64,000 nt of DNA from Bacteriovorax sp. MedPE-SWde. GTDB taxonomy: Bacteria > Bdellovibrionota > Bacteriovoracia > Bacteriovoracales > Bacteriovoracaceae. This document shows, piece after piece, positions 1 through 64,000 of this stretch. The DNA is taken from NCBI GenBank assembly GCA_001874305.1, contig MPCU01000005.1, forward strand, positions 1 to 64,000, given 5' to 3'. The notes under the pieces were generated by a model. That model saw nothing but the letters and a program-made list of their open reading frames with translations. It was not told the DNA's origin and did not search any database. Position 1 is the first letter of the stretch, and every line of letters starts with the position of its first letter. Made by a program: the position numbers and the translations under genes.

Positions 1-96
1 AATAGCTGCTGTTAACGTCGTTTTACCGTGGTCAACGTGCCCAATCGTTCCAATGTTTACATGGGGCTTACTTCTGTCAAATGATTCTTTTGCCAT
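1..96 (-). CDS. tuf: Elongation factor Tu, N-terminal fragment (runs off the left edge)
   Basis: Only the first 32 codons are in the window. They read [20 protein letters not shown] and continue into the P-loop GHVDHGKT, which is the EF-Tu G1 motif. EF-Tu is the GTPase that delivers aminoacyl-tRNA to the ribosome. The ATG at 96-94 has a good AGGAG ribosome binding site about eight bases upstream. The gene lies downstream of a tRNA-Thr/Tyr/Gly cluster, the same neighbourhood as E. coli tufB. A hairpin terminator lies between the tRNAs and this gene, and a candidate promoter follows it, so tuf may be transcribed partly on its own. Confidence 0.97.
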
Positions 97-170
97 GACA
101 AAATCTCCTAAAAAAAATTATAGCGTTAGTCGCCTGTTTTTATATCAAATTCAATACCAATCGGATGGAT

Positions 171-199
171 AGTATCATCGATTATTCTCGTGCTTTCAA
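171..199 (-). promoter_or_regulatory. Candidate sigma-70-type promoter for tuf
   Basis: On the minus strand TTGAAA (199-194) and GATACT (176-171) are separated by 17 bases. This would start a leader of about 70 bases before the tuf ATG. It lies after the hairpin terminator at 343-372, which fits tuf having its own promoter. The call is by eye only. Confidence 0.45.
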
Positions 200-342
200 G
201 CTTTAAAAACCTTCCTATCAATAAAAATCGACGCTGTCTGGCCAATTCTTACAAAAATTGTCAAATATCAGCTTTTATTTTTATCAACGAGCCTACTTAT
301 CGGCTGCTTTCAAATTTCTTTAATGATTTATTTTGGAAAAAA

Positions 343-372
343 GGCAAAAAAAAATCAAGCAAAAGCTTGATT
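343..372 (-). terminator. Rho-independent terminator between tRNA-Gly and tuf
   Basis: On the minus strand a perfect 8-bp stem AATCAAGC / GCTTGATT with a TTTT loop (372-353) is followed by an uninterrupted run of T. It begins about 15 bases after the CCA end of tRNA-Gly. It should end the tRNA transcript, or attenuate read-through into tuf. Confidence 0.75.
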
Positions 373-386
373 AGATTTTAAAAAAA

Positions 387-462
387 TGGAGCGGGCGACA
401 AGGTTCGAACTTGCGACATTCAGCTTGGAAGGCTGACACTCTACCAACTGAGTTACGCCCGC
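387..462 (-). tRNA. tRNA-Gly (anticodon TCC)
   Basis: The minus strand folds as a 76-base cloverleaf. The acceptor arm GCGGGCG (462-456) pairs with CGCCCGC, the anticodon loop is CTTCCAA, the T-loop is GTTCGAACC, and CCA is encoded. It decodes GGA and the other GGN codons by wobble. It is the third tRNA of a Thr-Tyr-Gly cluster leading to tuf. Confidence 0.95.
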
Positions 463-521
463 TTATTTTTAAATGTTTTAACTTTTCTTTTATTACCTGT
501 AAAGGTTTTTTTAAAGAAAAG

Positions 522-606
522 TGGTGGCGAGAGATGGATTCGAACCATCGAAGGGAAACCCGACAGATTTACAGTCTGTTGCCTTTGGCCACTCGGCAAC
601 CTCGCC
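522..606 (-). tRNA. tRNA-Tyr (anticodon GTA)
   Basis: The minus strand gives an 85-base class II tRNA with a long variable arm. The acceptor strand is GGCGAGG, the anticodon loop is CTGTAAA, the T-loop contains GGTTCGAATCC, and CCA is encoded. The 16 bases to tRNA-Thr and 59 bases to tRNA-Gly show one transcription unit. Confidence 0.95.
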
Positions 607-622
607 CAACAAGAAGAAAAAA

Positions 623-699
623 TGGAGCTGGCAATAGGACTTGAACCTACGACCTGCGGTTTACAAAACCGCTGCTCTAGCCAACTGAGCTATGCCAGC
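623..699 (-). tRNA. tRNA-Thr (anticodon TGT)
   Basis: The minus strand gives a 77-base cloverleaf with acceptor GCTGGCA / TGCCAGC, anticodon loop TTTGTAA, T-loop GGTTCAAGTCC and an encoded CCA. It is the first tRNA of the cluster. E. coli has a second tRNA-Thr just before tufB, and none is present here. Confidence 0.95.
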
Positions 700-724
700 C
701 CAAATTACTTCGTTGTGGAAATAA

Positions 725-753
725 TTTATAATTAAAATCTTTTAATAAATCAA
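725..753 (-). promoter_or_regulatory. Candidate promoter of the tRNA-Thr/Tyr/Gly cluster
   Basis: On the minus strand TTGATT (753-748) and TATAAA (730-725) are 17 bases apart. This places transcription start about 20 bases before the mature tRNA-Thr 5' end. The surrounding 86 bases between rlmB and the tRNAs hold no gene. Confidence 0.5.
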
Positions 754-785
754 GTTTTAATTTCACTTTTATAAAATCTTTTTTA

Positions 786-1541
786 TTAAATAAATACTCT
801 TTCCATTGCAATTGCTGCAGCAACAGAAACATTTAACGAATGAATCTTACCTTTTGGATCAAGTCTAATCGTTTTATCAAGTAGTCTTACTGTTGCATTT
901 GATAAGCCTTTATCTTCTGCACCTAGTATTAAACATCTACTACCATCTGGTACAACAAATTCATTTTCATCTGTATGTTCAGTAAGACCAATAGGTTCTA
1001 CATTTCTTTTCTTTAATGCCGTTACAAATCTTGGAAGAGAGCTACATTTTACGACTCTCACATACTCAAGTGCACCAGACGCAATTCTTGCAAATGAAGG
1101 TCCTAGCCCAAAGTTATTTTTCATTGCTATAACAATGCAATCAACATCATAGAAAGCCGCTGTACGCATGATTGCGGCAGCATTATGAACATCTGTTACA
1201 CCATCAAGACATAAAATTTTAAGGTGTCTTCCAGAATCAATTTGATCAAAAACCCAACTTGGATCTTCAACATCAATTTTTGCTGTAACTAAAAGAACTC
1301 CTGATGGAACACGGTTATACATAAAACCTAGTTCCGTATATTGTGTTTTTGCAAGTTCTTGAAGCTTATGAGGTGCTACTAATTTTACAGGAATCTTAGC
1401 AATTTCATCACGGGACATTCCCCCCATTTTTGCTAGGTTCTCTAAACCCTCTTCAGTCGCAATTACCTCATAGACTGGTCTTTGAGTGTTTCTAATAGCG
1501 TGTACTATTGAGTGAACACCTACAACTAGATCCTTTTCCAT
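786..1541 (-). CDS. rlmB: RlmB/TrmH-family (SPOUT) RNA 2'-O-ribose methyltransferase
   Basis: The 251 residues match the SpoU/TrmH family in length and motifs. Motif 1 LDGVTDVHNAAAIMR is at 112-126, motif 2 LGAEDKGL at 206-213, and motif 3 SLNVSVAAA at 235-243; these form the SAM-binding trefoil knot. The N-terminal 75 residues look like the substrate-binding domain found in RlmB, which methylates a guanosine in the 23S rRNA peptidyl-transferase region. TrmH-type tRNA methylation cannot be excluded by eye. The gene begins one base after proS ends, so the two are co-transcribed and probably coupled. Confidence 0.85.
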   Translation of the reverse strand: MEKDLVVGVHSIVHAIRNTQRPVYEVIATEEGLENLAKMGGMSRDEIAKIPVKLVAPHKLQELAKTQYTELGFMYNRVPSGVLLVTAKIDVEDPSWVFDQIDSGRHLKILCLDGVTDVHNAAAIMRTAAFYDVDCIVIAMKNNFGLGPSFARIASGALEYVRVVKCSSLPRFVTALKKRNVEPIGLTEHTDENEFVVPDGSRCLILGAEDKGLSNATVRLLDKTIRLDPKGKIHSLNVSVAAAIAMERVFI

Positions 1542-1542
1542 T

Positions 1543-3264
1543 TTATAATCCTTTCAACAGTTCTTTTATTTTAGTAACGGCTTCTTCACGTTTCACTTTA
1601 ATCTTTTCACCTGTTTTTCTAACTCTAATTTCAAGTAGACCATCAGACTTATGATCTCTCTCACCAAGAACTAATTGAATAGGTAAACCAAGTAAATCAG
1701 CATCCTTGAATTTAAATCCAGGTCCTGCTTTTCTGTCATCATATAAGGCATCAAATCCTTCTTTTAAGAGCTCTTGATATATCTCTTCTGCTAATGCCTT
1801 ATATTCTTCACTTTTAGCTATCGCTACAAATGAAAGGTCATATGGAGCAATTGAGGCCGGCCATACAATTCCATTTTCATCATGGTTCTGCTCGATTGCT
1901 GCAGCAACAACTCTTGTAACTCCAATTCCATAGCAACCCATTAAAGGATGAACAGTTTTTCCATTCTTATCTAGAACAGTGGTATTCATACCTTTTGTAT
2001 ACTTATCGCCTAGTTGGAAAATATGTCCAACTTCGATACCTCTTTTTATTTTAACAGTACCCTGTCCATCAGTTGTTTTATCACCTTCTTTTGCAAGCCT
2101 TAGATCAAACACTTCAAACTTATCCGCATCCCTTGATGGAACAAAGTTACTTACGTGAGTATCAACTTTATTTGCACCAACTACGAATGCACTTTCAATA
2201 CTTATAGCTTCATCCATTACTAGTTTTACATTTTCAGGAAGGTTCATTGGACCGATGTAGCCTTTTTCAAAACCTAATGCTTTTAGCTCATTATCAGTAG
2301 CAGCTGTTAAGTGCTCACCTTTCGCAAACTTCTCTAGCTTTAACTCATTTAATTCATCATCTCCAAGTAGGACAGCGAATATAAACTCCTCTTCCTCACC
2401 TGTTACTGACTTATATATTAATGACTTTAGTGAGTGATGTTGTTCTTCATTTAGGAAAGTACAAACTTCTTCAATTGTAGACTTATCTGGTGTCGCAAGT
2501 TCTGCAGCGGCTCCAGTAGCAGCCTTAAAGGCAATGTCACGTTTAGTTTGTGCAGTCTCAATATTTGCTGCATATCCAGTTTCTTGACAGTAAATTACCT
2601 CATCCTCACCAGAGTCAGCTATAACTTGAAACTCATGAGTCTTGGCATCACCATCGGCCATAGCACCACCATCAGCAACAACCGCTGAAAACTCGAGCCC
2701 CATTCTATTAAAGATATTCTCATAAGCCTTAAAAAGGTCATCATATACATTATCAAGACATTCTTTATCACTATGAAATGAATAAGCATCTTTCATTGTA
2801 AATTCACGCCCACGCATTAAACCAAACCTTGGTCTAATTTCATCTCTAAACTTTGTATTAATTTGGTAAAGAGCTACTGGTAAATCCTTATATGATTTTA
2901 CCGTTTTTCTAAATATATCAGTTACTGCTTCTTCATTAGTTGGACTAATACATAGGTCACGATCTGCTTTGTCTTTAAACTTAAGCATCTCTCCACCCAT
3001 TTTGTCCCAACGGCCAGTTTCTTGCCAAAGTTCACCAGGAGTTACTACAGTCATCAATAGTTCATGACATCCGGCCTTATCCATTTCCTCTCGAACGATT
3101 TGTTCTACTTTTCTGATTGCTCTGTACCCCATAGGTAAGTAGCTATACAGACCTGCAGCTGACTTATGAATCAGACCTGCTCTCATCATTAACTGGTGAG
3201 ATGGAATTACTGCATCAGCAGGAACTTCTTTGTACGTTTGCCAAAAACTCTTTGTTAGTTTCAT
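1543..3264 (-). CDS. proS: Prolyl-tRNA synthetase (bacterial type)
   Basis: This 573-residue class II synthetase charges tRNA-Pro. Motif 1 lies around residues 46-66, motif 2 contains FRDEIRPRFGLMRGREFTMK, and motif 3 is GIGVTRVVAAAIEQ. An insertion between motifs 2 and 3, roughly 220-390, corresponds to the bacterial editing (INS) domain that deacylates Ala-tRNA-Pro. The C-terminal anticodon-binding domain follows. The length is normal for bacterial-type ProRS. It is upstream of rlmB in the same operon and is separated from lpxC by 87 bases that contain two inverted repeats. Confidence 0.97.
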   Translation of the reverse strand: MKLTKSFWQTYKEVPADAVIPSHQLMMRAGLIHKSAAGLYSYLPMGYRAIRKVEQIVREEMDKAGCHELLMTVVTPGELWQETGRWDKMGGEMLKFKDKADRDLCISPTNEEAVTDIFRKTVKSYKDLPVALYQINTKFRDEIRPRFGLMRGREFTMKDAYSFHSDKECLDNVYDDLFKAYENIFNRMGLEFSAVVADGGAMADGDAKTHEFQVIADSGEDEVIYCQETGYAANIETAQTKRDIAFKAATGAAAELATPDKSTIEEVCTFLNEEQHHSLKSLIYKSVTGEEEEFIFAVLLGDDELNELKLEKFAKGEHLTAATDNELKALGFEKGYIGPMNLPENVKLVMDEAISIESAFVVGANKVDTHVSNFVPSRDADKFEVFDLRLAKEGDKTTDGQGTVKIKRGIEVGHIFQLGDKYTKGMNTTVLDKNGKTVHPLMGCYGIGVTRVVAAAIEQNHDENGIVWPASIAPYDLSFVAIAKSEEYKALAEEIYQELLKEGFDALYDDRKAGPGFKFKDADLLGLPIQLVLGERDHKSDGLLEIRVRKTGEKIKVKREEAVTKIKELLKGL

Positions 3265-3282
3265 TAAAAATCCTTTCTTGAA

Positions 3283-3321
3283 CTAGACGCGCGTCTAGAA
3301 CTTTTTCGAGTTATACTCGAA
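3283..3321. repeat. Two adjacent inverted repeats between lpxC and proS
   Basis: The first is a perfect 16-base palindrome, ctagacgcgcgtctag (3283-3298). Six bases later, 7-base arms ttcgagt / actcgaa (3305-3321) enclose a tat loop. Neither is followed by a T run on the minus strand, so they do not look like an lpxC terminator. An operator or an RNA-processing site upstream of proS is possible. Confidence 0.5.
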
Positions 3322-3351
3322 TGAATCAGTGATTACAAAATTTATTATAGA

Positions 3352-4272
3352 TTAGTTAAATAATGGCGCAAGGGCCCTGGGCAGCTCAAAAGCTTCTAAT
3401 GCTTCTCTTTGTAGAGCTGATGCTGAAACAACTTCGTAGGCATCTGGTGTTTCAAGAAGCTTACGACATAATAGGTTATGCAAGTTGTGACCTGACTTAT
3501 AAGTAGTTATTTTTCCAGCGATTTCATGTCCAAGAAGACTGATATCACCAATAGTATCTAGTATTTTATGTCTAATAAATTCATCAGCGAAACGAAGACC
3601 GTCTGGGTTCATCACTTTGAAATCATCAAGAACGACAGCATTATCCAGAGAACCACCTTTTGCTAGGCCTCTTCTCTTGAGCATGTCTACATCTTTTAAG
3701 AATCCAAATGTTCTGGCCCTTCCGATTTCTCTAATATAGTTCTCGCAAGAAAATTCAAAAGATTTTTTCTGAGTTTTAATTAGTGGGTGCGTAAAAACAA
3801 TAGTTGAATCAATAATTAGTTTTTCCGCTGGCTCAATTCTGGCCCACTTATCACCAACCTTAACTTCTACTGGTTTTAAGACAACTAAGAATTTCTTAGA
3901 TTTATTCAGTGTCTGAATTCCTGTCTCTTTAATAACGAATACGAATGAAGCACCTGAACCATCCATTGTAGGAACTTCAGGACCATCGATTTCGACGAAT
4001 ACATTATTAATTCCTAGTCCATAAAGAACAGAGAGAAGATGTTCAACTGTGTGAACAGAATTAAGTCCTTTACCAATTGTTGTATTATTTTCTGTTGCTC
4101 CAACAGTTTCCGCAGTTGCGCTGAGAATCTCCGCATTAGGAAGATCGATTCTCTTAAAGCTAATTCCGCTATCCGCATCCGCAGGATGTAGCGTCATTGT
4201 TACCTTCTCACCAGAGTGAATTCCGATTCCAGTGATTGATACTTTTTTTGCAATAGTGCGTTGATACAACAT
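3352..4272 (-). CDS. lpxC: UDP-3-O-acyl-N-acetylglucosamine deacetylase
   Basis: LpxC catalyses the committed step of lipid A synthesis in the cytosol. The 306-residue length is typical. Zinc ligands are visible as H78 in HTVEHLL, and H235 and D239 in HKILDTIGD. The general base E77 and catalytic H262 in SGHNLHN are also present. The gene stands alone, away from lpxA/lpxD, in front of proS-rlmB. Its presence shows that the organism makes lipid A. The 296 bases upstream hold inverted repeats but no gene. Confidence 0.96.
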   Translation of the reverse strand: MLYQRTIAKKVSITGIGIHSGEKVTMTLHPADADSGISFKRIDLPNAEILSATAETVGATENNTTIGKGLNSVHTVEHLLSVLYGLGINNVFVEIDGPEVPTMDGSGASFVFVIKETGIQTLNKSKKFLVVLKPVEVKVGDKWARIEPAEKLIIDSTIVFTHPLIKTQKKSFEFSCENYIREIGRARTFGFLKDVDMLKRRGLAKGGSLDNAVVLDDFKVMNPDGLRFADEFIRHKILDTIGDISLLGHEIAGKITTYKSGHNLHNLLCRKLLETPDAYEVVSASALQREALEAFELPRALAPLFN

Positions 4273-4295
4273 CTAAATAATATCCAATTGATTTT

Positions 4296-4329
4296 AGGTA
4301 CTTGTACTATTTTAGTATCTTAAGTACCT
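4296..4329. repeat. Inverted repeat upstream of lpxC
   Basis: Eight-base arms aggtactt (4296-4303) and aagtacct (4322-4329) enclose a partly self-complementary centre (gtac, tagta). It begins 23 bases before the lpxC start codon and continues on the plus strand into TTTTT. It could be an operator over the lpxC promoter or a leader hairpin; the sequence does not decide. Confidence 0.45.
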
Positions 4330-4415
4330 TTTTGGCAAATCTCGTCATTTTGAGGTCAACCGGTAAATCTTGCCTTTCGTTATTGAAGAGGCTTTCTATC
4401 AAAGAATACACTTTT

Positions 4416-4448
4416 TTCAAACGAGAAAGGGCTCGTTTTGAAATTTTT
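4416..4448 (+). terminator. Terminator-like hairpin with no upstream plus-strand gene
   Basis: On the plus strand ttcaa-acgag pairs with ctcgttttgaa across an aaaggg loop, with one bulge, and is followed by ATTTTT. No plus-strand gene ends before it. It could end a short RNA transcribed from about 4330, or be a leader attenuator. On the minus strand the run is A, so it would not terminate there. Confidence 0.35.
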
Positions 4449-4466
4449 CCCCAGATATCAAAGGTT

Positions 4467-4496
4467 TTGACAGTATTTTAACCTTTTACCTAAATA
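4467..4496 (+). promoter_or_regulatory. Candidate promoter for the thioesterase-globin pair
   Basis: A perfect TTGACA (4467-4472) is followed after 18 bases by TAAATA (4491-4496), a weak -10. The start codon is about 70 bases further on. The rest of this intergenic stretch shows only the repeats listed separately. Confidence 0.4.
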
Positions 4497-4568
4497 ACTA
4501 TTCGGATAAAATCGCCTATAAATGATGTTTTATCATTAAAATTTACTTAACTTCACCTAGGGAACACC

Positions 4569-4991
4569 ATGAGTATATGGGCTAACGAACTGGATTTATT
4601 AAAGATAAACGAGTTCAATAAAAACACACTAGTAAGTCACTTAGATATTTCAATAACAAAACTTGAGGATGACTCAATTGAAGGCACAATGCCTGTTGAT
4701 CAAAGAACTCACCAACCCTTTGGGGTTCTTCACGGTGGTGCTAGTTGCGTTCTCGCTGAAAGTCTTGGAAGTATCGCTTCCAACCTTTGTCTTGATAATA
4801 CAAAGTTCTATGCTGTTGGATTAGAGATAAATGCTAATCATGTCCGACCAGTAAGAGATGGAATAGTTCGAGGAGTCGCTCAAAATATTCACCTAGGTAA
4901 GACAACACATATCTGGGATATAAAAATCTATAACGAAGATGATAAGTTAGTATGTATTTCAAGATTAACTATGGCAGTTGTGAGTAAATAG
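4569..4991 (+). CDS. Hotdog-fold thioesterase (PaaI / DHNA-CoA hydrolase-like)
   Basis: This 140-residue protein has the PaaI-type hotdog signature FGVLHGGASCVLAES near residues 51-65, followed by the amphipathic stretch with GSIAS. Members hydrolyse acyl- or aroyl-CoA thioesters in the cytosol, for example 1,4-dihydroxy-2-naphthoyl-CoA in menaquinone synthesis. No men gene is adjacent, so the substrate is not assignable here. The globin gene follows after one base, suggesting co-transcription. Upstream is a 296-base divergent region shared with lpxC. Confidence 0.85.
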   Translation: MSIWANELDLLKINEFNKNTLVSHLDISITKLEDDSIEGTMPVDQRTHQPFGVLHGGASCVLAESLGSIASNLCLDNTKFYAVGLEINANHVRPVRDGIVRGVAQNIHLGKTTHIWDIKIYNEDDKLVCISRLTMAVVSK

Positions 4992-4992
4992 A

Positions 4993-5448
4993 ATGAAGCA
5001 AACAATTTATGAAAAGTACGGTGGTTATGACACTATTTATGAAATCATTTTTGATCTTTATAAAGAGCTCTGTGATCATCCCGAAATAGCACAACACTTT
5101 ATTGGTGTTGATATTGATAGGTTAATAATATTGCAAACTCAATTTGTTTCACGCGCCCTTGGTGGCAATATTGAATATAAGGGCAGACCTATGTATCGGG
5201 CCCATCACCCAATGGCGATTACTAACTTTCAATACAAAGAAGTTCAAATTATTTTCAGTAAGCTATTCAAAAAGCATGGCTTTTCAGATGAAGACGTCCA
5301 AGCAGTGAAAGACTTACTAAAAGCTGAGCGCTCGAAAGTAGTTTCTTCTAATTGGAATCTTATCGATTCAATAATGAAGCCTTTTTATTTCGTAATTAAT
5401 TACTTTGAAGGCATTCTAAGAGAAAGGGGCGCTCTAGACGAAAGCTAG
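4993..5448 (+). CDS. Truncated (group I-like) haemoglobin
   Basis: This 151-residue 2-on-2 globin contains the glycine-rich turn RALGG, then GRPMYRAHHPMAI (residues 65-77), in which H71 is the likely proximal haem ligand. Y23 in the B helix is the usual distal ligand position. Group I proteins bind O2 or NO and often act in NO dioxygenation. The C-terminus is about 30 residues longer than minimal truncated globins. It follows the thioesterase after one base. Its last four bases overlap the end of the convergent lipoprotein gene. Confidence 0.88.
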   Translation: MKQTIYEKYGGYDTIYEIIFDLYKELCDHPEIAQHFIGVDIDRLIILQTQFVSRALGGNIEYKGRPMYRAHHPMAITNFQYKEVQIIFSKLFKKHGFSDEDVQAVKDLLKAERSKVVSSNWNLIDSIMKPFYFVINYFEGILRERGALDES

Positions 5449-6662
5449 AGCCCTTCTGGATATTTAAAAGCATCAAGTGTAAACTTTTGACCTGTCTTAG
5501 GATGCTTCACTATTCTATTTAGTACAAAATGGTAAAGAACTGGATTAACTCTGTATATCTCATCTGCCAAAGTTTTCTCTTCTTCAGTTATGTACCCTTT
5601 CTTTAATAAATCACTGGTTCTATAGATCCAGTTAATCGCTGGTAGCGGATAATCACTTCCATATGCAACTCTTTTATGAAGTGCTGGGTTTTCTAGAATT
5701 GTATCGAGAGGTTTTCCTAATCTTTCATAAATTAGAAGACTAGAAATTTCTGAATAAAGTGTCCCAACATACTTTTGGTTATTGAACATTCTCCAAAAAA
5801 GATCAAAGCAATCTACTAACACTGAGTTATTGTCAGTATCTTTACATTGCCCTCTTGATGCTAAATGCGCGACGAGAACTTTAAGTCCCATATCAAGTGG
5901 CTTTCTTAATCTTAATGGATTTGCGAGTTCCTGGTAGGCCTCACCTTCAACTGCTTTTTCTTCACCTGCATGAGAAAGTAAAACCATATTGTACTTTATC
6001 ATCATTTTATAAAATGGAGTTACTCTATCCAATGCCGGATCCATTCCCATTGCATTCGGTAGCCACTTTATATACTTCACACCTTTCTTTCCCCATTTCT
6101 CAAGTTCAACAAGGGCATCTTTTCTATACGGATGTACAGACATTACAGGAATAAAGTATTCAGGATATTTTTGAGATAGTTTCCAAATATAGCTATTAGG
6201 AATATAAAATTCTGTATGTTCAGCGTTAACTGTTCCATCAGGATTATAGTGTTTATCAAATGCCAAAATATGAGTTTTGATCCTCATCGGTAAATGCTTA
6301 TTGAGCCTAATTACACGATCCACAAAGTTTTCATCTGCCTTTGATTTATCTGTCACACCAGAAGCACTCATGTAAACTCTGTATCTATTGTATTTTCCAA
6401 GGTGCTTCCACCACATCTTCATTAATGGATTTATTTCTATCCCAGAATCAGAATTTCCAAGGCCAACAACGTGAAAGTGCATATCATGCAATTTTTCTTC
6501 ATCAATACCTTTGAAAGCCTCTGTTACTAAGGCCTTAGCCTTTGGGCTTAAAACACTTTCTGCTTCTTCTGGTTCATGATTAAAGTCACCACCAAGCTTG
6601 TCATATAACTTAGAACAAGAAGTTAGTGATAAAACTGCAACTGCTAACAATATTAACTTCAT
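5445..6662 (-). CDS. Amidohydrolase-like (TIM-barrel) lipoprotein
   Basis: The chosen ATG at 6662 overlaps the upstream stop as TAATG and gives a 405-residue protein starting MKLILLAVAVLSLTSC, a type II signal peptide with lipobox LTSC. An in-frame upstream start (6695) would bury the signal peptide and is rejected. The body fits the amidohydrolase-2 / metal-dependent TIM-barrel family: an HFH motif (DMHFHVVG), a later LSHAGEE, and a C-terminal GSDYPLP carrying the usual metal-binding Asp. These would form a metal site, and the substrate is unknown. It is probably anchored in the periplasm or outer membrane and coupled to the beta-barrel candidate before it. Confidence 0.75.
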   Translation of the reverse strand: MKLILLAVAVLSLTSCSKLYDKLGGDFNHEPEEAESVLSPKAKALVTEAFKGIDEEKLHDMHFHVVGLGNSDSGIEINPLMKMWWKHLGKYNRYRVYMSASGVTDKSKADENFVDRVIRLNKHLPMRIKTHILAFDKHYNPDGTVNAEHTEFYIPNSYIWKLSQKYPEYFIPVMSVHPYRKDALVELEKWGKKGVKYIKWLPNAMGMDPALDRVTPFYKMMIKYNMVLLSHAGEEKAVEGEAYQELANPLRLRKPLDMGLKVLVAHLASRGQCKDTDNNSVLVDCFDLFWRMFNNQKYVGTLYSEISSLLIYERLGKPLDTILENPALHKRVAYGSDYPLPAINWIYRTSDLLKKGYITEEEKTLADEIYRVNPVLYHFVLNRIVKHPKTGQKFTLDAFKYPEGL

Positions 6663-7417
6663 TAGAATAACCTTAGTCCTTTTTTCCCACTCCATTTAAT
6701 AATGAAGAGTCCGCTGAAATGGTTTTTATCATTTCTATTTTTAAACTTTCCTAGGCCGAGTTGATAAGACAGCTTTCCTAGTTTGTATTGACCAAGTCCC
6801 ATTAACATATTTGATTCTTGGTTAAATTCCTTTGTTTTATAAAGTACACTTAAAGCGGCAATCATAATTTTTTCATTTATGTTATAGCCCAATACAGTCG
6901 TATTACTTTTCAATGTATCTTCGTCTTTAACTATAAGATTTGAAGTTTCTTCCGCAAAGCTCTTTACGCTAGATTCGTCATAAGAAAGTTCTTCATGTCG
7001 ATAGAGATTTAAGAAAACCCACTGTTTATGAGCAAGAGCAAGATTCACTCCAAAGTAACCTTTTGATAGATCAGATCCACAATTAACAGTGTCACAATCA
7101 AAGCCCTGAAGCTCATTTAAGTTTCTCAAACCATTTGATCTACCTACATACGCACCAAAGAATGATATTGGAAATATATCTACTTGCTGCGAAACATAGT
7201 TAACAAGCCCACTAGTTTTAAATGAAACAGATGGTCTTACATATCCATAGAATGCTTTATTTTTATTACTTTTCCACAGCTTTAAAGAGTGCCCCAAATC
7301 GGCATCAATACTTGCACCCATCGGGTATGATCTTATAGTCCCTTGTAAGCTGTAGTCACTCTTTGCAAAAGTACTAAATGCATACAGTACAAGTACGAAT
7401 AAAATTAAATTTTTCAT
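6662..7417 (-). CDS. Exported hypothetical protein, probable outer-membrane beta-barrel
   Basis: I do not recognise a named family. The 251 residues begin with the signal peptide MKNLILFVLVLYAFSTFA. The mature part has repeated short alternating strands with aromatic girdles, such as WSGKKGLRLF at the very end, which is an aromatic-terminated beta-signal. This resembles a small outer-membrane barrel. Two cysteines (FDCDTVNCG) could form a loop disulfide. It lies 10 bases after ruvB and shares TAATG with the amidohydrolase-like lipoprotein, so the two are likely made together. Confidence 0.65.
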   Translation of the reverse strand: MKNLILFVLVLYAFSTFAKSDYSLQGTIRSYPMGASIDADLGHSLKLWKSNKNKAFYGYVRPSVSFKTSGLVNYVSQQVDIFPISFFGAYVGRSNGLRNLNELQGFDCDTVNCGSDLSKGYFGVNLALAHKQWVFLNLYRHEELSYDESSVKSFAEETSNLIVKDEDTLKSNTTVLGYNINEKIMIAALSVLYKTKEFNQESNMLMGLGQYKLGKLSYQLGLGKFKNRNDKNHFSGLFIIKWSGKKGLRLF

Positions 7418-7427
7418 TTCTTCCTAT

Positions 7428-8438
7428 CTATTCAAATAATGTTCCTTGGTGTGTTGTACCAAGGATCTTTCTAGTTTTTTCTGATATCTCACGTCCACGT
7501 GGTGTTCTTATGAGAAAACCTTCTTTTAATAAGTACGGCTCATAGACATCTTCAATAGTGTTTCGGTCTTCTCCAAGTGTTGCACATAGGGCCTCTACAC
7601 CGACTGGTCCACCGTTATAATAATCAGTGATAACGGATAAAATTTTTCTATCCATTCTATCTAGTCCTTCTGAATCTATTTCCATCATATCAAGAGAGTG
7701 TTCGACATCCGTCATTGAAACTTCATCAGATTTACGAACGACTGCAAAGTCACGAACTCTTCTAAGAATTCTATTTGCTATTCTTGGTGTCCCTCGAGAA
7801 CACTTTGCCATTTTAAGACGTGCTTCATCTTCAATTTTGAGAGTTAGTTTTTTAGCGTTATTTTCAACAATTTTTGCAAGTTCTTCAGGGCTATAGAAAT
7901 CGAAATGAAGATGTGCCATAAATCTATCTCTTAATGGATTTGATAATAATCCAGATCGAGTCGTTGCACCAATAAGTGTAAAAGGCGCAATATCTATCTG
8001 CATCGTTCTTGCAGCTGCTCCCTCTCCTATTACAATATCAAGTCTATAATCCTCCATTGCAGAGTAGAGTATTTCTTCTACTGCTACCGGAAGCCTATGG
8101 ATCTCATCGATAAATAGTACGTCTCTTGGTTCAAGATTTGTTAAGAGTGCTGCAAGATCACCTTTTTTTTCAATAGCTGGCCCAGAAATCACATGGAGAT
8201 CTGAACCGAGTGCTTTTGATATAATCATTGCAAGGGAAGTTTTCCCAAGACCCGGAGGACCAGATAAGAGAACATGGTCCATTGACTGTTCTCTTATTTT
8301 TGCTGATTCAACCATTACATCTATATTTTGAACTATTTTCTTTTGACCAATATATTCGGAAAAGTTCTCAGGACGAAGTAGGACTTCTTTCTTTACTTCC
8401 TCATCCCCTAAATCTGTATCATAAATTCGCTCACTCAT
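7428..8438 (-). CDS. ruvB: Holliday junction branch-migration ATPase RuvB
   Basis: This 336-residue AAA+ motor has Walker A GPPGLGKT at 60-67, Walker B LFIDEIHR with D111/E112, sensor motif GATTRSGLLS, and a C-terminal winged helix ending in TPRGREISEKT. RuvB hexamers pull DNA through the RuvA tetramer during recombinational repair. It abuts ruvA with no intergenic bases, giving the order ruvC-ruvA-ruvB. The family length is about 335-350, so the gene is intact. Confidence 0.97.
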   Translation of the reverse strand: MSERIYDTDLGDEEVKKEVLLRPENFSEYIGQKKIVQNIDVMVESAKIREQSMDHVLLSGPPGLGKTSLAMIISKALGSDLHVISGPAIEKKGDLAALLTNLEPRDVLFIDEIHRLPVAVEEILYSAMEDYRLDIVIGEGAAARTMQIDIAPFTLIGATTRSGLLSNPLRDRFMAHLHFDFYSPEELAKIVENNAKKLTLKIEDEARLKMAKCSRGTPRIANRILRRVRDFAVVRKSDEVSMTDVEHSLDMMEIDSEGLDRMDRKILSVITDYYNGGPVGVEALCATLGEDRNTIEDVYEPYLLKEGFLIRTPRGREISEKTRKILGTTHQGTLFE

Positions 8439-9104
8439 TTAAACCTCTTTTAATACGAGATGAACCAGTTGTTCAGGCCTAGTGATTTGATTCTCAGTTA
8501 AGATCTTTTGAGCAATAGGTACAATCTTATCTTCTTTGAACCCAAGCTCTTTACAGGCAAGAAGTGTATCCTGAAGTATTCTCTCATCATATATTGGTGT
8601 ATCAATAGTTTCTTCTTCATCTGCTTCTAGAGAAAATGAGATAAGAGAATCAGTTGTATTTCCCTCTGATCTACTCTCATTAATAACGATAGATTTACCC
8701 GCGTACATTTTTATTTTTGTTACTTTTCCACTTAAATCAAGAATCATTTGACTCGCGGCCTTAGCACCAACACCAGGAGCTTTAGTTAATGTCTTTTTAT
8801 TATCAAATAAAACAGCATCAATTATGCTATTCACACCAACACTTGAAATCAGTGCAAATGCAGACTTAGGCCCTACTCCTTTAACTGTTGTTAAAAGTTC
8901 GAACATTTTTTTTTCTCTTAATGTTTTAAATCCATAAAGATCTTCACTCGCCTCTCTTACTATATGAGATATAAAAATTGCTGCTCGTGATCCTTCCGCC
9001 ATTACGTGCTGGAAGTAAATTTGATGGCCGATGCCAGAGTTTGTTAAAAGTATAATTTCATACCCATCACTGAATACAACTTCACCTTGAATAAGTCCGA
9101 TCAT
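8439..9104 (-). CDS. ruvA: Holliday junction DNA helicase subunit RuvA
   Basis: This 221-residue protein binds four-way DNA junctions as a tetramer. It has an N-terminal OB-fold, a helix-hairpin-helix region (LLTTVKGVGPKSAFALISS, then KAPGVGAKAASQMI), an acidic linker (EADEEE), and the C-terminal RuvB-contacting domain (LACKELGFKEDKI). It is slightly longer than the usual 190-205 residues, with the extra length in the linker. It lies between ruvC (5 bases away) and ruvB (adjacent). Confidence 0.96.
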   Translation of the reverse strand: MIGLIQGEVVFSDGYEIILLTNSGIGHQIYFQHVMAEGSRAAIFISHIVREASEDLYGFKTLREKKMFELLTTVKGVGPKSAFALISSVGVNSIIDAVLFDNKKTLTKAPGVGAKAASQMILDLSGKVTKIKMYAGKSIVINESRSEGNTTDSLISFSLEADEEETIDTPIYDERILQDTLLACKELGFKEDKIVPIAQKILTENQITRPEQLVHLVLKEV

Positions 9105-9109
9105 GTTTC

Positions 9110-9661
9110 CTACTTAGAAAATACTTGTTTGAGTGTGCGTCCTTTTGAGTAAGAAGATTGTCCCTTCTTTTGAGTGCTTTGTCCACGACCCTTTCCGCGG
9201 TTTAGAGCATGGCAAAGGGCTATAGCAAGGGCATCCGACTCATCATTAGTTTTAAACTTGATATTTCCAAAGATCATTTTCAATGTCTTTTCAACACCTT
9301 CTTTAGTTGATTGCCCATGTCCTGAGACACTCGACTTTATAAGACTTGGTGCATACTCAAATACTTTTCCTTGATATCCATCACCAAGACCGGCGATCAT
9401 TGCTCCTCTTGCTTGAGCAAGCTTTGATAATGCTGGAATACTTTGAACATAAATAAGGGATTCAAATGAAACTTCTGTTGGTTGATATTTTTCAACTAAC
9501 TCTTTAATTGATGCCGAAATGATTACTAGTCGATCTAGAAATTCTGGAGTTTTATCAAAACGTAGTACCCCTGAAGCTATATAATTAAATTTTCGACCTT
9601 GAATTTCGATTATTGCCCAGCCAGTCTTTCGAGAGCCAGGATCTATACCTAAAATTATCAT
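9110..9661 (-). CDS. ruvC: Holliday junction resolvase RuvC
   Basis: This RNase H-fold nuclease cuts Holliday junctions symmetrically. The four acidic metal ligands are visible: D7 in GIDPGSRKTGWA, E67 in SFESL, and D140 and D143 in NDESDALAIALCHA. At 183 residues it is slightly longer than average, with a basic tail (GRGQSTQKKGQSS). It is the first gene of the ruvCAB operon. Between it and folD lies a small membrane-protein gene on the same strand. Confidence 0.96.
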   Translation of the reverse strand: MIILGIDPGSRKTGWAIIEIQGRKFNYIASGVLRFDKTPEFLDRLVIISASIKELVEKYQPTEVSFESLIYVQSIPALSKLAQARGAMIAGLGDGYQGKVFEYAPSLIKSSVSGHGQSTKEGVEKTLKMIFGNIKFKTNDESDALAIALCHALNRGKGRGQSTQKKGQSSYSKGRTLKQVFSK

Positions 9662-9694
9662 ATGAGTATTCTATAACTTCTTGATTATGAAGGT

Positions 9695-9865
9695 CTAGCT
9701 GCGTTTTGATTTAATAGCGGAGCCTATATAGAACATAGCAGATCCACCAATAAACTGCACAAGCTCTAACTGTCCGTAATCACCTGAAGAAAGACCCGCA
9801 AATAGGCATAAACCAACTGTTGCAAAGCCCACAAGCTGTAGACCTAATCCTAAATAAAACGACAT
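9695..9865 (-). CDS. Small two-helix membrane protein (56 aa)
   Basis: This frame is short but has a strong ribosome binding site, TAAGGAGC, four bases before its ATG. The product starts MSFYLGLGLQLVGFATVGLC and has two hydrophobic segments (about residues 3-24 and 33-50) ending in a basic tail KSKRS. It is likely an inner-membrane protein of unknown function. It sits 33 bases upstream of ruvC on the same strand and is divergent from folD. Confidence 0.65.
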   Translation of the reverse strand: MSFYLGLGLQLVGFATVGLCLFAGLSSGDYGQLELVQFIGGSAMFYIGSAIKSKRS

Positions 9866-9906
9866 AAAAGCTCCTTATCTCAGACTTATACTCTTTATAG
9901 GGACGA

Positions 9907-9933
9907 TTGCCAAACATACCAAATTTCTATAAT
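9907..9933 (+). promoter_or_regulatory. Candidate promoter of folD-gcvTH
   Basis: TTGCCA (9907-9912) and a perfect TATAAT (9928-9933) are 15 bases apart. Transcription would begin near 9940, only about 8 bases before the folD ATG, which has no Shine-Dalgarno sequence. This suggests a very short leader or a leaderless message. Confidence 0.45.
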
Positions 9934-9947
9934 ATGCTGCATATATT

Positions 9948-10808
9948 ATGGAAAAGATTTTATATGCAAAACCAGTTATTGATAGCGAAGTTGAAAAGCT
10001 AACCAAGAAATGCTCCGAACTAAAGAGCAGTGGTAAGGTTGCGACTTTAAAGGTTATTCTTGTCGGACAGGATCAAGGTAGCGTTATCTATACTAATAAC
10101 AAGAAGAAATTCTGCGATAAAATTGGTGCTGATTGTGAAATTATAAAACTCAGTGAGGATATTTCTGAAAAGGACTTCCTTGCCAAAGTTAATGAGGTTA
10201 ATACTAATGACCAAGTTCATGGTGTTCTCATTCAGCTTCCACTTCCTAAACACCTCTCACATATTGATACAACGAACCTTGTAAACCCAGCTAAAGATGT
10301 TGATGGTTTTCATAGCTCAAATATTGCTTGCCTGTTTAGGGGTGGCAAAGGTCTCGACAACCTAACACCATGTACACCTAAGGGTATATTAACAATGTGC
10401 AATTACTACGGAATAGATCTTGAAGGTCAGCATGTAGTCATCATTGGAAGAAGTCTAATTGTTGGAAAGCCACTCGCTCTCTTACTTGGTAATCACAATG
10501 CTACGGTTACACAGGCCCACTCAAAAACTAAGAATCTTAAAGAGTTAACTAAGTCTGCTGATATTATTATTACCGCCTGTGGTACTCCTAAGAAATTTAA
10601 TTCTCAATATTTTAGAGATGACCAATCACAAATCGTATTTGATGTAGGCATCTCTCGTCTTCCAGAAGGTGGAATTGCTGGAGACTGTGATTTTCACCAA
10701 ATCAAAGACCAGCTTAAGGCCATCACTCCAGTACCGAGAGGCGTTGGCCCAATGACCATCTTCTCTGTTGCCCAAAACCTTTTACAGGCCCAAGAAAATA
10801 GCTTATAA
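9948..10808 (+). CDS. folD: Methylenetetrahydrofolate dehydrogenase / methenyltetrahydrofolate cyclohydrolase
   Basis: FolD interconverts 5,10-methylene- and 10-formyl-tetrahydrofolate with NADP. At 286 residues it is of normal length. The active-site region YTNNKKKFCDKIGA contains the catalytic Lys; VLIQLPLPKHL, PAKDVDGFHSSN and PCTPKG follow, then the nucleotide-binding GRSLIVGKPLA. The start has no visible Shine-Dalgarno. It leads a one-carbon operon with gcvT and gcvH: the glycine cleavage system makes methylene-THF, which FolD then processes. Confidence 0.96.
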   Translation: MEKILYAKPVIDSEVEKLTKKCSELKSSGKVATLKVILVGQDQGSVIYTNNKKKFCDKIGADCEIIKLSEDISEKDFLAKVNEVNTNDQVHGVLIQLPLPKHLSHIDTTNLVNPAKDVDGFHSSNIACLFRGGKGLDNLTPCTPKGILTMCNYYGIDLEGQHVVIIGRSLIVGKPLALLLGNHNATVTQAHSKTKNLKELTKSADIIITACGTPKKFNSQYFRDDQSQIVFDVGISRLPEGGIAGDCDFHQIKDQLKAITPVPRGVGPMTIFSVAQNLLQAQENSL

Positions 10809-10840
10809 AAATCTGATACTTATTTCTTAGGAGGCGTCAT

Positions 10841-11908
10841 ATGAGCAGAACTTCTCTGTTTGAACAACACGTTGCACTTAAAGCGAAATTAGCACCATTT
10901 GCTGGTTTTGAAATGCCAATTCAATATGAAGGTGTAAAAGCCGAAGTAATAGCTATTAGAGAAAATGTTGGAGTTTTCGATGTTAGCCATATGGGAGAAT
11001 TCTTTGTCGAAGGTAAAGATGCCATTTCATTTGTAGATTACATTGTTACAAATGATTTTGCTGGCGCAGAAATGGGCAAAGCAGTTTATTCACCACTTTG
11101 TCGTGAAGATGGTACGACAATTGATGACCTGATAGCTTATAAGCTAGCAGATCAAAAAGTCATGATTTGTGTAAATGCTGCAAATATAGATAAAGATTGG
11201 AACTGGATTGATTCTCAAAAATCTGGTTTTGATATTGAACTTACAAATAGGTCTTCTGAGTTTTCATTATTAGCGATTCAAGGGCCAAAGACAGAAGAAA
11301 CTTTAAAGTCACTTGGTTTTGAAAATACTTCTGCAGAGTACTACAGTGCTTTTGAAAGTAAATGGAATGGCAGCAATGTCATCCTTGCAAGAACTGGATA
11401 TACTGGCGAAGACGGATTTGAAATCTTTGGATCTCATGAAACGATTGTTAAACTTTGGTCGGATATGATGAATGAAGGAGTCACTCCTTGTGGGCTTGCT
11501 TCCCGTGACGTTCTAAGACTAGAAGTTTGCTATCCATTATACGGTCATGAATTAAATGATGAACTTACTCCTTTGGATGCTGCCCTAAAATGGACAGTTA
11601 AAGCTAAAAAAGAAAAGTTCATCGGTAGAAGCGCTCTTGTTGATACAACTTCAAAGAAAAGACTCGTTAAGCTTTCTCTAGATAAGGGAATTCCTAGAGA
11701 AGGTTATGAAGTTCTTGATTCTGAAGAAAACTCAATTGGTATTGTAACTTCAGGTACTATGTCAGTTGTTCTTGGTAAAGGGATCTGTTTAGCACTTGTG
11801 GATCGTGACAAATTTCCAGAAAATAAAGAGTTTAAAATTCAAGTAAGAAAAAATATAATGAACGCTAATTATCATACAAAAGCTTTTGTAAACGGAGGTC
11901 ACAAATAA
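10841..11908 (+). CDS. gcvT: Glycine cleavage system T protein (aminomethyltransferase)
   Basis: This 355-residue protein transfers the methylene unit from aminomethylated H protein to tetrahydrofolate, releasing ammonia. The N-terminal part contains GVFDVSHMGEF and the folate-binding domain has ARTGYTGEDGFEIF and LGLRDVLRLE-like GLASRDVLRLE. TAGGAGG lies just before the ATG. Its stop overlaps the gcvH start as TAATG. gcvP is not in this window and no glycine riboswitch is visible in the 32 bases after folD. Confidence 0.95.
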   Translation: MSRTSLFEQHVALKAKLAPFAGFEMPIQYEGVKAEVIAIRENVGVFDVSHMGEFFVEGKDAISFVDYIVTNDFAGAEMGKAVYSPLCREDGTTIDDLIAYKLADQKVMICVNAANIDKDWNWIDSQKSGFDIELTNRSSEFSLLAIQGPKTEETLKSLGFENTSAEYYSAFESKWNGSNVILARTGYTGEDGFEIFGSHETIVKLWSDMMNEGVTPCGLASRDVLRLEVCYPLYGHELNDELTPLDAALKWTVKAKKEKFIGRSALVDTTSKKRLVKLSLDKGIPREGYEVLDSEENSIGIVTSGTMSVVLGKGICLALVDRDKFPENKEFKIQVRKNIMNANYHTKAFVNGGHK

Positions 11909-12288
11909 TGGCAAATATTCCAGCTGAACTTAGATACACTAAAGAACATGAGTGGGCGAAACTTGATGGTGAGATTATCACTGTTGGAATCACTGACTTT
12001 GCACAATCATCTCTTGGAGATATTGTTTTCGTTGAACTTCCAGAAGTTGGAGATTCAATTGATAAAGAGGGTACATTCGGTGTTGTAGAATCAATTAAGT
12101 CTGCATCAGATCTCTACAGTCCAATTACTGGAGAAGTTGTAGAAATTAATGAAGCATTAGTTGATACCCCAGATGCATTAAACTCTGACCCTTATGGTTC
12201 ATGGATGGTTAAGTTAAAAACAACTAACCCATCTGAGCTTGAAGAGCTTTTATCTGCTGAAGATTATGCTCCACTTTGTGAAGAATAA
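11908..12288 (+). CDS. gcvH: Glycine cleavage system H protein
   Basis: This is the 126-residue lipoyl carrier protein of glycine cleavage. The lipoylated lysine is K64 in VVESIKSASDLYSPITG. The sequence starts ANIPAELRYTKEHEWAKLDG, typical of H proteins. GGAGG lies seven bases before the ATG, inside the end of gcvT. It is the last gene of the operon and is followed at once by a strong terminator. Confidence 0.97.
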   Translation: MANIPAELRYTKEHEWAKLDGEIITVGITDFAQSSLGDIVFVELPEVGDSIDKEGTFGVVESIKSASDLYSPITGEVVEINEALVDTPDALNSDPYGSWMVKLKTTNPSELEELLSAEDYAPLCEE

Positions 12289-12307
12289 ATAGTTCGTCAT
12301 ATGTAAG

Positions 12308-12346
12308 AAAAAGCCGTTTGTGAAGCTTTTACAAACGGCTTTTTTG
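12308..12346 (+). terminator. Rho-independent terminator after gcvH
   Basis: The 11-base stem aagccgtttgt / acaaacggctt (12311-12341) has a nine-base loop and is followed by TTTTTT. The remaining stretch to 12543 holds no gene. A weak hairpin (tccc-a-agc / gct-a-ggga, about 12488-12512) lies before the next gene. Confidence 0.9.
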
Positions 12347-12543
12347 TCATTTCAGTAATTCCAATCCCTTAATAAAAACAACAAATTACATTGAAAAGTG
12401 ACAATAATCATTTAACGCCCGACTAAATAAAAAAATTGCACGGTTCATATTTTTTTCCTTTACGAAACACCAAGATAATCGCATACTGCGAACCTCCCAA
12501 GCATGGCTAGGGACCAAAAGATACTTCATTAATAAGGTAGTAA

Positions 12544-12855
12544 ATGATCGAGAATCAAGAATCTATTCAACTAATCAATACGGCAATCATCAAAGGTAAA
12601 GAGAAGAAGATTGATACAACGTATGAAGATAGACTTAGTAAGGCCTGTGAGTCTACAGCTATCAAAGCGATTAGTGGTGCGATTTCTCAACTTGCTGAAA
12701 GCGAGAAGATCTCTTACGACCAAGCTGCAATTCAAATTGTAGAAACAATCAAAGAGCTTGATAGAGTTTGGAATGATTACGTTTTAATGGAAGGTATTAA
12801 TAATATCAAAAGAATGCTTAAAGATAACCAAAGTGGTCCTCAAAATAGACATTAA
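12544..12855 (+). CDS. Hypothetical protein, small, helical (103 aa)
   Basis: I do not recognise this gene. It encodes 103 mostly helical, soluble residues with no signal peptide or membrane segment. The sequence around residues 33-75 (AIKAISGAISQLAESEK, then AAIQIVETIKELDRVWNDY) looks like packed amphipathic helices. TAAGG lies eight bases before the ATG. It stands alone after a strong terminator and converges with the TonB-like gene, four bases away. Confidence 0.7.
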   Translation: MIENQESIQLINTAIIKGKEKKIDTTYEDRLSKACESTAIKAISGAISQLAESEKISYDQAAIQIVETIKELDRVWNDYVLMEGINNIKRMLKDNQSGPQNRH

Positions 12856-12858
12856 GCC

Positions 12859-13776
12859 TTAGCTTCGAGTAACTGCAAAGCCCCACTCAATTGATGCTCT
12901 TCCGTTTCTAATCATACCAGTTGGAGGATTAGGAAATGGACCTGCTTTATTAAACGACTCAATGGCCGCTTCATCAAGCTCAGAAACTCCACTTGAGCTT
13001 CTAACAAAAACATCTACGATATTACCCTTAGAGTCCAGAACTACTTTCAAAGACGTCAAATGCTTATCAGAGGCAGGGAAACGACCTTTTTTCTTATATA
13101 GCTTGTCCATCTTGGCTTTTAGAGATTTTCCCCAGTGCTGCTCAAGTCTTTGCTTAATTCTGTAATAGAATCCATAGTACTTAAATTCTTTTGTATTCAG
13201 CTGAGTCATGTCACCTAAAGGAACGTCATCAAGATAATCATTATTTTGTGCTAGCCCTTTATTCTGCTTACTACCATTCTTAGTTCCCTTAACCAGGTTC
13301 TTAGTATGCTTAAGCTGCTTAGCAGGCTTGGTAAATGCAAAGTCCTTAAAGCTCACCTTCTTTTTACCACGTTTATTCTTTGTTACTTTCTTCTTTGCTA
13401 CTTTCTTAGCTTCTTTTTTGGCCACGGCCTTTTGAGAACGAGAATCAATTTTAGAGTTACCTTTACCCGCTTTATTAAACTTTCCTATATTTGAAGCTCT
13501 AGTCTGCCTTTCAGTTGAGTTATTAAATTCACTGAAGTATTTCGCGTCCTTTTGAATATCAAGATTACGTTTTTCTGTTGTTACAATTTGTTTAACATTG
13601 TTCTTATTTCTTTTCTTATTGAATCGAATCTTAATTCGCTTTTCTTTCTTCGCTGTTTTTTGCATCTCAGACTTTTTGAAAATGAACTTTGTAGGTAGAA
13701 AGGACACGTGTAATAGAAAAGAGGCCAGTGCCGCAATCCATATTATTCTCTTTGCCTTTTCTCTTTTATCAATCAC
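12859..13776 (-). CDS. TonB-family C-terminal domain protein (energy-transducer-like)
   Basis: The start is GTG at 13776, with GAGGAG at normal spacing. A single N-terminal membrane anchor (IIWIAALASFLLHVSFLP, about residues 10-27) leads into a long, very basic lysine-rich linker. The last 95 residues are a TonB-like domain: LTSLKVVLDSKGNIVDVFVR, SSGVSELDEAAIESF, and the end ASIEWGFAVTRS. TonB spans the periplasm and passes proton-motive energy to outer-membrane receptors. Classical TonB linkers are Pro-rich; this one is Lys-rich. exbB/exbD are not adjacent. It follows pbp1A in one operon. Confidence 0.72.
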   Translation of the reverse strand: MIDKREKAKRIIWIAALASFLLHVSFLPTKFIFKKSEMQKTAKKEKRIKIRFNKKRNKNNVKQIVTTEKRNLDIQKDAKYFSEFNNSTERQTRASNIGKFNKAGKGNSKIDSRSQKAVAKKEAKKVAKKKVTKNKRGKKKVSFKDFAFTKPAKQLKHTKNLVKGTKNGSKQNKGLAQNNDYLDDVPLGDMTQLNTKEFKYYGFYYRIKQRLEQHWGKSLKAKMDKLYKKKGRFPASDKHLTSLKVVLDSKGNIVDVFVRSSSGVSELDEAAIESFNKAGPFPNPPTGMIRNGRASIEWGFAVTRS

Positions 13777-13800
13777 AAAAGCTCCTCAGACAATGGTGAG

Positions 13801-13809
13801 ATTATACCA
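13801..13809 (-). promoter_or_regulatory. Extended -10 element before the TonB-like gene
   Basis: The minus strand reads TGGTATAAT, a TGn-extended perfect -10 hexamer, 25 bases before the GTG start. No good -35 is present. It would allow transcription of the TonB-like gene independently of pbp1A. Confidence 0.4.
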
Positions 13810-13865
13810 CTGTCCCTATGGAGCTTTATCGGATCTTATTTTTGAATATTTAAGAATTTTATTAT

Positions 13866-16580
13866 TTATTGATTATTATAGTACTCTTCATCTTCAAAAA
13901 CATCTCCATCAACCTGTGAAGAGTCACTCTTATTAAAGAAAGAGTTAATAGATTCATTACCAGGCTCTGTCCCTTCAACAAATGATTCAAGGAATGCATG
14001 AGCTTCACTTTGCTCAACAGACTTCCCTGTTTTCTTGTTAATATAAACGTTTATGATACCTTGTGGGATTTGAAAGTCTCTTTCCCCATACTTTTTAATA
14101 CTTTCTTTCATATAGGCCGACCAAATTGGTAGGGCAGATTTCGACCCTGTCTCACCCCAGCCCATTGTCTTATTATTGTCAAAGCCAGCCCATACTCCAG
14201 TAACAATATTTTGAGAAAATCCTAAGAACCATGCATCTACGTAGCTACTCGTTGTTCCTGTTTTTCCGCCAAGAAAATTACTCACTGACTTAGCTCGTCT
14301 TCCTGTTCCATGATGTACAACACCCTTTAGTAAGTTTGTCATAGTATATGCTAAACGTGGGTCGTATATTTGCTCTCCACTTAAAGACATCATATATGGA
14401 TTTATTTTTTCTTCTTTCACTGTCTCTAGAGGAGTCTCTGCTAAGAGCTCATCTTTATTCTCTTCTTCAGGCTTTTCTTCAGTCTCTATTTCGTCTTGAA
14501 TAAGGTATTCCTTTCCATCCCTATCAATTACAGAAGTTATAAACTTCGCTTTAACTTTCTTTCCACCATTTGGGTAAACAGAATATGTCTTAATCATTTC
14601 AAGTAGTGTTGCTCCAAATGATCCTAATGAAATACTTAAATCATTAGGCATTGTTGCTTTAAAGTTAACTCTATTTAGGTATTCAAAAATTTTGCTCATT
14701 CCTAGGCTCAGAGCAATTTTAATTGTCGGAATATTACGACTCTGCTCAAGGGATTCTCTAAAAGTCATCGCCCCTTTAAATTTTCCATCGTAGTTTCGAG
14801 GTTTCCAATTTAAAGAACTATCTGACCCACCAAGAGCTTCTGGTGTATCGAGAATTAGAGTGTTTGGTTTATATCCATTCTCTAGCCCTGCTGCGAACAG
14901 TACAGGTTTAAATGATGAACCAGGCTGTCTTTTAGATTGAAGAGCACGATTGAATTTTGTTTTATTAAAATCTGTCCCTCCAACCATTGATACAATTTCA
15001 CCACTAAATGGATTTAAAGATAAAAGAGCTGCTTGAACTTCAGGCTCTTGTTCCAAAGATAGTAAGACATACCTCTGTTTATCAATAAACTCCTTATCTC
15101 TACTCTTGTTTAGATACGACTTAAAGTTCTTCCATACCTGAGCTTTTAAAGTTGTAGATTTCTTTAATAGTTTTACTCTAACAATGTCACCAACCTTTAA
15201 GATAGATGACGGGGACGTGACATATGGAAAGAATTGACGATCTTCAGAAATTGATCTTTCATGTGCCCAGCGAAAATATCTATAAGGAATGACTCCAGTT
15301 ACTCCTCCAAGACTTACATAGATTAGTCTGGCCCTATCGTCTGTTGACTGAACAACTCCCTCATAATATTCTGATACTTTTAAGTGCTCAACTAATGGAT
15401 CTGTCTCTGTATAACCTGCTTGAAATCTTGAATTAAAAATTGAAGACAAGCTATTATTCTTTTCTTCAATTACCTTTAAAAGTTCTTTTTCTGTATATGG
15501 GATTTCATATTCCCTTTTAAGTTCGGAGTTAAGAATAAAGTAATGAGATTTCTTCTTGTATAAGTCTTTTCTGAAACTCTGTAGATAAGCCAACCTCTCA
15601 GTATCGGCGATGTTTTTTATAGCGCCTTTATACCCTTGCCTCTTATCAATTCCTCTCGCACCTTTTAGTACTTCTTCTTCCGCAACTTTTTGTAATTCAT
15701 AATTTAATGTCGTAATGACTTTAAATCCATTTCTCAAGAAGTTCTTTTCACCAACAAGCTCAATTACTTTTTGCCTAACATGCTCAGTAAAGTATCCGGC
15801 CTTAAATCTTCCACCTCTTCTTAATCTATATTGAATCTTTTCTTCAATTGCTTCCTTATATTGTTCTTTAGTAATCTTTCCATTAGCTAACATACGGCCA
15901 AGCACATACCCCTGTCTTTTCTTAGCGAATTTAGGATTTACATACGGTGAATATTTTCCAGGAGCAACGAGAAGACCTGCTACTAATGCAGCCTCGGCAA
16001 CACTCCCTTCAGACAAGTCTTTAGAAAAGTATCCGCGATAAGCAGATTTAACTCCATAGTAACCTCCACCCAGATAGACTTGATTCAAATACAAAAATAG
16101 GATCTCATCTTTACTAAATCTTTTTTCAATTTTCTGAGCTAGTAAGAAATCTTTAATTTTTCTTGTAATTGATCTTTCACGACTAAGTAAGAGCGACTTG
16201 GCAACCTGCTGTGTAATTGTACTTCCACCCTGTACGACTCTTCCGGCCTTTAAGTTTGCGAGCATTGCCCTTGCTACACCTAGGTAATCAACACCAGTAT
16301 GCTCATAGAATCCCGAATCCTCTGCAGATAGAAAAGCATCAATAATTAATGGAGGAATTTCTCCCATTTGAACAATATCTCTATTTTCAATGCCAATCTC
16401 AGCAAGAACAACACCCTCTTTAGAAAGTATTTGCGACTTTATTGCAGGTTTATAATCTGCGAGTGAAGAGATTTTCGGGAGACTGAATGAAAAATAGATC
16501 ATTACTGAAAAGACAAATAGTCCACCAACGAGGGCCGCAAATGATCCAAATATGATTAATCGAGATAAAATCTTCTTCAT
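13866..16580 (-). CDS. mrcA: Penicillin-binding protein 1A (bifunctional transglycosylase/transpeptidase)
   Basis: This 904-residue class A PBP polymerises and cross-links peptidoglycan. One N-terminal membrane helix (about residues 8-32) is followed by the GT51 domain with EDSGFYEHTGVDYLG (catalytic E87) and QGGSTITQQVAKSLLLS (117-133). The transpeptidase has S556-x-x-K in GSSFKP, an SRN motif, and KTGT at K773. A long insertion lies between the domains, as in PBP1A. The C-terminal tail is acidic (FEDEEYYNNQ). Its ATG overlaps the stop of the upstream patatin-like lipoprotein (ATGA), so the two are coupled. Confidence 0.95.
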   Translation of the reverse strand: MKKILSRLIIFGSFAALVGGLFVFSVMIYFSFSLPKISSLADYKPAIKSQILSKEGVVLAEIGIENRDIVQMGEIPPLIIDAFLSAEDSGFYEHTGVDYLGVARAMLANLKAGRVVQGGSTITQQVAKSLLLSRERSITRKIKDFLLAQKIEKRFSKDEILFLYLNQVYLGGGYYGVKSAYRGYFSKDLSEGSVAEAALVAGLLVAPGKYSPYVNPKFAKKRQGYVLGRMLANGKITKEQYKEAIEEKIQYRLRRGGRFKAGYFTEHVRQKVIELVGEKNFLRNGFKVITTLNYELQKVAEEEVLKGARGIDKRQGYKGAIKNIADTERLAYLQSFRKDLYKKKSHYFILNSELKREYEIPYTEKELLKVIEEKNNSLSSIFNSRFQAGYTETDPLVEHLKVSEYYEGVVQSTDDRARLIYVSLGGVTGVIPYRYFRWAHERSISEDRQFFPYVTSPSSILKVGDIVRVKLLKKSTTLKAQVWKNFKSYLNKSRDKEFIDKQRYVLLSLEQEPEVQAALLSLNPFSGEIVSMVGGTDFNKTKFNRALQSKRQPGSSFKPVLFAAGLENGYKPNTLILDTPEALGGSDSSLNWKPRNYDGKFKGAMTFRESLEQSRNIPTIKIALSLGMSKIFEYLNRVNFKATMPNDLSISLGSFGATLLEMIKTYSVYPNGGKKVKAKFITSVIDRDGKEYLIQDEIETEEKPEEENKDELLAETPLETVKEEKINPYMMSLSGEQIYDPRLAYTMTNLLKGVVHHGTGRRAKSVSNFLGGKTGTTSSYVDAWFLGFSQNIVTGVWAGFDNNKTMGWGETGSKSALPIWSAYMKESIKKYGERDFQIPQGIINVYINKKTGKSVEQSEAHAFLESFVEGTEPGNESINSFFNKSDSSQVDGDVFEDEEYYNNQ

Positions 16581-17476
16581 AGAACTTCTTCCAACTTATT
16601 ACAAAATGGAACGATATTTCTCTTTCTAGAAATAATTCGCTCACTATCAAGTGGCCCATCTGTTTTTACATTTATTACAAGGACCTTATTATTTGTTATT
16701 TTCTTAAATTTCGAAATTATTTTTCCATACATTCCTAACAGAAGTCCATCACTCTGCTTTAAAGTAAAGTTATCTGGAATTGTGTTAATCACAATCAGTC
16801 TGTCGACAGGCATGGAGCTTAAAGAAGATTGATATAAGAAGTTCTTCTTCATTGGAAATGATGCTTCGTTAATATTAATATTATCTTTAATACTACTTAT
16901 AAGATTTCCCTTAGAACTATAGGTAACTTCAGAAGTTCCCTTATCAAACCTTGGCATCCATAAGCTCTTCTCTGACTTTTTTAATTTTCTTAAGGAAATG
17001 TTTTTTTCAACGAACTCATTCCAAATACTAATCCATTCTTCAGAATAAGGTTTCAATCCTTTAAATTTTCTTAGAGTCTTGAAGATCTTCCATTTTATAG
17101 TCTCTGGAGAATCCCCTTGAGCATAGAGTCCTGCAACTATAGAAGAAAAGCCTGTAGCGCTGATGATATTTACGTTCATATCAAGCTTTTCGAAACATTT
17201 TAATACATCGATACTGTCAATTGACTTATATAAAGAAGGTCCCAGAAATAAACCTAATATTTTTTTGTCCTTTTTTGAGATACTTGTATCATTTTGATCT
17301 GTAGTTGGGCCGTACCTTCCAACCTGATTTTTTGTATTGAGAATTGGACTCTCATCATTTTCAATATCAAGGTGTAGGTCAACGGTAGCAAATTGACTTT
17401 CGCTATTCTTATCATGTGTACTACATGTAAAAAAAAGAAAGGTGAATGCTAGAACAGCAACAGTATTCTTAAGCAT
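16577..17476 (-). CDS. Patatin-like lipoprotein with a degenerate active site
   Basis: The ATG at 17476 (overlapping the xseB stop by eight bases) gives a signal peptide MLKNTVAVLAFTFLFFTC with a lipoprotein cysteine. Residues about 73-122 follow the patatin phospholipase pattern: GLFLGPSLYKS at the oxyanion-hole position, then VLKCFEKLDMNVNII, ATGFSS and IVAGLYAQG. Active patatins have GGGxxG and GxSxG; here the first is lost and the nucleophile serine is replaced by glycine (G109). The patatin assignment is inferred from this pattern. It is likely an inactive, surface- or periplasm-anchored protein. Coupling to pbp1A suggests a cell-wall-related role. Confidence 0.6.
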   Translation of the reverse strand: MLKNTVAVLAFTFLFFTCSTHDKNSESQFATVDLHLDIENDESPILNTKNQVGRYGPTTDQNDTSISKKDKKILGLFLGPSLYKSIDSIDVLKCFEKLDMNVNIISATGFSSIVAGLYAQGDSPETIKWKIFKTLRKFKGLKPYSEEWISIWNEFVEKNISLRKLKKSEKSLWMPRFDKGTSEVTYSSKGNLISSIKDNININEASFPMKKNFLYQSSLSSMPVDRLIVINTIPDNFTLKQSDGLLLGMYGKIISKFKKITNNKVLVINVKTDGPLDSERIISRKRNIVPFCNKLEEVL

Positions 17477-17681
17477 CAATCTCTTTCTCTTCAAGGCTTT
17501 CTGTTAGAACTGTTATTTTCTTCTCTACTTCACCAAGATATTTTTTACAATCCGTATAAAGCTTAACTCCCTCTTCAAAATTGTTGATACTTTCATCAAG
17601 AGAAAGTTCTCCAGTTTCAAGTCCAGCAACTATTGTTTCAAGGTTCTCTAAGTTTTTTTCAAAATTTATTTTCTTCGCCAT
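17469..17681 (-). CDS. xseB: Exodeoxyribonuclease VII small subunit
   Basis: The product starts MAKKINFEKNLENLETIVAG and continues LETGELSLDESINNFEEGVK, the XseB signature. With XseA it degrades single-stranded DNA. The ATG at 17681 gives 70 residues, a normal length; an in-frame GTG at 17690 is possible. xseA is not in this window. Its last bases overlap the start of the patatin-like lipoprotein, so a DNA-repair subunit heads a cell-envelope operon. Confidence 0.93.
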   Translation of the reverse strand: MAKKINFEKNLENLETIVAGLETGELSLDESINNFEEGVKLYTDCKKYLGEVEKKITVLTESLEEKEIDA

Positions 17682-17776
17682 AGGAAACACCGTGTCAAAA
17701 AATTGATATCACATTTAGTTTTTACAGAAATATTTTCCTCATTTTAACGATATCCTACACTATTTAGTACAGTGGT

Positions 17777-17801
17777 TATAGTTAATTCAGCACGTTACGT
17801 G
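17777..17801 (+). promoter_or_regulatory. Possible -10 and palindromic operator upstream of flgF
   Basis: TATAGT (17777-17782) is followed by the perfect palindrome cacgt-t-acgtg (17791-17801), which would overlap the transcription start. No convincing -35 and no sigma-54 or sigma-28 consensus was found in the 189-base divergent region. The operator idea is inference. Confidence 0.25.
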
Positions 17802-17879
17802 GCGGGTCATTTTTTCCCATGTAGATATTTTGGCGCCCTAAGTTGTATATTAGAAAGGTAAAGTTTGCCAGGAGGGCAG

Positions 17880-18686
17880 ATGAAAGAATTATGGGTTCCA
17901 CTATCTGGTGCAATAGCTCAACAAAGGAAGGTTGATACTATTGCCAACAATGTTGCCAACGTTAATACGCCAGGCTTCAAAAAGGACCACATTACATTCA
18001 AAGAATACATGACTACCCTAGATAAGGGACATCATGATATCGATCTCCCACGAAAGGAGTGGGCACCTCAAGACTTCTATAAGAGCTATGGTGCAGAAAA
18101 CTCGCAAGTTAGAGTAGACGCAAACTATACTAATTTTCAACAAGGCCAGCTTTCACCAACAGGAAACAATCTTGATATTGGACTGAGAGGAAAAGGCTTT
18201 TTAGAGGTTCAAACACCGAACGGAATTCGATTTACAAGAAGAGGAATCTTATCATTAAGATCAGATGGTCTTCTTATTACTGATCAAGGACATCCTGTTT
18301 TAGCTAAGTCCAATGATCCACAGGCTCCAGCAGAAGGCCGCCAAATAAAGCTACCAACATCATCCAGAAACATTGCTATTACATTACAAGGTGATCTTTA
18401 TGCTGATAATCAACCTGTTGGAAAATTAAATATTGCAGAGTTTAATGATATGCACGCCCTACGAAAGGAAGGTGGCTCTCTGTTTATTAATAAAGATTTC
18501 AATAACATTAAAAAAGTACAGTCAACTAGTGTTCATCAGGGCTTCGTCGAACAATCCAATGTTAATGCAGTTGATGAAATGTCTGAATTAATAAAGGCCC
18601 ATAGGCATTTTGAGGCGATTCAAAATGTAATTAAAACATATGATCAAGTTAGTCAGAAGGGTGTTAATGAAATCGCAAAATTCTAG
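17880..18686 (+). CDS. flgF: Flagellar basal-body rod protein FlgF
   Basis: The ATG at 17880 has AGGAGGG four bases upstream; an in-frame TTG at 17865 overlaps that site and is rejected. The 268-residue protein starts MKELWVPLSGAIAQQRKVDT and has the rod N-motif NNVANVNTPGFKK and the C-terminal repeat of the family (SNVNAVDEMSELIKAHRHFE). FlgF forms the proximal rod of the flagellar shaft in the periplasm and is exported through the flagellar type III system. flgG follows after seven bases. Confidence 0.93.
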   Translation: MKELWVPLSGAIAQQRKVDTIANNVANVNTPGFKKDHITFKEYMTTLDKGHHDIDLPRKEWAPQDFYKSYGAENSQVRVDANYTNFQQGQLSPTGNNLDIGLRGKGFLEVQTPNGIRFTRRGILSLRSDGLLITDQGHPVLAKSNDPQAPAEGRQIKLPTSSRNIAITLQGDLYADNQPVGKLNIAEFNDMHALRKEGGSLFINKDFNNIKKVQSTSVHQGFVEQSNVNAVDEMSELIKAHRHFEAIQNVIKTYDQVSQKGVNEIAKF

Positions 18687-18693
18687 GAATAAT

Positions 18694-19527
18694 ATGAAAA
18701 AACTAATTCTAACAGCAATTATCTGCTCTTCATCGTTCTCAATGATGAGGGCCCTCAATACTGCGGCTACAGGTATGGCCACTCAAGAAATGAATGTTAG
18801 TACCATATCCAACAATGTTGCCAACCTCAACACTACTGCCTACAAAAAGCAGAGAGCTGAGATGGAAGACTTATTATATGAAACAGTTACCGAAGCGGGC
18901 GCAAGATCTGCTGACAACACGATGTATAATGTCGGTCTACAAGTCGGTTCAGGCTCTAGAGTTAGTGCTGTTAGAAAAGAATTTGTTCAAGGGGCTCCAC
19001 AGATTACTAACAACCCCTTTGATTTAATGATCAATGGTGAAGGTTTCTTCGGAATCCAAGCGCCAAACGGTGAAACACTTTTTACTCGAGATGGATCTTT
19101 TAATGTAGATAGCACAGGAACTCTTGTGAACAAGCAAGGATATAAGGTTTTTCCTGGTTTCACATTTCCACCGGGTACAAAGAGCGTCAGTATCACCGAA
19201 GATGGAACAGTTGAGGTATTCCTTCAAGGACAGGTTCAGCCTAATGTTGCTGGTCAAGTACCAGTTTTCACTTTTATAAACCAAGTTGGATTAAAGTCAT
19301 ATGGTGGAAACTTATACAAACTCACAGCTTCAAGTGGCCAAGCAATACAGAATATTGGTGGTCAAAGTAATGCCGGAAGAATTCAGCAAGGGGCATTAGA
19401 GTCTTCTAATGTAACAATTATGAATGAAATGACTACATTAATTAGAGCTCAACGTGCGTATGAGATGAATTCTAAAGTCATGGGTGTCGCAGATCAAATG
19501 CTTCAAACAGTAAATAATATTAGGTAA
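18694..19527 (+). CDS. flgG: Flagellar distal rod protein FlgG with an N-terminal extension
   Basis: The core starts MMRALNTAATGMATQEMNVS and has NNVANLNTTAYKK and the C-terminal SSNVTIMNEMTTLIRAQRAY, all typical of FlgG. However, the only start with a ribosome binding site (TAGGAA before ATG 18694) adds 16 residues, MKKLILTAIICSSSFS, which resemble a Sec signal peptide. The canonical start at 18742 has no Shine-Dalgarno sequence. FlgG is normally exported through the flagellar type III system without a signal peptide. Apart from the start, length and motifs are normal. Next is flgA, three bases away. Confidence 0.93.
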   Translation: MKKLILTAIICSSSFSMMRALNTAATGMATQEMNVSTISNNVANLNTTAYKKQRAEMEDLLYETVTEAGARSADNTMYNVGLQVGSGSRVSAVRKEFVQGAPQITNNPFDLMINGEGFFGIQAPNGETLFTRDGSFNVDSTGTLVNKQGYKVFPGFTFPPGTKSVSITEDGTVEVFLQGQVQPNVAGQVPVFTFINQVGLKSYGGNLYKLTASSGQAIQNIGGQSNAGRIQQGALESSNVTIMNEMTTLIRAQRAYEMNSKVMGVADQMLQTVNNIR

Positions 19528-19530
19528 TAC

Positions 19531-20388
19531 ATGTTAAAGTTTTTCTTTCTTACATTCTTAACTATCAGCTCAAGTGCTTGTTTTATTACAGGTGCAGACA
19601 CGATCATTCTCCACAAGAATGGAGAAAACTTCCCTCTAAGTTCTAAGGGATGTAGTGAGAAACAAATATCTACTTTTAAAAATATATTAAAAGAATCGAG
19701 TGGTACTCTTTCGTCAAGACACCTTAAAAGAATCGAAGGTCTTTCTAATATTTCCTTGAGTCCAAGTACTATTCGAGTCAGAAAATTAGAAGAAATTGTT
19801 CAGTCTCGCTTAAACTTATCTTCAAATAAGAAAATAGAGTTTATTCAGCAACAGTTTCCATCAGAGTTCAAGAAATTAGAGAGTGATGAATTCTTTGAAG
19901 TGCATTGTTCAAATTGTAACAAAAGTGGTGTCAGAAATATTAAGTTAACTAAAACGAATGGTATTAAACGCATTGTTTTCTGGGCTAAAGCAAAAGTTCT
20001 AACATCAGTAAAAGTGTTCGTTGCTAAAAATAATATTCAACTAAACTTTAGTGGTATTAATAGTAATGACTTTGAGATTAAGCAGATCTTTGTTCACAAT
20101 CCGAATGATGTTTTTCCAAAGAATCAAAAGCTTCCATTTTTCCGTCTTAATAAGTCCATTTCTAAGGGCCACGTAGTTCTAAGTTCAGACTTAACTCCGA
20201 TTCAACTTGTGAGACATGGTAACCCTGTAAAGGTTTCTGTAAGAAATAGTTTCTTACATATGAATCTTTTAGCTACTCCTCTGTCTTCAGGAAAATTTGG
20301 AGAAACAATAAGGCTTAAGAATAGAAAATCTAAGAAAATATTTTTTGGTAAAGTTATAGGTTTAAACAAAGTAAAGGTAGAGTTATGA
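19531..20388 (+). CDS. flgA: Flagellar P-ring assembly chaperone FlgA
   Basis: FlgA is a periplasmic chaperone for FlgI. The 285 residues start with the signal peptide MLKFFFLTFLTISSSAC. The last 85 residues form the SAF domain: FFRLNKSISKGHVVLSSDLT, then GNPVKVSV, and a final short beta segment KIFFGKVIGLNKVKVEL. The middle (residues 100-200) is poorly conserved, as usual. Its stop overlaps the flgH start as ATGA. Confidence 0.85.
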   Translation: MLKFFFLTFLTISSSACFITGADTIILHKNGENFPLSSKGCSEKQISTFKNILKESSGTLSSRHLKRIEGLSNISLSPSTIRVRKLEEIVQSRLNLSSNKKIEFIQQQFPSEFKKLESDEFFEVHCSNCNKSGVRNIKLTKTNGIKRIVFWAKAKVLTSVKVFVAKNNIQLNFSGINSNDFEIKQIFVHNPNDVFPKNQKLPFFRLNKSISKGHVVLSSDLTPIQLVRHGNPVKVSVRNSFLHMNLLATPLSSGKFGETIRLKNRKSKKIFFGKVIGLNKVKVEL

Positions 20389-21104
20389 GACAATTACTCA
20401 TTGTAATTTCAATGCTAACATTGAGTTCATGTGCAAATTATATTAATAAAATGCACTCAGAGTTTGACAGAGACGACGGAAAAGTAACAAGAAGAAAACG
20501 CGAAAAGGCTGACACTTTCGACCAGTTTCGTAACTCTAGAAGAAATCCAAGAGGAAGCTCTACAGCAAGAGGCAATGTTCTTCCTGCAGTCAAAAGAAAC
20601 TACGGACAAAGAGCTAGTCAAAAGAGACGTTATACCGCAAATGATCTTGTAGATAATACTAATAGTGCTAGTCTCTGGTCAGGAGCAGGAAATGACAACT
20701 ATCTTTTCACTAAGAACAAATGGAAGAGAAACGGTGACATTGTCTTAATTAACGTTAAAAGCGAGCTAAAAAGACTTATATCTTTAGAATTAAAACGTGC
20801 TTTTCCTTCAATGCCTAAAAAGAAGAAAGATAAAACTGCTGCAGCTCCAGCTGCCCCTGCTCCAGCGGCACAACCAAAAGACGTAGGTGCTGAGAAAGGT
20901 AAAACTTACGATAAAGTTTCAAGTGTAATTGTTGAAGAAATTAGTAAAGACCACCTACTTGTTCGTGGACAAAAATTCTTACTATATAAAAATGGAAAAC
21001 ACTTAATTGAAATACAAGCACTGGTTTCTAGAAAAGATATTTTAGATGACGATACTGTCGACTCAACTTCATTCCTTGAATCAACAATTCAGGTACTAAG
21101 GTAA
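20385..21104 (+). CDS. flgH: Flagellar L-ring lipoprotein FlgH
   Basis: The product begins MRQLLIVISMLTLSSC, a lipoprotein signal, consistent with the outer-membrane L-ring. The 239 residues contain NSASLWSGAGNDNYLFTKNK (around residues 86-105) and a C-terminal part with ISKDHLLVRGQKF and SRKDILDDDTVDS, which match FlgH. An Ala/Pro-rich insertion (AAAPAAPAPAAQPK) lies at about residues 148-161. It is placed between flgA and flgI. Confidence 0.88.
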   Translation: MRQLLIVISMLTLSSCANYINKMHSEFDRDDGKVTRRKREKADTFDQFRNSRRNPRGSSTARGNVLPAVKRNYGQRASQKRRYTANDLVDNTNSASLWSGAGNDNYLFTKNKWKRNGDIVLINVKSELKRLISLELKRAFPSMPKKKKDKTAAAPAAPAPAAQPKDVGAEKGKTYDKVSSVIVEEISKDHLLVRGQKFLLYKNGKHLIEIQALVSRKDILDDDTVDSTSFLESTIQVLR

Positions 21105-21107
21105 TTT

Positions 21108-22109
21108 ATGAAAAACATTTTCATCATTTTAAGTATATTGCTTTCTTTTAACTCCATTGCCAAGATGGAGAGACTTAAAGAGATAGCAACAGTAAAGGGT
21201 GTTAGAGACAATCCAATTGTTGGCTATGGACTTGTAATTGGACTTAACGGAACAGGAGATGGTGGAGGAGAGATCACTAACACCTCCCTCAAAAGAATGT
21301 TTCAAAAACTCGGCCTTAACCCAAAAAGTGAAATCTCTTCTAAGAATGTCGCGGCGGTAATTGTAACTGCAAAGTTACCACCATTTTCAAGGCAAGGACA
21401 AAAAATAGATGTTACGATTTCTTCAATTGGTGATGCTTCATCACTAGCAGGAGGAACTCTTTTAGTAACTCCTCTAAAAGGTGGTGATGGTAATGTTTAC
21501 GCTATTGCTAACGGCTCTATTTCCATAGGTGGCTTAAAGCAAGGTGCGAAGTTTGCAACCACGGGACTTATTCCACAGGGGGCAACTATTGAAAGAGAAA
21601 TTACCGTAAATTTTGATAAGAAAAAGTCATTAAGATTAAGCCTCAAAAATCCTGATTTCACTACTGCTGCCAGAGTAGAGAGAACAATAAACCAAGAACT
21701 GGGTGGACGCTATGCTGCAGCTAAGGATGCAACAACTGTTGACCTAATTATTCCAGTTCAATATCAGCGTAAAGTTGTTCAGTTAATGGCCATTGTAGAG
21801 AACTTCAAGGTCTTCACAGATAGAAGTGCAAAAATTGTCATTAATGAGAGAACAGGAACTATTGTAGCAGGTGGTGACTTTACTCTTAAACCTGTGGCCA
21901 TTAGTCACGGTGACTTAACAATTGAAATCAAAGGTGAAGATGAAGATGGAGGGAAGAAGGCCAGCCTTCACTATCTTGACAAAAAGACTACACTAAATGA
22001 TCTAGTTAATAGCTTAAATGCTCTTGGGGCAACACCTGAGGATCTTATTTCTATATTCCAAGCACTTAAAAGAAATGGTGCTTTAATTGGTGAGATAGAG
22101 CTTATTTAA
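21108..22109 (+). CDS. flgI: Flagellar P-ring protein FlgI
   Basis: FlgI forms the periplasmic P-ring around the rod. The 333 residues begin with the signal peptide MKNIFIILSILLSFNSIA, then the diagnostic VRDNPIVGYGLVIGLNGTGD. Later motifs ASSLAGGTLLVTPLKG and RTGTIVAGGDFTLKPVA also match. It begins three bases after flgH. A candidate promoter follows it for the flgJ-onward genes. Confidence 0.96.
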   Translation: MKNIFIILSILLSFNSIAKMERLKEIATVKGVRDNPIVGYGLVIGLNGTGDGGGEITNTSLKRMFQKLGLNPKSEISSKNVAAVIVTAKLPPFSRQGQKIDVTISSIGDASSLAGGTLLVTPLKGGDGNVYAIANGSISIGGLKQGAKFATTGLIPQGATIEREITVNFDKKKSLRLSLKNPDFTTAARVERTINQELGGRYAAAKDATTVDLIIPVQYQRKVVQLMAIVENFKVFTDRSAKIVINERTGTIVAGGDFTLKPVAISHGDLTIEIKGEDEDGGKKASLHYLDKKTTLNDLVNSLNALGATPEDLISIFQALKRNGALIGEIELI

Positions 22110-22138
22110 TTGTGTAATATTTATATAGCAATAATCTT

Positions 22139-22166
22139 TTGATTTTTTTGCTAAAAGTGCTAAAAT
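22139..22166 (+). promoter_or_regulatory. Candidate promoter between flgI and flgJ
   Basis: TTGATT (22139-22144) and TAAAAT (22161-22166) are 16 bases apart in an AT-rich 110-base gap. This would let flgJ-M-N-K-L be transcribed apart from the ring genes. It does not match a sigma-28 consensus. Confidence 0.4.
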
Positions 22167-22218
22167 ATAATAGTAATGGGCTTTTCGAGGATTGAAGGGC
22201 CAAAACTCAGGAAGAGTT

Positions 22219-22656
22219 GTGACGGACATAAAGATACATAGACCTCACATTCAAAATCATAATCTCAAACCTAAATCTCAGGTTGAAGACACTACGAAAT
22301 ACATTCCTGGTAAGGTAAAAGAATTTGCAAAATCTATGGAGTCAGAGTTTGCAAAGCTTATGATCAACGAGATGAATAAGACCGTTCCAAAGCAGGGTAC
22401 AGACAGTGCTTCAAAGTTTTACGAAGGTCTTATGACAAATGAGAAGGCTAAGGCCATGGCCGCAAGAGATGGCGGAGGGATACAAGAAATGATTTTAAAT
22501 CAAATATATCCTGAACATCTAAGAAATAAGCAGAACTATGATTTCCATACGAAGTCTAAGGTTCCTCAAAAGAGCAACCATATTGATATGCACGATCACC
22601 CAACTCGTCCTAATAAAATAGCATTAGGACAATACTCTGGAGACAGTCATGAATAA
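22219..22656 (+). CDS. flgJ: Rod-binding protein, FlgJ N-terminal domain only
   Basis: The GTG at 22219, with AGGAAGAG upstream, gives 145 residues; a TTG at 22192 in the same frame has a poorly placed site. The core FAKSMESEFAKLMINEMNKT, followed by SKFYEGLMTNEKAKAMAARD, matches the FlgJ rod-capping domain. The C-terminal muramidase domain of enterobacterial FlgJ is absent, so rod penetration needs another lytic enzyme. The last eight bases overlap the start of flgM. Confidence 0.82.
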   Translation: MTDIKIHRPHIQNHNLKPKSQVEDTTKYIPGKVKEFAKSMESEFAKLMINEMNKTVPKQGTDSASKFYEGLMTNEKAKAMAARDGGGIQEMILNQIYPEHLRNKQNYDFHTKSKVPQKSNHIDMHDHPTRPNKIALGQYSGDSHE

Positions 22657-22975
22657 CATCGACGCTACAAGATCTAACTTTTTTCCTGGTACTAAGGCGA
22701 AAGCCAATACTACAGGAAGAACTGATCAAGTATCTCTTAAGAGAAACTCTTACGACAAGAAAAGCTACATTGATAGTTATACTAAACGTGATGCAAAAGT
22801 TGATATTCCTGAGGCCGTTAAAGACTTTTCTAAAATTAAGAAGGTCGCAGACGCTGCAGAAATAGATAATACTCAAAAAATCGAGGCACTTAAGAAGCAA
22901 ATTGCGGCTGGAACTTATAAGGTTGATTATGATGCAGTTGCTGACAAAATCTTAGGTGAAGAATTTGGCGTATGA
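22649..22975 (+). CDS. flgM: Anti-sigma-28 factor FlgM
   Basis: These 108 residues have the FlgM C-terminal helices: AVKDFSKIKKVADAAEIDN, then KIEALKKQIAAGTYKVDYDA and VADKILGEE. FlgM holds FliA inactive until the hook is complete and is then exported. The N-terminal 50 residues are polar and look disordered, as expected for a secreted anti-sigma factor. It overlaps flgJ by eight bases and flgN as ATGA. Confidence 0.9.
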   Translation: MNNIDATRSNFFPGTKAKANTTGRTDQVSLKRNSYDKKSYIDSYTKRDAKVDIPEAVKDFSKIKKVADAAEIDNTQKIEALKKQIAAGTYKVDYDAVADKILGEEFGV

Positions 22976-23490
22976 ATTTAGACAATAAAACACAAAGACT
23001 TAAGGTCTATTATTTTCAAATCACTGATATCTGGAAGAGGCACTGTGAACTTCATTCAGAATTATTTGATCTTACATGTGATGAGTATGCACTTCTACTA
23101 GAAAGTGATCTAGATAATCTAGAAGAAAAAATAACGCAAAAGAATAATCTCATTGCGACTATAAAACTTAATGACGAAGAACGTTCTCGCCTACTTACTG
23201 ACCTGGCTAAAGCTTATCCAGAAAGTAAGATAGAGAAAGTTACAGATTTAATAACTTTCTTTGGTGAATTTCCAGCAGAGAAAGAAAGTAAGCATCTTTT
23301 TAGATTTAATGCTCTTTTACTAGATATTATTTCTAAGATTCAAACTCAAAATAAAAAGAATCAATTGTTTATAAATAAAGCGATTAATTCATTAAGAAAT
23401 ATTAGAGAAGAAGCAACAGGAACTACGACAGTGAGTACTTACAATGCGAAAGGAGTTCGCAGTAATCGTACTCTTGAACAAAATGCGTAA
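22972..23490 (+). CDS. flgN: FlgN-like flagellar export chaperone
   Basis: These 172 residues are almost entirely helical with coiled-coil periodicity (about 20-130), lack a signal, and match the FlgN pattern only loosely. FlgN escorts the hook-filament junction proteins FlgK and FlgL to the export gate. The call rests mainly on its place between flgM and flgK. The C-terminal tail (TTTVSTYNAKGVRSNRTLEQ) resembles the end of other FlgN-family proteins. Confidence 0.72.
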   Translation: MNLDNKTQRLKVYYFQITDIWKRHCELHSELFDLTCDEYALLLESDLDNLEEKITQKNNLIATIKLNDEERSRLLTDLAKAYPESKIEKVTDLITFFGEFPAEKESKHLFRFNALLLDIISKIQTQNKKNQLFINKAINSLRNIREEATGTTTVSTYNAKGVRSNRTLEQNA

Positions 23491-23501
23491 GGAGACAAGG
23501 A

Positions 23502-24965
23502 TTGTCTAACTTATTAAACATTGGTAGCACAGGGTTACATGCCTCAAAGAAGTCACTAGAAGTGACTGGGCACAATATTTCTAACGCTAACACTGAAGGT
23601 TACTCTCGTCAGAAAGTTAACCAATCAACAAACGTACCTGTCACAAAAGATGGTCTGATTGCTGGTACCGGTGTACGTGTTAAAAGTATTACGCGTGTTC
23701 ATGATAAATTCGTAGAGAAAAGACTTCGAGATACTCAATCTGATGGATCATACTTTCAAAATAGAGCTGAACAACTTAGCCAAGTTGAACAAATATTTAA
23801 TGAAATTGATAATGAAGGTTTAAATAAAGTAATGAATACTTTCTTTAACTCATTTAGAGACTTAGCAAATCAGCCAGAAAACGAAACAGTTAGATCTGTT
23901 GTTCGTGATAAAGCTCAGCTCGTAGTTAAAGACTTTAAGAGAATAAGTGAGACTCTTGAATCAATTTCGAGAGGAATTGATACAAAAATAGAACGTGATG
24001 TAGCTGATATAAATCGTGAAATTAACTCTATTGCAAAACTCAACACAAAAATTCGTGAGCTCGAAGCTATTCACGAAGAAACTGGTGACTTAAGAGACCA
24101 GAGAGATTTATCAATTAAGACTCTTTCAACAAAACTCAAAATACATACCTATGAGGATGAAAGAGGTAACTATGTTGTTACTGCGCCAGGATTAGGTACT
24201 CTTGTTACAGCGGCTCAAGCACAGGAGCTAAAGTCACACAACTTCTCTAAGCAAGAATCATCTAATGACATGGCCGGTTCAGCAGAAGTTTTCTATAAGA
24301 ACAGATCTGGTCAAAAAGTTACAGACAATATTCAAAAGGGATCCCTTGCTGCGATCATTAAAGTTAGAAATGATGACGTAAAAGGCTTAAGGGATAAGGT
24401 TGATGAAATTGCTTATAATTTCATGAATCTAGTTAATTCAATTCATAGAAAAGGTTTTGCAAATAGAAAGGTTGAAACAGATGCCAATGGTGTAGCTAAA
24501 TCAGCTGATGCAAAAGGGCCTGTTACAGGAATTGACTTTTTCAAAGTACCACAAGGCAAAAACGGAGCCGCACTTCAAATGGATCTAAGTGCAGCTGTTA
24601 AAGATGACTTAACAAATATATCCACAGCACTTTCTCCTAATAGTCCCGGTGATAACCGTGTGGCAATTGCAATATCTAAACTTCAACACGAACGTGTTAT
24701 GGGCGAAGGTAATGCAACAATGGAAGAATATTTTTTAAAGACAGTTGGTAAAGTTGGGCTTGAAGCTGGTAAAGCGAAACTTGACGGTGAGCAAGCAGAA
24801 GGCCTGATTGCACAGGCAAATACAATAAGAGAAAGAATAAGTGGTGTTTCCATTGATGAGGAAACAGCAAATATGGTTCGTTTTCAACATGCATATGAGG
24901 CTTCGGCTAAAATCATGCAGACTGCAAACGAGATGTTTGACACAGTAATCTCGATAAAGAGATAG
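23502..24965 (+). CDS. flgK: Flagellar hook-associated protein FlgK
   Basis: The start is TTG at 23502 with AAGGAG seven bases upstream. The 487-residue protein begins SNLLNIGSTGLHASKKSLEV and has GHNISNANTEGYSRQ, the FlgK N-motif. The C-terminus (EETANMVRFQHAYEASAKIM) forms the coiled-coil partner. FlgK is the first hook-filament junction protein and is exported by type III secretion. flgL follows after seven bases. Confidence 0.95.
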   Translation: MSNLLNIGSTGLHASKKSLEVTGHNISNANTEGYSRQKVNQSTNVPVTKDGLIAGTGVRVKSITRVHDKFVEKRLRDTQSDGSYFQNRAEQLSQVEQIFNEIDNEGLNKVMNTFFNSFRDLANQPENETVRSVVRDKAQLVVKDFKRISETLESISRGIDTKIERDVADINREINSIAKLNTKIRELEAIHEETGDLRDQRDLSIKTLSTKLKIHTYEDERGNYVVTAPGLGTLVTAAQAQELKSHNFSKQESSNDMAGSAEVFYKNRSGQKVTDNIQKGSLAAIIKVRNDDVKGLRDKVDEIAYNFMNLVNSIHRKGFANRKVETDANGVAKSADAKGPVTGIDFFKVPQGKNGAALQMDLSAAVKDDLTNISTALSPNSPGDNRVAIAISKLQHERVMGEGNATMEEYFLKTVGKVGLEAGKAKLDGEQAEGLIAQANTIRERISGVSIDEETANMVRFQHAYEASAKIMQTANEMFDTVISIKR

Positions 24966-24972
24966 GATATAA

Positions 24973-26031
24973 ATGACTAGGGTTTCAGAAGGTAGCTCAT
25001 CTTCAGCTATCAAATATTCAATTAACAAAACCAAGCGTAAGCTTGAGAAGCTCCAACTTCAAGGTTCGACTCTCAAAAGTATGTCTAGTCCATCAGATAA
25101 TCCTGTTTCAAATGTTGAAGCAATGCAGTTATCAAGCCTAAAAAAAGACAATGATCAATATATGCGTAATGCTGACTTTGCACTTATGCAATTGAATATC
25201 ACTGAGAAATCTCTCGAGAACTTAACCGAAATTGTAGGAAAAGCTAAAGAGATAGCAATTGCTCAGTCATCTGATATCTATAATCCTGACGTTAGAAAGA
25301 ACGTGGCCAACGAAGTTATTCAACTAAGAAACATGGCGCTTTCAATTTCAAACAAAAGAGTTGGCCAACGATATATTTTTGGCGGTTTTAAAACACTCGA
25401 CACACCTTTTGACAAGGCCGGAAACTACCGTGGAGACGATAGCCATATCACTCTAGAAGTTGCTAAAGACTTCTTTGTTCAAACCAATCTTAATGGGGCT
25501 GAAGTCTTCTATGCGAGCTCTAAATTTGATTCAAATCAAGACCATCCATTAAACGAATTTCCAGAGATGGACTCTTCACCAGAAAGCTTAAAGAACAAAA
25601 CTGATAATAATGATCAAAAAGACATAAAAAACCAAGATATTGGTAAAGCCAGAGAACTGGCGTCAACTGATGATCAAAAAGACCAATTTGAAAAGAGGGA
25701 GAACTTATTTTCTCTACTTGAAACATTGGCTAATGCACTAGAAAATGGTGATGCAGATGTAATTCAGAACCTTCTTGAGCGTTTCGACGATGCTCAATCA
25801 AGACTAATTACTATGCGAACAAGAGTTGGTTCAATATCAAGTTCAGTTATGAACTCGAAAAATACAATTGAATCAGATAATATTGATAACGCATCACGAA
25901 GAAGCAAAATTGTCGACGCCGACATAGCCGAACTTTTCACTGATCTATCAAAACAACAAGAAGTATTAAAAACAACATATAAGTCTACGCAGGGTTTACT
26001 AAATCAGAAATTATTAGACTTTATAAGGTAA
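24973..26031 (+). CDS. flgL: Flagellar hook-associated protein FlgL
   Basis: This 352-residue junction protein connects FlgK to the filament. It has the flagellin-like N-terminus with LKSMSSPSDNPVSNVEAMQL and the C-terminal EVLKTTYKSTQGLLNQKLLD. A polar, Asp/Asn-rich central segment (about residues 195-230, SSPESLKNKTDNNDQKD) carries a DDQKDQFEK-type repeat and is probably surface exposed. It is the last structural gene of the block. Confidence 0.93.
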   Translation: MTRVSEGSSSSAIKYSINKTKRKLEKLQLQGSTLKSMSSPSDNPVSNVEAMQLSSLKKDNDQYMRNADFALMQLNITEKSLENLTEIVGKAKEIAIAQSSDIYNPDVRKNVANEVIQLRNMALSISNKRVGQRYIFGGFKTLDTPFDKAGNYRGDDSHITLEVAKDFFVQTNLNGAEVFYASSKFDSNQDHPLNEFPEMDSSPESLKNKTDNNDQKDIKNQDIGKARELASTDDQKDQFEKRENLFSLLETLANALENGDADVIQNLLERFDDAQSRLITMRTRVGSISSSVMNSKNTIESDNIDNASRRSKIVDADIAELFTDLSKQQEVLKTTYKSTQGLLNQKLLDFIR

Positions 26032-26085
26032 CGCATAGCAAATAGTGCAAATGTTATTTATTTTGGCCTATTTTCTAGTTTTTTC

Positions 26086-26114
26086 TTGCATTATTAATTG
26101 CGTAGTAATATATG
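26086..26114 (+). promoter_or_regulatory. Candidate csrA promoter
   Basis: TTGCAT (26086-26091) and TATATG (26109-26114) are 17 bases apart in the 129-base gap after flgL. A transcript would start near 26122, giving a leader of about 40 bases that contains the hairpin described next. Confidence 0.4.
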
Positions 26115-26125
26115 AACCATTACCA

Positions 26126-26153
26126 AACCGAATCAGGACGGTTCAGAACGAGG
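26126..26153 (+). promoter_or_regulatory. Possible CsrA-binding hairpin in the csrA leader
   Basis: aaccg (26126-26130) pairs with cggtt (26139-26143), and the loop aatcagga carries GGA at its 3' end (26136-26138). CsrA binds GGA displayed in hairpin loops. A second GAGG, the ribosome binding site, lies at about 26150-26153. Together they resemble a translational autoregulation site. Confidence 0.4.
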
Positions 26154-26160
26154 TTTATGT

Positions 26161-26394
26161 ATGCTAGTTTTAACAAGGAAGCTTGGAGAGAGTATCGCGA
26201 TTGATGACAACATCAAAATCGTGGTAGTTCAAATAAAAGGTAAACAAGTACGTCTTGGAATCAAAGCTCCCAAAGAAACTAAAATTCACAGAGAAGAAGT
26301 CTATAAAGCGATCCAAGATCAGAACGTAGAAGCCTCACAGGCCGACACAAACACGATCTCTGACCTTGCCGACGCACTACACAACAAGAAATAA
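26161..26394 (+). CDS. csrA: Carbon storage regulator CsrA (post-transcriptional regulator)
   Basis: This 77-residue RNA-binding protein starts MLVLTRKLGESIAIDDNIKI and has VRLGIKAPKETKIHREEVY, the full CsrA pattern including the RNA-contacting R near residue 44. It represses translation by blocking ribosome sites; in flagellated bacteria a main target is flagellin mRNA. It is followed by fliW, whose product binds and inhibits CsrA. The C-terminal 20 residues extend past the minimal fold. Confidence 0.97.
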   Translation: MLVLTRKLGESIAIDDNIKIVVVQIKGKQVRLGIKAPKETKIHREEVYKAIQDQNVEASQADTNTISDLADALHNKK

Positions 26395-26401
26395 ATTCCG
26401 C

Positions 26402-26450
26402 TTGCACTTCTGCCCCTACGGCTGCTAGAATCTAGCCAGGGTTTAAACCC
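26402..26450 (+). promoter_or_regulatory. Promoter-like element and palindromes between csrA and fliW
   Basis: TTGCAC (26402-26407) and TAGAAT (26426-26431) are 18 bases apart. The -10 lies within gctag-aat-ctagc (26424-26436), and the perfect palindrome gggtttaaaccc follows (26439-26450). This could give fliW its own regulated transcript. Confidence 0.35.
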
Positions 26451-26472
26451 ATCGGGAATTTGGAGGCACACA

Positions 26473-27030
26473 GTGAAAATTAATACAACGAGATTTGGTG
26501 AACTAGAAGTCGATAAGAAAGATATCATTACTTTCGGTGAAGGTATTCTAGGATTTGAAAACTTAAAGGATTTCTTTGTTGTAGATCCGGGTGATCAAAC
26601 ACTAATTCTTTGGCTACAATCTTCAGAAGATGGTGCAACTGCATTTCCAATGATTGAACCTAAGATCTTTAAGCCGGACTATACAGTTAACTTATTACCT
26701 GCTGAACTTAACAGTCTTAAACTTGAAAACTTATCTAATGCAAGTATCTATACAATTCTAACGATCCCTCAAGACGTTACGACTATGTCTGCTAACTTAA
26801 AAGCTCCTGTTGTTATCAATAACAAGACTAAGAAAGCAAGACAGATAGTACTTCAAGATAGCAAACTAGAAGTTAAGTTTGAAATGTACTCAGAGCTTAA
26901 GAAGTACATTGTAAGCTACCATTCTGACGACTCAGTTAGAACAAAAGCTAATGCAACTTCTGCTCCATCAGTTGTTGAACAAACAGTTGAGACACAAATT
27001 CCCACATCAGAAAACTTACAAGAACTATAA
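26473..27030 (+). CDS. fliW: Flagellar assembly factor FliW (CsrA antagonist)
   Basis: The start is GTG at 26473 with TTTGGAGG upstream. The 185 residues contain GILGFENLKDFFVVDPGD and, later, LNLPAEL-like NLLPAELNSLKL and ILTIPQDVTTMSANLKAPVV, all diagnostic of FliW. FliW binds CsrA and is released when flagellin accumulates, linking flagellin level to its translation. The C-terminal 40 residues are extra to the usual 145. A strong terminator ends the flagellar block. Confidence 0.95.
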   Translation: MKINTTRFGELEVDKKDIITFGEGILGFENLKDFFVVDPGDQTLILWLQSSEDGATAFPMIEPKIFKPDYTVNLLPAELNSLKLENLSNASIYTILTIPQDVTTMSANLKAPVVINNKTKKARQIVLQDSKLEVKFEMYSELKKYIVSYHSDDSVRTKANATSAPSVVEQTVETQIPTSENLQEL

Positions 27031-27032
27031 AA

Positions 27033-27062
27033 AAAAGCCTCCATATGGAGGCTTTTTTTTTG
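27033..27062 (+). terminator. Rho-independent terminator after fliW
   Basis: The perfect palindromic stem agcctccatatggaggct (27036-27053) is preceded by A's and followed by eight T's. The A run upstream could also let it serve minus-strand transcripts leaving the convergent TPR gene. Confidence 0.92.
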
Positions 27063-27085
27063 TCTAAAATTATTATTAATTACTT

Positions 27086-27817
27086 TTATAAATTAGTTTC
27101 AGTCGCAGTCTTTGCTAGATTCATATACATTCCAGCTTCACTATTTACTGGATCAAGTGAGATAACCTTCTCCCACTCTGTTTGAGCTCTTAATACATCA
27201 CCCTTACCATAGTATAGAACTCCTAATGCAATCCTTCCTGGTAGATAACTAGGCTCCTCATTCTTCAGCCTCACTAGCTCATCTAAAGACTTGTTAACAA
27301 ATCCTTTCTTAGCATAAACCTTAGCAATTTTTATTCTGGCCTCTAAGTTTGCTGGATCTAATTTAATAGATTTATTATATTCGAATAGAGCTTCATCATA
27401 ACGATTGTATGTGAAATACAGCTCTGCCATTTCATAGTGCTTTAAAGAGAATTTCTTATTTATGTGATTATCATCCAACGAGTCATCATCGCTATTTATT
27501 TTTACTCTCTGACTAGCTGTTTGAAATATTTTCTTAGCTTCGTCATAATAGCCGATATCATTATAAAGAACTGATAGACTTATTGATGCATCAGTATGGT
27601 TTTCTTCAACTTCTAAAACTCTTTTAAAGGCCTTAATAGCTTTTGAAATTTCACCTTTAATATGAAAAATATTAGCTATTAAAAATAGTGCCTGCACGTT
27701 CTTTGCATCAGACTCTAAAACTTCATTTAGGAATCCAAGAGACTTTGAATATTCCTTATTAGAATATGCAGACTGTGCTTTATTAAGTAACTGCTCATGT
27801 TCAAGTGAATGTAACAT
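27086..27817 (-). CDS. TPR-repeat protein
   Basis: These 243 residues consist of about six tetratricopeptide repeats with the usual spacing of small and large residues, for example AIKAFKRVLEVEENHTDASI and ALFEYNKSIKLDPANLEARI. No signal peptide is visible, so it is probably cytoplasmic. The partner is unknown. It starts nine bases after bamD, with AGGAG before its ATG, and is the last gene of a five-gene minus-strand operon. Confidence 0.82.
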   Translation of the reverse strand: MLHSLEHEQLLNKAQSAYSNKEYSKSLGFLNEVLESDAKNVQALFLIANIFHIKGEISKAIKAFKRVLEVEENHTDASISLSVLYNDIGYYDEAKKIFQTASQRVKINSDDDSLDDNHINKKFSLKHYEMAELYFTYNRYDEALFEYNKSIKLDPANLEARIKIAKVYAKKGFVNKSLDELVRLKNEEPSYLPGRIALGVLYYGKGDVLRAQTEWEKVISLDPVNSEAGMYMNLAKTATETNL

Positions 27818-27825
27818 TTAGGCTC

Positions 27826-28566
27826 CTATTTCTTTAAACATTTAAAGTAAGTTTTTTCTGCACTCTTTTTATTCTCTTTAGAAAATACACTCTTATATTG
27901 TGAGTAGTACTTACGGCAAAGTTTATCATCATTAGTCTTAAGACCTATTTCAAGAAGTCTTGTTACAGCCATTTCTCTGATTTCTTTTTGGTGAAACACA
28001 GATACCATATTTGTATATCTAAATTTTGCTGAATCAAAATCTTCTGTTCTGTAATAGAAGTCAGCAATATATTTTTCTTTTGCTATCAACATTTCATTAC
28101 ACTTTTTTATTTTAGTTGAAGCATCTTTTAAGTAACTAGAGTTCGGGTACAGGCTTCTTAGTTCATTGTAGTATTTAATAGCTTTAATCGCCGGTGCTAA
28201 ATCTCTATCAAAAGTAGAAGGTACTTGATTGTAGTATGAATCAGCAATCTTCCAGATTACATAATCCATCTTCTTATTCTTAGGGTGAAAGTCCTTGAAT
28301 AAGATATATGCAGCTGCCGCTTCTTCATAACTTTCTTGCATGAATAATATATCTGCTTGAGCAAGCTCTGCTGAAGTAGCAAAGTAGCTATATGGATATT
28401 GTGATCTAAGAGTATTCAACTTCTCAGTAGCAAGAATATAGCGTTTATCTGCCATAAGCTCCTGAGACTCTTTAAATAAAACTTCGGCCTCTGTCTTACC
28501 AACCGGTCTGTCTACAGCACAAGATGTGAATACTAGGATGAATAATAATATTTGAAACTGACGCAC
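27826..28566 (-). CDS. bamD: Outer-membrane protein assembly factor BamD (YfiO) lipoprotein
   Basis: The GTG at 28566 is preceded by TTTAGGAG at suitable distance and gives a compact signal peptide RQFQILLFILVFTSC. An upstream TTG (28596) in frame is less likely. The 246 residues have the TPR-like BamD pattern: LMADKRYILATEKLNTLRSQ, then YPYSYFATSAELAQADILF and ALAPAIKAIKYY-like DLAPAIKAIKYYNELRSLYP. BamD works with BamA to insert beta-barrel proteins into the outer membrane. It is shorter in the tail than E. coli BamD but otherwise typical. Confidence 0.85.
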   Translation of the reverse strand: MRQFQILLFILVFTSCAVDRPVGKTEAEVLFKESQELMADKRYILATEKLNTLRSQYPYSYFATSAELAQADILFMQESYEEAAAAYILFKDFHPKNKKMDYVIWKIADSYYNQVPSTFDRDLAPAIKAIKYYNELRSLYPNSSYLKDASTKIKKCNEMLIAKEKYIADFYYRTEDFDSAKFRYTNMVSVFHQKEIREMAVTRLLEIGLKTNDDKLCRKYYSQYKSVFSKENKKSAEKTYFKCLKK

Positions 28567-28643
28567 TACGTACACTCCTAAAGAATATAAAATCAATAAG
28601 AGATTTTAGCACCGCCCCAATATAGTAGTCAAAGACTTAGGTA

Positions 28644-29693
28644 TTAAGTGGAGGTAGAATTATAAATATCTTCGATTATTTCAGTAAAAATCAATTTCAT
28701 AGCAGCTGCAACTGGAATTGAAATAATCATTCCCATAATACCTAGTAATTGTGAGCCTAAAATAACACTGGCCACAACTAATACTGGATGTAGATCGACA
28801 ATTTTAGAAACTAAAATTGGAAAAACAATCGCGATATCAATGGCATTTGCTATTAAGTATAAGATTACGACAGCACCAAAAGTTGTGCCTAAACCATATT
28901 CAGCTATTGCAAATATTAAAGCAGGAACAGTCCCAAGTAATGGACCGAGATAAGGAATAACATTTGTAAGTGCAGCAACAAGACCAAATATATATGCGAA
29001 TCTAACATCTAATATAAGTAATCCCGATGTGAGTATTACTCCAATTATTGTAGCTTCAATCGATTTCGCTAAAATATAGTCACCTAGCTGTTTATTGAAT
29101 TGGTGAGAAAGGATATAGAATTTTTCAAAAATAGAATTGGGAGTAATTTCTAAAAATGTTCTTTTAAACGAAGGTAGATCTTTTAGTAAGAAGAATACAA
29201 AGAGTGGAATGACAAATACCCATTCTATTACAGAGGCTAGAACATTCGGTATATTTAAAACGAATGCACTTATCGTTCCTCTAACATAGCCAAAGCCATC
29301 TGTTATGTACTTGTCTTGTAATTCAAAACCAGTTTTATCTTGAACTTTTGTTTTGAGATAAAAGTATTCTTTTTTAACATATGACTCAACTTTAGGAGCA
29401 TAGTATTGAATATTCTTTGCTTCATTACTAAGAACAGGAACTAGTTTAACGATAGGATATATTGAGAAGAACAGAACTCCAACGAGAATCCCAAAAGCCG
29501 CTAAAGTCCTTGATACACCGACTTTAAGTAATGCATTCATTAATGGTGATAGAATAAGAGTTATAATATATGAAACAAGTAAAGGTATCGCAATTCTAGG
29601 GAATGCAAACATACCTGCTATCGACATAATTATAATACTTACAAAGATGACAAGTCTTGCCTTCTCTCTTCCGCCATTAGTTCGAAGCTTCAT
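28644..29693 (-). CDS. AI-2E family (PerM/UPF0118) membrane transporter
   Basis: These 349 residues have about eight membrane helices in the AI-2E layout: two at the N-terminus (about 12-60), a further helix near 68-88, a long soluble segment (about 90-150), then five more, with LTNVIPYLGPLLGTVPALIF as the family signature. Members are proposed to move small molecules or sodium/protons; the substrate here is unknown. The start overlaps the preceding cyclic-nucleotide domain gene by 17 bases. Confidence 0.85.
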   Translation of the reverse strand: MKLRTNGGREKARLVIFVSIIIMSIAGMFAFPRIAIPLLVSYIITLILSPLMNALLKVGVSRTLAAFGILVGVLFFSIYPIVKLVPVLSNEAKNIQYYAPKVESYVKKEYFYLKTKVQDKTGFELQDKYITDGFGYVRGTISAFVLNIPNVLASVIEWVFVIPLFVFFLLKDLPSFKRTFLEITPNSIFEKFYILSHQFNKQLGDYILAKSIEATIIGVILTSGLLILDVRFAYIFGLVAALTNVIPYLGPLLGTVPALIFAIAEYGLGTTFGAVVILYLIANAIDIAIVFPILVSKIVDLHPVLVVASVILGSQLLGIMGMIISIPVAAAMKLIFTEIIEDIYNSTST

Positions 29694-30279
29694 CTTTCGA
29701 CTCCAGAACTGTTAGTCTATTCTTCAACCTTCTTACTTCTTGAGTGACTGAATACAACCTATTCGCAACGATTAGAGAAACAGATTGAAGAAGCTTTGAA
29801 GCAACTACGGGCTTCTCATGAATCATTGAATCAAGGTCTGGTTTAAATATACCCACTAACTGACATGGCTCTTTTGCTATAGCTGCAGCATTTCTTAGAT
29901 GTCGATCCTGAAGCATTGCTAGCTCTCCAAAGTAATCATTGCTTTCAAGGCTAACAATAACTCGAGAACTGCCTTCACTTGAGTCTTGAACAACAATATC
30001 CACGGCACCTTTTACAATGAAGTAAAAACCAACTCCTAAATCAGCCTCTCTAAATATAATTTCACCTTTTTCAAAGTTTCTTGTATGAAGTCTTTTGGAT
30101 AATTCCCAAATTTCTAAATCTGTAAAATTTTTAAAGACTTCTAGTTTTTTAAGAAATGAAGGAATCGTATTCTTTGCAGACTTTAAGAATGGGTTCGTTT
30201 GCCAAAAGAATTTTAATAAACCTATATCTAGTTTCTCTGGGTTATTTTCCTTTGAAGTTAATTCATTCTCGTATGACAT
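29677..30279 (-). CDS. Cyclic-nucleotide-binding-domain protein
   Basis: This 200-residue cytoplasmic protein has one cNMP-binding beta-roll at about residues 48-165: GEIIFREADLGVGFYFIVKG, then NDYFGELAMLQDRHLRNAAA, which carries the phosphate-binding cassette FGELAML...RNAA. No DNA-binding helix-turn-helix follows; the C-terminus is a short coiled coil (VTQEVRRLKNRLTVLES). It therefore looks like a sensor module, possibly acting on the membrane protein that follows it. AAGGA lies before the ATG. Confidence 0.82.
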   Translation of the reverse strand: MSYENELTSKENNPEKLDIGLLKFFWQTNPFLKSAKNTIPSFLKKLEVFKNFTDLEIWELSKRLHTRNFEKGEIIFREADLGVGFYFIVKGAVDIVVQDSSEGSSRVIVSLESNDYFGELAMLQDRHLRNAAAIAKEPCQLVGIFKPDLDSMIHEKPVVASKLLQSVSLIVANRLYSVTQEVRRLKNRLTVLESKDEASN

Positions 30280-30288
30280 GCTAATTCC

Positions 30289-30954
30289 TTATAATACACC
30301 AAGCTCTTTACGTTTCATCCAACCTGAATGTTCTTGTGGCCAAGAAATATAAATCCAATCTTCAAAGCTTTTTCCAAGTATTAACTTTTGGCCTTCAGTT
30401 ATACTTTTTAGCACTGGGTATATCTCTGATGGTCCCTCAAAGACCTTAGATTCCTTAAGATTAATTCCAACGATATAATTTGTACTATAGTGATACTTCT
30501 TTATTAGAAAAGGTGTAAATGCCAATATTAAAATTAAGATAGCTACAACCTTACTCTTAAAAACTTTAAATCTATATGTAACTGCAGCCAATAAACAAAT
30601 AATTAAGGCAATTAACAAGAGAACTGACTCACTAGTACTTGTGAACTCTTTTAAGCTAGTAGCTCCAAGAGACTGATCAGGAGATACCTTTACTTCTATT
30701 TCATTAAGTACAGACTTAAGATTCTTACTTAACGCCGGGTGTTCAAAACCTAATATTTTAGATTTCTCTAAGTTATATCTTGCTGCTGCAAGGTTGCCCT
30801 GTTTTGCTAAAGTCGTACCTAAATTATAATGAAACAAACCAGGACTCAATGAGTCACGGTCATTAACTAATTTGTTTCTCAAATCGTCGTACTTTGCGTC
30901 CAAATAGAGTTGTTCTAATTCTTTTACGGTTTTATTTATGTTAGTATTTGCCAT
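30289..30954 (-). CDS. BatE-like protein: TPR, two membrane helices and an SH3-like domain
   Basis: These 221 residues have a TPR-like N-terminus (HYNLGTTLAKQGNLAAARYN, about 42-61), two hydrophobic helices (about 109-128 and 136-153), and a C-terminal SH3-like part (KVFEGPSEIYPVLKSITEGQ, with DWIYISWPQEHSGW). This layout matches BatE of aerotolerance operons, but batA/B/D are not adjacent, so the name is tentative. It is the first gene of the operon that leads to bamD. GGAT lies before the ATG. Confidence 0.6.
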   Translation of the reverse strand: MANTNINKTVKELEQLYLDAKYDDLRNKLVNDRDSLSPGLFHYNLGTTLAKQGNLAAARYNLEKSKILGFEHPALSKNLKSVLNEIEVKVSPDQSLGATSLKEFTSTSESVLLLIALIICLLAAVTYRFKVFKSKVVAILILILAFTPFLIKKYHYSTNYIVGINLKESKVFEGPSEIYPVLKSITEGQKLILGKSFEDWIYISWPQEHSGWMKRKELGVL

Positions 30955-31026
30955 GATATTAATATTATCCTCTGCTCGATATTGCTTTGCAAGCTAGTGA
31001 TAATTCTACCTCATTAAGGAATTTAT

Positions 31027-32394
31027 ATGGACATCAGAGTCAACACACCTGAAATACAAGATCAAATGAATAAACTATTCTCTTCAATCTTACTTGAGCA
31101 ACAAAAGTATATGTTTGTTAAGAAAGCTGATGAAGAAAAGGCTCATCTTGTAGAAACACAGTTACAAGAATACACAAATAATAGAGGGAAAGGCTTCTTT
31201 TATAATTATATGTCATCAGGAAGGGGTCATGGTCCTTTTACAGAACTAATAGATGGTTCAATAAAGTATGATCTCATTGGTGGAATTGGACCAAATATAC
31301 TAGGACATTCTCATCCACTTTATATTAAGGCACATTTAGAGTCCGCATGTTCAGACACAGTAATGTGTGGAAACTTACAACCATACCCAGAAGCTGCTGC
31401 ACTCACAAACTTATTAATTAAGAATGTTGAAGGAAGTAGATTAAAGCACTTTTGGTATACAGGTTCTGGTAGTTTCGCTAACGACCTTGCTCTTAAGCTG
31501 ATATGGCAAAAGAAAGAGCCAAAATACAGAATGCTTGCTTGTACTAAAGCATTTGCAGGTCGAAGTGTTGCTACACAAGATATTACACATAACCAAGCAT
31601 ACAGAGAAGGAATGCCTCAGTCAGTTGAAGTAGATCACGTGCCACACTTTGATCACAATGATCCAGAGAATGCACTTCAAAATACAATTGATGCTTTAAA
31701 AGCAGCAGTTAAGGCAAACCCAAATCAGCACTGTGCACTTATGATGGAAATTATTCAAGGTGAAGGTGGATTTATATTTGGTCCTAAAGAGTACTATGAA
31801 GGTGTATTCGAATGGGCAAAAGAAAACGACCTTTATATATGGATTGATGAAGTTCAAACATTCGGTAGAACAAAAGAGCTTTTTGCATTTCAGAATATGG
31901 GTGTTGAAAAGTATGTAGATATCGTGACTGTAGGAAAGGCACTACAAGTGTGTGGAGCCTTATTTACAGAAGAGCTAAACCCTAAACCGGGATTAATTGC
32001 AGGAACTTTTAATGGATCTCTAACAGCTTTAAACGCTGGTGAGAAAATTGTTCGTTACCTTACGGAAGGAAACTTCTACGGCGATAATGGACGTATATCA
32101 GAACTTGAGAAAACTTTTATCGCAAAGCTAAATCATCTTGCAAAAACAAGCTGTAAGGGCAAGATAAACTATGCCGGTGGAATTGGAACAATGATTGCTT
32201 TTGAAGTTGGTGATGCTTCTAAAGAAGTAACTGTCGCATTTATTAAAAAGCTATTCCAAAATGGCATAATAGCATTCATGGCCGGTAGTGGACCAACAAG
32301 AGTTAGATTTTTACTTCCGCTTTCTTTAACAGATGAAAATATTGATGAGATCTTTAGAATTATAGATCAAACAGTAAACGAAGTAGTTAAATAG
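31027..32394 (+). CDS. astC: Class III PLP aminotransferase (succinylornithine transaminase-like)
   Basis: The 455 residues have the fold type I class III pattern: YTGSGSFANDLALKL, then WIDEVQTFGRTKELFAFQ (Asp contacting the PLP ring nitrogen), and K304 in TVGKALQV as the likely Schiff-base lysine. The TFNGSLTALNAG segment also matches. Family members include succinylornithine and acetylornithine transaminases. The name astC is inferred from the next two genes, astA and astD, which act before and after it in the arginine succinyltransferase pathway. GGAATTT lies before the ATG. Confidence 0.75.
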   Translation: MDIRVNTPEIQDQMNKLFSSILLEQQKYMFVKKADEEKAHLVETQLQEYTNNRGKGFFYNYMSSGRGHGPFTELIDGSIKYDLIGGIGPNILGHSHPLYIKAHLESACSDTVMCGNLQPYPEAAALTNLLIKNVEGSRLKHFWYTGSGSFANDLALKLIWQKKEPKYRMLACTKAFAGRSVATQDITHNQAYREGMPQSVEVDHVPHFDHNDPENALQNTIDALKAAVKANPNQHCALMMEIIQGEGGFIFGPKEYYEGVFEWAKENDLYIWIDEVQTFGRTKELFAFQNMGVEKYVDIVTVGKALQVCGALFTEELNPKPGLIAGTFNGSLTALNAGEKIVRYLTEGNFYGDNGRISELEKTFIAKLNHLAKTSCKGKINYAGGIGTMIAFEVGDASKEVTVAFIKKLFQNGIIAFMAGSGPTRVRFLLPLSLTDENIDEIFRIIDQTVNEVVK

Positions 32395-32402
32395 GAAATT
32401 AT

Positions 32403-33410
32403 ATGTTTAAGCTTAGGGCAGTAGAAAAGAACGATGTAAAAGACTTATTCACATTGAGTAAGTTATATACCTTTATCAATTTACCTTCTGACCTAAGTTT
32501 AATCGAAAAGAAAGTTGATGCTTCTTTAAGAAGCTTTGAAAAGCCTTCAAGTAACCTAGACGACAACCATTATATTTTTGTTCTCGAAGATATTGAACAC
32601 TCTAAAGTTGTTGGTTGTTCAATGATACATGCTCAGCATGGAACTGAAATTGAACCACATTTTTATTTGACAGTGTCACAAGAGAATAAATTCAGTAGCT
32701 CCATAAATACTGGATTTATACATGGTACATTAAAACTAGGATATAACACTGATGGACCGTCTGAAATCGGTGGTCTTATTCTAAACCCTGATTATCGAGG
32801 AAACTCAATGAAACTTGGTAAGCAATTATCTTTTGTGAGATTTTTGTATATGGGCATGAATCAGAATCAATTTAAAAAAGAAGTACATACTGAGCTTATG
32901 CCTCCATTTGATAAAGATGGTAAATCGCCACTATGGGAAGCGATTGGAAGAAGGTTCTTGAATATGGAATATCATGACGCTGATCTTCTCAGTAGAAAGA
33001 ACAAAGAATTTATTCTTAGCCTCTTTCCCTCAGATGTAATTTACGAAACACTACTTCCACTTGACGCAAGAAACGCAGTTGGCAAAGTTGGTGACGACAC
33101 TCTTCCTGTAAAGAATATGATTGAATCGATAGGATTCAAATATACCAATGAAGTAGATCCATTCGATGGTGGGCCACATTATCGTTGCCCATTAGTTGAT
33201 TTGAAACCAGTTAAGGGAATGAAGAATGTTAAACTAGATTTTTCACCTTTAGAGGATTTTAGCTGGTTCATCGTAGATAACACTACCGACAACTTTGAGG
33301 CTTTCTGTGTTCAAGGAAAACTCAGTGGTGAAACACTCATAATTAATCAAAAATTTAAAAGTCTTTTTAAAGACAATACACTTAAAACAAATACAATCAT
33401 CCCGTTGTAA
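32403..33410 (+). CDS. astA: Arginine N-succinyltransferase
   Basis: AstA transfers succinyl from succinyl-CoA to arginine, the first step of the AST pathway. The 335-residue length is typical. Diagnostic segments are PSEIGGLILNPDYRGNSMKL (the acyl-CoA-binding area), then NMEYHDADLLSRKNKEFILS, and VDPFDGGPHYRCP. The N-terminal MFKLRAVEKNDVKDLFTLSK is the usual start. It lies nine bases after the transaminase and is followed nine bases later by astD, showing an operon. Confidence 0.88.
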   Translation: MFKLRAVEKNDVKDLFTLSKLYTFINLPSDLSLIEKKVDASLRSFEKPSSNLDDNHYIFVLEDIEHSKVVGCSMIHAQHGTEIEPHFYLTVSQENKFSSSINTGFIHGTLKLGYNTDGPSEIGGLILNPDYRGNSMKLGKQLSFVRFLYMGMNQNQFKKEVHTELMPPFDKDGKSPLWEAIGRRFLNMEYHDADLLSRKNKEFILSLFPSDVIYETLLPLDARNAVGKVGDDTLPVKNMIESIGFKYTNEVDPFDGGPHYRCPLVDLKPVKGMKNVKLDFSPLEDFSWFIVDNTTDNFEAFCVQGKLSGETLIINQKFKSLFKDNTLKTNTIIPL

Positions 33411-33419
33411 GAGGCCTAT

Positions 33420-34931
33420 ATGTTTGAATTGAAAGGTAATTATTTTAATAACAAATATCATCAAACGCTCATAAGTGGACCAAGCGCTACAGAAGTCTTT
33501 GTAAAAAGGGAATGTCCTGCAAATACTGATTTAGAGTTATGGAACCTTCCTGTTGATTATTCAAATGTTGATGAAATCATTGATGCTTCAATTAAGGGAT
33601 TCAAAACTTGGAGAAATACAAGTGTTGAAGATCGAATTACTGTTCTAAAAAGATATCAAGAATCTCTAAAGAAAAACCAAGAGCGTATTGCAACAGCAAT
33701 TTCATTAGAAGTTGGGAAGCCATTCTGGGAAGCTAAAACTGAGGCTGCAGCACTTGTTAGTAAGGTTGATGTTACCATTAATGATTCTTTGCCACGTATT
33801 AATACAAAAGAATATAAAGATATACTGCCAAACACTAAAGGCAGTGTTCATTACAAGCCGGTTGGTCCTTGTTTTATTATTGGCCCATTTAACTTTCCTT
33901 GTCATCTCGCCAACGGCCAAATACTCAGTGCTTTAATTTCAGGTAATTCGATCATATTTAAGCCGTCTGAAAAAACATGCTATAGCTCTCAACTCATGTT
34001 TGAGTGTTTAGCTGAAGCTGGCTTCCCTGACGGCGTTGTGAATCTCATTCAAGGAGATGGAGAGACGGCCAGAAGAATTCTTAAAAGCAAAGATATAAAG
34101 GGTGTCTTCTTTACTGGTTCTAAGGAAGTAGGTTTAAAAATTATCGAAAGTACTTATTCAGATCTAAGTAAGCTAGTGTCACTTGAGCTTGGTGGTAAAA
34201 ACCCAGCAATAGTTGATCCTAGCTCGAATATGGACTTTGTACTTGAAGAGTTAATTAAGGGATCATTTCTTACAACAGGACAACGTTGTACATCTACTGC
34301 AATAGTTGCTGTACACGAATCAATTCATGAAGAGTTAATCTCTAAATTTCACGAAATGGCTAAAAAGATCATTGTTGATCATCCTATAGAGCATGAGAAT
34401 ACGCCATTTATGGGTCCTCTTGTTGATCAAAGATCTTTAGACCAATACCTTCTCTATATGGGTATGGCCAAGAGAGAAGGTATTCAAGAAGTTATGAGAG
34501 GTAAGCAACTTGATAAAAAGTTTCCTGGATATTATGTGAGTCCTTCAATTCATTTGGCTAAGTCATTCGATGAAAATAGTCATTTCCTTAGTTCAGAAAT
34601 ATTTGGACCAAATTGTACTTTCATTACTTACAACGATTTTGATGAAGCTATCGATATAGCTAATAAAACAGAGTATGGGCTAGCAGCTTCAGTATTTACA
34701 AAAGATCAATCACAATTTGATCACGCTGTTAAAAATATTGATGCAGGTTTAATTAATTTAAATAGGTCCACAGTTGGAGCAAGTGCAAAACTTCCATTTG
34801 GTGGTGTTAAGAATTCAGGAAATTATAAGCCTGCTGCAGTTTCCACTATTGATAGTTGTGTTTATCAGATGTCTAGTTTAGAAGTTCAAGAGACTGAGCC
34901 AAGTGGTTCAATCGTAGGTTTAATGGATTAA
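33420..34931 (+). CDS. astD: Succinylglutamate-semialdehyde dehydrogenase (aldehyde dehydrogenase)
   Basis: This 503-residue NAD-dependent aldehyde dehydrogenase has the catalytic C290 in TTGQRCTSTAIV, the general-base glutamate in SLELGGKNPAIVD, and the Rossmann motif FTGSKEVGLKII. Family naming follows AstD, which oxidises succinylglutamate semialdehyde. The ribosome site GAGG lies before the ATG. astB and astE, the other two steps of the pathway, are not present nearby. Confidence 0.85.
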   Translation: MFELKGNYFNNKYHQTLISGPSATEVFVKRECPANTDLELWNLPVDYSNVDEIIDASIKGFKTWRNTSVEDRITVLKRYQESLKKNQERIATAISLEVGKPFWEAKTEAAALVSKVDVTINDSLPRINTKEYKDILPNTKGSVHYKPVGPCFIIGPFNFPCHLANGQILSALISGNSIIFKPSEKTCYSSQLMFECLAEAGFPDGVVNLIQGDGETARRILKSKDIKGVFFTGSKEVGLKIIESTYSDLSKLVSLELGGKNPAIVDPSSNMDFVLEELIKGSFLTTGQRCTSTAIVAVHESIHEELISKFHEMAKKIIVDHPIEHENTPFMGPLVDQRSLDQYLLYMGMAKREGIQEVMRGKQLDKKFPGYYVSPSIHLAKSFDENSHFLSSEIFGPNCTFITYNDFDEAIDIANKTEYGLAASVFTKDQSQFDHAVKNIDAGLINLNRSTVGASAKLPFGGVKNSGNYKPAAVSTIDSCVYQMSSLEVQETEPSGSIVGLMD

Positions 34932-35438
34932 TCAGAACTGTTTTTTATTCACTAATACACCTGAGCGAGAAGACTTTGACATATCTTCTTTTAAAGTCTT
35001 TTCTTGCTCAATATCAACACCAGCATTTTTTAAATACAGACCCATAACTTCTCTTTGCTTTAGCTTTGATTGAACATATTTAAAACGTTCTTTCTCTTTT
35101 AAGATGAAGACCGATGTTTCAACAGCTTCTCCTGTTTTGCCTCTTGCTGTATCACCCATTCTAGATTTTTCATTAAAATGATTTATATATTCAATGACGG
35201 CTGCACCAGTGCTAACTGGCTCCACAGACTCGACCTCATCGGCTTCCGTTTTCTTAAATGGCAGAATCTTTGCGCCCTCTTCATCATCTGAAAAGTTTAG
35301 CTTCTCCCCACTTTCAAATTGATCGAGCATGTCTGTCAGCTCTAGTCTGTTGGAGCCACTTGACGATGCTGTTAACTCTGAGATTTCCTCTGGAGTTATG
35401 ATTCTTAAAATGTCGGCCAATAAAGATAATGCTGCCAT
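34932..35438 (-). CDS. Hypothetical acidic protein (168 aa)
   Basis: I do not recognise this gene. The 168 residues are soluble with no signal. The N-terminal helix (AALSLLADILRIITPEEISE) is followed by an acidic, low-complexity linker (residues 45-80), then a basic helical segment (ERFKYVQSKLKQREVMGLYL). The stop lies one base beyond that of astD, convergent. GGAAA lies before the ATG. Confidence 0.6.
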   Translation of the reverse strand: MAALSLLADILRIITPEEISELTASSSGSNRLELTDMLDQFESGEKLNFSDDEEGAKILPFKKTEADEVESVEPVSTGAAVIEYINHFNEKSRMGDTARGKTGEAVETSVFILKEKERFKYVQSKLKQREVMGLYLKNAGVDIEQEKTLKEDMSKSSRSGVLVNKKQF

Positions 35439-35551
35439 ATAGTTTCCTTATATCTGACTATTCTAATCGGCTTTTTAATAAAAAAATTAAGAAAATCTTT
35501 ATATTTTTCGAAAAAACAGCTAGTTAAGTACAACTAAATTAAAATGCCTAC

Positions 35552-35580
35552 TAGACATATCCGAAAAATATCATTATAAA
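35552..35580 (+). promoter_or_regulatory. Candidate promoter of tRNA-Asn
   Basis: TAGACA (35552-35557) and TATAAA (35575-35580) are 17 bases apart. Transcription would begin about 15 bases before the tRNA. The rest of 35439-35551 holds no gene I can support. Confidence 0.45.
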
Positions 35581-35602
35581 ATTACTTACTTATCATAAAT
35601 AC

Positions 35603-35677
35603 TGGGATGTGGCGCAGCGGTAGCGCAGTAGACTGTTAATCTATTGGTCCGGAGTTCGAATCTCCGCATCCCAGCCA
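35603..35677 (+). tRNA. tRNA-Asn (anticodon GTT)
   Basis: The 75-base cloverleaf has acceptor TGGGATG / CATCCCA, anticodon loop CTGTTAA, T-loop GTTCGAATC and an encoded CCA. It stands alone. About 35 bases further on, a weak hairpin atctc / gagat followed by TTTTT (35712-35731) may terminate it. Confidence 0.95.
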
Positions 35678-35764
35678 TTTTTTCTTTCCACGAAATTCAT
35701 AAACATGACCTATCTCCTAGAAGAGATTTTTGTTATCTTGTAGATAGTATTAATAACTTTAACA

Positions 35765-37192
35765 ATGATATTAAATATGAAGAAGCTAGATAAAATATTG
35801 AGTGATGAATTTCAAAGAGATGCCATAAAGTCTATGTCACTTTTTTACTCTGACACTATCTCTGAATATAGAAATGATGTTAATGAGGATTATGAAAATA
35901 CTCACCTATCAGCTAACTTTCAAAACTTCTTTAAAGGTGCCATTTATAACAACGGTCTTAATGAATTTAATTCAACTAATTGGTATTGGTTAAAACTAAT
36001 TGAACGTATTGTTCACTTAATCTATCTTCATGAAAACCTTGTTATAAATGATAGTGATTTCGAGTTATCTGAAAGTGAGGATGAGTTATTTAATTTTTGG
36101 CATGATAGCGACTATGCGAAATCGTTTCTTGAAATGATTAATGAAACCAAAGACCTTCTCGCGACTTCTAAATTTCATTTAAACTTACTTGAAGGACAAG
36201 TAATTGCATTCTTTGCGACTCAAATTGATGGCTCTGTTAAGTTTGATGAAGTGTCTTTTTATAACACTCCAGAGATTGGGGACGGTTCTGATAGAGTTTT
36301 TAACGCCAAAACACATAGTTACTTTAACTTAGAGTCTAAAGACCCTGATCGTTTTATTTTTACAATATCTAATAAAGATGGAAGTAATCTAGTTATAAAC
36401 GGAGAGCAGGTAAATTTTAGTGATAATGCTCTACAACTATCAAGTGGTTGCTTTCTACACTTAAGCTCTTCTATTCTTGATAAAGATAGAGAAAACTTCT
36501 TTCAAAGAATTGAAGAAGCGCTTCAAATTATAAATAACGCCAACCCTAAACTATTTACTACCTTTACTAACTTTACCAAGGCCATCGTACCAATTAATGA
36601 AAAAGGTATTGTTAGTTATTCAATGCAAAACCTCCCTGGATTCTCAAGTATAAATATGTACGAGAGAGACTTTCTAGACCTACTAGATGATCTTCTCCAT
36701 GAAAACGGGCATCACTACATGAATGCATTTTTAAATGTAGAAGAGCTCATTTCAGACGATGATGAGAAAATCTATTATAGTCCTTGGAGAAGGGCCCTTA
36801 GACCAGTTCGAGGTATTTATCATGCTTACTTTACTTTCTATTGGGCATTTATACTGTACAAGTCTCTATATGTTGCAAATAAGAGCGACAGCTTAGCAGG
36901 CTTTCAGCCTAGTAAACAACAAACTATTAAAATTCTATCAAGAACTCTTGAAGAATATCATATGATAAATTTCTGCTGGCCGGATTTATTAAGTGCTCAT
37001 CAGGCAGGTAAGATCTCAGATGAGGGTCTTGAGGTAATCAGCTTCATTAACGATGAGCTTAGTACGATCTCAGAAGGTCTAATTTCGGATATAGAGGCTG
37101 AACTCAAGCATTCTTCAATAATGGACTATGAAAAAATACTTGAGCTTAAAAAGCACTTAAAGGATACGAGAGAGCACTATACAGAAAGTTGA
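35765..37192 (+). CDS. HExxH-type protein resembling alpha-ketoglutarate-dependent peptide beta-hydroxylases
   Basis: The 475 residues have no signal or membrane anchor. Residues 310-320 read LLHENGHHYMN, an HExxH metal motif (H312, E313, H316). At 338-353 comes YYSPWRRALRPVRGIYH. This HExxH followed by a Y-x-PWR...RP...G...H block is the pattern I associate with the HEXXH-motif domain family now annotated as peptide beta-hydroxylases in RiPP (ribosomal peptide) pathways; H353 may be a further ligand. No RiPP precursor or transporter is visible nearby. The ATG lacks a clear Shine-Dalgarno. The end overlaps the convergent YgfZ-TPR gene by 16 bases. Family call is by motif only. Confidence 0.55.
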   Translation: MILNMKKLDKILSDEFQRDAIKSMSLFYSDTISEYRNDVNEDYENTHLSANFQNFFKGAIYNNGLNEFNSTNWYWLKLIERIVHLIYLHENLVINDSDFELSESEDELFNFWHDSDYAKSFLEMINETKDLLATSKFHLNLLEGQVIAFFATQIDGSVKFDEVSFYNTPEIGDGSDRVFNAKTHSYFNLESKDPDRFIFTISNKDGSNLVINGEQVNFSDNALQLSSGCFLHLSSSILDKDRENFFQRIEEALQIINNANPKLFTTFTNFTKAIVPINEKGIVSYSMQNLPGFSSINMYERDFLDLLDDLLHENGHHYMNAFLNVEELISDDDEKIYYSPWRRALRPVRGIYHAYFTFYWAFILYKSLYVANKSDSLAGFQPSKQQTIKILSRTLEEYHMINFCWPDLLSAHQAGKISDEGLEVISFINDELSTISEGLISDIEAELKHSSIMDYEKILELKKHLKDTREHYTES

Positions 37193-38691
37193 TTTAGACG
37201 AGATTGCATTTCATTAGCAGGCATCATATCGCCCTGCGCAGATGCCACCTCAATTCCTTTTTTGTACACATCTAATGCTTCATCTATTTTACCTATTTTT
37301 TCACAACTCTTTCCAAGAAGAGCGTATGCCGTTGAATATTTTTTATTTTCTTCGAGAACTATCTTCAAGTGCTTATAGGCTTCATCATATTCATGACGGT
37401 GAAATAGAATATCTGCCATACCATAATTGGCAATAGCGTCTCTATCATCCATTTCAATAACTTGTTTAAACATTGACTCTCTTCTAGCAAGCTCTGCCGC
37501 TTTCTTCTCTTCTTCTTCAGCTATCTTCTTTTTAACTTGAGCTTCTTCTCCAAGCTTTTGAAAGCTAGCTACTGTAGCAAGGGATTTTTCATCTTCTGCT
37601 TTCTCAATTTCACCAATCTTCATATAGAACAAAGATTTGTTTGTATGGGCCATTACTGAGTTCTTATCGACTTTTAATAGTTCATCCATTGCCTCAATGG
37701 CATCTTTAAATCTATCGAGTTGTCCTAGGATTGCCCCTTTTGATTCATACGCATCTGCATAGCCAGGATCAAGCTGGATTGCAAGGTCCAACAATTTCAG
37801 AGCAGACTCTTCTTCTTTTTTATGAAACTCTTCAATGGCCTTATGAAAAAGGTCTTCAGCCTTTTGAGTTTTATCACTACTTACTAGAGGAATATTTCTA
37901 ACAGTTAACTCTATATCGTCACTTTTAAGTTTCTTTCCTTCAACTTGTAGATCTCTAGAAACTGAAGCCAAAGTATAATATTTATTTTCATAGCTAAAGC
38001 TACCCCACACTTTCTTTATAGAGTTATCTATAAATTTGGACTCTTTAGCTGATTCTAACAATACTGGATATTTTGCAGCTCCCCTACGGGACTCAATTTT
38101 TGATGCTGTCTCTTGTCCAAGAAAACAACCCTTTTTATAATCAACAGCAAGCTTATTTAAACTAGTTTCATTGACTAGCTCGTCTCCGTTAAGAGTCAAC
38201 CCAAGTTCTGGCCATGCTGTTGATAGAATAGCAAACCTATATGTCTCTTTATCAATTTCAGGGTACTGTACTTCCTTTGGATCAATAATGATGAAAGCAT
38301 CTTGATCGGCCCACTTTGTCTTAAAGTGAACCTCACTAATATTGTCTTCTACACTGGGTCCAACTACAACTGTAGCATTTGACTCTGTAACAAGAACTTC
38401 AACATCTTCCATAATAATAAATTTATTCAATTCACTAATCGTATTTTCACAAAGAGCGTTTTCAATAATTATATAAAAATCACCATTATGTTTTCCGACA
38501 TAAAAGAAAGAGTAGATTCGTCCCGATCTATCAAGCCTACAACTAAGCTGCGCTTCCCTATCTGAAATTTTCGATAGGTCATTTGTAAATTGTCTTTGAA
38601 GATATTCTGCAGAGTCACTACCTATAATTTTTAATACACTATAGGTAGTTAAAGGAGCTGAGATTGCTCCATAAAGAAGTTCATTTATCAT
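37177..38691 (-). CDS. YgfZ/GcvT-like folate-binding domain fused to TPR repeats
   Basis: Residues 1-270 match the YgfZ/CAF17 family, which helps maintain iron-sulphur proteins in a folate-dependent way. The diagnostic KGCFLGQE lies at 187-194, preceded by LAVDYK and followed by TASKIESRRGAA. Residues about 280-500 are TPR-like: LKLLDLAIQLDPGYADAYES, and AYKHLKIVLEENKKYSTAYA, with a Glu/Lys coiled segment between (about 380-405). Standalone YgfZ is about 300 residues, so this is a fusion. The gene follows an IscA-type gene on the same strand by 9 bases. Confidence 0.8.
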   Translation of the reverse strand: MINELLYGAISAPLTTYSVLKIIGSDSAEYLQRQFTNDLSKISDREAQLSCRLDRSGRIYSFFYVGKHNGDFYIIIENALCENTISELNKFIIMEDVEVLVTESNATVVVGPSVEDNISEVHFKTKWADQDAFIIIDPKEVQYPEIDKETYRFAILSTAWPELGLTLNGDELVNETSLNKLAVDYKKGCFLGQETASKIESRRGAAKYPVLLESAKESKFIDNSIKKVWGSFSYENKYYTLASVSRDLQVEGKKLKSDDIELTVRNIPLVSSDKTQKAEDLFHKAIEEFHKKEEESALKLLDLAIQLDPGYADAYESKGAILGQLDRFKDAIEAMDELLKVDKNSVMAHTNKSLFYMKIGEIEKAEDEKSLATVASFQKLGEEAQVKKKIAEEEEKKAAELARRESMFKQVIEMDDRDAIANYGMADILFHRHEYDEAYKHLKIVLEENKKYSTAYALLGKSCEKIGKIDEALDVYKKGIEVASAQGDMMPANEMQSRLNQLSV

Positions 38692-38700
38692 TGGTTAACC

Positions 38701-39036
38701 TTAAACAGAGAAAGATTCACCACATCCACAAGTATTCTGTGCATTTGGGTTAGAGAATACGAAGCCTTTACCATTAAGACCATCTTTAAAGTCTAACTCG
38801 ACACCTCTTAGATAAATAGATGATTTTGGATCGATAAAGATCTTGATTGTGTTAAACATTAGAACATTGTCTTTTTCTAGTTTTTCACCAAAATCTATTT
38901 TATACGATAATCCTGAGCATCCGCCACCGATTACACCGAGCCTGACACCAATTAGCTCTCTGTCTTTATCTTCAGATTCAAATATCTGATTAATATGCTC
39001 GATTGCTTTGTCTGTTATAGTCAGTAATGATTCCAT
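38701..39036 (-). CDS. IscA/ErpA-type iron-sulphur carrier
   Basis: The ATG at 39036 has GAGG seven bases upstream; the in-frame ATG at 39054 adds six residues and has no site. The 111 residues show the three conserved cysteines of A-type carriers: GGGCSGLSYKID and the C-terminal CGCGESF. These proteins hold and deliver Fe-S clusters to apoenzymes. Placement directly before the YgfZ-TPR gene supports a shared Fe-S maturation role. ErpA, IscA and SufA cannot be separated by eye. Confidence 0.9.
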   Translation of the reverse strand: MESLLTITDKAIEHINQIFESEDKDRELIGVRLGVIGGGCSGLSYKIDFGEKLEKDNVLMFNTIKIFIDPKSSIYLRGVELDFKDGLNGKGFVFSNPNAQNTCGCGESFSV

Positions 39037-39164
39037 TATTTTCCTCTTTTCCATTATTATAGCATGCGTAAATCACACTATAAATCAGGATGTTACCTAC
39101 TTTTTTGCCTAGTTTAACAAGCTTATTTCTATCAATGATATACTCAAAATTAAGGATAGTTTCA

Positions 39165-39956
39165 ATGGCAATTGTATTAATAGTTAAACATAAAGACCAA
39201 AGTTCTACACTAAACCTTAAAAATAGAACTTTTACTTTTGGAAGATCGTCCAAAAGTGACATAACTATACCTGATACCATGATTTCAGGTCAGCATTGCT
39301 CTGTAACCCTGACTGATAACAAAGTCATAACAGTCAAAGACCTAGGCTCAACAAACGGAACCTTCATAAACGGCTCTCAGCAAGAGTCTTCAAAGTTGTT
39401 CATAGGTGATGTGGTTACTCTTGGTGAGACGTCAATACGTCTTGATAAGAAGTCTTTAAATCCAGGTGAAAGAAGTCATTTCTCTAATAATGAACGGACA
39501 ACTGTTCGCTATATTCAAGCTCCAAAGGCTCAAGACACTCTCTCAATCAAAAGAAATATACATGAAGAGTACTCAGAAAATACCAAGAGTAAGGTAAAAA
39601 AGGCTTCAAAAGTTGAAAAAATTTTGGCCGAAGAAGAAAAGTCCATTGAAATTAACTTCAATCCAGATGGAACACATATAAGTGAGATACAAAAAAGTGC
39701 TCCTCAAGAAGATGAAGTAGATGCAGAAGTTGATACAGGTATAATAAAAGAGAGTGAGCTTTCGCCAACGGAAGATATAGATAACTCAAACTATGTATCC
39801 ACAGGTGACACACAGTTTATAAAACTCGATAAAGAAGGCACTAGCTCTAAGAAGACGAAAAAGAAAAAGTCAGGGGCTGCTCGAAAAAAGAAAACTAAAA
39901 AGAAGAAGGAAAAACCAAAGAGCCTCTTTGCTAAATTATTTTCAATTTTTAAATAA
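39165..39956 (+). CDS. FHA-domain protein with a basic lysine-rich tail
   Basis: The ATG at 39165 has AAGGA eight bases upstream; the longer frame from 39090 has no site. The 263-residue protein starts with an FHA domain: FTFGRSSKSDITIPDTMISG, then QHCSV and LGSTNGTFING, the phosphothreonine-binding residues. The middle (about 115-215) is polar and acidic. The last 35 residues are a run of Lys/Arg ending in LFAKLFSIFK, which could bind nucleic acid or membrane. No Ser/Thr kinase is adjacent. Confidence 0.8.
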   Translation: MAIVLIVKHKDQSSTLNLKNRTFTFGRSSKSDITIPDTMISGQHCSVTLTDNKVITVKDLGSTNGTFINGSQQESSKLFIGDVVTLGETSIRLDKKSLNPGERSHFSNNERTTVRYIQAPKAQDTLSIKRNIHEEYSENTKSKVKKASKVEKILAEEEKSIEINFNPDGTHISEIQKSAPQEDEVDAEVDTGIIKESELSPTEDIDNSNYVSTGDTQFIKLDKEGTSSKKTKKKKSGAARKKKTKKKKEKPKSLFAKLFSIFK

Positions 39957-39964
39957 TTATAAAT

Positions 39965-40552
39965 TTACTTTCTTGGCATCCAAAAAACTTCTTTACCTGA
40001 ATTATCTTTATTCGCTAATCTAGCTAATACAAAGAAATAATCCGACAACCTATTAAGATATTTTAAGATTTCCTCTGGAAGATCATCTTGATGAACAGTA
40101 TTAAATTTAACCGCTTTTCTTTCTACTCTACGAGAAACTGTTCGACATATATGTAATGTCGAAGACATTTGTGACCCTGCAGGCAGTATAAAGTACTTCA
40201 GAGGTTCTAGTTTTGCTTCGATAACATCGATATATTTTTCGAGCTTATCAACATTCTCAGCCGAGATCTGTGGTAATTTATATTTCTCTCTTCCTTCTTG
40301 TAGACACGCAAAGTTAGAACCGATGTCAAATAGTAACACTTGGAGCTCTTCTAAGTATAAGAACTCCGCTCTTTTTTCATCACTACTCATTATAGACCTA
40401 GCAAGGCCAACAAAGCTATTTAACTCATCAACCTCACCGTATAAATCAATTCTGTCATCTGACTTAGAAATTCTTTCTCCACCAACTAGTGCAGTCTTCC
40501 CAGCATCACCTGTTCTAGTATAAACTTTTGCTTTTTTAGTTGGCTCAGTCAT
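39965..40552 (-). CDS. Cob(I)alamin adenosyltransferase (PduO type)
   Basis: This 195-residue enzyme makes adenosylcobalamin from cob(I)alamin and ATP. The N-terminal motif KVYTRTGDAGKTALVGGERI is the ATP-binding signature; LYGEVDELNSFVGLAR and CRTVSRRVERKAV also match. Its start overlaps the stop of icmF as TAATG, so it is coupled to the AdoCbl-dependent mutase whose cofactor it supplies. Confidence 0.92.
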   Translation of the reverse strand: MTEPTKKAKVYTRTGDAGKTALVGGERISKSDDRIDLYGEVDELNSFVGLARSIMSSDEKRAEFLYLEELQVLLFDIGSNFACLQEGREKYKLPQISAENVDKLEKYIDVIEAKLEPLKYFILPAGSQMSSTLHICRTVSRRVERKAVKFNTVHQDDLPEEILKYLNRLSDYFFVLARLANKDNSGKEVFWMPRK

Positions 40553-43500
40553 TACATATTCCTTCTATACTTCCCACCAACTTCGTAGAGAACATTAGTG
40601 ATTTCTCCTAAGCTACAGTAGTTTGTTGTATTAAGGAGCTCTTCAAATATGTTTCCATTATCTAAAGCTACTTGTCTTAATCTTTCTAAAGCATCTTGAG
40701 ACTTATCTTTATTTACTTCGTGAAAGTTATTAAGACGTGTAATCTGATCCATTTTTTCTTCATCTGAACATCTTGATAATTCAATTTCTTGATTTAGTTG
40801 TTCGTCAATATTATCAGCAATATAAGTATTAACACCTATAATTGGTAACTCACCATTATCTTTTAAAGTTTCATAGTGAAGAGATTCTTCTTGAATCTTA
40901 CTACGTTGATACATACTTTCCATTGCACCAAGTACTCCACCCTTGTCAGATATTCTTTCAAACTCTGCTAAGATTGCTTCCTCAACAATGTCTGATAATT
41001 CTTCGTAGATGTATGAACCTTGCATTGGGTTATCAGTTTTATTTAATCCAAACTCTCTATTAATGATCATTTGAATTGCCATTGCTCTTCTTACAGACTC
41101 TTCAGTTGGTGTTGTAATTGCTTCATCATAAGCATTTGTATGAAGAGAGTTACAATTATCACTAAGGGCCATAAATGCCTGTAGTGTTGTTCTAATATCA
41201 TTGAAGTCAATTTCTTGAGCATGTAAAGATCGTCCAGATGTTTGAACATGGTACTTGAACATTTGAGACTTAGTACTTGCTTGATACTTGTCTCTCATTG
41301 TTACTGCCCATATTTTTCTAGCAACACGACCAATTACTGTATATTCTGCATCTAAACCATTTGAGAAGAAGAATGATAAGTTTTGACAAAATTCATCAAT
41401 TTTCATTCCACGACTTAGATAGTATTCAACGTATGTAAATCCATTTGCTAAAGTAAATGCAACTTGAGTAATCGGGTTCGCTCCAGCTTCAGCAATGTGG
41501 TAACCACTAATTGAAACAGTGTAATAGTTCTTTATTTTTCTTTGACAGAAAAACTCTTGAACATCACCCATCATTTTTAAAGCAAAATCTAATGAGAAGA
41601 TACATGTATTCTGAGCTTGATCTTCTTTAAGTATATCTGCTTGAACTGTTCCTCGAATACTTTGCATTACTTGAAGACGTTTTTCTTCATTCCAAAAGTC
41701 ATCACCCTCAAGGTTCTGACTAATCGCTGTATTCATAAAGAACGCTAGGATAATTGGAGCTGGTCCGTTGATTGTCATTGAAACAGAAGTATAAGGATCA
41801 GCTAGATTAAATCCTGCAAAAAGCTGCTTCATATCTTCAACCGTTGCGATATTTACACCTGCTTCACCAATCTTCCCAAAGATATCAGGTCTCTTATCAG
41901 GGTCTTCTCCGTAAAGAGTTACTGAATCAAATGCCGTTGATAATCTTTTGGCCTTGTCGTTTTTCGAAAGGTAGTGAAACCTTTCATTTGTACGACCTGG
42001 TCCACCTTCTCCAGCAAACATCCTCTTTGGATCTTCATCCGCTCTCTTAAACGGGAAGATACCTGCACAATAAGGGAAGTGACCAGGAAGGTTGGCCTTT
42101 CTCATATATCTATATTTCTCAGAAATAGAATCGAAGTTAGGGTAAGCAACCTTTGAGATATCTAAACCACTTAGAGATTTAAACTTAGAAGGTACCTTTA
42201 TCTCTTTTGATCTTACTGTATAAGAAAATTGACCTGATCTATATTGCTCAACTGTCGAGTTATATAAATCTAGTTCCTCTTGAAAGTTTTCCGGAAGACT
42301 CGCTTCCACCTCAGCTAATTTTTCTTTAATTTCAGAGTTATCTACTAGCTCATTTACCTTCTTTAATGCCTCATAATCTTTTACAAGCTCAACTCTTCTT
42401 TCAGTTTCAGCATTGTAATCACGACATGTTTTAGAGATATCTCTTAGGTATAAACTTCTCTCCGCTGGTATAATCTTTGTTTTATCTGACGGAGCCTTCT
42501 CTTTTTTAAGTCCACTTAATTTATTCATATCGAAGTCAAAAGTATCTGCAATTTCATAGAAAAGTGCATTTACTCCTGGATCATTAAACTTTGATGCCAT
42601 TGTTCCAAAAATTGGAAGTCCATCGTCCTCAGGAGAACCTGGATGACCAGCAAATAGTTTATAGTTTCTTCTATATTGTTTTCTGATGTCTCTTAAAGAG
42701 TCTTCTGATCTTGGCTTTTCAAATTTATTTAATACTATAAAGTCTGCCTGCTCTAGCATCTCGATTTTTTCAAGTTGAGTTGCAGCACCATATTCAGGAG
42801 TCATTACATATGTACACTTATCAGCGATAGTTGTAATTTCATCTGACGCTTGACCAATTCCCGACGTTTCAACAATTATCAGATCGAATGCCTGAGACTT
42901 TAAGAAAGCTACTGTTTTAGAAATTTGTGGTGATAACTCTGTTTTAGAATCTCTAGTCGCTAGAGACCTAATATAGAATGTATCAAACGAAGATGATCCA
43001 AGTCTAATTCTATCTCCAAGTAATGCACCTTGAGTCTTCTTTTTAGTCGGATCAATTGAAACAAGAGCGATCTTCTTATCAGAAAAGTGTCTATGAAACC
43101 TAAGAAGTACTTCATCGATCAGGGATGACTTTCCGGCACCACCTGTACCAGTTATACCCAGAACAGGGACTTTTCCATCAACAATATCAAAGGGTAAGTC
43201 CCCATTGTTTTCAATATGTGTAATTACTTGTGAAATCTGAACATTACTCAAGCTCGAAGGGTTCATACTTTTAAAGTCAGCTTGCTCAATTGTTGAGTAA
43301 GTAGCCTTATCAATCATGTCATCGATAATACCTTCAAGACCTAATTTCATTCCGTCTTCAGGTGAATATATTTTCGTAATACCCTTATCGTGTAAGTCTT
43401 TAATTTCCTGTGGAGTAATTACACCACCACCGCCACCAAATATACGTACATGGCCTGCTCCGGCGTCATCCAGTAGTTCACGAATATATGCGAAATATTC

Positions 43501-43704
43501 ATTATGCCCACCTTGGTATGAAGAAAGTGCTACAGCATTAGCATCTTCATGCAACACGGCATCCACTACTTCTTGAGCAGATCTATTGTGACCTAAGTGA
43601 ATTACCTCAACACCTTTTGATTGAAGTAATCTTCTCATTATATTTATTGATACGTCATGACCGTCAAATAGACTGGCCGCAGTTACAAATCTTAAACGTC
43701 TCAT
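40552..43704 (-). CDS. icmF: Fused isobutyryl-CoA mutase IcmF (B12-dependent)
   Basis: This 1050-residue protein fuses three parts. Residues 1-140 form the B12-binding domain, with FDGHDVSINIMRR (D14, H16) and SSYQGGHNEY. A G-protein chaperone domain follows, with P-loop GTGGAGKS at 186-193 and NKFEKP at the base-recognition site. Residues about 520-1050 form the mutase barrel, with SISGYHIAEAGANPITQVA. IcmF interconverts isobutyryl-CoA and n-butyryl-CoA. The order and size match IcmF, not the two-subunit methylmalonyl-CoA mutase. It is paired with the adenosyltransferase gene. AAGGAC lies before the ATG. Confidence 0.92.
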   Translation of the reverse strand: MRRLRFVTAASLFDGHDVSINIMRRLLQSKGVEVIHLGHNRSAQEVVDAVLHEDANAVALSSYQGGHNEYFAYIRELLDDAGAGHVRIFGGGGGVITPQEIKDLHDKGITKIYSPEDGMKLGLEGIIDDMIDKATYSTIEQADFKSMNPSSLSNVQISQVITHIENNGDLPFDIVDGKVPVLGITGTGGAGKSSLIDEVLLRFHRHFSDKKIALVSIDPTKKKTQGALLGDRIRLGSSSFDTFYIRSLATRDSKTELSPQISKTVAFLKSQAFDLIIVETSGIGQASDEITTIADKCTYVMTPEYGAATQLEKIEMLEQADFIVLNKFEKPRSEDSLRDIRKQYRRNYKLFAGHPGSPEDDGLPIFGTMASKFNDPGVNALFYEIADTFDFDMNKLSGLKKEKAPSDKTKIIPAERSLYLRDISKTCRDYNAETERRVELVKDYEALKKVNELVDNSEIKEKLAEVEASLPENFQEELDLYNSTVEQYRSGQFSYTVRSKEIKVPSKFKSLSGLDISKVAYPNFDSISEKYRYMRKANLPGHFPYCAGIFPFKRADEDPKRMFAGEGGPGRTNERFHYLSKNDKAKRLSTAFDSVTLYGEDPDKRPDIFGKIGEAGVNIATVEDMKQLFAGFNLADPYTSVSMTINGPAPIILAFFMNTAISQNLEGDDFWNEEKRLQVMQSIRGTVQADILKEDQAQNTCIFSLDFALKMMGDVQEFFCQRKIKNYYTVSISGYHIAEAGANPITQVAFTLANGFTYVEYYLSRGMKIDEFCQNLSFFFSNGLDAEYTVIGRVARKIWAVTMRDKYQASTKSQMFKYHVQTSGRSLHAQEIDFNDIRTTLQAFMALSDNCNSLHTNAYDEAITTPTEESVRRAMAIQMIINREFGLNKTDNPMQGSYIYEELSDIVEEAILAEFERISDKGGVLGAMESMYQRSKIQEESLHYETLKDNGELPIIGVNTYIADNIDEQLNQEIELSRCSDEEKMDQITRLNNFHEVNKDKSQDALERLRQVALDNGNIFEELLNTTNYCSLGEITNVLYEVGGKYRRNM

Positions 43705-43748
43705 CGATAAGTCCTTGATATTACATTTGGCATGCTTCTAATAAGCTA

Positions 43749-43777
43749 TTGATAATGCACTATAACTTATGTATTTT
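43749..43777 (+). promoter_or_regulatory. Candidate promoter for the 8Fe ferredoxin gene
   Basis: TTGATA (43749-43754) and TATTTT (43772-43777) are 17 bases apart, 76 bases before the chosen ATG. The intervening bases carry no supported gene. Confidence 0.35.
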
Positions 43778-43853
43778 AAACACGCAAAAAAGCTTTATCC
43801 ATGGCCCTCGTTGGGTTAAAATAAGGTTTGAATATTTCAAGGGTAAATTTAGA

Positions 43854-44279
43854 ATGAGTGATGAAACACAAGTAGTAGTTGAAAATCCGTATCATACAGC
43901 ACGTCTTAAACCTTTAAGAAAAGGTAAAAAAGGACCAAAGTTACTTGCTGTTGTACACCAGTCTGGTTGTACTGGTTGTGAAGTTTGTGTTCAAGGTTGT
44001 CCAGTAGACTCTATTGAGCTCGTTCCTGGCCCAAACCCGTCAAACCCTAACTTCATGCAAACAGTTGAAATTGACTTAGCGAGATGTATTGGTTGTCAAA
44101 ATTGTTCACAAGACTGTCCTTGGGAAACTATTACGATGTATCAACATGACGATGCCTTCATTGCATGGGGAGCTGAAACTTTAAAGTCAGAACTTTATAT
44201 TGAAGAAGATAGTTTAAATAATCTTAATGAAAGCTATGGTGTCTCTTTAGAAAAGCCAGTTGTTGAAGAGTCAAACTAG
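43854..44279 (+). CDS. 2[4Fe-4S] ferredoxin-like protein
   Basis: The ATG at 43854 gives 141 residues starting MSDETQVVVENPYHTARLKP; the longer frame (43749) would start inside the candidate promoter. Two cluster motifs are visible: C39, C42, C45, C49 and C78, C81, C84, C88. The first is CTGCEVCVQGCPVD and the second CIGCQNCSQDCPWE. It is likely a cytosolic electron carrier or a subunit of a redox enzyme. The C-terminal 45 residues (DAFIAWGAETLKSELYIEED) extend beyond a simple ferredoxin. A terminator follows. Confidence 0.85.
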   Translation: MSDETQVVVENPYHTARLKPLRKGKKGPKLLAVVHQSGCTGCEVCVQGCPVDSIELVPGPNPSNPNFMQTVEIDLARCIGCQNCSQDCPWETITMYQHDDAFIAWGAETLKSELYIEEDSLNNLNESYGVSLEKPVVEESN

Positions 44280-44302
44280 ATTTTTAATTTTTATATAATT
44301 CA

Positions 44303-44333
44303 ATAGCACGCCTTTTTGAGCGTGCTTTTTTTA
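44303..44333 (+). terminator. Rho-independent terminator after the ferredoxin gene
   Basis: agcacgc (44305-44311) pairs with gcgtgct (44320-44326) and is followed by seven T's. The 3' end reaches the stop codon of the convergent lspA. Confidence 0.88.
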
Positions 44334-44852
44334 TGCCTGCTTTTCAGATTCAGTCTCAGATTCACCCGACAACTTTTTCTTCTTTTCTTCATTATAGTAA
44401 TCAATAAGAAAGAGTACTGCAGCAACAGATATCGATGCATCTGCAACATTGAATGTCGCAAAATGTGAAGTACCAATATAAAAGTCAAACATATCGACTA
44501 CGAAATCCATAGATATTCTATCTATTATATTTCCAACAGCACCTGCAAAGATCATCGAATATGATAAACATAAGAGAAAAGATTTTCTTCTTGTATCCCA
44601 TATCAAGTATACAAACCAAAAACATGCAAAAACAGGAATTATCTTAAAGAGCACCATTCTTATAACACTAGAAAGCGACCCTCCAATACCAAATGCTACT
44701 CCAGAGTTTTTTACAAAAGTTAAGTTAAAGAAGCCTGGTATTACTTCTACAATCTCACCTAGTCTAAAGTTAGTTTGAATTGCACCTTTTGAAAATTGAT
44801 CAGTAAGAATTATCGCTACTATAAGTAGACTCATCTTCCAAATTCTATCCAT
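44331..44852 (-). CDS. lspA: Lipoprotein signal peptidase (signal peptidase II)
   Basis: This 173-residue integral membrane aspartyl protease has four membrane helices and the catalytic pair in GNIIDRI and FNVADASI. NLTFVKNSGVAFGIG also matches. It cleaves prolipoproteins before the lipidated cysteine in the inner membrane. It starts 16 bases after the response regulator gene, so it is probably in the same operon. A polar tail (SGESETESEKQA) extends past the usual end. Confidence 0.96.
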   Translation of the reverse strand: MDRIWKMSLLIVAIILTDQFSKGAIQTNFRLGEIVEVIPGFFNLTFVKNSGVAFGIGGSLSSVIRMVLFKIIPVFACFWFVYLIWDTRRKSFLLCLSYSMIFAGAVGNIIDRISMDFVVDMFDFYIGTSHFATFNVADASISVAAVLFLIDYYNEEKKKKLSGESETESEKQA

Positions 44853-44868
44853 TTATTCTGTTCCTAAT

Positions 44869-46374
44869 TTAGTAATAATCTTTAGGGTTAATTTCATACT
44901 TCTCTATTTTTCTAAGCAAAGTCTTCTTAGGAATGTTTGCCTTTAGAGCCGTTTGATTAATTTTACCCTTATTTAATTTCAACGCCTGACTAATAAATTC
45001 TTTTTCGAACATATCTTTAGCATTCTGGAAGTTCAAAGTAATTTCACCTCCGTCATCAAATGTAGCAAACACAAAATTATAATCGCCTGTGCTTTGACCT
45101 ATTTCTCTCGATGGCTGTTCATCAAGAACAGAATCTTTAATGTCGGAATAATCAATAATAGACTGTTCAGTATCTGCAGCTGCATTATCCACCTTATTAC
45201 CAGCAGACTTTTTTACAGAGTCTGGTAGTGATGAGATATTAATTTCGTCAGTAGATTCAATAATAAACGCATGCTCAATCACATTTCTAAGTTCTCTAAT
45301 ATTACCAGGCCATCCATAGTTTTTCATTAATGCCATCGCATCACTAGTTAGACCCGAGATATTTAGATTATGTACATTATTAAAGTAGTTAATATAGTAA
45401 TCAGTTAGAAATGGTACATCTGAAGTCCTATCTCTTAACGGCGGTAAGTATACAGGAAGAACATTGAGTCTATAAAATAAATCTTCTCTAAATGTTCCTT
45501 CTTTTATCATTTCTTCAAAAGGTTTATGTGATGCCGCGATTACTCTAACATCACATTTAATATCTCTATTTGCACCTACAGGGGTAAACGTCTTTTCTTG
45601 TAAAACTCTAAGTAATTTTACCTGCATAGTCGGAGAAACATCCCCTATCTCATCTAAGAAGATAGTTCCACCATCTGCATATTGAAACTTTCCAATCTTT
45701 CTTTCTGTCGCCCCGGTAAAGGCACCTTTTTCATGACCAAATAATTCTGACTCAATAAGGTTATCAGGTATTGCCGCAAGGTTAATTGTTACAAACTTAT
45801 CATCTTTCCTAGGTCCATTAAAATGAATTGCTTTCGCAACCAGTTCTTTACCTGTTCCTGATTCACCACGGATAAGTACAGGAGTATTCACTTGGGCTAG
45901 TTTTCCTATAACATTGAAAACTTTCTGCATAACGTCCGATTCACCAACAAATTGATCATTTCCATGACCAAGTGAAAGTGTTGGTGCAGAGAAGCCAACT
46001 GTTTCGACTAATGATCTTGCCTTAAGAGCTCTTTTTATTAAGGCAACTAAATTGTCAGACGTAATTGGCTTTTCAAGATAGTTATAAGCACCTTCTTTTA
46101 CGACTTTTACAGCGTCACCAACGTTAGAATATGCAGTGAGTATAATTACAATAATACTAGGGTCATATTTCTTAATTTCTGTTAAGGCCTGAATACCATC
46201 CATCTCTGGCATATTCACATCCATAACAACTAAGTCATACTTTTCTTTATAGACAGCACTTAGTGCTTCTTTTCCATTGTCTGCAACATCAACTGCGAAG
46301 TGATGAAATTCTAGAGCCTCTTTAACTGACCCTTGTAATACTTTATCATCATCTACAACTAATACCTTGTGCAT
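44869..46374 (-). CDS. NtrC-family response regulator (sigma-54 activator)
   Basis: This 501-residue protein has a receiver domain (phosphorylated D52 in LVVMDVNMPEMDG), an AAA+ domain with Walker A GESGTGKE and the sigma-54-contacting GAFTGA, and a C-terminal Fis-type helix-turn-helix (INQTALKANIPKKTLLRKIE). An acidic linker of about 80 residues lies between AAA+ and DNA-binding parts. It is the expected partner of the kinase encoded just upstream (11 bases). It would activate sigma-54 promoters; its targets are unknown. Confidence 0.95.
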   Translation of the reverse strand: MHKVLVVDDDKVLQGSVKEALEFHHFAVDVADNGKEALSAVYKEKYDLVVMDVNMPEMDGIQALTEIKKYDPSIIVIILTAYSNVGDAVKVVKEGAYNYLEKPITSDNLVALIKRALKARSLVETVGFSAPTLSLGHGNDQFVGESDVMQKVFNVIGKLAQVNTPVLIRGESGTGKELVAKAIHFNGPRKDDKFVTINLAAIPDNLIESELFGHEKGAFTGATERKIGKFQYADGGTIFLDEIGDVSPTMQVKLLRVLQEKTFTPVGANRDIKCDVRVIAASHKPFEEMIKEGTFREDLFYRLNVLPVYLPPLRDRTSDVPFLTDYYINYFNNVHNLNISGLTSDAMALMKNYGWPGNIRELRNVIEHAFIIESTDEINISSLPDSVKKSAGNKVDNAAADTEQSIIDYSDIKDSVLDEQPSREIGQSTGDYNFVFATFDDGGEITLNFQNAKDMFEKEFISQALKLNKGKINQTALKANIPKKTLLRKIEKYEINPKDYY

Positions 46375-46385
46375 AACTTCTCCAA

Positions 46386-48275
46386 TTACTGATTTTTTAA
46401 CTTAACTAAGAAAGTAGTACCACTTCCAAGAGCAGACTCAGCAGTAATGTCACCACCGTGTAACTCTACAAAATATTTTACCAGATAAAGTCCTAATCCG
46501 CTTCCCTTTATACTGTGACTCGCATCATTTTTTACCCGATAAAATTTCTCAAAGATATTATTTAAATCTTCTTCATTAATTCCAACACCATTATCTTTTA
46601 TTTCTATATAAACCCATTCTTGATCATCCCAAGTTTTAACAGATACAACTGTATCTTTACCCGAATACTTAAGAGCATTACCTATTAAGTTTGATAATAC
46701 TCTCTTAATCAAAGTCGTATCCATGTCTATTGGATATAATGGACCAAGCTCACTATCTATGTTTATCTCTGCCTGCTTTGCTTCATAGGAAAACTGGTTA
46801 ATAACATCCTCAATTAGTATATTTACGTCCTTAGAGGTCATATTTAATGTTAATTTTCGCGACTCAACTTTTGTTAAGTCTAAAATAGAAGTAATAAAAT
46901 CATTAAGCTCTTTTGTTGAATCTATAATCGATTGTAGTCCTTCTATTACAGAGGGCTCAACCTTGGATCTATTCTTGTGAATCATAACATCCGCAACACC
47001 TGCAATTTTAGCTACAGGAGTTTTAAGGTCGTGACTCATTAAAGATATGAAGTTCTGTTTTAAGTTTTCAACTCTTTTTAATAGTTTGGTTTCTTCTTGT
47101 ATTGCATACCTTCTCTGATACTCACCAATGGCCCTAAATGGTACCCATATATAATAAACTATAAATATCGTTAGTAATATATGTGTTACATATAGCCATA
47201 GGCCAAAGGCCACAAACAGGATATAGCTGGAAATTATAGTTGCCGCTATCGTTCCGATAGTTATCATCAGTCCTTTAGCTGGCTGAATTCGTGATATTAC
47301 AACAGATAAAAAGAGCGCAACGATTAGTGCTATTATATTAGAAACTGTAAATGATATTTGGCGGACAGTTTTATTTCCTATCAATGATTGAATTATTTCT
47401 GCATGCATACTCATCTTAGAAGTATTGGCTTCCACTTTATTAAAAGGGGTAAGTACGTAATCATTTATATTCGAAACATATGCAGGACCCAAAAGAACAA
47501 CCTTATCACTAAAGAAGCCTTTTGGAACATTCCCAACAACTACCCTATGAAATGGAACTTTTTTAAGATGGCCTTTATTATCTATAGGTGACGTATAGAA
47601 TCTAAATAAACTAAAACTGGCATCAGCTTCACGAACATAATAAGCACCGCTTATATCATTTAGTCCAAGAGATTTTTCCCCCTTACTTAAGCGATATTCA
47701 TTAGCAGTCCAAAAATGTAATGTTTCTTCACCAGAGATATTGAGAACAGCTCTTCTAGACACATCATCTTTAGCAAACTTTGAGCTATCTATATTTATAA
47801 TTGCCGGTGAGTATCCAATTTCTCTAAGGGCCTCAGGTGGTACCCTTTCACCCCATGTATCTACTTCAGTAGCAAACCTAAATATTCCACCTTCTGCCTG
47901 ATACTTTTTAATTTTTGATTTCAGTAATAAGAGTGCTTTTTCTTCTCTTTCTGATATTGGCTCACTTAAAGAGCCAAACATATTTATTATCTTTGGCCTA
48001 TCCTTTAACAATCGATCTAAAAGCTTATTATAGGTAGTGTAAGTATATGGAAAGTTTTCTCCTAAAAACTCATCACTTTCCTCATCTATAGCGATGACTA
48101 CAATATTGTCTTGGTAAGTTGCACCAATATCATACTTAATTCTTAGATCATAAAAAATTGCTTCCAGACCAGGGAATCGATATTGTAAAAGTACAGATAC
48201 AAATACAACTGTAAATATTAATGGGTAGTAACTAGTTAAATCGAGCTTTTTAATTTTTTTAAAAAGGTTAATCAT
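46386..48275 (-). CDS. CHASE2-domain sensor histidine kinase
   Basis: The 629 residues have an N-terminal membrane helix (about 15-33), a periplasmic CHASE2 domain (IVVIAIDEESDEFLGENFP at about residue 58 on, and GKVVLLGPAYVS-like SDKVVLLGPAYVSN), three closely packed membrane helices (about 310-390), then HisKA with H415 in SLMSHDLKTPVAKIAG and the HATPase motifs NLIGNALKYS, DNGVGI and GSGLGLYLVK. CHASE2 is an extracytoplasmic sensor whose ligand is unknown. The start overlaps the stop of the pseudo-M48 gene as ATGA, suggesting that the two are made in fixed ratio. Confidence 0.93.
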   Translation of the reverse strand: MINLFKKIKKLDLTSYYPLIFTVVFVSVLLQYRFPGLEAIFYDLRIKYDIGATYQDNIVVIAIDEESDEFLGENFPYTYTTYNKLLDRLLKDRPKIINMFGSLSEPISEREEKALLLLKSKIKKYQAEGGIFRFATEVDTWGERVPPEALREIGYSPAIINIDSSKFAKDDVSRRAVLNISGEETLHFWTANEYRLSKGEKSLGLNDISGAYYVREADASFSLFRFYTSPIDNKGHLKKVPFHRVVVGNVPKGFFSDKVVLLGPAYVSNINDYVLTPFNKVEANTSKMSMHAEIIQSLIGNKTVRQISFTVSNIIALIVALFLSVVISRIQPAKGLMITIGTIAATIISSYILFVAFGLWLYVTHILLTIFIVYYIWVPFRAIGEYQRRYAIQEETKLLKRVENLKQNFISLMSHDLKTPVAKIAGVADVMIHKNRSKVEPSVIEGLQSIIDSTKELNDFITSILDLTKVESRKLTLNMTSKDVNILIEDVINQFSYEAKQAEINIDSELGPLYPIDMDTTLIKRVLSNLIGNALKYSGKDTVVSVKTWDDQEWVYIEIKDNGVGINEEDLNNIFEKFYRVKNDASHSIKGSGLGLYLVKYFVELHGGDITAESALGSGTTFLVKLKNQ

Positions 48276-49033
48276 CTAAAAATCTCATCTGGATCAAAGC
48301 GAGTAATCATCGCTCCCCCTTCTTTTCCTTTTAGCATTAAGTCAGTACATTTTTCAGAAAAGTTAAATAGTGGAATCACACCATGTGACATATCTAATAT
48401 TTTCACCTTAAAAATGATCTGAGGTAAGGTTGAGACAAATTTTCCTTCATACACATATTCAGAGCGAACAGATGTAATAACGTACTTATATAGTAGAGTT
48501 AACGGACTTACTAAAACACTTGCAACGACATCCCCAAAGACTAAACTAAGTACTTTTTTAAGTGGTAACCAGGTTACGAAAAATACCCTTTGAGTTAAAA
48601 CCTCAATGAAGCTTGAAATCTTTCTCGAAAATGACAGCTCCAAGTCAAGGTATGCTCTAACTTCATCGACAGAGAAGCCTGAAAGTAGTTCTTTATTAAC
48701 CACCAGTCTTGCACTGTTAAACAAGCCAATACGCATAAAGAGGGGTGAGTTTGGAGATGAGAATATTTGTAAGTCTCTTTCTCTATTTCTAAATGAGAAA
48801 TTCTTAAAGATTAGTTTTAATTCGCTATTGAATTTCGCTCGTCTAGCTTTATAGATATAAAAGAATATATAGTCTGAACCAACTAAATAAATAATCCATA
48901 ATATTAAATATGAAGTGATTGACATTTTTATACTTAGCGCATCAATCCAAAGCGATGTAAGAGAAGCGGCCATAACTATCAGAAATAGTTGAAAAAATAA
49001 GACTAATACAAATGCAAATACTGATCTAAACAA
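48272..49033 (-). CDS. Membrane protein with a degenerate M48 (HtpX-like) peptidase domain
   Basis: The 253 residues start with two membrane helices (about 5-28 and 37-62). Residues 97-140 follow the M48 pattern: SPLFMRIGLFNSARLVV, then FSVDEVRAYLDLELSFSR, where active enzymes have HELSH. Here the site reads L131-E-L-S-F135, so both zinc-binding histidines are lost while the glutamate is kept. A further hydrophobic region lies about 150-190. The family link is inferred by pattern. It is probably not a protease and may act as a membrane sensor or regulator of the CHASE2 kinase it is coupled to. Confidence 0.6.
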   Translation of the reverse strand: MFRSVFAFVLVLFFQLFLIVMAASLTSLWIDALSIKMSITSYLILWIIYLVGSDYIFFYIYKARRAKFNSELKLIFKNFSFRNRERDLQIFSSPNSPLFMRIGLFNSARLVVNKELLSGFSVDEVRAYLDLELSFSRKISSFIEVLTQRVFFVTWLPLKKVLSLVFGDVVASVLVSPLTLLYKYVITSVRSEYVYEGKFVSTLPQIIFKVKILDMSHGVIPLFNFSEKCTDLMLKGKEGGAMITRFDPDEIFR

Positions 49034-49240
49034 AGATTATCCCCATATTAATATTACATAGTTTTCCATCCATTATAGACAAAAATTCCTAATGAAGCTA
49101 TAACCCAAGTCTAGCAACAAAGACTACTAAAAGCCAAGCTAAGTACTTAAAATAAAAAGAGTTTACGCGGCACGGCTACAACCAAACATCAATATATGGT
49201 ATGAAAGTGCCTGTTTAAAAATTATATTAGGGGATTGTTG

Positions 49241-50077
49241 ATGCACGACGGTAAATTATTATTTGGAACAGCTGGTGTTCCTAATTCAACATCAAAGAAA
49301 AATAACCCAATTGACGGTGTTAAAAGAATCCATGAGCTTGGTCTAGACTGTATGCAACTTGAATTTGCACACGGTGTTAGAATGAAAGAAGAAATCTCAT
49401 CTGGTCTAAGAAAAATTTCTTACGAATTAGGTGTACCTTTAACTTCTCACGGTCCTTATTACATTAATCTCAATGCTAGAGAACAAGATAAGATTGACTC
49501 GTCTGTTGAGAGAATTATCCAAACAGCTAAAATCTCTGATTTATGTGGTGCTGAGTCTATGACTTTCCACGCGGCTTTCTATATGAAAGATTCACCATTT
49601 GATGTTTTCGATCTTGTTGAGAAAAGCATGAATGTTATTGAAGAAAGACTAAGTAGACTAGATATTCAAATTGAACTGAGACCTGAACTAACAGGGAAAA
49701 CATCTCAATTTGGTTCTCTCGAAGAACTAATTAGCTTAACTAAGAATGTTGAATCTTGTCGTCCTTGCATGGACTTCTCTCACTTATTTGCTAGAACTGG
49801 TAAGTTTAATAGTGAAGAAGAGTTTGATGAAGTTCTTGAAGTACTAAATAAAGAACTTCAACCAGAAGCTATCCAGAATATGCACATTCATATTTCAGGA
49901 ATTAGTACTAACTCTAAAGGTGACCTTAAGCACTTAAACCTTTCAGACTCTAAATTTGATTGGAAAGCATTATTAAGATCTCTTAAGAAGTACAACTGTG
50001 GTGGTTACATGATTTGTAACAGTCCAAACCTTGAAGATGATGCACTAATGCTTAAAGAATATTACGCAAGTTTATAA
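49241..50077 (+). CDS. Endonuclease IV-like (xylose isomerase-type TIM-barrel) protein
   Basis: The ATG at 49241 has AGGGG before it. The 278 residues show the Nfo/AP-endonuclease family 2 pattern: LLFGTAGVPNSTSKKNNPID, then GVPLTSHGPYYINLNA and SMTFHAAFYMK, with IELRPELTGKTSQFGSLEEL and CMDFSHLFAR in later strands. These His and Glu residues fit the three-metal site, although several positions differ from E. coli Nfo. It could cut abasic DNA, or be another sugar-isomerase-fold enzyme. It stands alone and ends in a strong terminator. Confidence 0.78.
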   Translation: MHDGKLLFGTAGVPNSTSKKNNPIDGVKRIHELGLDCMQLEFAHGVRMKEEISSGLRKISYELGVPLTSHGPYYINLNAREQDKIDSSVERIIQTAKISDLCGAESMTFHAAFYMKDSPFDVFDLVEKSMNVIEERLSRLDIQIELRPELTGKTSQFGSLEELISLTKNVESCRPCMDFSHLFARTGKFNSEEEFDEVLEVLNKELQPEAIQNMHIHISGISTNSKGDLKHLNLSDSKFDWKALLRSLKKYNCGGYMICNSPNLEDDALMLKEYYASL

Positions 50078-50085
50078 TCTGAAAT

Positions 50086-50110
50086 TGAGCGGCTTAGGCC
50101 GCTTTTTTTT
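50086..50110 (+). terminator. Rho-independent terminator after the endonuclease IV-like gene
   Basis: agcggc (50088-50093) and gccgct (50098-50103) form a tight stem with a ttag loop followed by eight T's. It overlaps the stop codon of the convergent 50094-50456 gene. Confidence 0.9.
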
Positions 50111-50456
50111 GGACTTGTGGCGAAAATACAAAGTACATACTATCTAAAGACTTTACTAATTTAAAGTCGCCAGACATCCCAAAGAACTCTTCTAGCACTG
50201 AATTTAAAAGCACATCATAGTCAGAGATATCTATGACATTATCCTCTGTAACAACAGCAAAAGCACTCCAGTCATTAGGAAAGTCAATTATTTCATCTTT
50301 ATACCTAACAGTATAAAAGCCATCTTTTACATTATTTATTTGGAATGTTTGAAGTGATTGGTATTCGACTTGATCAAATCTTTTATCAACAGTATTACCC
50401 AAGGTCTCTTCTACTAAAACTCTTATTGAAATGTCGTTTTTTCTGTGTGATTCCAT
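50094..50456 (-). CDS. Hypothetical protein (120 aa)
   Basis: I do not recognise this gene. The 120 residues have no signal or membrane segment. Alternating hydrophobic stretches (YQSLQTFQINNVKDGFYTV, WSAFAVVTEDNVIDISDY) suggest a small alpha/beta fold. It follows the lipoprotein gene by 18 bases on the same strand, as the third gene of a PilZ operon. The function is unknown. Confidence 0.6.
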   Translation of the reverse strand: MESHRKNDISIRVLVEETLGNTVDKRFDQVEYQSLQTFQINNVKDGFYTVRYKDEIIDFPNDWSAFAVVTEDNVIDISDYDVLLNSVLEEFFGMSGDFKLVKSLDSMYFVFSPQVQKKAA

Positions 50457-50474
50457 ACAGGAATCTCTTCGGCA

Positions 50475-50933
50475 TTATTTATTCAAAGTTTTATAGTCAT
50501 AGTGAGTCTTTATGTCGGAAATACCAAAGATTTTCCATTTCTCTTCAACTTTTCTCAATTCAGCTATCTTTTTGACCTTAACTCTTACATCTGCCTCATT
50601 AGTACCTGAGCTATTCACTTCGGCTTTGGCCGTTGTATCGAAAACCAACGTATATGTTAAGAAACATTTTTCATTATCACATCTTCTAAAGTTAATCTTA
50701 AAAGACTTTTTCTTCTGCCCTTTCACCTGATTTAGTTTTCCAATGGCTTCATTATCAAGGGTATTCATTTCCTCTAGAAGCTCACCACCAAAAAAATCAG
50801 TAAAATCTGATTTTTCAATTTTTTGACTAAATCTGTTTTCAATATAACTTTTTAATACACTTTCGGGCCCTTTATTCTTCGTACACGAAACAAAGCTCAC
50901 GAATGTAATTATAACAATTAGCAGGTTTCTCAT
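50475..50933 (-). CDS. Small lipoprotein (152 aa)
   Basis: The N-terminus MRNLLIVIITFVSFVSC is a lipoprotein signal. The rest, with two cysteines in FRRCDNEKCFLTY, resembles a small periplasmic alpha/beta domain; I do not recognise a family. The start overlaps the stop of the PilZ membrane protein as ATGA, so synthesis is coupled. A Glu/Lys-rich C-terminus ends DIKTHYDYKTLNK. Confidence 0.68.
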   Translation of the reverse strand: MRNLLIVIITFVSFVSCTKNKGPESVLKSYIENRFSQKIEKSDFTDFFGGELLEEMNTLDNEAIGKLNQVKGQKKKSFKINFRRCDNEKCFLTYTLVFDTTAKAEVNSSGTNEADVRVKVKKIAELRKVEEKWKIFGISDIKTHYDYKTLNK

Positions 50934-51676
50934 ATTTTATATCCTCTTCTATAGAATATATTATAGAGGTCTTTCCAATCTAGTACACTAGGCGTTTTTT
51001 TACTAGTTAACAGCTTTACACCATAACCTGTATCAAACTTAGTTGATAAAATCCCTCTTCCATGGAATTCATTACCTTCAAAATTAATACATACATCGAC
51101 GCTACCTGATAAACTTTGGGGATCATCAAGCTTAAGTACAATTCCCCATTTATCCATATTTGTAATATTACCTTCGAAACTACCATTTCCATTTGAAATA
51201 ATAGCACGTAGAGATTTATAATTTTCAACCTCTATGGAGCTAGACTTGTAGCCGGGCTTATAGATCGCGAGAGATAACTCTTCTCGTAAAAGAAGTATCA
51301 TATTGTAGCTTACAATCATGTAGGCAACATTCATTACTAAAAGAATTTTGTCATAACTCAACAGGAACGTTGAAAAACTTTTGTAAAATACTAACAATGT
51401 TAATAGAGACAATAGATATATTGATATACGCTTTACAAGCATTATTGAAATGATAGCAACAATTGATAAAAAAGTAAGAGCAGGTAAGCCTATAACTAGT
51501 TCAGTCAATCTCTTAAAGTCTATTGCTGATATATCTGCATCTAAAGAAAAAGATATGTGAAGATATACCATAGACAAAATAACAAATATGACTTCGTTAT
51601 ATATTAAACTGCTTCTTTTAAGTATTCGCATGACTCTTTTTGCCCAGTTAATATTCTTACACACTATTTTAAACAT
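50930..51676 (-). CDS. Membrane protein with a divergent PilZ-like domain
   Basis: The 248 residues start with about four membrane helices (roughly 24-45, 57-75, 78-103, 106-135) and end in a beta-rich domain (about 145-245). That domain has FEGNITNMDKWGIVLKLDD, a NxDxxG motif like the PilZ D/NxSxxG box, and GRGILSTKFDTGYGVKLL. The RxxxR arginines needed for cyclic di-GMP binding are not visible. It may therefore be a non-binding PilZ-type adaptor. It leads a three-gene operon. Confidence 0.6.
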   Translation of the reverse strand: MFKIVCKNINWAKRVMRILKRSSLIYNEVIFVILSMVYLHISFSLDADISAIDFKRLTELVIGLPALTFLSIVAIISIMLVKRISIYLLSLLTLLVFYKSFSTFLLSYDKILLVMNVAYMIVSYNMILLLREELSLAIYKPGYKSSSIEVENYKSLRAIISNGNGSFEGNITNMDKWGIVLKLDDPQSLSGSVDVCINFEGNEFHGRGILSTKFDTGYGVKLLTSKKTPSVLDWKDLYNIFYRRGYKI

Positions 51677-51693
51677 AAAGCTATCATAATACT

Positions 51694-51882
51694 ATGGATT
51701 ATTTTTTAGAGATAACCTCTCGATGTATTGGTTGTGATAATTGTAGACTTATATGCCCCGAAAATTCTATTTTTAAGAATAAAGACGAATATATAATTGA
51801 GACATGGAGTTGTACATTATGTAATGCTTGTACATTGGTTTGTCCTGTTGAATGTATAAAAGAGACTCCTAAGGAAGGCTAG
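51694..51882 (+). CDS. Small 2[4Fe-4S] ferredoxin
   Basis: These 62 residues carry two cluster motifs: C11, C14, C17, C21 and C40, C43, C46, C50, in CIGCDNCRLICPEN and CTLCNACTLVCPVE. This is the normal size for a clostridial-type ferredoxin, a soluble electron carrier. It is the only plus-strand gene in this stretch, with 17 bases separating it from the divergent PilZ gene. The last 14 bases overlap the end of convergent murU. The ATG lacks a clear Shine-Dalgarno. Confidence 0.85.
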   Translation: MDYFLEITSRCIGCDNCRLICPENSIFKNKDEYIIETWSCTLCNACTLVCPVECIKETPKEG

Positions 51883-52729
51883 TCAACTCTTTATAGGAAA
51901 TACTGTAACTGCTTTCTTTTTTAGAAAGAATCAACTCACCTGAGCACATTTCAATTATATTAGGCACAGCTTTTAGATCAATTATATTTTTGGGAATTGC
52001 TTTTGCAGACACAAGAAACTTATACATCTCATTCTCTTTGTCTTCTAATAGCTTAAAAATATTTTCAAGATATTTTTCCTTTGTTCCAAAGTCCCAATAC
52101 TCTCGATTTGTAGGAGTCGTTAGCCTCACCTTTTCTTTCTTGTAATCACAAACACTTTTAAAAAAGCTACTTTCTCCTGATACATATTCAATATTATCAA
52201 TATTGATAAGACCAACACCTGAGTATGTAATATAGCTAGATTCTCCGCTAGGCTTTTTAATGTCATTAAGATAATTATTAACTAAGCATGTTTCATTATA
52301 TTTTTCTGTTTTATCAACTTCGATACCGATTAAATGTGAGTTAACTCCGTCTCTAAGCATCATTCTGTATGCGGCGTTTATAAATTCTTTTTCTACAAAG
52401 TAGAATTGATCAGAGTTTATTATTAAAATAATTCCGATATCTTCCTTTATTGTATTTTTAAGATTATGGATACAACCACCGCTTCCCAAAAGTAGTTCTT
52501 CCTCAAGAATAATAACATCTTTGTCTCGTGCCCAATCGTTGATTTTATCTTTATGATGATGTGTATTTATATATATCTTTTCCACACCCAGATTTTTTGC
52601 ATATTCTACTTGAAGATCTAATAGGTTTTTATCAAATATTGGCCATAGTGGTTTTGGAAGCTTCTTACCAATTTCTCCCATTCTTGTGCCTAATCCAGCA
52701 GCAGTAATTAAACAACTTTTAATATTCAT
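51869..52729 (-). CDS. murU: MurNAc-1-phosphate uridylyltransferase-like nucleotidyltransferase
   Basis: The ATG at 52729 lies inside the end of amgK and gives 286 residues starting MNIKSCLITAAGLGTRMGEI, the sugar-phosphate nucleotidyltransferase signature; the longer frame from 52849 only reads through amgK. KLPKPLWPI and LEEELLLGSGGCIHN also match. MurU attaches UMP to MurNAc-1-phosphate made by AmgK, returning it to UDP-MurNAc and bypassing de novo synthesis. The pairing with amgK carries the name; alone it could be a GlmU- or mannose-1-phosphate-type enzyme. Confidence 0.8.
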   Translation of the reverse strand: MNIKSCLITAAGLGTRMGEIGKKLPKPLWPIFDKNLLDLQVEYAKNLGVEKIYINTHHHKDKINDWARDKDVIILEEELLLGSGGCIHNLKNTIKEDIGIILIINSDQFYFVEKEFINAAYRMMLRDGVNSHLIGIEVDKTEKYNETCLVNNYLNDIKKPSGESSYITYSGVGLINIDNIEYVSGESSFFKSVCDYKKEKVRLTTPTNREYWDFGTKEKYLENIFKLLEDKENEMYKFLVSAKAIPKNIIDLKAVPNIIEMCSGELILSKKESSYSISYKELTSLP

Positions 52730-53690
52730 AATACGCTCTATTAAGTAGTGATCTAAATTTTTCAAGCACTGGTAACTCTTCCAATTTTTCCCTAAGGTTT
52801 TCAAAAGCAAAGGCAATATATCTTTCATATTCTGGTTTATTTTTATCATATTTTAAATATGTAAAACTTCCAATGGCCTTAAAAATCCTTTGTGTTGCAA
52901 CTGTATTATATTCCAATTCCAATTCTTCCCTATTTCTATAAAATGATGACTTCGATAGATAATAACCTTTAAGAATATTTTTATCAGATTCATTTAATTT
53001 AAAATAACAGTCATCAAGTAAAGAACATAAATCATAAGACGCCGGACCTACTCTCGCGTCTTGAAAGTCTATGTGATACACTTCTTTTGAACGTATCATT
53101 AAGTTTCTACCGTGAAAGTCTCTATGGCATACGACTTTATTCTTCATTTTAAAATAATCAATAAGGTAATCTTTCGTTTCTTTTAATGTCTTTAGATCTT
53201 CGTTTGTTAGTTTGTATTTCAGATATTTTATAATGAAATTTTCTACTGCAAGGTCGAATTCAAACGATATTTTCTCATAATCAAATGAGCGATCTCCTAC
53301 TATAGACAAGCAACTTTTATCTATGGTTTGGTATTCAATAATCCCATCAATTGCCTTTTTATATATTTTAATTCTTTCTTCTTTACTTTGTTTACCAGAA
53401 TATGAATTTAAGCTTTCAGATCCTAGATCTTCTTGTACTACAATTGATTCTTCAAGATTATAATAGACAAGTGCTGGTCTCTTAATTTTTTCACTAAGTA
53501 TAGAATTCATTTTAATAAAGTCTGTACTTTGTTGTCCGTTTGGTGATTCTGTACATACAATGAAAGATTCCCCCTCATTAGTTATTGCTTTGTAATAACA
53601 TCTTGCAGAGGCATCGCCACTCATTAGATCTATGCGTTCAATTGTTGAACCAACTTTATCTTGAATAATTTCTTTCACTCTTTCTTTCAT
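52719..53690 (-). CDS. amgK: N-acetylmuramate/GlcNAc 1-kinase AmgK
   Basis: AmgK phosphorylates MurNAc and GlcNAc at the anomeric carbon. The 323-residue APH-fold kinase contains MSGDASARCYYKAIT, then VVQEDLGSESL, and the catalytic VCHRDFHGRNLMIR followed by HIDFQDARVGPASYDLCSLL. Asp in HRDFH and DFQD are the catalytic and metal residues. It overlaps the upstream pseudo-M48 lipoprotein as ATGA and the downstream murU by 11 bases. This two-gene salvage unit is known from Pseudomonas and relatives. Confidence 0.88.
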   Translation of the reverse strand: MKERVKEIIQDKVGSTIERIDLMSGDASARCYYKAITNEGESFIVCTESPNGQQSTDFIKMNSILSEKIKRPALVYYNLEESIVVQEDLGSESLNSYSGKQSKEERIKIYKKAIDGIIEYQTIDKSCLSIVGDRSFDYEKISFEFDLAVENFIIKYLKYKLTNEDLKTLKETKDYLIDYFKMKNKVVCHRDFHGRNLMIRSKEVYHIDFQDARVGPASYDLCSLLDDCYFKLNESDKNILKGYYLSKSSFYRNREELELEYNTVATQRIFKAIGSFTYLKYDKNKPEYERYIAFAFENLREKLEELPVLEKFRSLLNRAYYEY

Positions 53691-54454
53691 CTTATTCCTT
53701 CAACGGATTTTCTGAAGAGGTAAAAGTCTCTACTCGAATTTTTCTCATAAGAGATATCTTCACTTGAGTCCTGTTTTACCATATAGTTTTTTATATAATA
53801 CTCTTCTTTAGAAATTAAACTTGGACTCTCATATTGTAGAGAAAACTCTATTGAATTTCTGTTTTCCATTTGTAACCACAAGAGTTTAGCTTCAGGGTCA
53901 AAGCCACTTCTCTTCATAACTTCAAAAGTTAAATTATTCAGTCGTGCTTTTGTTTTTAAATCTAGCCTTGATAAGGCAAGCATTCTTTTGAGAGTTACAT
54001 TTTTGAATGGTACAAATACCTTTTTTGCAAAAATACCTAATTCGCTTCTCAAAAGTTCTGTAGTAAAAATTGAAATAAAAAGGTCTTCATTTTTTATATA
54101 TTTTTTTATTAGACCTCTTGAAAAGAAATATCTTCCATTTGGTACTGAAAAATAAAAAGGTCGTAGGTCATTTACAATATATATTTCAGGCTTTTCTTTT
54201 CCTGTAAGTATATTTTCATTATTAAGTACAATTCTTTTTTGTATCTTAGAAAAATATGCTTGTGATCTTTTCGATGCTTTCTTTACCACCTTTTTATTAT
54301 TTTCAAGATATAGAGATGATATTCTATAAAGATGTTTCATATAGTCTTGAGACGTATACTCTTTCTCAATACCAGTTGGATATCTTTCTTCATTATTTTG
54401 AAGAATAGAGCAGCTACTCAGAGCTATTGCTAGCGTGATAATTATAAGTTTCAT
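53687..54454 (-). CDS. Lipoprotein resembling an M48 peptidase without the zinc histidines
   Basis: The 255 residues start with the lipoprotein signal MKLIIITLAIALSSC. Residues 88-140 match the M48 (BepA/Oma1-like) pattern: KPEIYIVNDLRPFYFSVPNG, then RYFFSRGLIKKYIKNEDLF, where active enzymes continue into HELxH. Here the site reads T132-E-L-L-R136, so both histidines are missing. Later RSGFDPEAKLLWLQM resembles the third conserved block. The family link is by pattern. It is likely a non-enzymatic periplasmic partner, translationally coupled to amgK. Confidence 0.62.
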   Translation of the reverse strand: MKLIIITLAIALSSCSILQNNEERYPTGIEKEYTSQDYMKHLYRISSLYLENNKKVVKKASKRSQAYFSKIQKRIVLNNENILTGKEKPEIYIVNDLRPFYFSVPNGRYFFSRGLIKKYIKNEDLFISIFTTELLRSELGIFAKKVFVPFKNVTLKRMLALSRLDLKTKARLNNLTFEVMKRSGFDPEAKLLWLQMENRNSIEFSLQYESPSLISKEEYYIKNYMVKQDSSEDISYEKNSSRDFYLFRKSVEGIR

Positions 54455-54471
54455 TTTGGTAGTATATAAGA

Positions 54472-54499
54472 AAAAAACCCCTCAAAGAAGAGGGGTTTG
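54472..54499 (-). terminator. Rho-independent terminator after the LysM lipoprotein gene
   Basis: On the minus strand acccctc (54497-54491) and gaggggt (54484-54478) form a seven-base stem followed by seven T's. It separates the LysM gene from the amgK operon. Confidence 0.9.
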
Positions 54500-54506
54500 T
54501 GATATT

Positions 54507-55118
54507 TTACATTTTATCTGATGCTATTTCTCTTTCTTCTGGACTATAGTAAAGGGTAAATCCAGCAAAAATCAGGTTAGGGTCTCTAATCATCTCTTTG
54601 TTGTTTTCCCAAATTCTTTTCCATTTTGTACCAGTACCATATTTTTCATTTGATATCGTACCCAATGTTTCACCATTTTTAATAAGGTGAGGTAGTCCAT
54701 TTGGAGCCCAGTTAAACTCACTCGGAGAATACTTAAGCTTGTCACCAGCTCTAACACCTCTTTGTGCAAGTTCTTCGTTAGAAGCTTTTAAGTCTTTCCA
54801 TTTTCTATAGTCACCGTAAAGTTTAAATGCAATCCACATTAGTGTTTCACCCTTTTGAACTTCATATTCTTCCGATCCGGCTATTTCTACAGGCTGAGAT
54901 TTAGGAGTTTCCTCCATTGAGTCTACAACATCTGTACTTTCTTCAGTCATTTCTTCTTTTTCATCTGCATCTACAACAAAGTCAGAGTCATCAATATTTA
55001 ATTCCTCATTTGCTACATCTGTTTTTACTTCTTCTTCTTTTCTAACTTTCTTGTTAGAACAAGAAGTCATCCCTATTCCTAACCCTAGGATTAGTATTAG
55101 ACTAATTGCTTTCTTCAT
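54507..55118 (-). CDS. LysM-domain lipoprotein
   Basis: The ATG at 55118 has GGGAGG five bases upstream; the in-frame ATG three bases earlier is too close to that site. The signal MKKAISLILILGLGIGMTSC is followed by a long acidic linker (about 20-75). Two LysM-type modules follow: YEVQKGETLMWIAFKLYGDY (about 83-130) and HLIKNGETLGTISNEKYGTG (about 143-195). LysM binds peptidoglycan glycan chains. The protein probably tethers the outer membrane to the wall. It is a single-gene unit. Confidence 0.85.
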   Translation of the reverse strand: MKKAISLILILGLGIGMTSCSNKKVRKEEEVKTDVANEELNIDDSDFVVDADEKEEMTEESTDVVDSMEETPKSQPVEIAGSEEYEVQKGETLMWIAFKLYGDYRKWKDLKASNEELAQRGVRAGDKLKYSPSEFNWAPNGLPHLIKNGETLGTISNEKYGTGTKWKRIWENNKEMIRDPNLIFAGFTLYYSPEEREIASDKM

Positions 55119-55226
55119 CATTCCTCCCTGCCTGGTTTGTTCTTTTGTCATATCGGAACTAAAAATTAAATCATTAGTTTTGTCTCTATAGACTTAAATT
55201 AACTTCTAGTGGTACAATTTTTATGT

Positions 55227-56183
55227 ATGAAATTGTATATAATGACCTTTATCCTATTGTTTTGCTCAACTACTTTCGCACAGTCTGCGATTGATGATCT
55301 CTCAGATGATACTTCTTTTTCTATGCCAACATATGACCTAGTAACGGAAGAGATAGTAAATATGTCTCTGACTAAGAGGATTTACCTTCTTACCAATAAA
55401 TCTGAAAGTTATGCCAGAGGTGACTTTTTAACTATATTGCTAGATCAAAAACCTATCGCGAGAGGTCTTGTTGCCAAGATTTCAGGACAACTTTCAGCTG
55501 TTAAAATAACTAAAATATATTCTATGGAACTTTATAAGGTTCTTTCTAAAAGAATGAAAGTTCAAGTTATCAGAGGGGATGATAGCTTCTATCGCAAAAC
55601 CAAAGAAAACCTTGATGACGAATCAAAAATCGCAAGTGAAGATGATCTTTACGATGAAACAACTATACTTGATGAAGACCTTCAATCTGATAGTGATAAC
55701 AGAAAAGATGTTATTAAAAACGATAATGTCGTTTCTGTTGGAGTTGGATATGTTGAAGGGTTTGATGAGAGTGGTAATGAAGCCAAGAACCAACAGTTTA
55801 ACGCTACTTGGGCCTACCAAATGGATAGTAATATCTGGATTGAAGGTTTATTCGGTCAACATTTGATAAAAGATTATCCAGCTACTGGGCTTGATACTGC
55901 AGTTAAGAATTATTCAATTCGAGCAAAATATGCGCTAAAAGGACCGCTCTATACAATATTTATGCCCTATATAGGTTTTCAGATAATTGATGCAACAAGC
56001 CCTGGGGCAGGATCTGAGACAACTTCTACGCAAGCTCAGGCTGAAGAACAATTAGTTGAAAATGTAAAAGAAAGAGGTGTTATTCTAGGTGTTACTGCGC
56101 TAAAAAGGCTTGTTCCTGGTTGGTTTATAAGACTCGAAGCAGGTACTGATATGTTAGCTCTAGGACTGGCCCTTGAATTTTAA
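55227..56183 (+). CDS. Exported protein, probable outer-membrane beta-barrel
   Basis: The ATG at 55227 gives 318 residues beginning MKLYIMTFILLFCSTTFAQS, a clear signal peptide; a GTG at 55209 in frame adds six residues. The first half (about 40-130) looks like a soluble domain, then an acidic linker (EDDLYDETTILDEDLQSDSD), then a barrel-like C-terminus with alternating strands ending LGLALEF, a typical final-strand signal. I do not recognise a named family. A small lipoprotein gene overlaps its end. Confidence 0.65.
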   Translation: MKLYIMTFILLFCSTTFAQSAIDDLSDDTSFSMPTYDLVTEEIVNMSLTKRIYLLTNKSESYARGDFLTILLDQKPIARGLVAKISGQLSAVKITKIYSMELYKVLSKRMKVQVIRGDDSFYRKTKENLDDESKIASEDDLYDETTILDEDLQSDSDNRKDVIKNDNVVSVGVGYVEGFDESGNEAKNQQFNATWAYQMDSNIWIEGLFGQHLIKDYPATGLDTAVKNYSIRAKYALKGPLYTIFMPYIGFQIIDATSPGAGSETTSTQAQAEEQLVENVKERGVILGVTALKRLVPGWFIRLEAGTDMLALGLALEF

Positions 56184-56370
56184 AACTATTTGTATTTTAT
56201 TTTTGTGTATTGGTTGCGGAGTAAAAGCTCCACCTCAGTCAGACAGTGTTAACGACGTTCCTTCAATAGTTGATATGTATAAGAAGTCCATGATTTCTGA
56301 TATTTCAGATGAAAGTGCCATTGATTCTGAAAATATAAATAAAAAGAAAAAAGATACAGAGAATAAGTAA
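56173..56370 (+). CDS. Small lipoprotein (65 aa), LptM-like N-terminus
   Basis: The TTG start at 56173 has TAGGA seven bases upstream and lies inside the end of the previous gene. The N-terminus reads NFKTICILFLCIGCGVKAPP: a signal followed by CGVKAPP, similar to the CGxKxP start of small LptM/YifL-type lipoproteins. The rest is polar and Lys-rich (KKKKDTENK). Its stop overlaps the folK start as TAATG. Similarity to LptM is suggestive only. Confidence 0.6.
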   Translation: MNFKTICILFLCIGCGVKAPPQSDSVNDVPSIVDMYKKSMISDISDESAIDSENINKKKKDTENK

Positions 56371-56837
56371 TGAGTCTTATCATTGCTCTTGGCTCCAACA
56401 TTGGAGACTCACGCTCCAATCTTACAAACGCCATTAAATTATTATCCAATGCATTTAACTCACCTGTTGCATCTAGCTCAGTATATACATCTAGCGCTGT
56501 AGGAGTCACTGATCAGCCCGATTTTTTCAATATGGTTATCGAGTTCAAACGGCCAGAACTCGACGTTGAAGAAATTCTTCAAATTTGCCTAAAAATAGAA
56601 TTAGAAATGGGACGTATTAGACTAAAGAGATGGGGACCTCGCCTCATTGATATTGATGTTCTTTATTATGGGCTTGAAACATATAGATCAGAAAGCTTAG
56701 AAATTCCACATCCCCGTATAATGGAAAGGAGTTTTGTTGTTAAACCATTACAAGAACTTCCCTATTATAAAGTTTTAAGCCAACATTTTGAATTTCCAAC
56801 ACAGTTCGAAATTGACGCAACTATAACCGACAAATAA
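56370..56837 (+). CDS. folK: 6-hydroxymethyl-7,8-dihydropterin pyrophosphokinase
   Basis: This 155-residue enzyme of folate synthesis transfers pyrophosphate from ATP to hydroxymethyl-dihydropterin. Motifs are SLIIALGSNIGDSRSNLTNA, the pterin-binding DQPDFFNMVIEF, and MGRIRLKRWGPRLIDIDVLY with the metal-binding aspartates. PHPRIMERSFVV also matches. It overlaps the preceding lipoprotein gene. folP is not adjacent. Confidence 0.95.
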   Translation: MSLIIALGSNIGDSRSNLTNAIKLLSNAFNSPVASSSVYTSSAVGVTDQPDFFNMVIEFKRPELDVEEILQICLKIELEMGRIRLKRWGPRLIDIDVLYYGLETYRSESLEIPHPRIMERSFVVKPLQELPYYKVLSQHFEFPTQFEIDATITDK

Positions 56838-56857
56838 TATCCTGTAGGAATAATTAA

Positions 56858-56901
56858 CTGACTGCAATTCATTTGCGTGTCAGGTGTTTATTAATTATAC
56901 T
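56858..56901 (+). promoter_or_regulatory. Promoter of acd-etfBA with an overlapping inverted repeat
   Basis: TTGCGT (56873-56878) and TATACT (56896-56901) are exactly 17 bases apart, about 38 bases before the acd start. An imperfect palindrome ctgactgcaa / ttgcgtgtcag (56858-56883) covers the -35 and resembles a dimeric repressor site, for example of a fatty-acid regulator. The regulator is not identified. Confidence 0.6.
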
Positions 56902-56938
56902 ATAGCCGCACTTCACTAAATTACAGGATGTATTTCAG

Positions 56939-58084
56939 ATGATTAGTTTTGAACTTTCTACGGAACAGAAAGAGATTCATGAGATGGCAATGAAATTTGC
57001 CAAGAATGAAATGATGCCAAAGGCTATGGAGTATGACGAAAAAGCAGAAATGCCAATGTCTATTCTACAAAAAGCTTGGGAGCTTGGGTTAGTTAATACC
57101 TGTATTCCAGCTGAGTATGGTGGTGCGGGCTTCACAACTCAAGACGCAATGATCATTACTGAAGCATTAGCATATGGTTGTTTAGGTATGAATACGGCTA
57201 TCATGGCCAATGATCTGGCACTGCTACCAATAGTTATAGGTGGAAGTGAAGATCAAAAAAAGAAATTTTTAACTCCGTTTACGGAATCATATAAGATTGC
57301 TGCGTTCTGTTTAACTGAGCCTGGTAATGGTTCTGATGCAGCTGGGATAAAAACAACAATTAAAGAAGATGGTGAGGACTTCATTGTTAATGGAAACAAG
57401 ATGTGGATTACCAATGCAGGATATGCAGACCTTTTTGTTGTATATGGAACCTATGATGCAAGCTTAAAACATAAAGGTATTACGGCTATTGTAATTGATG
57501 GAAAAGCTGCAGGTATTGAGCTTGGAGAAAAAGAAAATAAAATGGGGCATCGTTGTTCTGATACACGAGCAGTAACATTTAATAATGTTCGTGTCCCGAA
57601 AGAGAATATATTAGGTAATGTCGGTGAAGGCTGGAAAATTGCGATGAAGACTCTTAATCACTCGAGACCGATGGTCGCTTCGAGTGCTGTAGGAGGGGCC
57701 CAATGTGCAATGGATCATGCTGTAAAATACGCCGGAGAAAGAATACAATTTGGTGTGCCTCTTGCGAAGCATCAAGCAATTCAAATGATGATTGCCGACA
57801 TGGGAATCGAAATTGAAGCGGCGAGACTTCTAGTTCAAAAGGCGGCGTGGTATCTTGATCAAGACAAACCTAATCCAGAAGTATCATCATATTCAAAAGC
57901 TAAAGCAGCTGATATGTTTATGGATGTTGCATCTGATGCCGTTCAGATTTTTGGCGGATATGGATATAGTAAAGAGTACCCAGTAGAGAAAATTATGAGA
58001 GATGCAAAACTCATACAAATCTATGAAGGTACTTCACAAATACAACGTTTAGTTATAGCTAAAGAAATTTTTTCAAGGAGTTAA
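56939..58084 (+). CDS. Acyl-CoA dehydrogenase
   Basis: This 381-residue flavoprotein oxidises acyl-CoA to enoyl-CoA. It has the FAD/substrate motif AAFCLTEPGNGSDAAG, NGNKMWITNAGYADLF, and the catalytic base E363 in IQIYEGTSQIQRLVIA. The chain-length specificity is not readable by eye; overall it is like short- or medium-chain enzymes. It heads an operon with etfB and etfA, which carry its electrons to the respiratory chain. Confidence 0.95.
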   Translation: MISFELSTEQKEIHEMAMKFAKNEMMPKAMEYDEKAEMPMSILQKAWELGLVNTCIPAEYGGAGFTTQDAMIITEALAYGCLGMNTAIMANDLALLPIVIGGSEDQKKKFLTPFTESYKIAAFCLTEPGNGSDAAGIKTTIKEDGEDFIVNGNKMWITNAGYADLFVVYGTYDASLKHKGITAIVIDGKAAGIELGEKENKMGHRCSDTRAVTFNNVRVPKENILGNVGEGWKIAMKTLNHSRPMVASSAVGGAQCAMDHAVKYAGERIQFGVPLAKHQAIQMMIADMGIEIEAARLLVQKAAWYLDQDKPNPEVSSYSKAKAADMFMDVASDAVQIFGGYGYSKEYPVEKIMRDAKLIQIYEGTSQIQRLVIAKEIFSRS

Positions 58085-58086
58085 CA

Positions 58087-58875
58087 TTGAACATCTTTGT
58101 ATGTATTAAGCAAGTTCCTGACACGGAAACTAAAATTACACCAAACGGTGATGGTTCTTACATTGAAACAAGTTCTATCAAGTGGATTATGAATCCATAT
58201 GATGAATTTGCAGTAGAGCAAGCACTATTAACAAAAGCAGCTAACAGTGGTTCTACTGTAACAGTTGTAAGAGTTGGTGGAGTAAAAGACACTGAAGCAC
58301 TAAGAACGGCCCTAGCAATGGGTGCTGATGATGCAATCCTAGTTGAGTCTGGAGATAATCTTGATTCATACATGACTGCAAAAGCTCTTAAAGGTGCTAT
58401 TGAAAAATCAGGAAATACTCCTGACGTTATTTATACTGGTAAACAAGCCATTGATGATGACTGTTTACAAGTTCCACAACTTCTAGCCCAGATGCTAGGA
58501 CTTCCATCTGTATCAGTAGTAGTTGAATGCTCTGAGGAAGGTGGTAAGTTTACTCTTAAAAGAGAAGTTGAAGGTGGAGCTCTTGAGGTTTATGACGTAA
58601 GTTCACCGGCAGTTATCGCATGTAATAAAGGACTTAACACTCCTAGATATGCTTCTCTACCAGGTATCATGAAAGCAAAGAGAAAGCCTCTTGCTCAACA
58701 CTCTCTTTCTGATGTTGGTGTTGCTGATTCTGATGCAAGAGTTAAGTACTCTAACTTCCAACTTCCACCAGAGAAACCAGCTGGAAAGTCTTTTGACGCT
58801 ATGGACGAAGGAAATCAAGCTTCTGTTGTTTCAGAAGTTGTTAAGCTTCTAAGAGAAGAAGCTAAGGTTATCTAG
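58087..58875 (+). CDS. etfB: Electron transfer flavoprotein beta subunit
   Basis: The start is TTG at 58087 with AAGGAG six bases upstream. The 262-residue protein has MNIFVCIKQVPDTETKI, WIMNPYDEFAVEQAL, and TPDVIYTGKQAIDDDC-like segments. EtfB binds AMP and forms a dimer with EtfA that takes electrons from acyl-CoA dehydrogenases. It lies two bases after acd, with etfA 13 bases later. Confidence 0.96.
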   Translation: MNIFVCIKQVPDTETKITPNGDGSYIETSSIKWIMNPYDEFAVEQALLTKAANSGSTVTVVRVGGVKDTEALRTALAMGADDAILVESGDNLDSYMTAKALKGAIEKSGNTPDVIYTGKQAIDDDCLQVPQLLAQMLGLPSVSVVVECSEEGGKFTLKREVEGGALEVYDVSSPAVIACNKGLNTPRYASLPGIMKAKRKPLAQHSLSDVGVADSDARVKYSNFQLPPEKPAGKSFDAMDEGNQASVVSEVVKLLREEAKVI

Positions 58876-58888
58876 TAAGGAGAAAAAA

Positions 58889-59842
58889 ATGGCAAATGTT
58901 TTAGTATTCGCGGAAGCGAATGGAGATACAGTAAAGTCTGTTACTTTTGAAATCCTGGGAAAGCTATCTGGTCATTCAGTTGATGTAGCAATCGTAGGAG
59001 ATATGGGAAGTAACGCTGTTGCAGATTTAGCAAAATTTGGAGCAGCAAATGTTCATAATTTAAAAGGTGCTGACTTAGATAAGTATTCACCAGAAGGTTA
59101 TGGAAACGCACTTAAAGAATTCATTGGTTCAAACTATGATTATGTTTTTGCAGGAGCAACATCACTTGCAAAAGACTTAATGCCTAGAGTAGCAGGTATG
59201 TTTGATGCTGGTATGGCTTCTGAAGTTACAAACTTCAACTTTGATGGTGATAACTTTGCGGGTACGAGACCTCTTTTTGCAGGTAAAGTTTTAGCAAAAG
59301 TTGAATTATCTGGTCCTAAGCCACACTTTGTAACAGTTAGACCAAACGCACTTGGTCTTCCAGAGAACCCAACAGCTGGAGCTGGTACTTCTAACGAAGT
59401 TGCTGCAAATGCTGGTGAAATCAAAGCGGCGATTAGAGAAATCATTAAAGGTGCTTCAGAGAAGCTTGACCTAACAGAAGCTAACATAATTGTTTCCGGT
59501 GGTAGAGCAATGAAGAGTGCTGAGAATTTTAAAGTTCTTGAAGAACTTGCAGAAGTTCTAGGTGCAACAGTTGGTGCATCAAGAGCAGCAGTTGACTCTG
59601 GTTATGCAGCACACTCAATGCAGGTTGGGCAGACAGGAAAAACAGTCTCTCCTTCTCTATATATTGCTTGTGGTATCTCAGGAGCTATTCAGCACCTTGC
59701 AGGTATGAGAACATCTAAAGTTATTGTTGCTATCAACACTGACCCTGATGCTCCAATCTTTACAAAAGCTGATTACGGTATTGTTGGTGACCTGTTTACA
59801 GTTGTACCATTACTAAAAGAAGAATTTTCAAAGATTTTATAA
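58889..59842 (+). CDS. etfA: Electron transfer flavoprotein alpha subunit
   Basis: This 317-residue FAD-binding subunit has the diagnostic C-terminal motifs IIVSGGRAMKSAENFKVLEE, then GASRAAVDSGYAAHSMQVGQ, TGKTVSPSLYIACGISGAIQ, and the end IVGDLFTVVPLL. AAGGAG lies before the ATG. Electrons pass to the membrane ETF-quinone oxidoreductase, whose gene is not here. A bidirectional terminator follows. Confidence 0.96.
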   Translation: MANVLVFAEANGDTVKSVTFEILGKLSGHSVDVAIVGDMGSNAVADLAKFGAANVHNLKGADLDKYSPEGYGNALKEFIGSNYDYVFAGATSLAKDLMPRVAGMFDAGMASEVTNFNFDGDNFAGTRPLFAGKVLAKVELSGPKPHFVTVRPNALGLPENPTAGAGTSNEVAANAGEIKAAIREIIKGASEKLDLTEANIIVSGGRAMKSAENFKVLEELAEVLGATVGASRAAVDSGYAAHSMQVGQTGKTVSPSLYIACGISGAIQHLAGMRTSKVIVAINTDPDAPIFTKADYGIVGDLFTVVPLLKEEFSKIL

Positions 59843-59844
59843 TT

Positions 59845-59876
59845 TTAAGGGCCTCACTTGAGGCCCTTTATTTTGC
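59845..59876. terminator. Bidirectional terminator between etfA and the PilZ gene
   Basis: aagggcctca (59847-59856) pairs with tgaggccctt (59859-59868). T-rich tracts lie on both sides, so it can end the etf transcript (+) and overlaps the end of the convergent PilZ gene (-). Confidence 0.85.
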
Positions 59877-60545
59877 TAGTTCTTTTTCAATGATCTCAGG
59901 GATTCCATCAAGAAACTCTAATCCCATTTTATAATCTCTTTTCATCATTGTACTTTTTGTTTTATCGTATTCGGTAAGGTGAACTATCCGACATAATAGA
60001 GGTACTCTTACTTCAGTATTACCAAATTTTTTGAGGTAAACCTTTTCACCAATACAGAATGAGTTTAATTTTGTAACACTAAAAAGAAGACCGACACCTT
60101 TCTCACAAAGGTCTAACACTATTAATTCAAATGATGTCTTACCAATTATTTCTGTATCACTTTTTTCAATCTTAAGCTTTAATACATCTTTTGGAATCTT
60201 TCGTCTTTTTTGATTTCTATTTTCAAGAATCCTGTAGTTTTTTGGAAGTTTAACCTGTAGCCTTCCTTCACCTAACTTCTCAATTTTAGTTTTGAATAAG
60301 AGAGACCTATCTTCAAATTTTAAAAAAAGTTCATTTTGCTTTTTAAAGACATTACTTTTTTCATCAATCGTTGACAGCAATAAGGTCCCTGTTTCAAAGT
60401 TAAACTTTTGTATTAAAGCCTTCTCTTTTATCCGAGTTCCGTCATTTGTTAATTGCCACAATAAGATTGTATCAATATTTTCTAGGGTTCTTTCTATTGA
60501 GTCATATATTGACTCTCTATCATCTTCCCATATCAAATTATCCAA
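59868..60545 (-). CDS. PilZ-domain protein with atypical ligand motifs
   Basis: The TTG at 60545 has AAGGTGA five bases upstream; the in-frame GTG at 60554 overlaps that site. The 225-residue protein has an N-terminal YcgR-like region (about 30-105) and a C-terminal PilZ domain (about 110-220). The arginine box reads NQKRRKIPK, with Lys where the second Arg of RxxxR is expected, and the second box reads LDLCEKGVGL, with Cys for Ser. Cyclic di-GMP binding may be weak or absent. It may act on flagella or gliding. Confidence 0.75.
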   Translation of the reverse strand: MDNLIWEDDRESIYDSIERTLENIDTILLWQLTNDGTRIKEKALIQKFNFETGTLLLSTIDEKSNVFKKQNELFLKFEDRSLLFKTKIEKLGEGRLQVKLPKNYRILENRNQKRRKIPKDVLKLKIEKSDTEIIGKTSFELIVLDLCEKGVGLLFSVTKLNSFCIGEKVYLKKFGNTEVRVPLLCRIVHLTEYDKTKSTMMKRDYKMGLEFLDGIPEIIEKELAK

Positions 60546-60624
60546 ATTACTCACCTTGTTATATTCAAAGGTCTATTTTACCTTAAATAATAACTCTGTA
60601 TAATTAAGATTTCTTTACTGTAGG

Positions 60625-60651
60625 AATAAAAAAAGGGCCTCATTGGGCCCA
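60625..60651 (-). terminator. Rho-independent terminator after the acidic membrane-anchored protein gene
   Basis: On the minus strand GGGCC ... GGCCC (60650-60635) encloses a short loop and is followed by seven T's. It lies 24 bases after the stop of the 60675-61829 gene. Confidence 0.8.
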
Positions 60652-60674
60652 TACATACTTTATATTTTTTGTTA

Positions 60675-61829
60675 TTAGAATGAGTAACCTTGTCTTTCAA
60701 CTTCATTATTCATTTCTTCTTCGTCTTCTATTGCTTCTTCACTTTCTTCTGATTCCTCATATGACTCTTCTTCTTCAATCTCTGACTTATAACTAGCATC
60801 TATCATCTTTCTAGATTCTTGTGACTCAACCTGTGCTTGATCTAGTCCTTCTGATACTATTTCTGACTCATATGATTTTTCTTCCTTTAATCTTTCTACT
60901 TCATCTCTTTCTTCTTGAATTCTTTCTAATTCATCTTGAGTTACAAAGTTTAGTAGTGAACCTTTCAGTGGTCCTGTTGCAAATCTAATTCTATAAGAAT
61001 CTTTACCATTATTTGTAACAATTCCTCTTGCTTCTTCACCATCGATTTCTGTTAGAAAGCTTCCACCTGCTTCAAGTTCAATATCACCTAATACATATGA
61101 CTTCACTTCTTCTTTTTCATTTCTTACTTCAAATGATAACCCTTGAATTGATCCTTCTGCTACCGTTACATCACCTGATACAAACTCTTCACCGATTAGT
61201 AGTTTTGATCCTAGTGCTGGTATCATTGCTCTTTCAAGTGTTAATGGCTCACTTGTAGCTTCACTTTCTCTTACTTCAGCTTTATCTTCAAGCTTATCAA
61301 AAGCTTCTTCTGTATCAATATTAGTTACATTTTGAATGTATTTCTCTTCCTTGTATCTTCTAGCTTCGATTATCTCATAACCTTTTCCAAATGATCTAAA
61401 GATTGCAATCGTTTTTGCTGACTCATGAAGAAATGACAAATCAAAAAGGTACTTATCATTATTATTGATCATAATTTGACTTGTACTTACTAAAGAGAAA
61501 TCTACGATTATCTTCTTCTCTTCTTTGTTCTTATTATATATTTCTTCACCTTTCTCATCTTCAATTCTAATAATTTGCCACTTTCCATTTACTTTACCTT
61601 CGTTCTTTTCATTTACTGGTAAGTACTGAATTGCTTTTAATTCTCTTTCTGCTGAAGCAAGAATACGTTCTTGTTGCTCATCAAATCTCTTAACAAATTT
61701 AACTTCAGAGTTATCCATATATGAAGAGTCTGATACTTTCATACTCTGATAGATTCCACCGAAGACCATAAATGATCCTGAAAGAATTGCTGCAAGAGTA
61801 AGTTTTTTGTAAAAGTTTGCTGCTTTCAT
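60675..61829 (-). CDS. Membrane-anchored protein with a glutamate-rich C-terminus (384 aa)
   Basis: I do not recognise this gene. An N-terminal hydrophobic segment (LTLAAILSGSFMVFGGIY, about 10-27) is a membrane anchor or uncleaved signal. Residues 60-160 look like a beta-rich domain (KWQIIRIEDEKGEEIYNKNK, and ISQIMINNNDKYLFDL-like strands). A second domain (about 200-300) carries SFEVRNEKEEVKSYVLGDIE. The last 80 residues are almost all Glu/Ser, including a 30-residue stretch rich in EEES/EESEE. The gene is a single unit with its own terminator. Confidence 0.7.
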   Translation of the reverse strand: MKAANFYKKLTLAAILSGSFMVFGGIYQSMKVSDSSYMDNSEVKFVKRFDEQQERILASAERELKAIQYLPVNEKNEGKVNGKWQIIRIEDEKGEEIYNKNKEEKKIIVDFSLVSTSQIMINNNDKYLFDLSFLHESAKTIAIFRSFGKGYEIIEARRYKEEKYIQNVTNIDTEEAFDKLEDKAEVRESEATSEPLTLERAMIPALGSKLLIGEEFVSGDVTVAEGSIQGLSFEVRNEKEEVKSYVLGDIELEAGGSFLTEIDGEEARGIVTNNGKDSYRIRFATGPLKGSLLNFVTQDELERIQEERDEVERLKEEKSYESEIVSEGLDQAQVESQESRKMIDASYKSEIEEEESYEESEESEEAIEDEEEMNNEVERQGYSF

Positions 61830-61994
61830 AAATAGCTCCGTTATTTGTATTTGCTATTTATATTGCAACGCGCATGCCAATCAGCAATGCTCTATAATCA
61901 GAGAATTTATGTATTACACTGAACTAAGTAACTGAAATTTCGTTGGGGTGTATAGGTAGAACTGTAAAAAAGATAACACTGTCTATATTTTAGA

Positions 61995-62021
61995 CAAAAA
62001 AAAGGGAGACAACGTCTCCCA
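61995..62021 (-). terminator. Rho-independent terminator after the small helical protein gene
   Basis: On the minus strand GGGAGAC (62020-62014) and GTCTCCC (62010-62004) form a perfect stem with a three-base loop, followed by eight T's. The stretch 61830-61994 upstream of the acidic protein gene holds no gene I can support. Confidence 0.92.
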
Positions 62022-62026
62022 AAATA

Positions 62027-62218
62027 CTAGTCTAAAGAAATTGTTTTCTTCTCATAATCAGAGTGACTTGCTCTGAACCTTTTTAGTGCAATAACAACTA
62101 GCTCGTTTAGAGAATAACCCGTGTTATTTGCCATACCTTCAATAGATTCAACTACGCCCTTCTCAATTTCTACTTTAAGCTCTTTTAGCTCACCTTGATT
62201 GTGTACTTGTCCTTTCAT
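62027..62218 (-). CDS. Small helical protein, possible ribbon-helix-helix regulator (63 aa)
   Basis: These 63 residues have a beta-like N-terminal stretch (ELKELKVEIEKGVVESIEGM) then NTGYSLNELVVIALKRFRAS, which resembles the strand-helix-helix of small DNA-binding regulators of the ribbon-helix-helix fold. This is a pattern match only. GGAGT lies before the ATG. It follows the DUF4388-like gene by 13 bases and is the last gene of the mrp operon. Confidence 0.6.
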   Translation of the reverse strand: MKGQVHNQGELKELKVEIEKGVVESIEGMANNTGYSLNELVVIALKRFRASHSDYEKKTISLD

Positions 62219-62231
62219 ATCTACTCCTTAA

Positions 62232-62765
62232 TTACTTAAATACTTTTATTGCGCCTTTTTTTCTTAAGCTTACTAAACCTTTTGTAATTTCAAAATCAAA
62301 TAAATCACAGTTTTTATAAATATCAGCCACTTTGTTGAACTCACTCATAACCTTAAGTATCGAAAACTCTAGACTAGTGGGCTTCTCACCTTTTTCAACA
62401 AACCCTGGATTTATTAAAACTCTTAGGTTTTCAGGCGGCTTAAGTTTCTTAGATTTATTATGATCTTCATATATCGTCGTAACCTTTTTACGAAGATCAT
62501 TTAGAGTAAGAGAGAACTCAACATCCTCTTCTTCAACAATTTCCGGCTCAACGACCAATTTAAAATCTTCCAAGTCCTCAAGATCACATATCACAAGAGA
62601 GTACAGGGCCGTAGCCCCAGTCTTTTTAGCAAAATGTGAAGACACTACCTTTCCGTTCAAAAGTAGAATGACACCTAGGTACTGACGATCAACACTCTTT
62701 AGTACGTTAATCCTTCCAGTAAACCCAAATGAGCACTGCTCTTCAATTGCTTCTAATACAGACAT
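62232..62765 (-). CDS. DUF4388-like domain protein
   Basis: The first 80 residues of this 177-residue protein read CSFGFTGRINVLKSVDRQYL then GVILLLNGKVVSSHF and GATALYSLV, which resemble the DUF4388/PATAN domain of response-regulator-associated proteins. The C-terminus (LEFSILKVMSEFNKVADIYK) looks like a winged helix. It may be a small signalling adaptor. It starts three bases after mrp ends, so the two are co-transcribed. Confidence 0.62.
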   Translation of the reverse strand: MSVLEAIEEQCSFGFTGRINVLKSVDRQYLGVILLLNGKVVSSHFAKKTGATALYSLVICDLEDLEDFKLVVEPEIVEEEDVEFSLTLNDLRKKVTTIYEDHNKSKKLKPPENLRVLINPGFVEKGEKPTSLEFSILKVMSEFNKVADIYKNCDLFDFEITKGLVSLRKKGAIKVFK

Positions 62766-62768
62766 TTA

Positions 62769-63899
62769 CTACCCTAATATTTTGCTAAAGAAACCTTTCT
62801 TTTTTTCATCGGTATTATCAATTACTTTTTTAGCTATTTCCGTATAGGCATTCCAAACTGGTCGCCCTTCATAGTTTAGAGTATTCATGTATGGCTTTCC
62901 ATTATCACAGCTCTCTCTAAGAGCTATCTCCATTGGAATATCTCCTAGGAAAGAAACGCCTAGTTCTTCAGCTGCTTTCTTGGCTCCACCCTCACCAAAG
63001 ATATGGTATTTCTTTTCAGGCATATCATCAGGAGAGAAGTAACTCATATTTTCAATAATACCAAGAACCGGTACATTTACTTGACCAAACATTTTAAGGC
63101 CTTTTCTTGAATCAAGTAGTGCTACATCTTGTGGAGTTGATACACCAATTATGCCGTCAACATCAGTTGCCTGAACCATTGATAGCTGAACATCCCCTGT
63201 CCCAGGAGGTAAATCAAGAATAAGGTAGTCCAACTCACCCCAGTCAACATCAAATAGGAATTGATTTAGTACTCCACCAAGCATTGGGCCACGCCATATT
63301 ACAGGATCTTGTTCGGAGATAAAAAGTCCAAAGCTAATAAATTTAATTCCATCCGCTTCAATTGGAAGTATTTTTTTGTCATCAGATGAAAGTGGTTTCG
63401 CATCTCTTTTACCGACAAGCATTGGTATTGATGGTCCATAAATATCCGCATCTAGTAGCCCTACCGTTTTCCCTTGATTCTTAAGAGCATAGGCTAAGTT
63501 TGTTGATACTGTAGACTTTCCAACACCACCTTTTCCAGATGAAACAGCAATAACTTTTTTAACGTTAGAAACTCTCTTTTTTTGTGGAAGAGGAGCTCCA
63601 TGGCCAACCTTAAGGTTTGCATTTTCTTTCTTCGTTTCTGGTTTCTTAGTCGTAACATCACTAGAATTAGTTGAAACTGTTTTGACCATAATGTTATTTT
63701 CATTAACTAGGTTTTTTAATTCATTTATAATAACATCTTCGATTTTTCTTTTTTGATCTGGATTAATTCCATCTCTATTGTAAACTAGAGTTAGTTGATC
63801 ATTTTCGTATGTTAACTGCTTTATTCGCCCTTCAGATGATAAAGTCTCATTTGAATTAGGGTTTTTAATAGAGTGAATAATATTTTTGATTTCTTCCAT
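62769..63899 (-). CDS. Mrp/ApbC-family Fe-S cluster carrier ATPase
   Basis: This 376-residue protein has an N-terminal FSCA/DUF59-like domain (about 1-75), a linker, and the MinD-type P-loop SGKGGVGKST at 121-130. Further motifs are LLDADIYGPSIPMLVG, DLPPGTGDVQLSM and LGIIENMSYFSPDD. Mrp/ApbC proteins load Fe-S clusters onto apoproteins. In E. coli ApbC the ENM motif is followed by CxxC that binds the cluster; here that place reads YFSPDDMPEKKYHIFG with no cysteine. The gene heads a three-gene operon. Confidence 0.9.
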   Translation of the reverse strand: MEEIKNIIHSIKNPNSNETLSSEGRIKQLTYENDQLTLVYNRDGINPDQKRKIEDVIINELKNLVNENNIMVKTVSTNSSDVTTKKPETKKENANLKVGHGAPLPQKKRVSNVKKVIAVSSGKGGVGKSTVSTNLAYALKNQGKTVGLLDADIYGPSIPMLVGKRDAKPLSSDDKKILPIEADGIKFISFGLFISEQDPVIWRGPMLGGVLNQFLFDVDWGELDYLILDLPPGTGDVQLSMVQATDVDGIIGVSTPQDVALLDSRKGLKMFGQVNVPVLGIIENMSYFSPDDMPEKKYHIFGEGGAKKAAEELGVSFLGDIPMEIALRESCDNGKPYMNTLNYEGRPVWNAYTEIAKKVIDNTDEKKKGFFSKILG

Positions 63900-63923
63900 A
63901 GTGCTCTCCGCGTCAATACTATA

Positions 63924-64000
63924 CTAATCTGCTTGGATATTAGTAAAAAATGCCCATTCAGGCAATTGTTCCCTTAGAAAATTTTGCCCTACTATAAACT
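63924..64000 (-). CDS. C-terminal end of an unidentified gene (runs off the right edge)
   Basis: On the minus strand one frame stays open from the edge to a TAG at 63926-63924, encoding 24 residues ending EQLPEWAFFTNIQAD. The composition (Trp, Pro, Phe, Gln) looks like real protein rather than AT-rich noise, and the stop falls 25 bases before mrp. The product cannot be named from so little. Confidence 0.35.
   Translation of the reverse strand, partial: FIVGQNFLREQLPEWAFFTNIQAD

Follow-up and report, generated by a model that had tools for sequence, protein, structure and literature searches.

An orphan enzyme of the aKG-HExxH family held in a single chromosomal slot in Bacteriovoracaceae

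Introduction

Characterised aKG-HExxH enzymes beta-hydroxylate His, Asp, Gln, Phe and Pro residues of peptides, and two of them, PflC and PosC, carry out oxidative backbone cleavage (PMC12636437, PMC13060819). The characterised members that our literature search turned up belong to dedicated RiPP pathways. Here we describe a family member encoded outside such a pathway. Its gene lies in a 64,000-nucleotide stretch of contig MPCU01000005.1 of Bacteriovorax sp. MedPE-SWde, the whole of which we call the window, and was originally predicted to encode a HEXXH-domain peptide beta-hydroxylase without a recognisable RiPP cluster. Its features are as follows.

35765-37192, + strand: aKG-HExxH-type oxygenase ORF, 475 aa (matches TIGR04267 and, in sequence as in fold, ChlH 8s5f and SjiH 22nu/22ob)
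36509-36841, + strand: TIGR04267 catalytic core, residues 249-359 (profile match)
36698-36712, + strand: HExxH motif H312-E313-N314-G315-H316 (both His and the Glu kept in 24 of 25 sequences, syntenic or related)
36782-36823, + strand: PWRRALRPVRGIYH block, residues 340-353, with R342, R346, P347, G350 and the candidate third ligand H353

Sequence and fold place the protein in the aKG-HExxH family

The reading frame runs uninterrupted from an ATG to a stop codon, and a genome search found the gene in single copy. Translation may instead begin at Met5 (35777), because alignments of the relatives start there; neither start is preceded by a clear ribosome-binding site. Both motifs lie at the positions originally predicted: LLHENGHHYMN spans residues 310-320 and contributes H312, E313 and H316, and YYSPWRRALRPVRGIYH spans residues 337-353 and carries the PWR/RP/G/H block down to H353.

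The assignment to the HEXXH-domain peptide beta-hydroxylases was borne out by profile and structure searches alike. TIGR04267, the NCBIfam model for aKG-HExxH-type peptide beta-hydroxylases (also IPR026337), matched residues 249-359 with a score of 67.1 bits, where the curated cut-off is 40 bits (domain E 1.9e-18; 117 of 177 profile positions covered). Among solved structures, phmmer returned ChlH (8s5f, 1.5e-7) and SjiH (22nu, 3.3e-5), and a profile built from eight orthologs improved these matches to 6.2e-12 and 1.2e-6. Scores of this size for TIGR04267 and ChlH argue that the motifs are not a chance occurrence. A weak match to the PAS kinase 1ll8 (0.0056) was set aside as noise, as it had an E value of 0.48 under the ortholog profile.

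An AlphaFold2 model, built from only eight sequences, was of moderate quality (mean pLDDT 66.6, pTM 0.68), its weak stretches being residues 280-289 and 331-346. When this moderate-confidence model was searched with Foldseek, it matched 8s5f (E 1.1e-5, probability 1.00, target TM 0.59) and 22ob (E 1.4e-5, probability 1.00); chains of these two entries were the only ones at E <= 0.001, and everything else had E >= 0.76. At the model's moderate confidence, the protein has a ChlH-type fold. ChlH and SjiH, the two members of the family with solved structures, are thus the only structures matched significantly in the profile search as well as in the fold search, and the alignment shows that the PWRxxLRP of the block is common to both. 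With the HExxH motif and the PWRxxxRP...GxxH block both present, membership of the aKG-HExxH family is well supported at the level of sequence.

Conservation points to the same region. Each of H312, E313, N314, H316, P340, R342, R346, P347, G350 and H353 is found in 24 of the 25 related sequences aligned, and mean identity to the window protein across 22 orthologs is 58% for the core (residues 241-380) vs 27% for residues 1-240. H353 is kept in the orthologs and in ChlH, but SjiH has a Gln at this position, so that a role as third iron ligand is plausible rather than proven. Homology to ChlH suggests that H312 and H316 would coordinate Fe(II), most likely with H353 completing the set, and that alpha-ketoglutarate would bind to the iron, probably aided by the conserved R342 and/or R346 of PWRxxxRP, which might alternatively order the site. 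Activation of O2 would then yield an oxidising iron species that hydroxylates a side-chain C-H of a polypeptide, and the fast-evolving N-terminal half (residues 1-240) may aid substrate recognition.

The gene occupies one slot and appears to be vertically inherited

The original prediction described flanks of tRNA-Asn, ast and Fe-S genes, and we found these to be present:

32403-33410: AstA-like gene
33420-34931: AstD-like gene
34932-35438, - strand: conserved 168-aa protein of unassigned function, the divergent neighbour, present with or without the enzyme
35603-35677, + strand: tRNA-Asn(GTT), a fixed slot marker
37177-38691, - strand: YgfZ/CAF17-like domain fused to TPR repeats, the convergent neighbour
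38701-39054: ErpA/IscA-like gene

A protein search of 95 Bacteriovoracaceae genomes found the enzyme in 58 (43 of 61 good assemblies); the tallies below use 57, with G013 left out as a weak, distant match. In a survey of 369 genomes from the phylum, only Bacteriovoracaceae had the long form, and other families gave a few weak, short matches. Searches against phages returned no match, and those against plasmids returned weak Xenorhabdus and Photobacterium matches only. The nearest named relatives are Bacteriovorax records, the best being DB6_IX (64%); apparent stops in its ortholog (G004) are probably sequencing errors, because the adjacent YgfZ-TPR gene is broken too.

The surroundings of the gene are shared as well. 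Exactly the window's neighbours, namely the 168-aa gene on one side and YgfZ-TPR followed by ErpA-like, FHA, PduO and IcmF genes on the other, were found at 15 of 25 related loci, and most of the remainder depart from this order through a gene insertion, the lack of a neighbour or the end of the contig. In every slot scanned, tRNA-Asn adjoins the enzyme gene, at most ~1.5 kb upstream. Where the enzyme is absent, tRNA-Asn still lies between both flanking genes, either cleanly (L098, L099, L100) or with extra genes (L097, L103). When pairwise distances are compared, the enzyme tree correlates with the trees of IcmF (rho 0.75) and YgfZ-TPR (rho 0.69), values reached by 0 of 999 permutations in each case, and with the AstA-like tree (rho 0.46, reached by 3 of 999). 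Lineages without the enzyme are mostly nested inside enzyme-bearing ones.

Because the gene keeps one slot between tRNA-Asn and YgfZ-TPR and its tree agrees with those of flanking genes, the simplest account is that it is old, vertically inherited in Bacteriovoracaceae and lost more than once. Recent insertion at the tRNA gene is contradicted by the shared synteny, by the persistence of tRNA-Asn with and without the enzyme and by the agreement of the trees. A tie to loss of the AstD-like gene also failed: several enzyme-free lineages lack AstD-like too, but so do the enzyme-bearing loci L048, L050 and L051, and G060 and G065 retain it. YgfZ-TPR is present in 52 of 57 enzyme-bearing vs 23 of 38 enzyme-free genomes, a correlation that we do not read as functional because relatedness is uncontrolled in these counts.

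Two neighbours merit description in their own right. The YgfZ/CAF17-like-TPR fusion is conserved throughout Bacteriovoracaceae. The 168-aa protein has conserved ends, with LTPEEI close to the N-terminus and a C-terminal GVLVNKKQF, and a variable middle. We considered it as a substrate and rejected it, since it persists in enzyme-free lineages with no obvious residue change.

Short paralogs sit in operons of a different kind

Other Bacteriovoracaceae carry short aKG-HExxH paralogs (~260-290 aa) with an HExxH...RP...H arrangement, most of them above the TIGR04267 cut-off (L088-L094). Unlike the window enzyme they are short, patchily distributed and operon-borne, and none occurs in the window's own genome. 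Their operons encode a family-5 peptide-binding protein and a sensor histidine kinase, often with a sigma-54 response regulator and a small secreted protein:

L088 5554-11316 (-) and L094 5402-11057 (-): SESRVEIL operon, in two genomes of one genus
L089 5114-11158, L090 4871-10955, L091 4006-10105, L092 3082-9132 and L093 4689-11514: related short-paralog operons

The SESRVEIL operons hold genes for a secreted protein with SESRVEIL-like repeats, an epimerase-like protein, the short aKG-HExxH protein, the family-5 peptide-binding protein and the histidine kinase. L089-L092 have genes for a sigma-54 response regulator, a secreted protein of ~155-163 aa, the peptide-binding protein, the short aKG-HExxH protein and the histidine kinase; L093 deviates in having an MFS gene and a gene for an 82-aa product. 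The first operon gene of G007 and G075 encodes the secreted protein, whose SESRVEIL-like repeats number six or seven, and the gene order makes it plausible that this protein, one of the candidate substrates encoded in the short-paralog operons, is a multi-site substrate of the short paralog. It was dismissed as a substrate of the orphan enzyme, as the window's own genome has no homolog.

Weighing the alternatives

Beside the enzyme gene we found no radical SAM gene, MNIO, ABC transporter or obvious precursor; in the window and its relatives the flanks are instead tRNA-Asn, ast-like, YgfZ-TPR, ErpA, FHA, PduO and IcmF genes. The view that the enzyme lies outside a RiPP cluster therefore holds, and more strongly than the window by itself could reveal, because orthologs family-wide share the orphan position. 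The enzyme could nevertheless tailor the precursor of a distant cluster in trans. The window's genome encodes a bufferin-type cluster on another contig (G000:C6, L087 8087-9673, -), in which its one MNIO stands by a DUF2282 BufA2-like peptide and a DUF2063 protein; aKG-HExxH enzymes work beside MNIOs in other systems (PMC13060819); and the genome has five SPASM-like radical SAM matches, three above cut-off. MNIO presence, however, does not track the enzyme: a match was found in 27 and missing in 30 of the 57 enzyme-bearing genomes, and found in 10 and missing in 28 of the 38 enzyme-free ones (Fisher p 0.05; 0.10 in good assemblies). We thus rejected the bufferin cluster as a partner, and with the enzyme's single syntenic slot lying away from any MNIO-type cluster, RiPP tailoring in trans seems unlikely.

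Two other readings question the chemistry itself. HExxH is the classic zinc protease motif, and PflC, although an aKG-HExxH enzyme, hydrolyses when its leader peptide is absent (PMC12636437), which could suggest a zincin-like metallopeptidase that hydrolyses peptides. Yet no Pfam family matched the protein up to E = 1, no peptidase family was significant in NCBIfam or Foldseek, the significant Foldseek matches belong to the oxygenase family only, and the PWRxxxRP block is common to oxygenase structures; we regard this reading as highly improbable. The protein might also be mainly structural or binding, with catalysis secondary or lost, as the orthologs of genus g23 bring to mind. These occupy the same slot with the frame kept:

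L052 8969-10447 and L104 8289-9725: g23 orthologs, motifs lost

Both g23 sequences that we read lack HExxH, PWR/RP and H353. They come from two species and share 294 of 476 identical residues, with open frames, a dN of 0.26 and saturated dS; amino-acid change this slow against saturated synonymous change suggests selection for a non-catalytic role in g23. Since an intact protein persists in g23 although the motif residues are gone, the window protein may have such a role as well. However, the catalytic residues persist in every other syntenic ortholog, and conservation is highest in the core, so a mainly structural role for the window protein is very unlikely.

Discussion

We consider it probable that the window protein is an aKG/Fe hydroxylase of the aKG-HExxH fold that modifies, in trans, either a cellular protein or a distant peptide. 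Family membership, the fold match, motif conservation, synteny, tree agreement and repeated absence, as observed here, fit this reading, under which the enzyme would use iron and alpha-ketoglutarate, hydroxylate its target and find that target away from its own locus. An old, vertically inherited single gene outside a RiPP cluster points to a substrate encoded elsewhere, most likely a conserved protein, cellular or secreted, or else a peptide. It is possible, though we advance the idea only tentatively, that this is the first "housekeeping" branch of the family, an inherited hydroxylase of a conserved Bacteriovoracaceae protein with a role like that of ribosomal and translation-factor oxygenases rather than in RiPP tailoring.

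A single-copy, vertically inherited, cluster-free branch suggests that aKG-HExxH chemistry may also serve ordinary protein modification. Its occurrence as a lineage-wide orphan in cultivable predatory bacteria offers a tractable route to the target, and g23, which has lost the catalytic residues and kept the protein, provides a natural control for the search.

Neither the fold nor the chemistry is novel; what is new is that the orphan context is lineage-wide and the gene not a stray. ChlH, the HExxH domain of ChlB (8s5f), has the HExxH, PWRxxLRP and GxxH blocks and the fold in common with the window protein, at a structural-alignment identity of 14%, but it forms part of a fusion with a radical SAM enzyme, and its substrate is the cyclophane peptide of its own cluster (PMC12636437), whereas the window protein is stand-alone and has no precursor. 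SjiH (22nu, 22ob) likewise shares HExxH, a PWRKDLRP block and a significant fold match; unlike the window protein it was deposited as a radical SAM core domain-containing protein, and it differs at the H353 position. PflC, PosC, PesO and BpmH/BipH are also aKG-HExxH enzymes by their authors' assignment, and each resides in a RiPP cluster with a precursor and partner enzymes, whereas the window enzyme stands apart from such a cluster.
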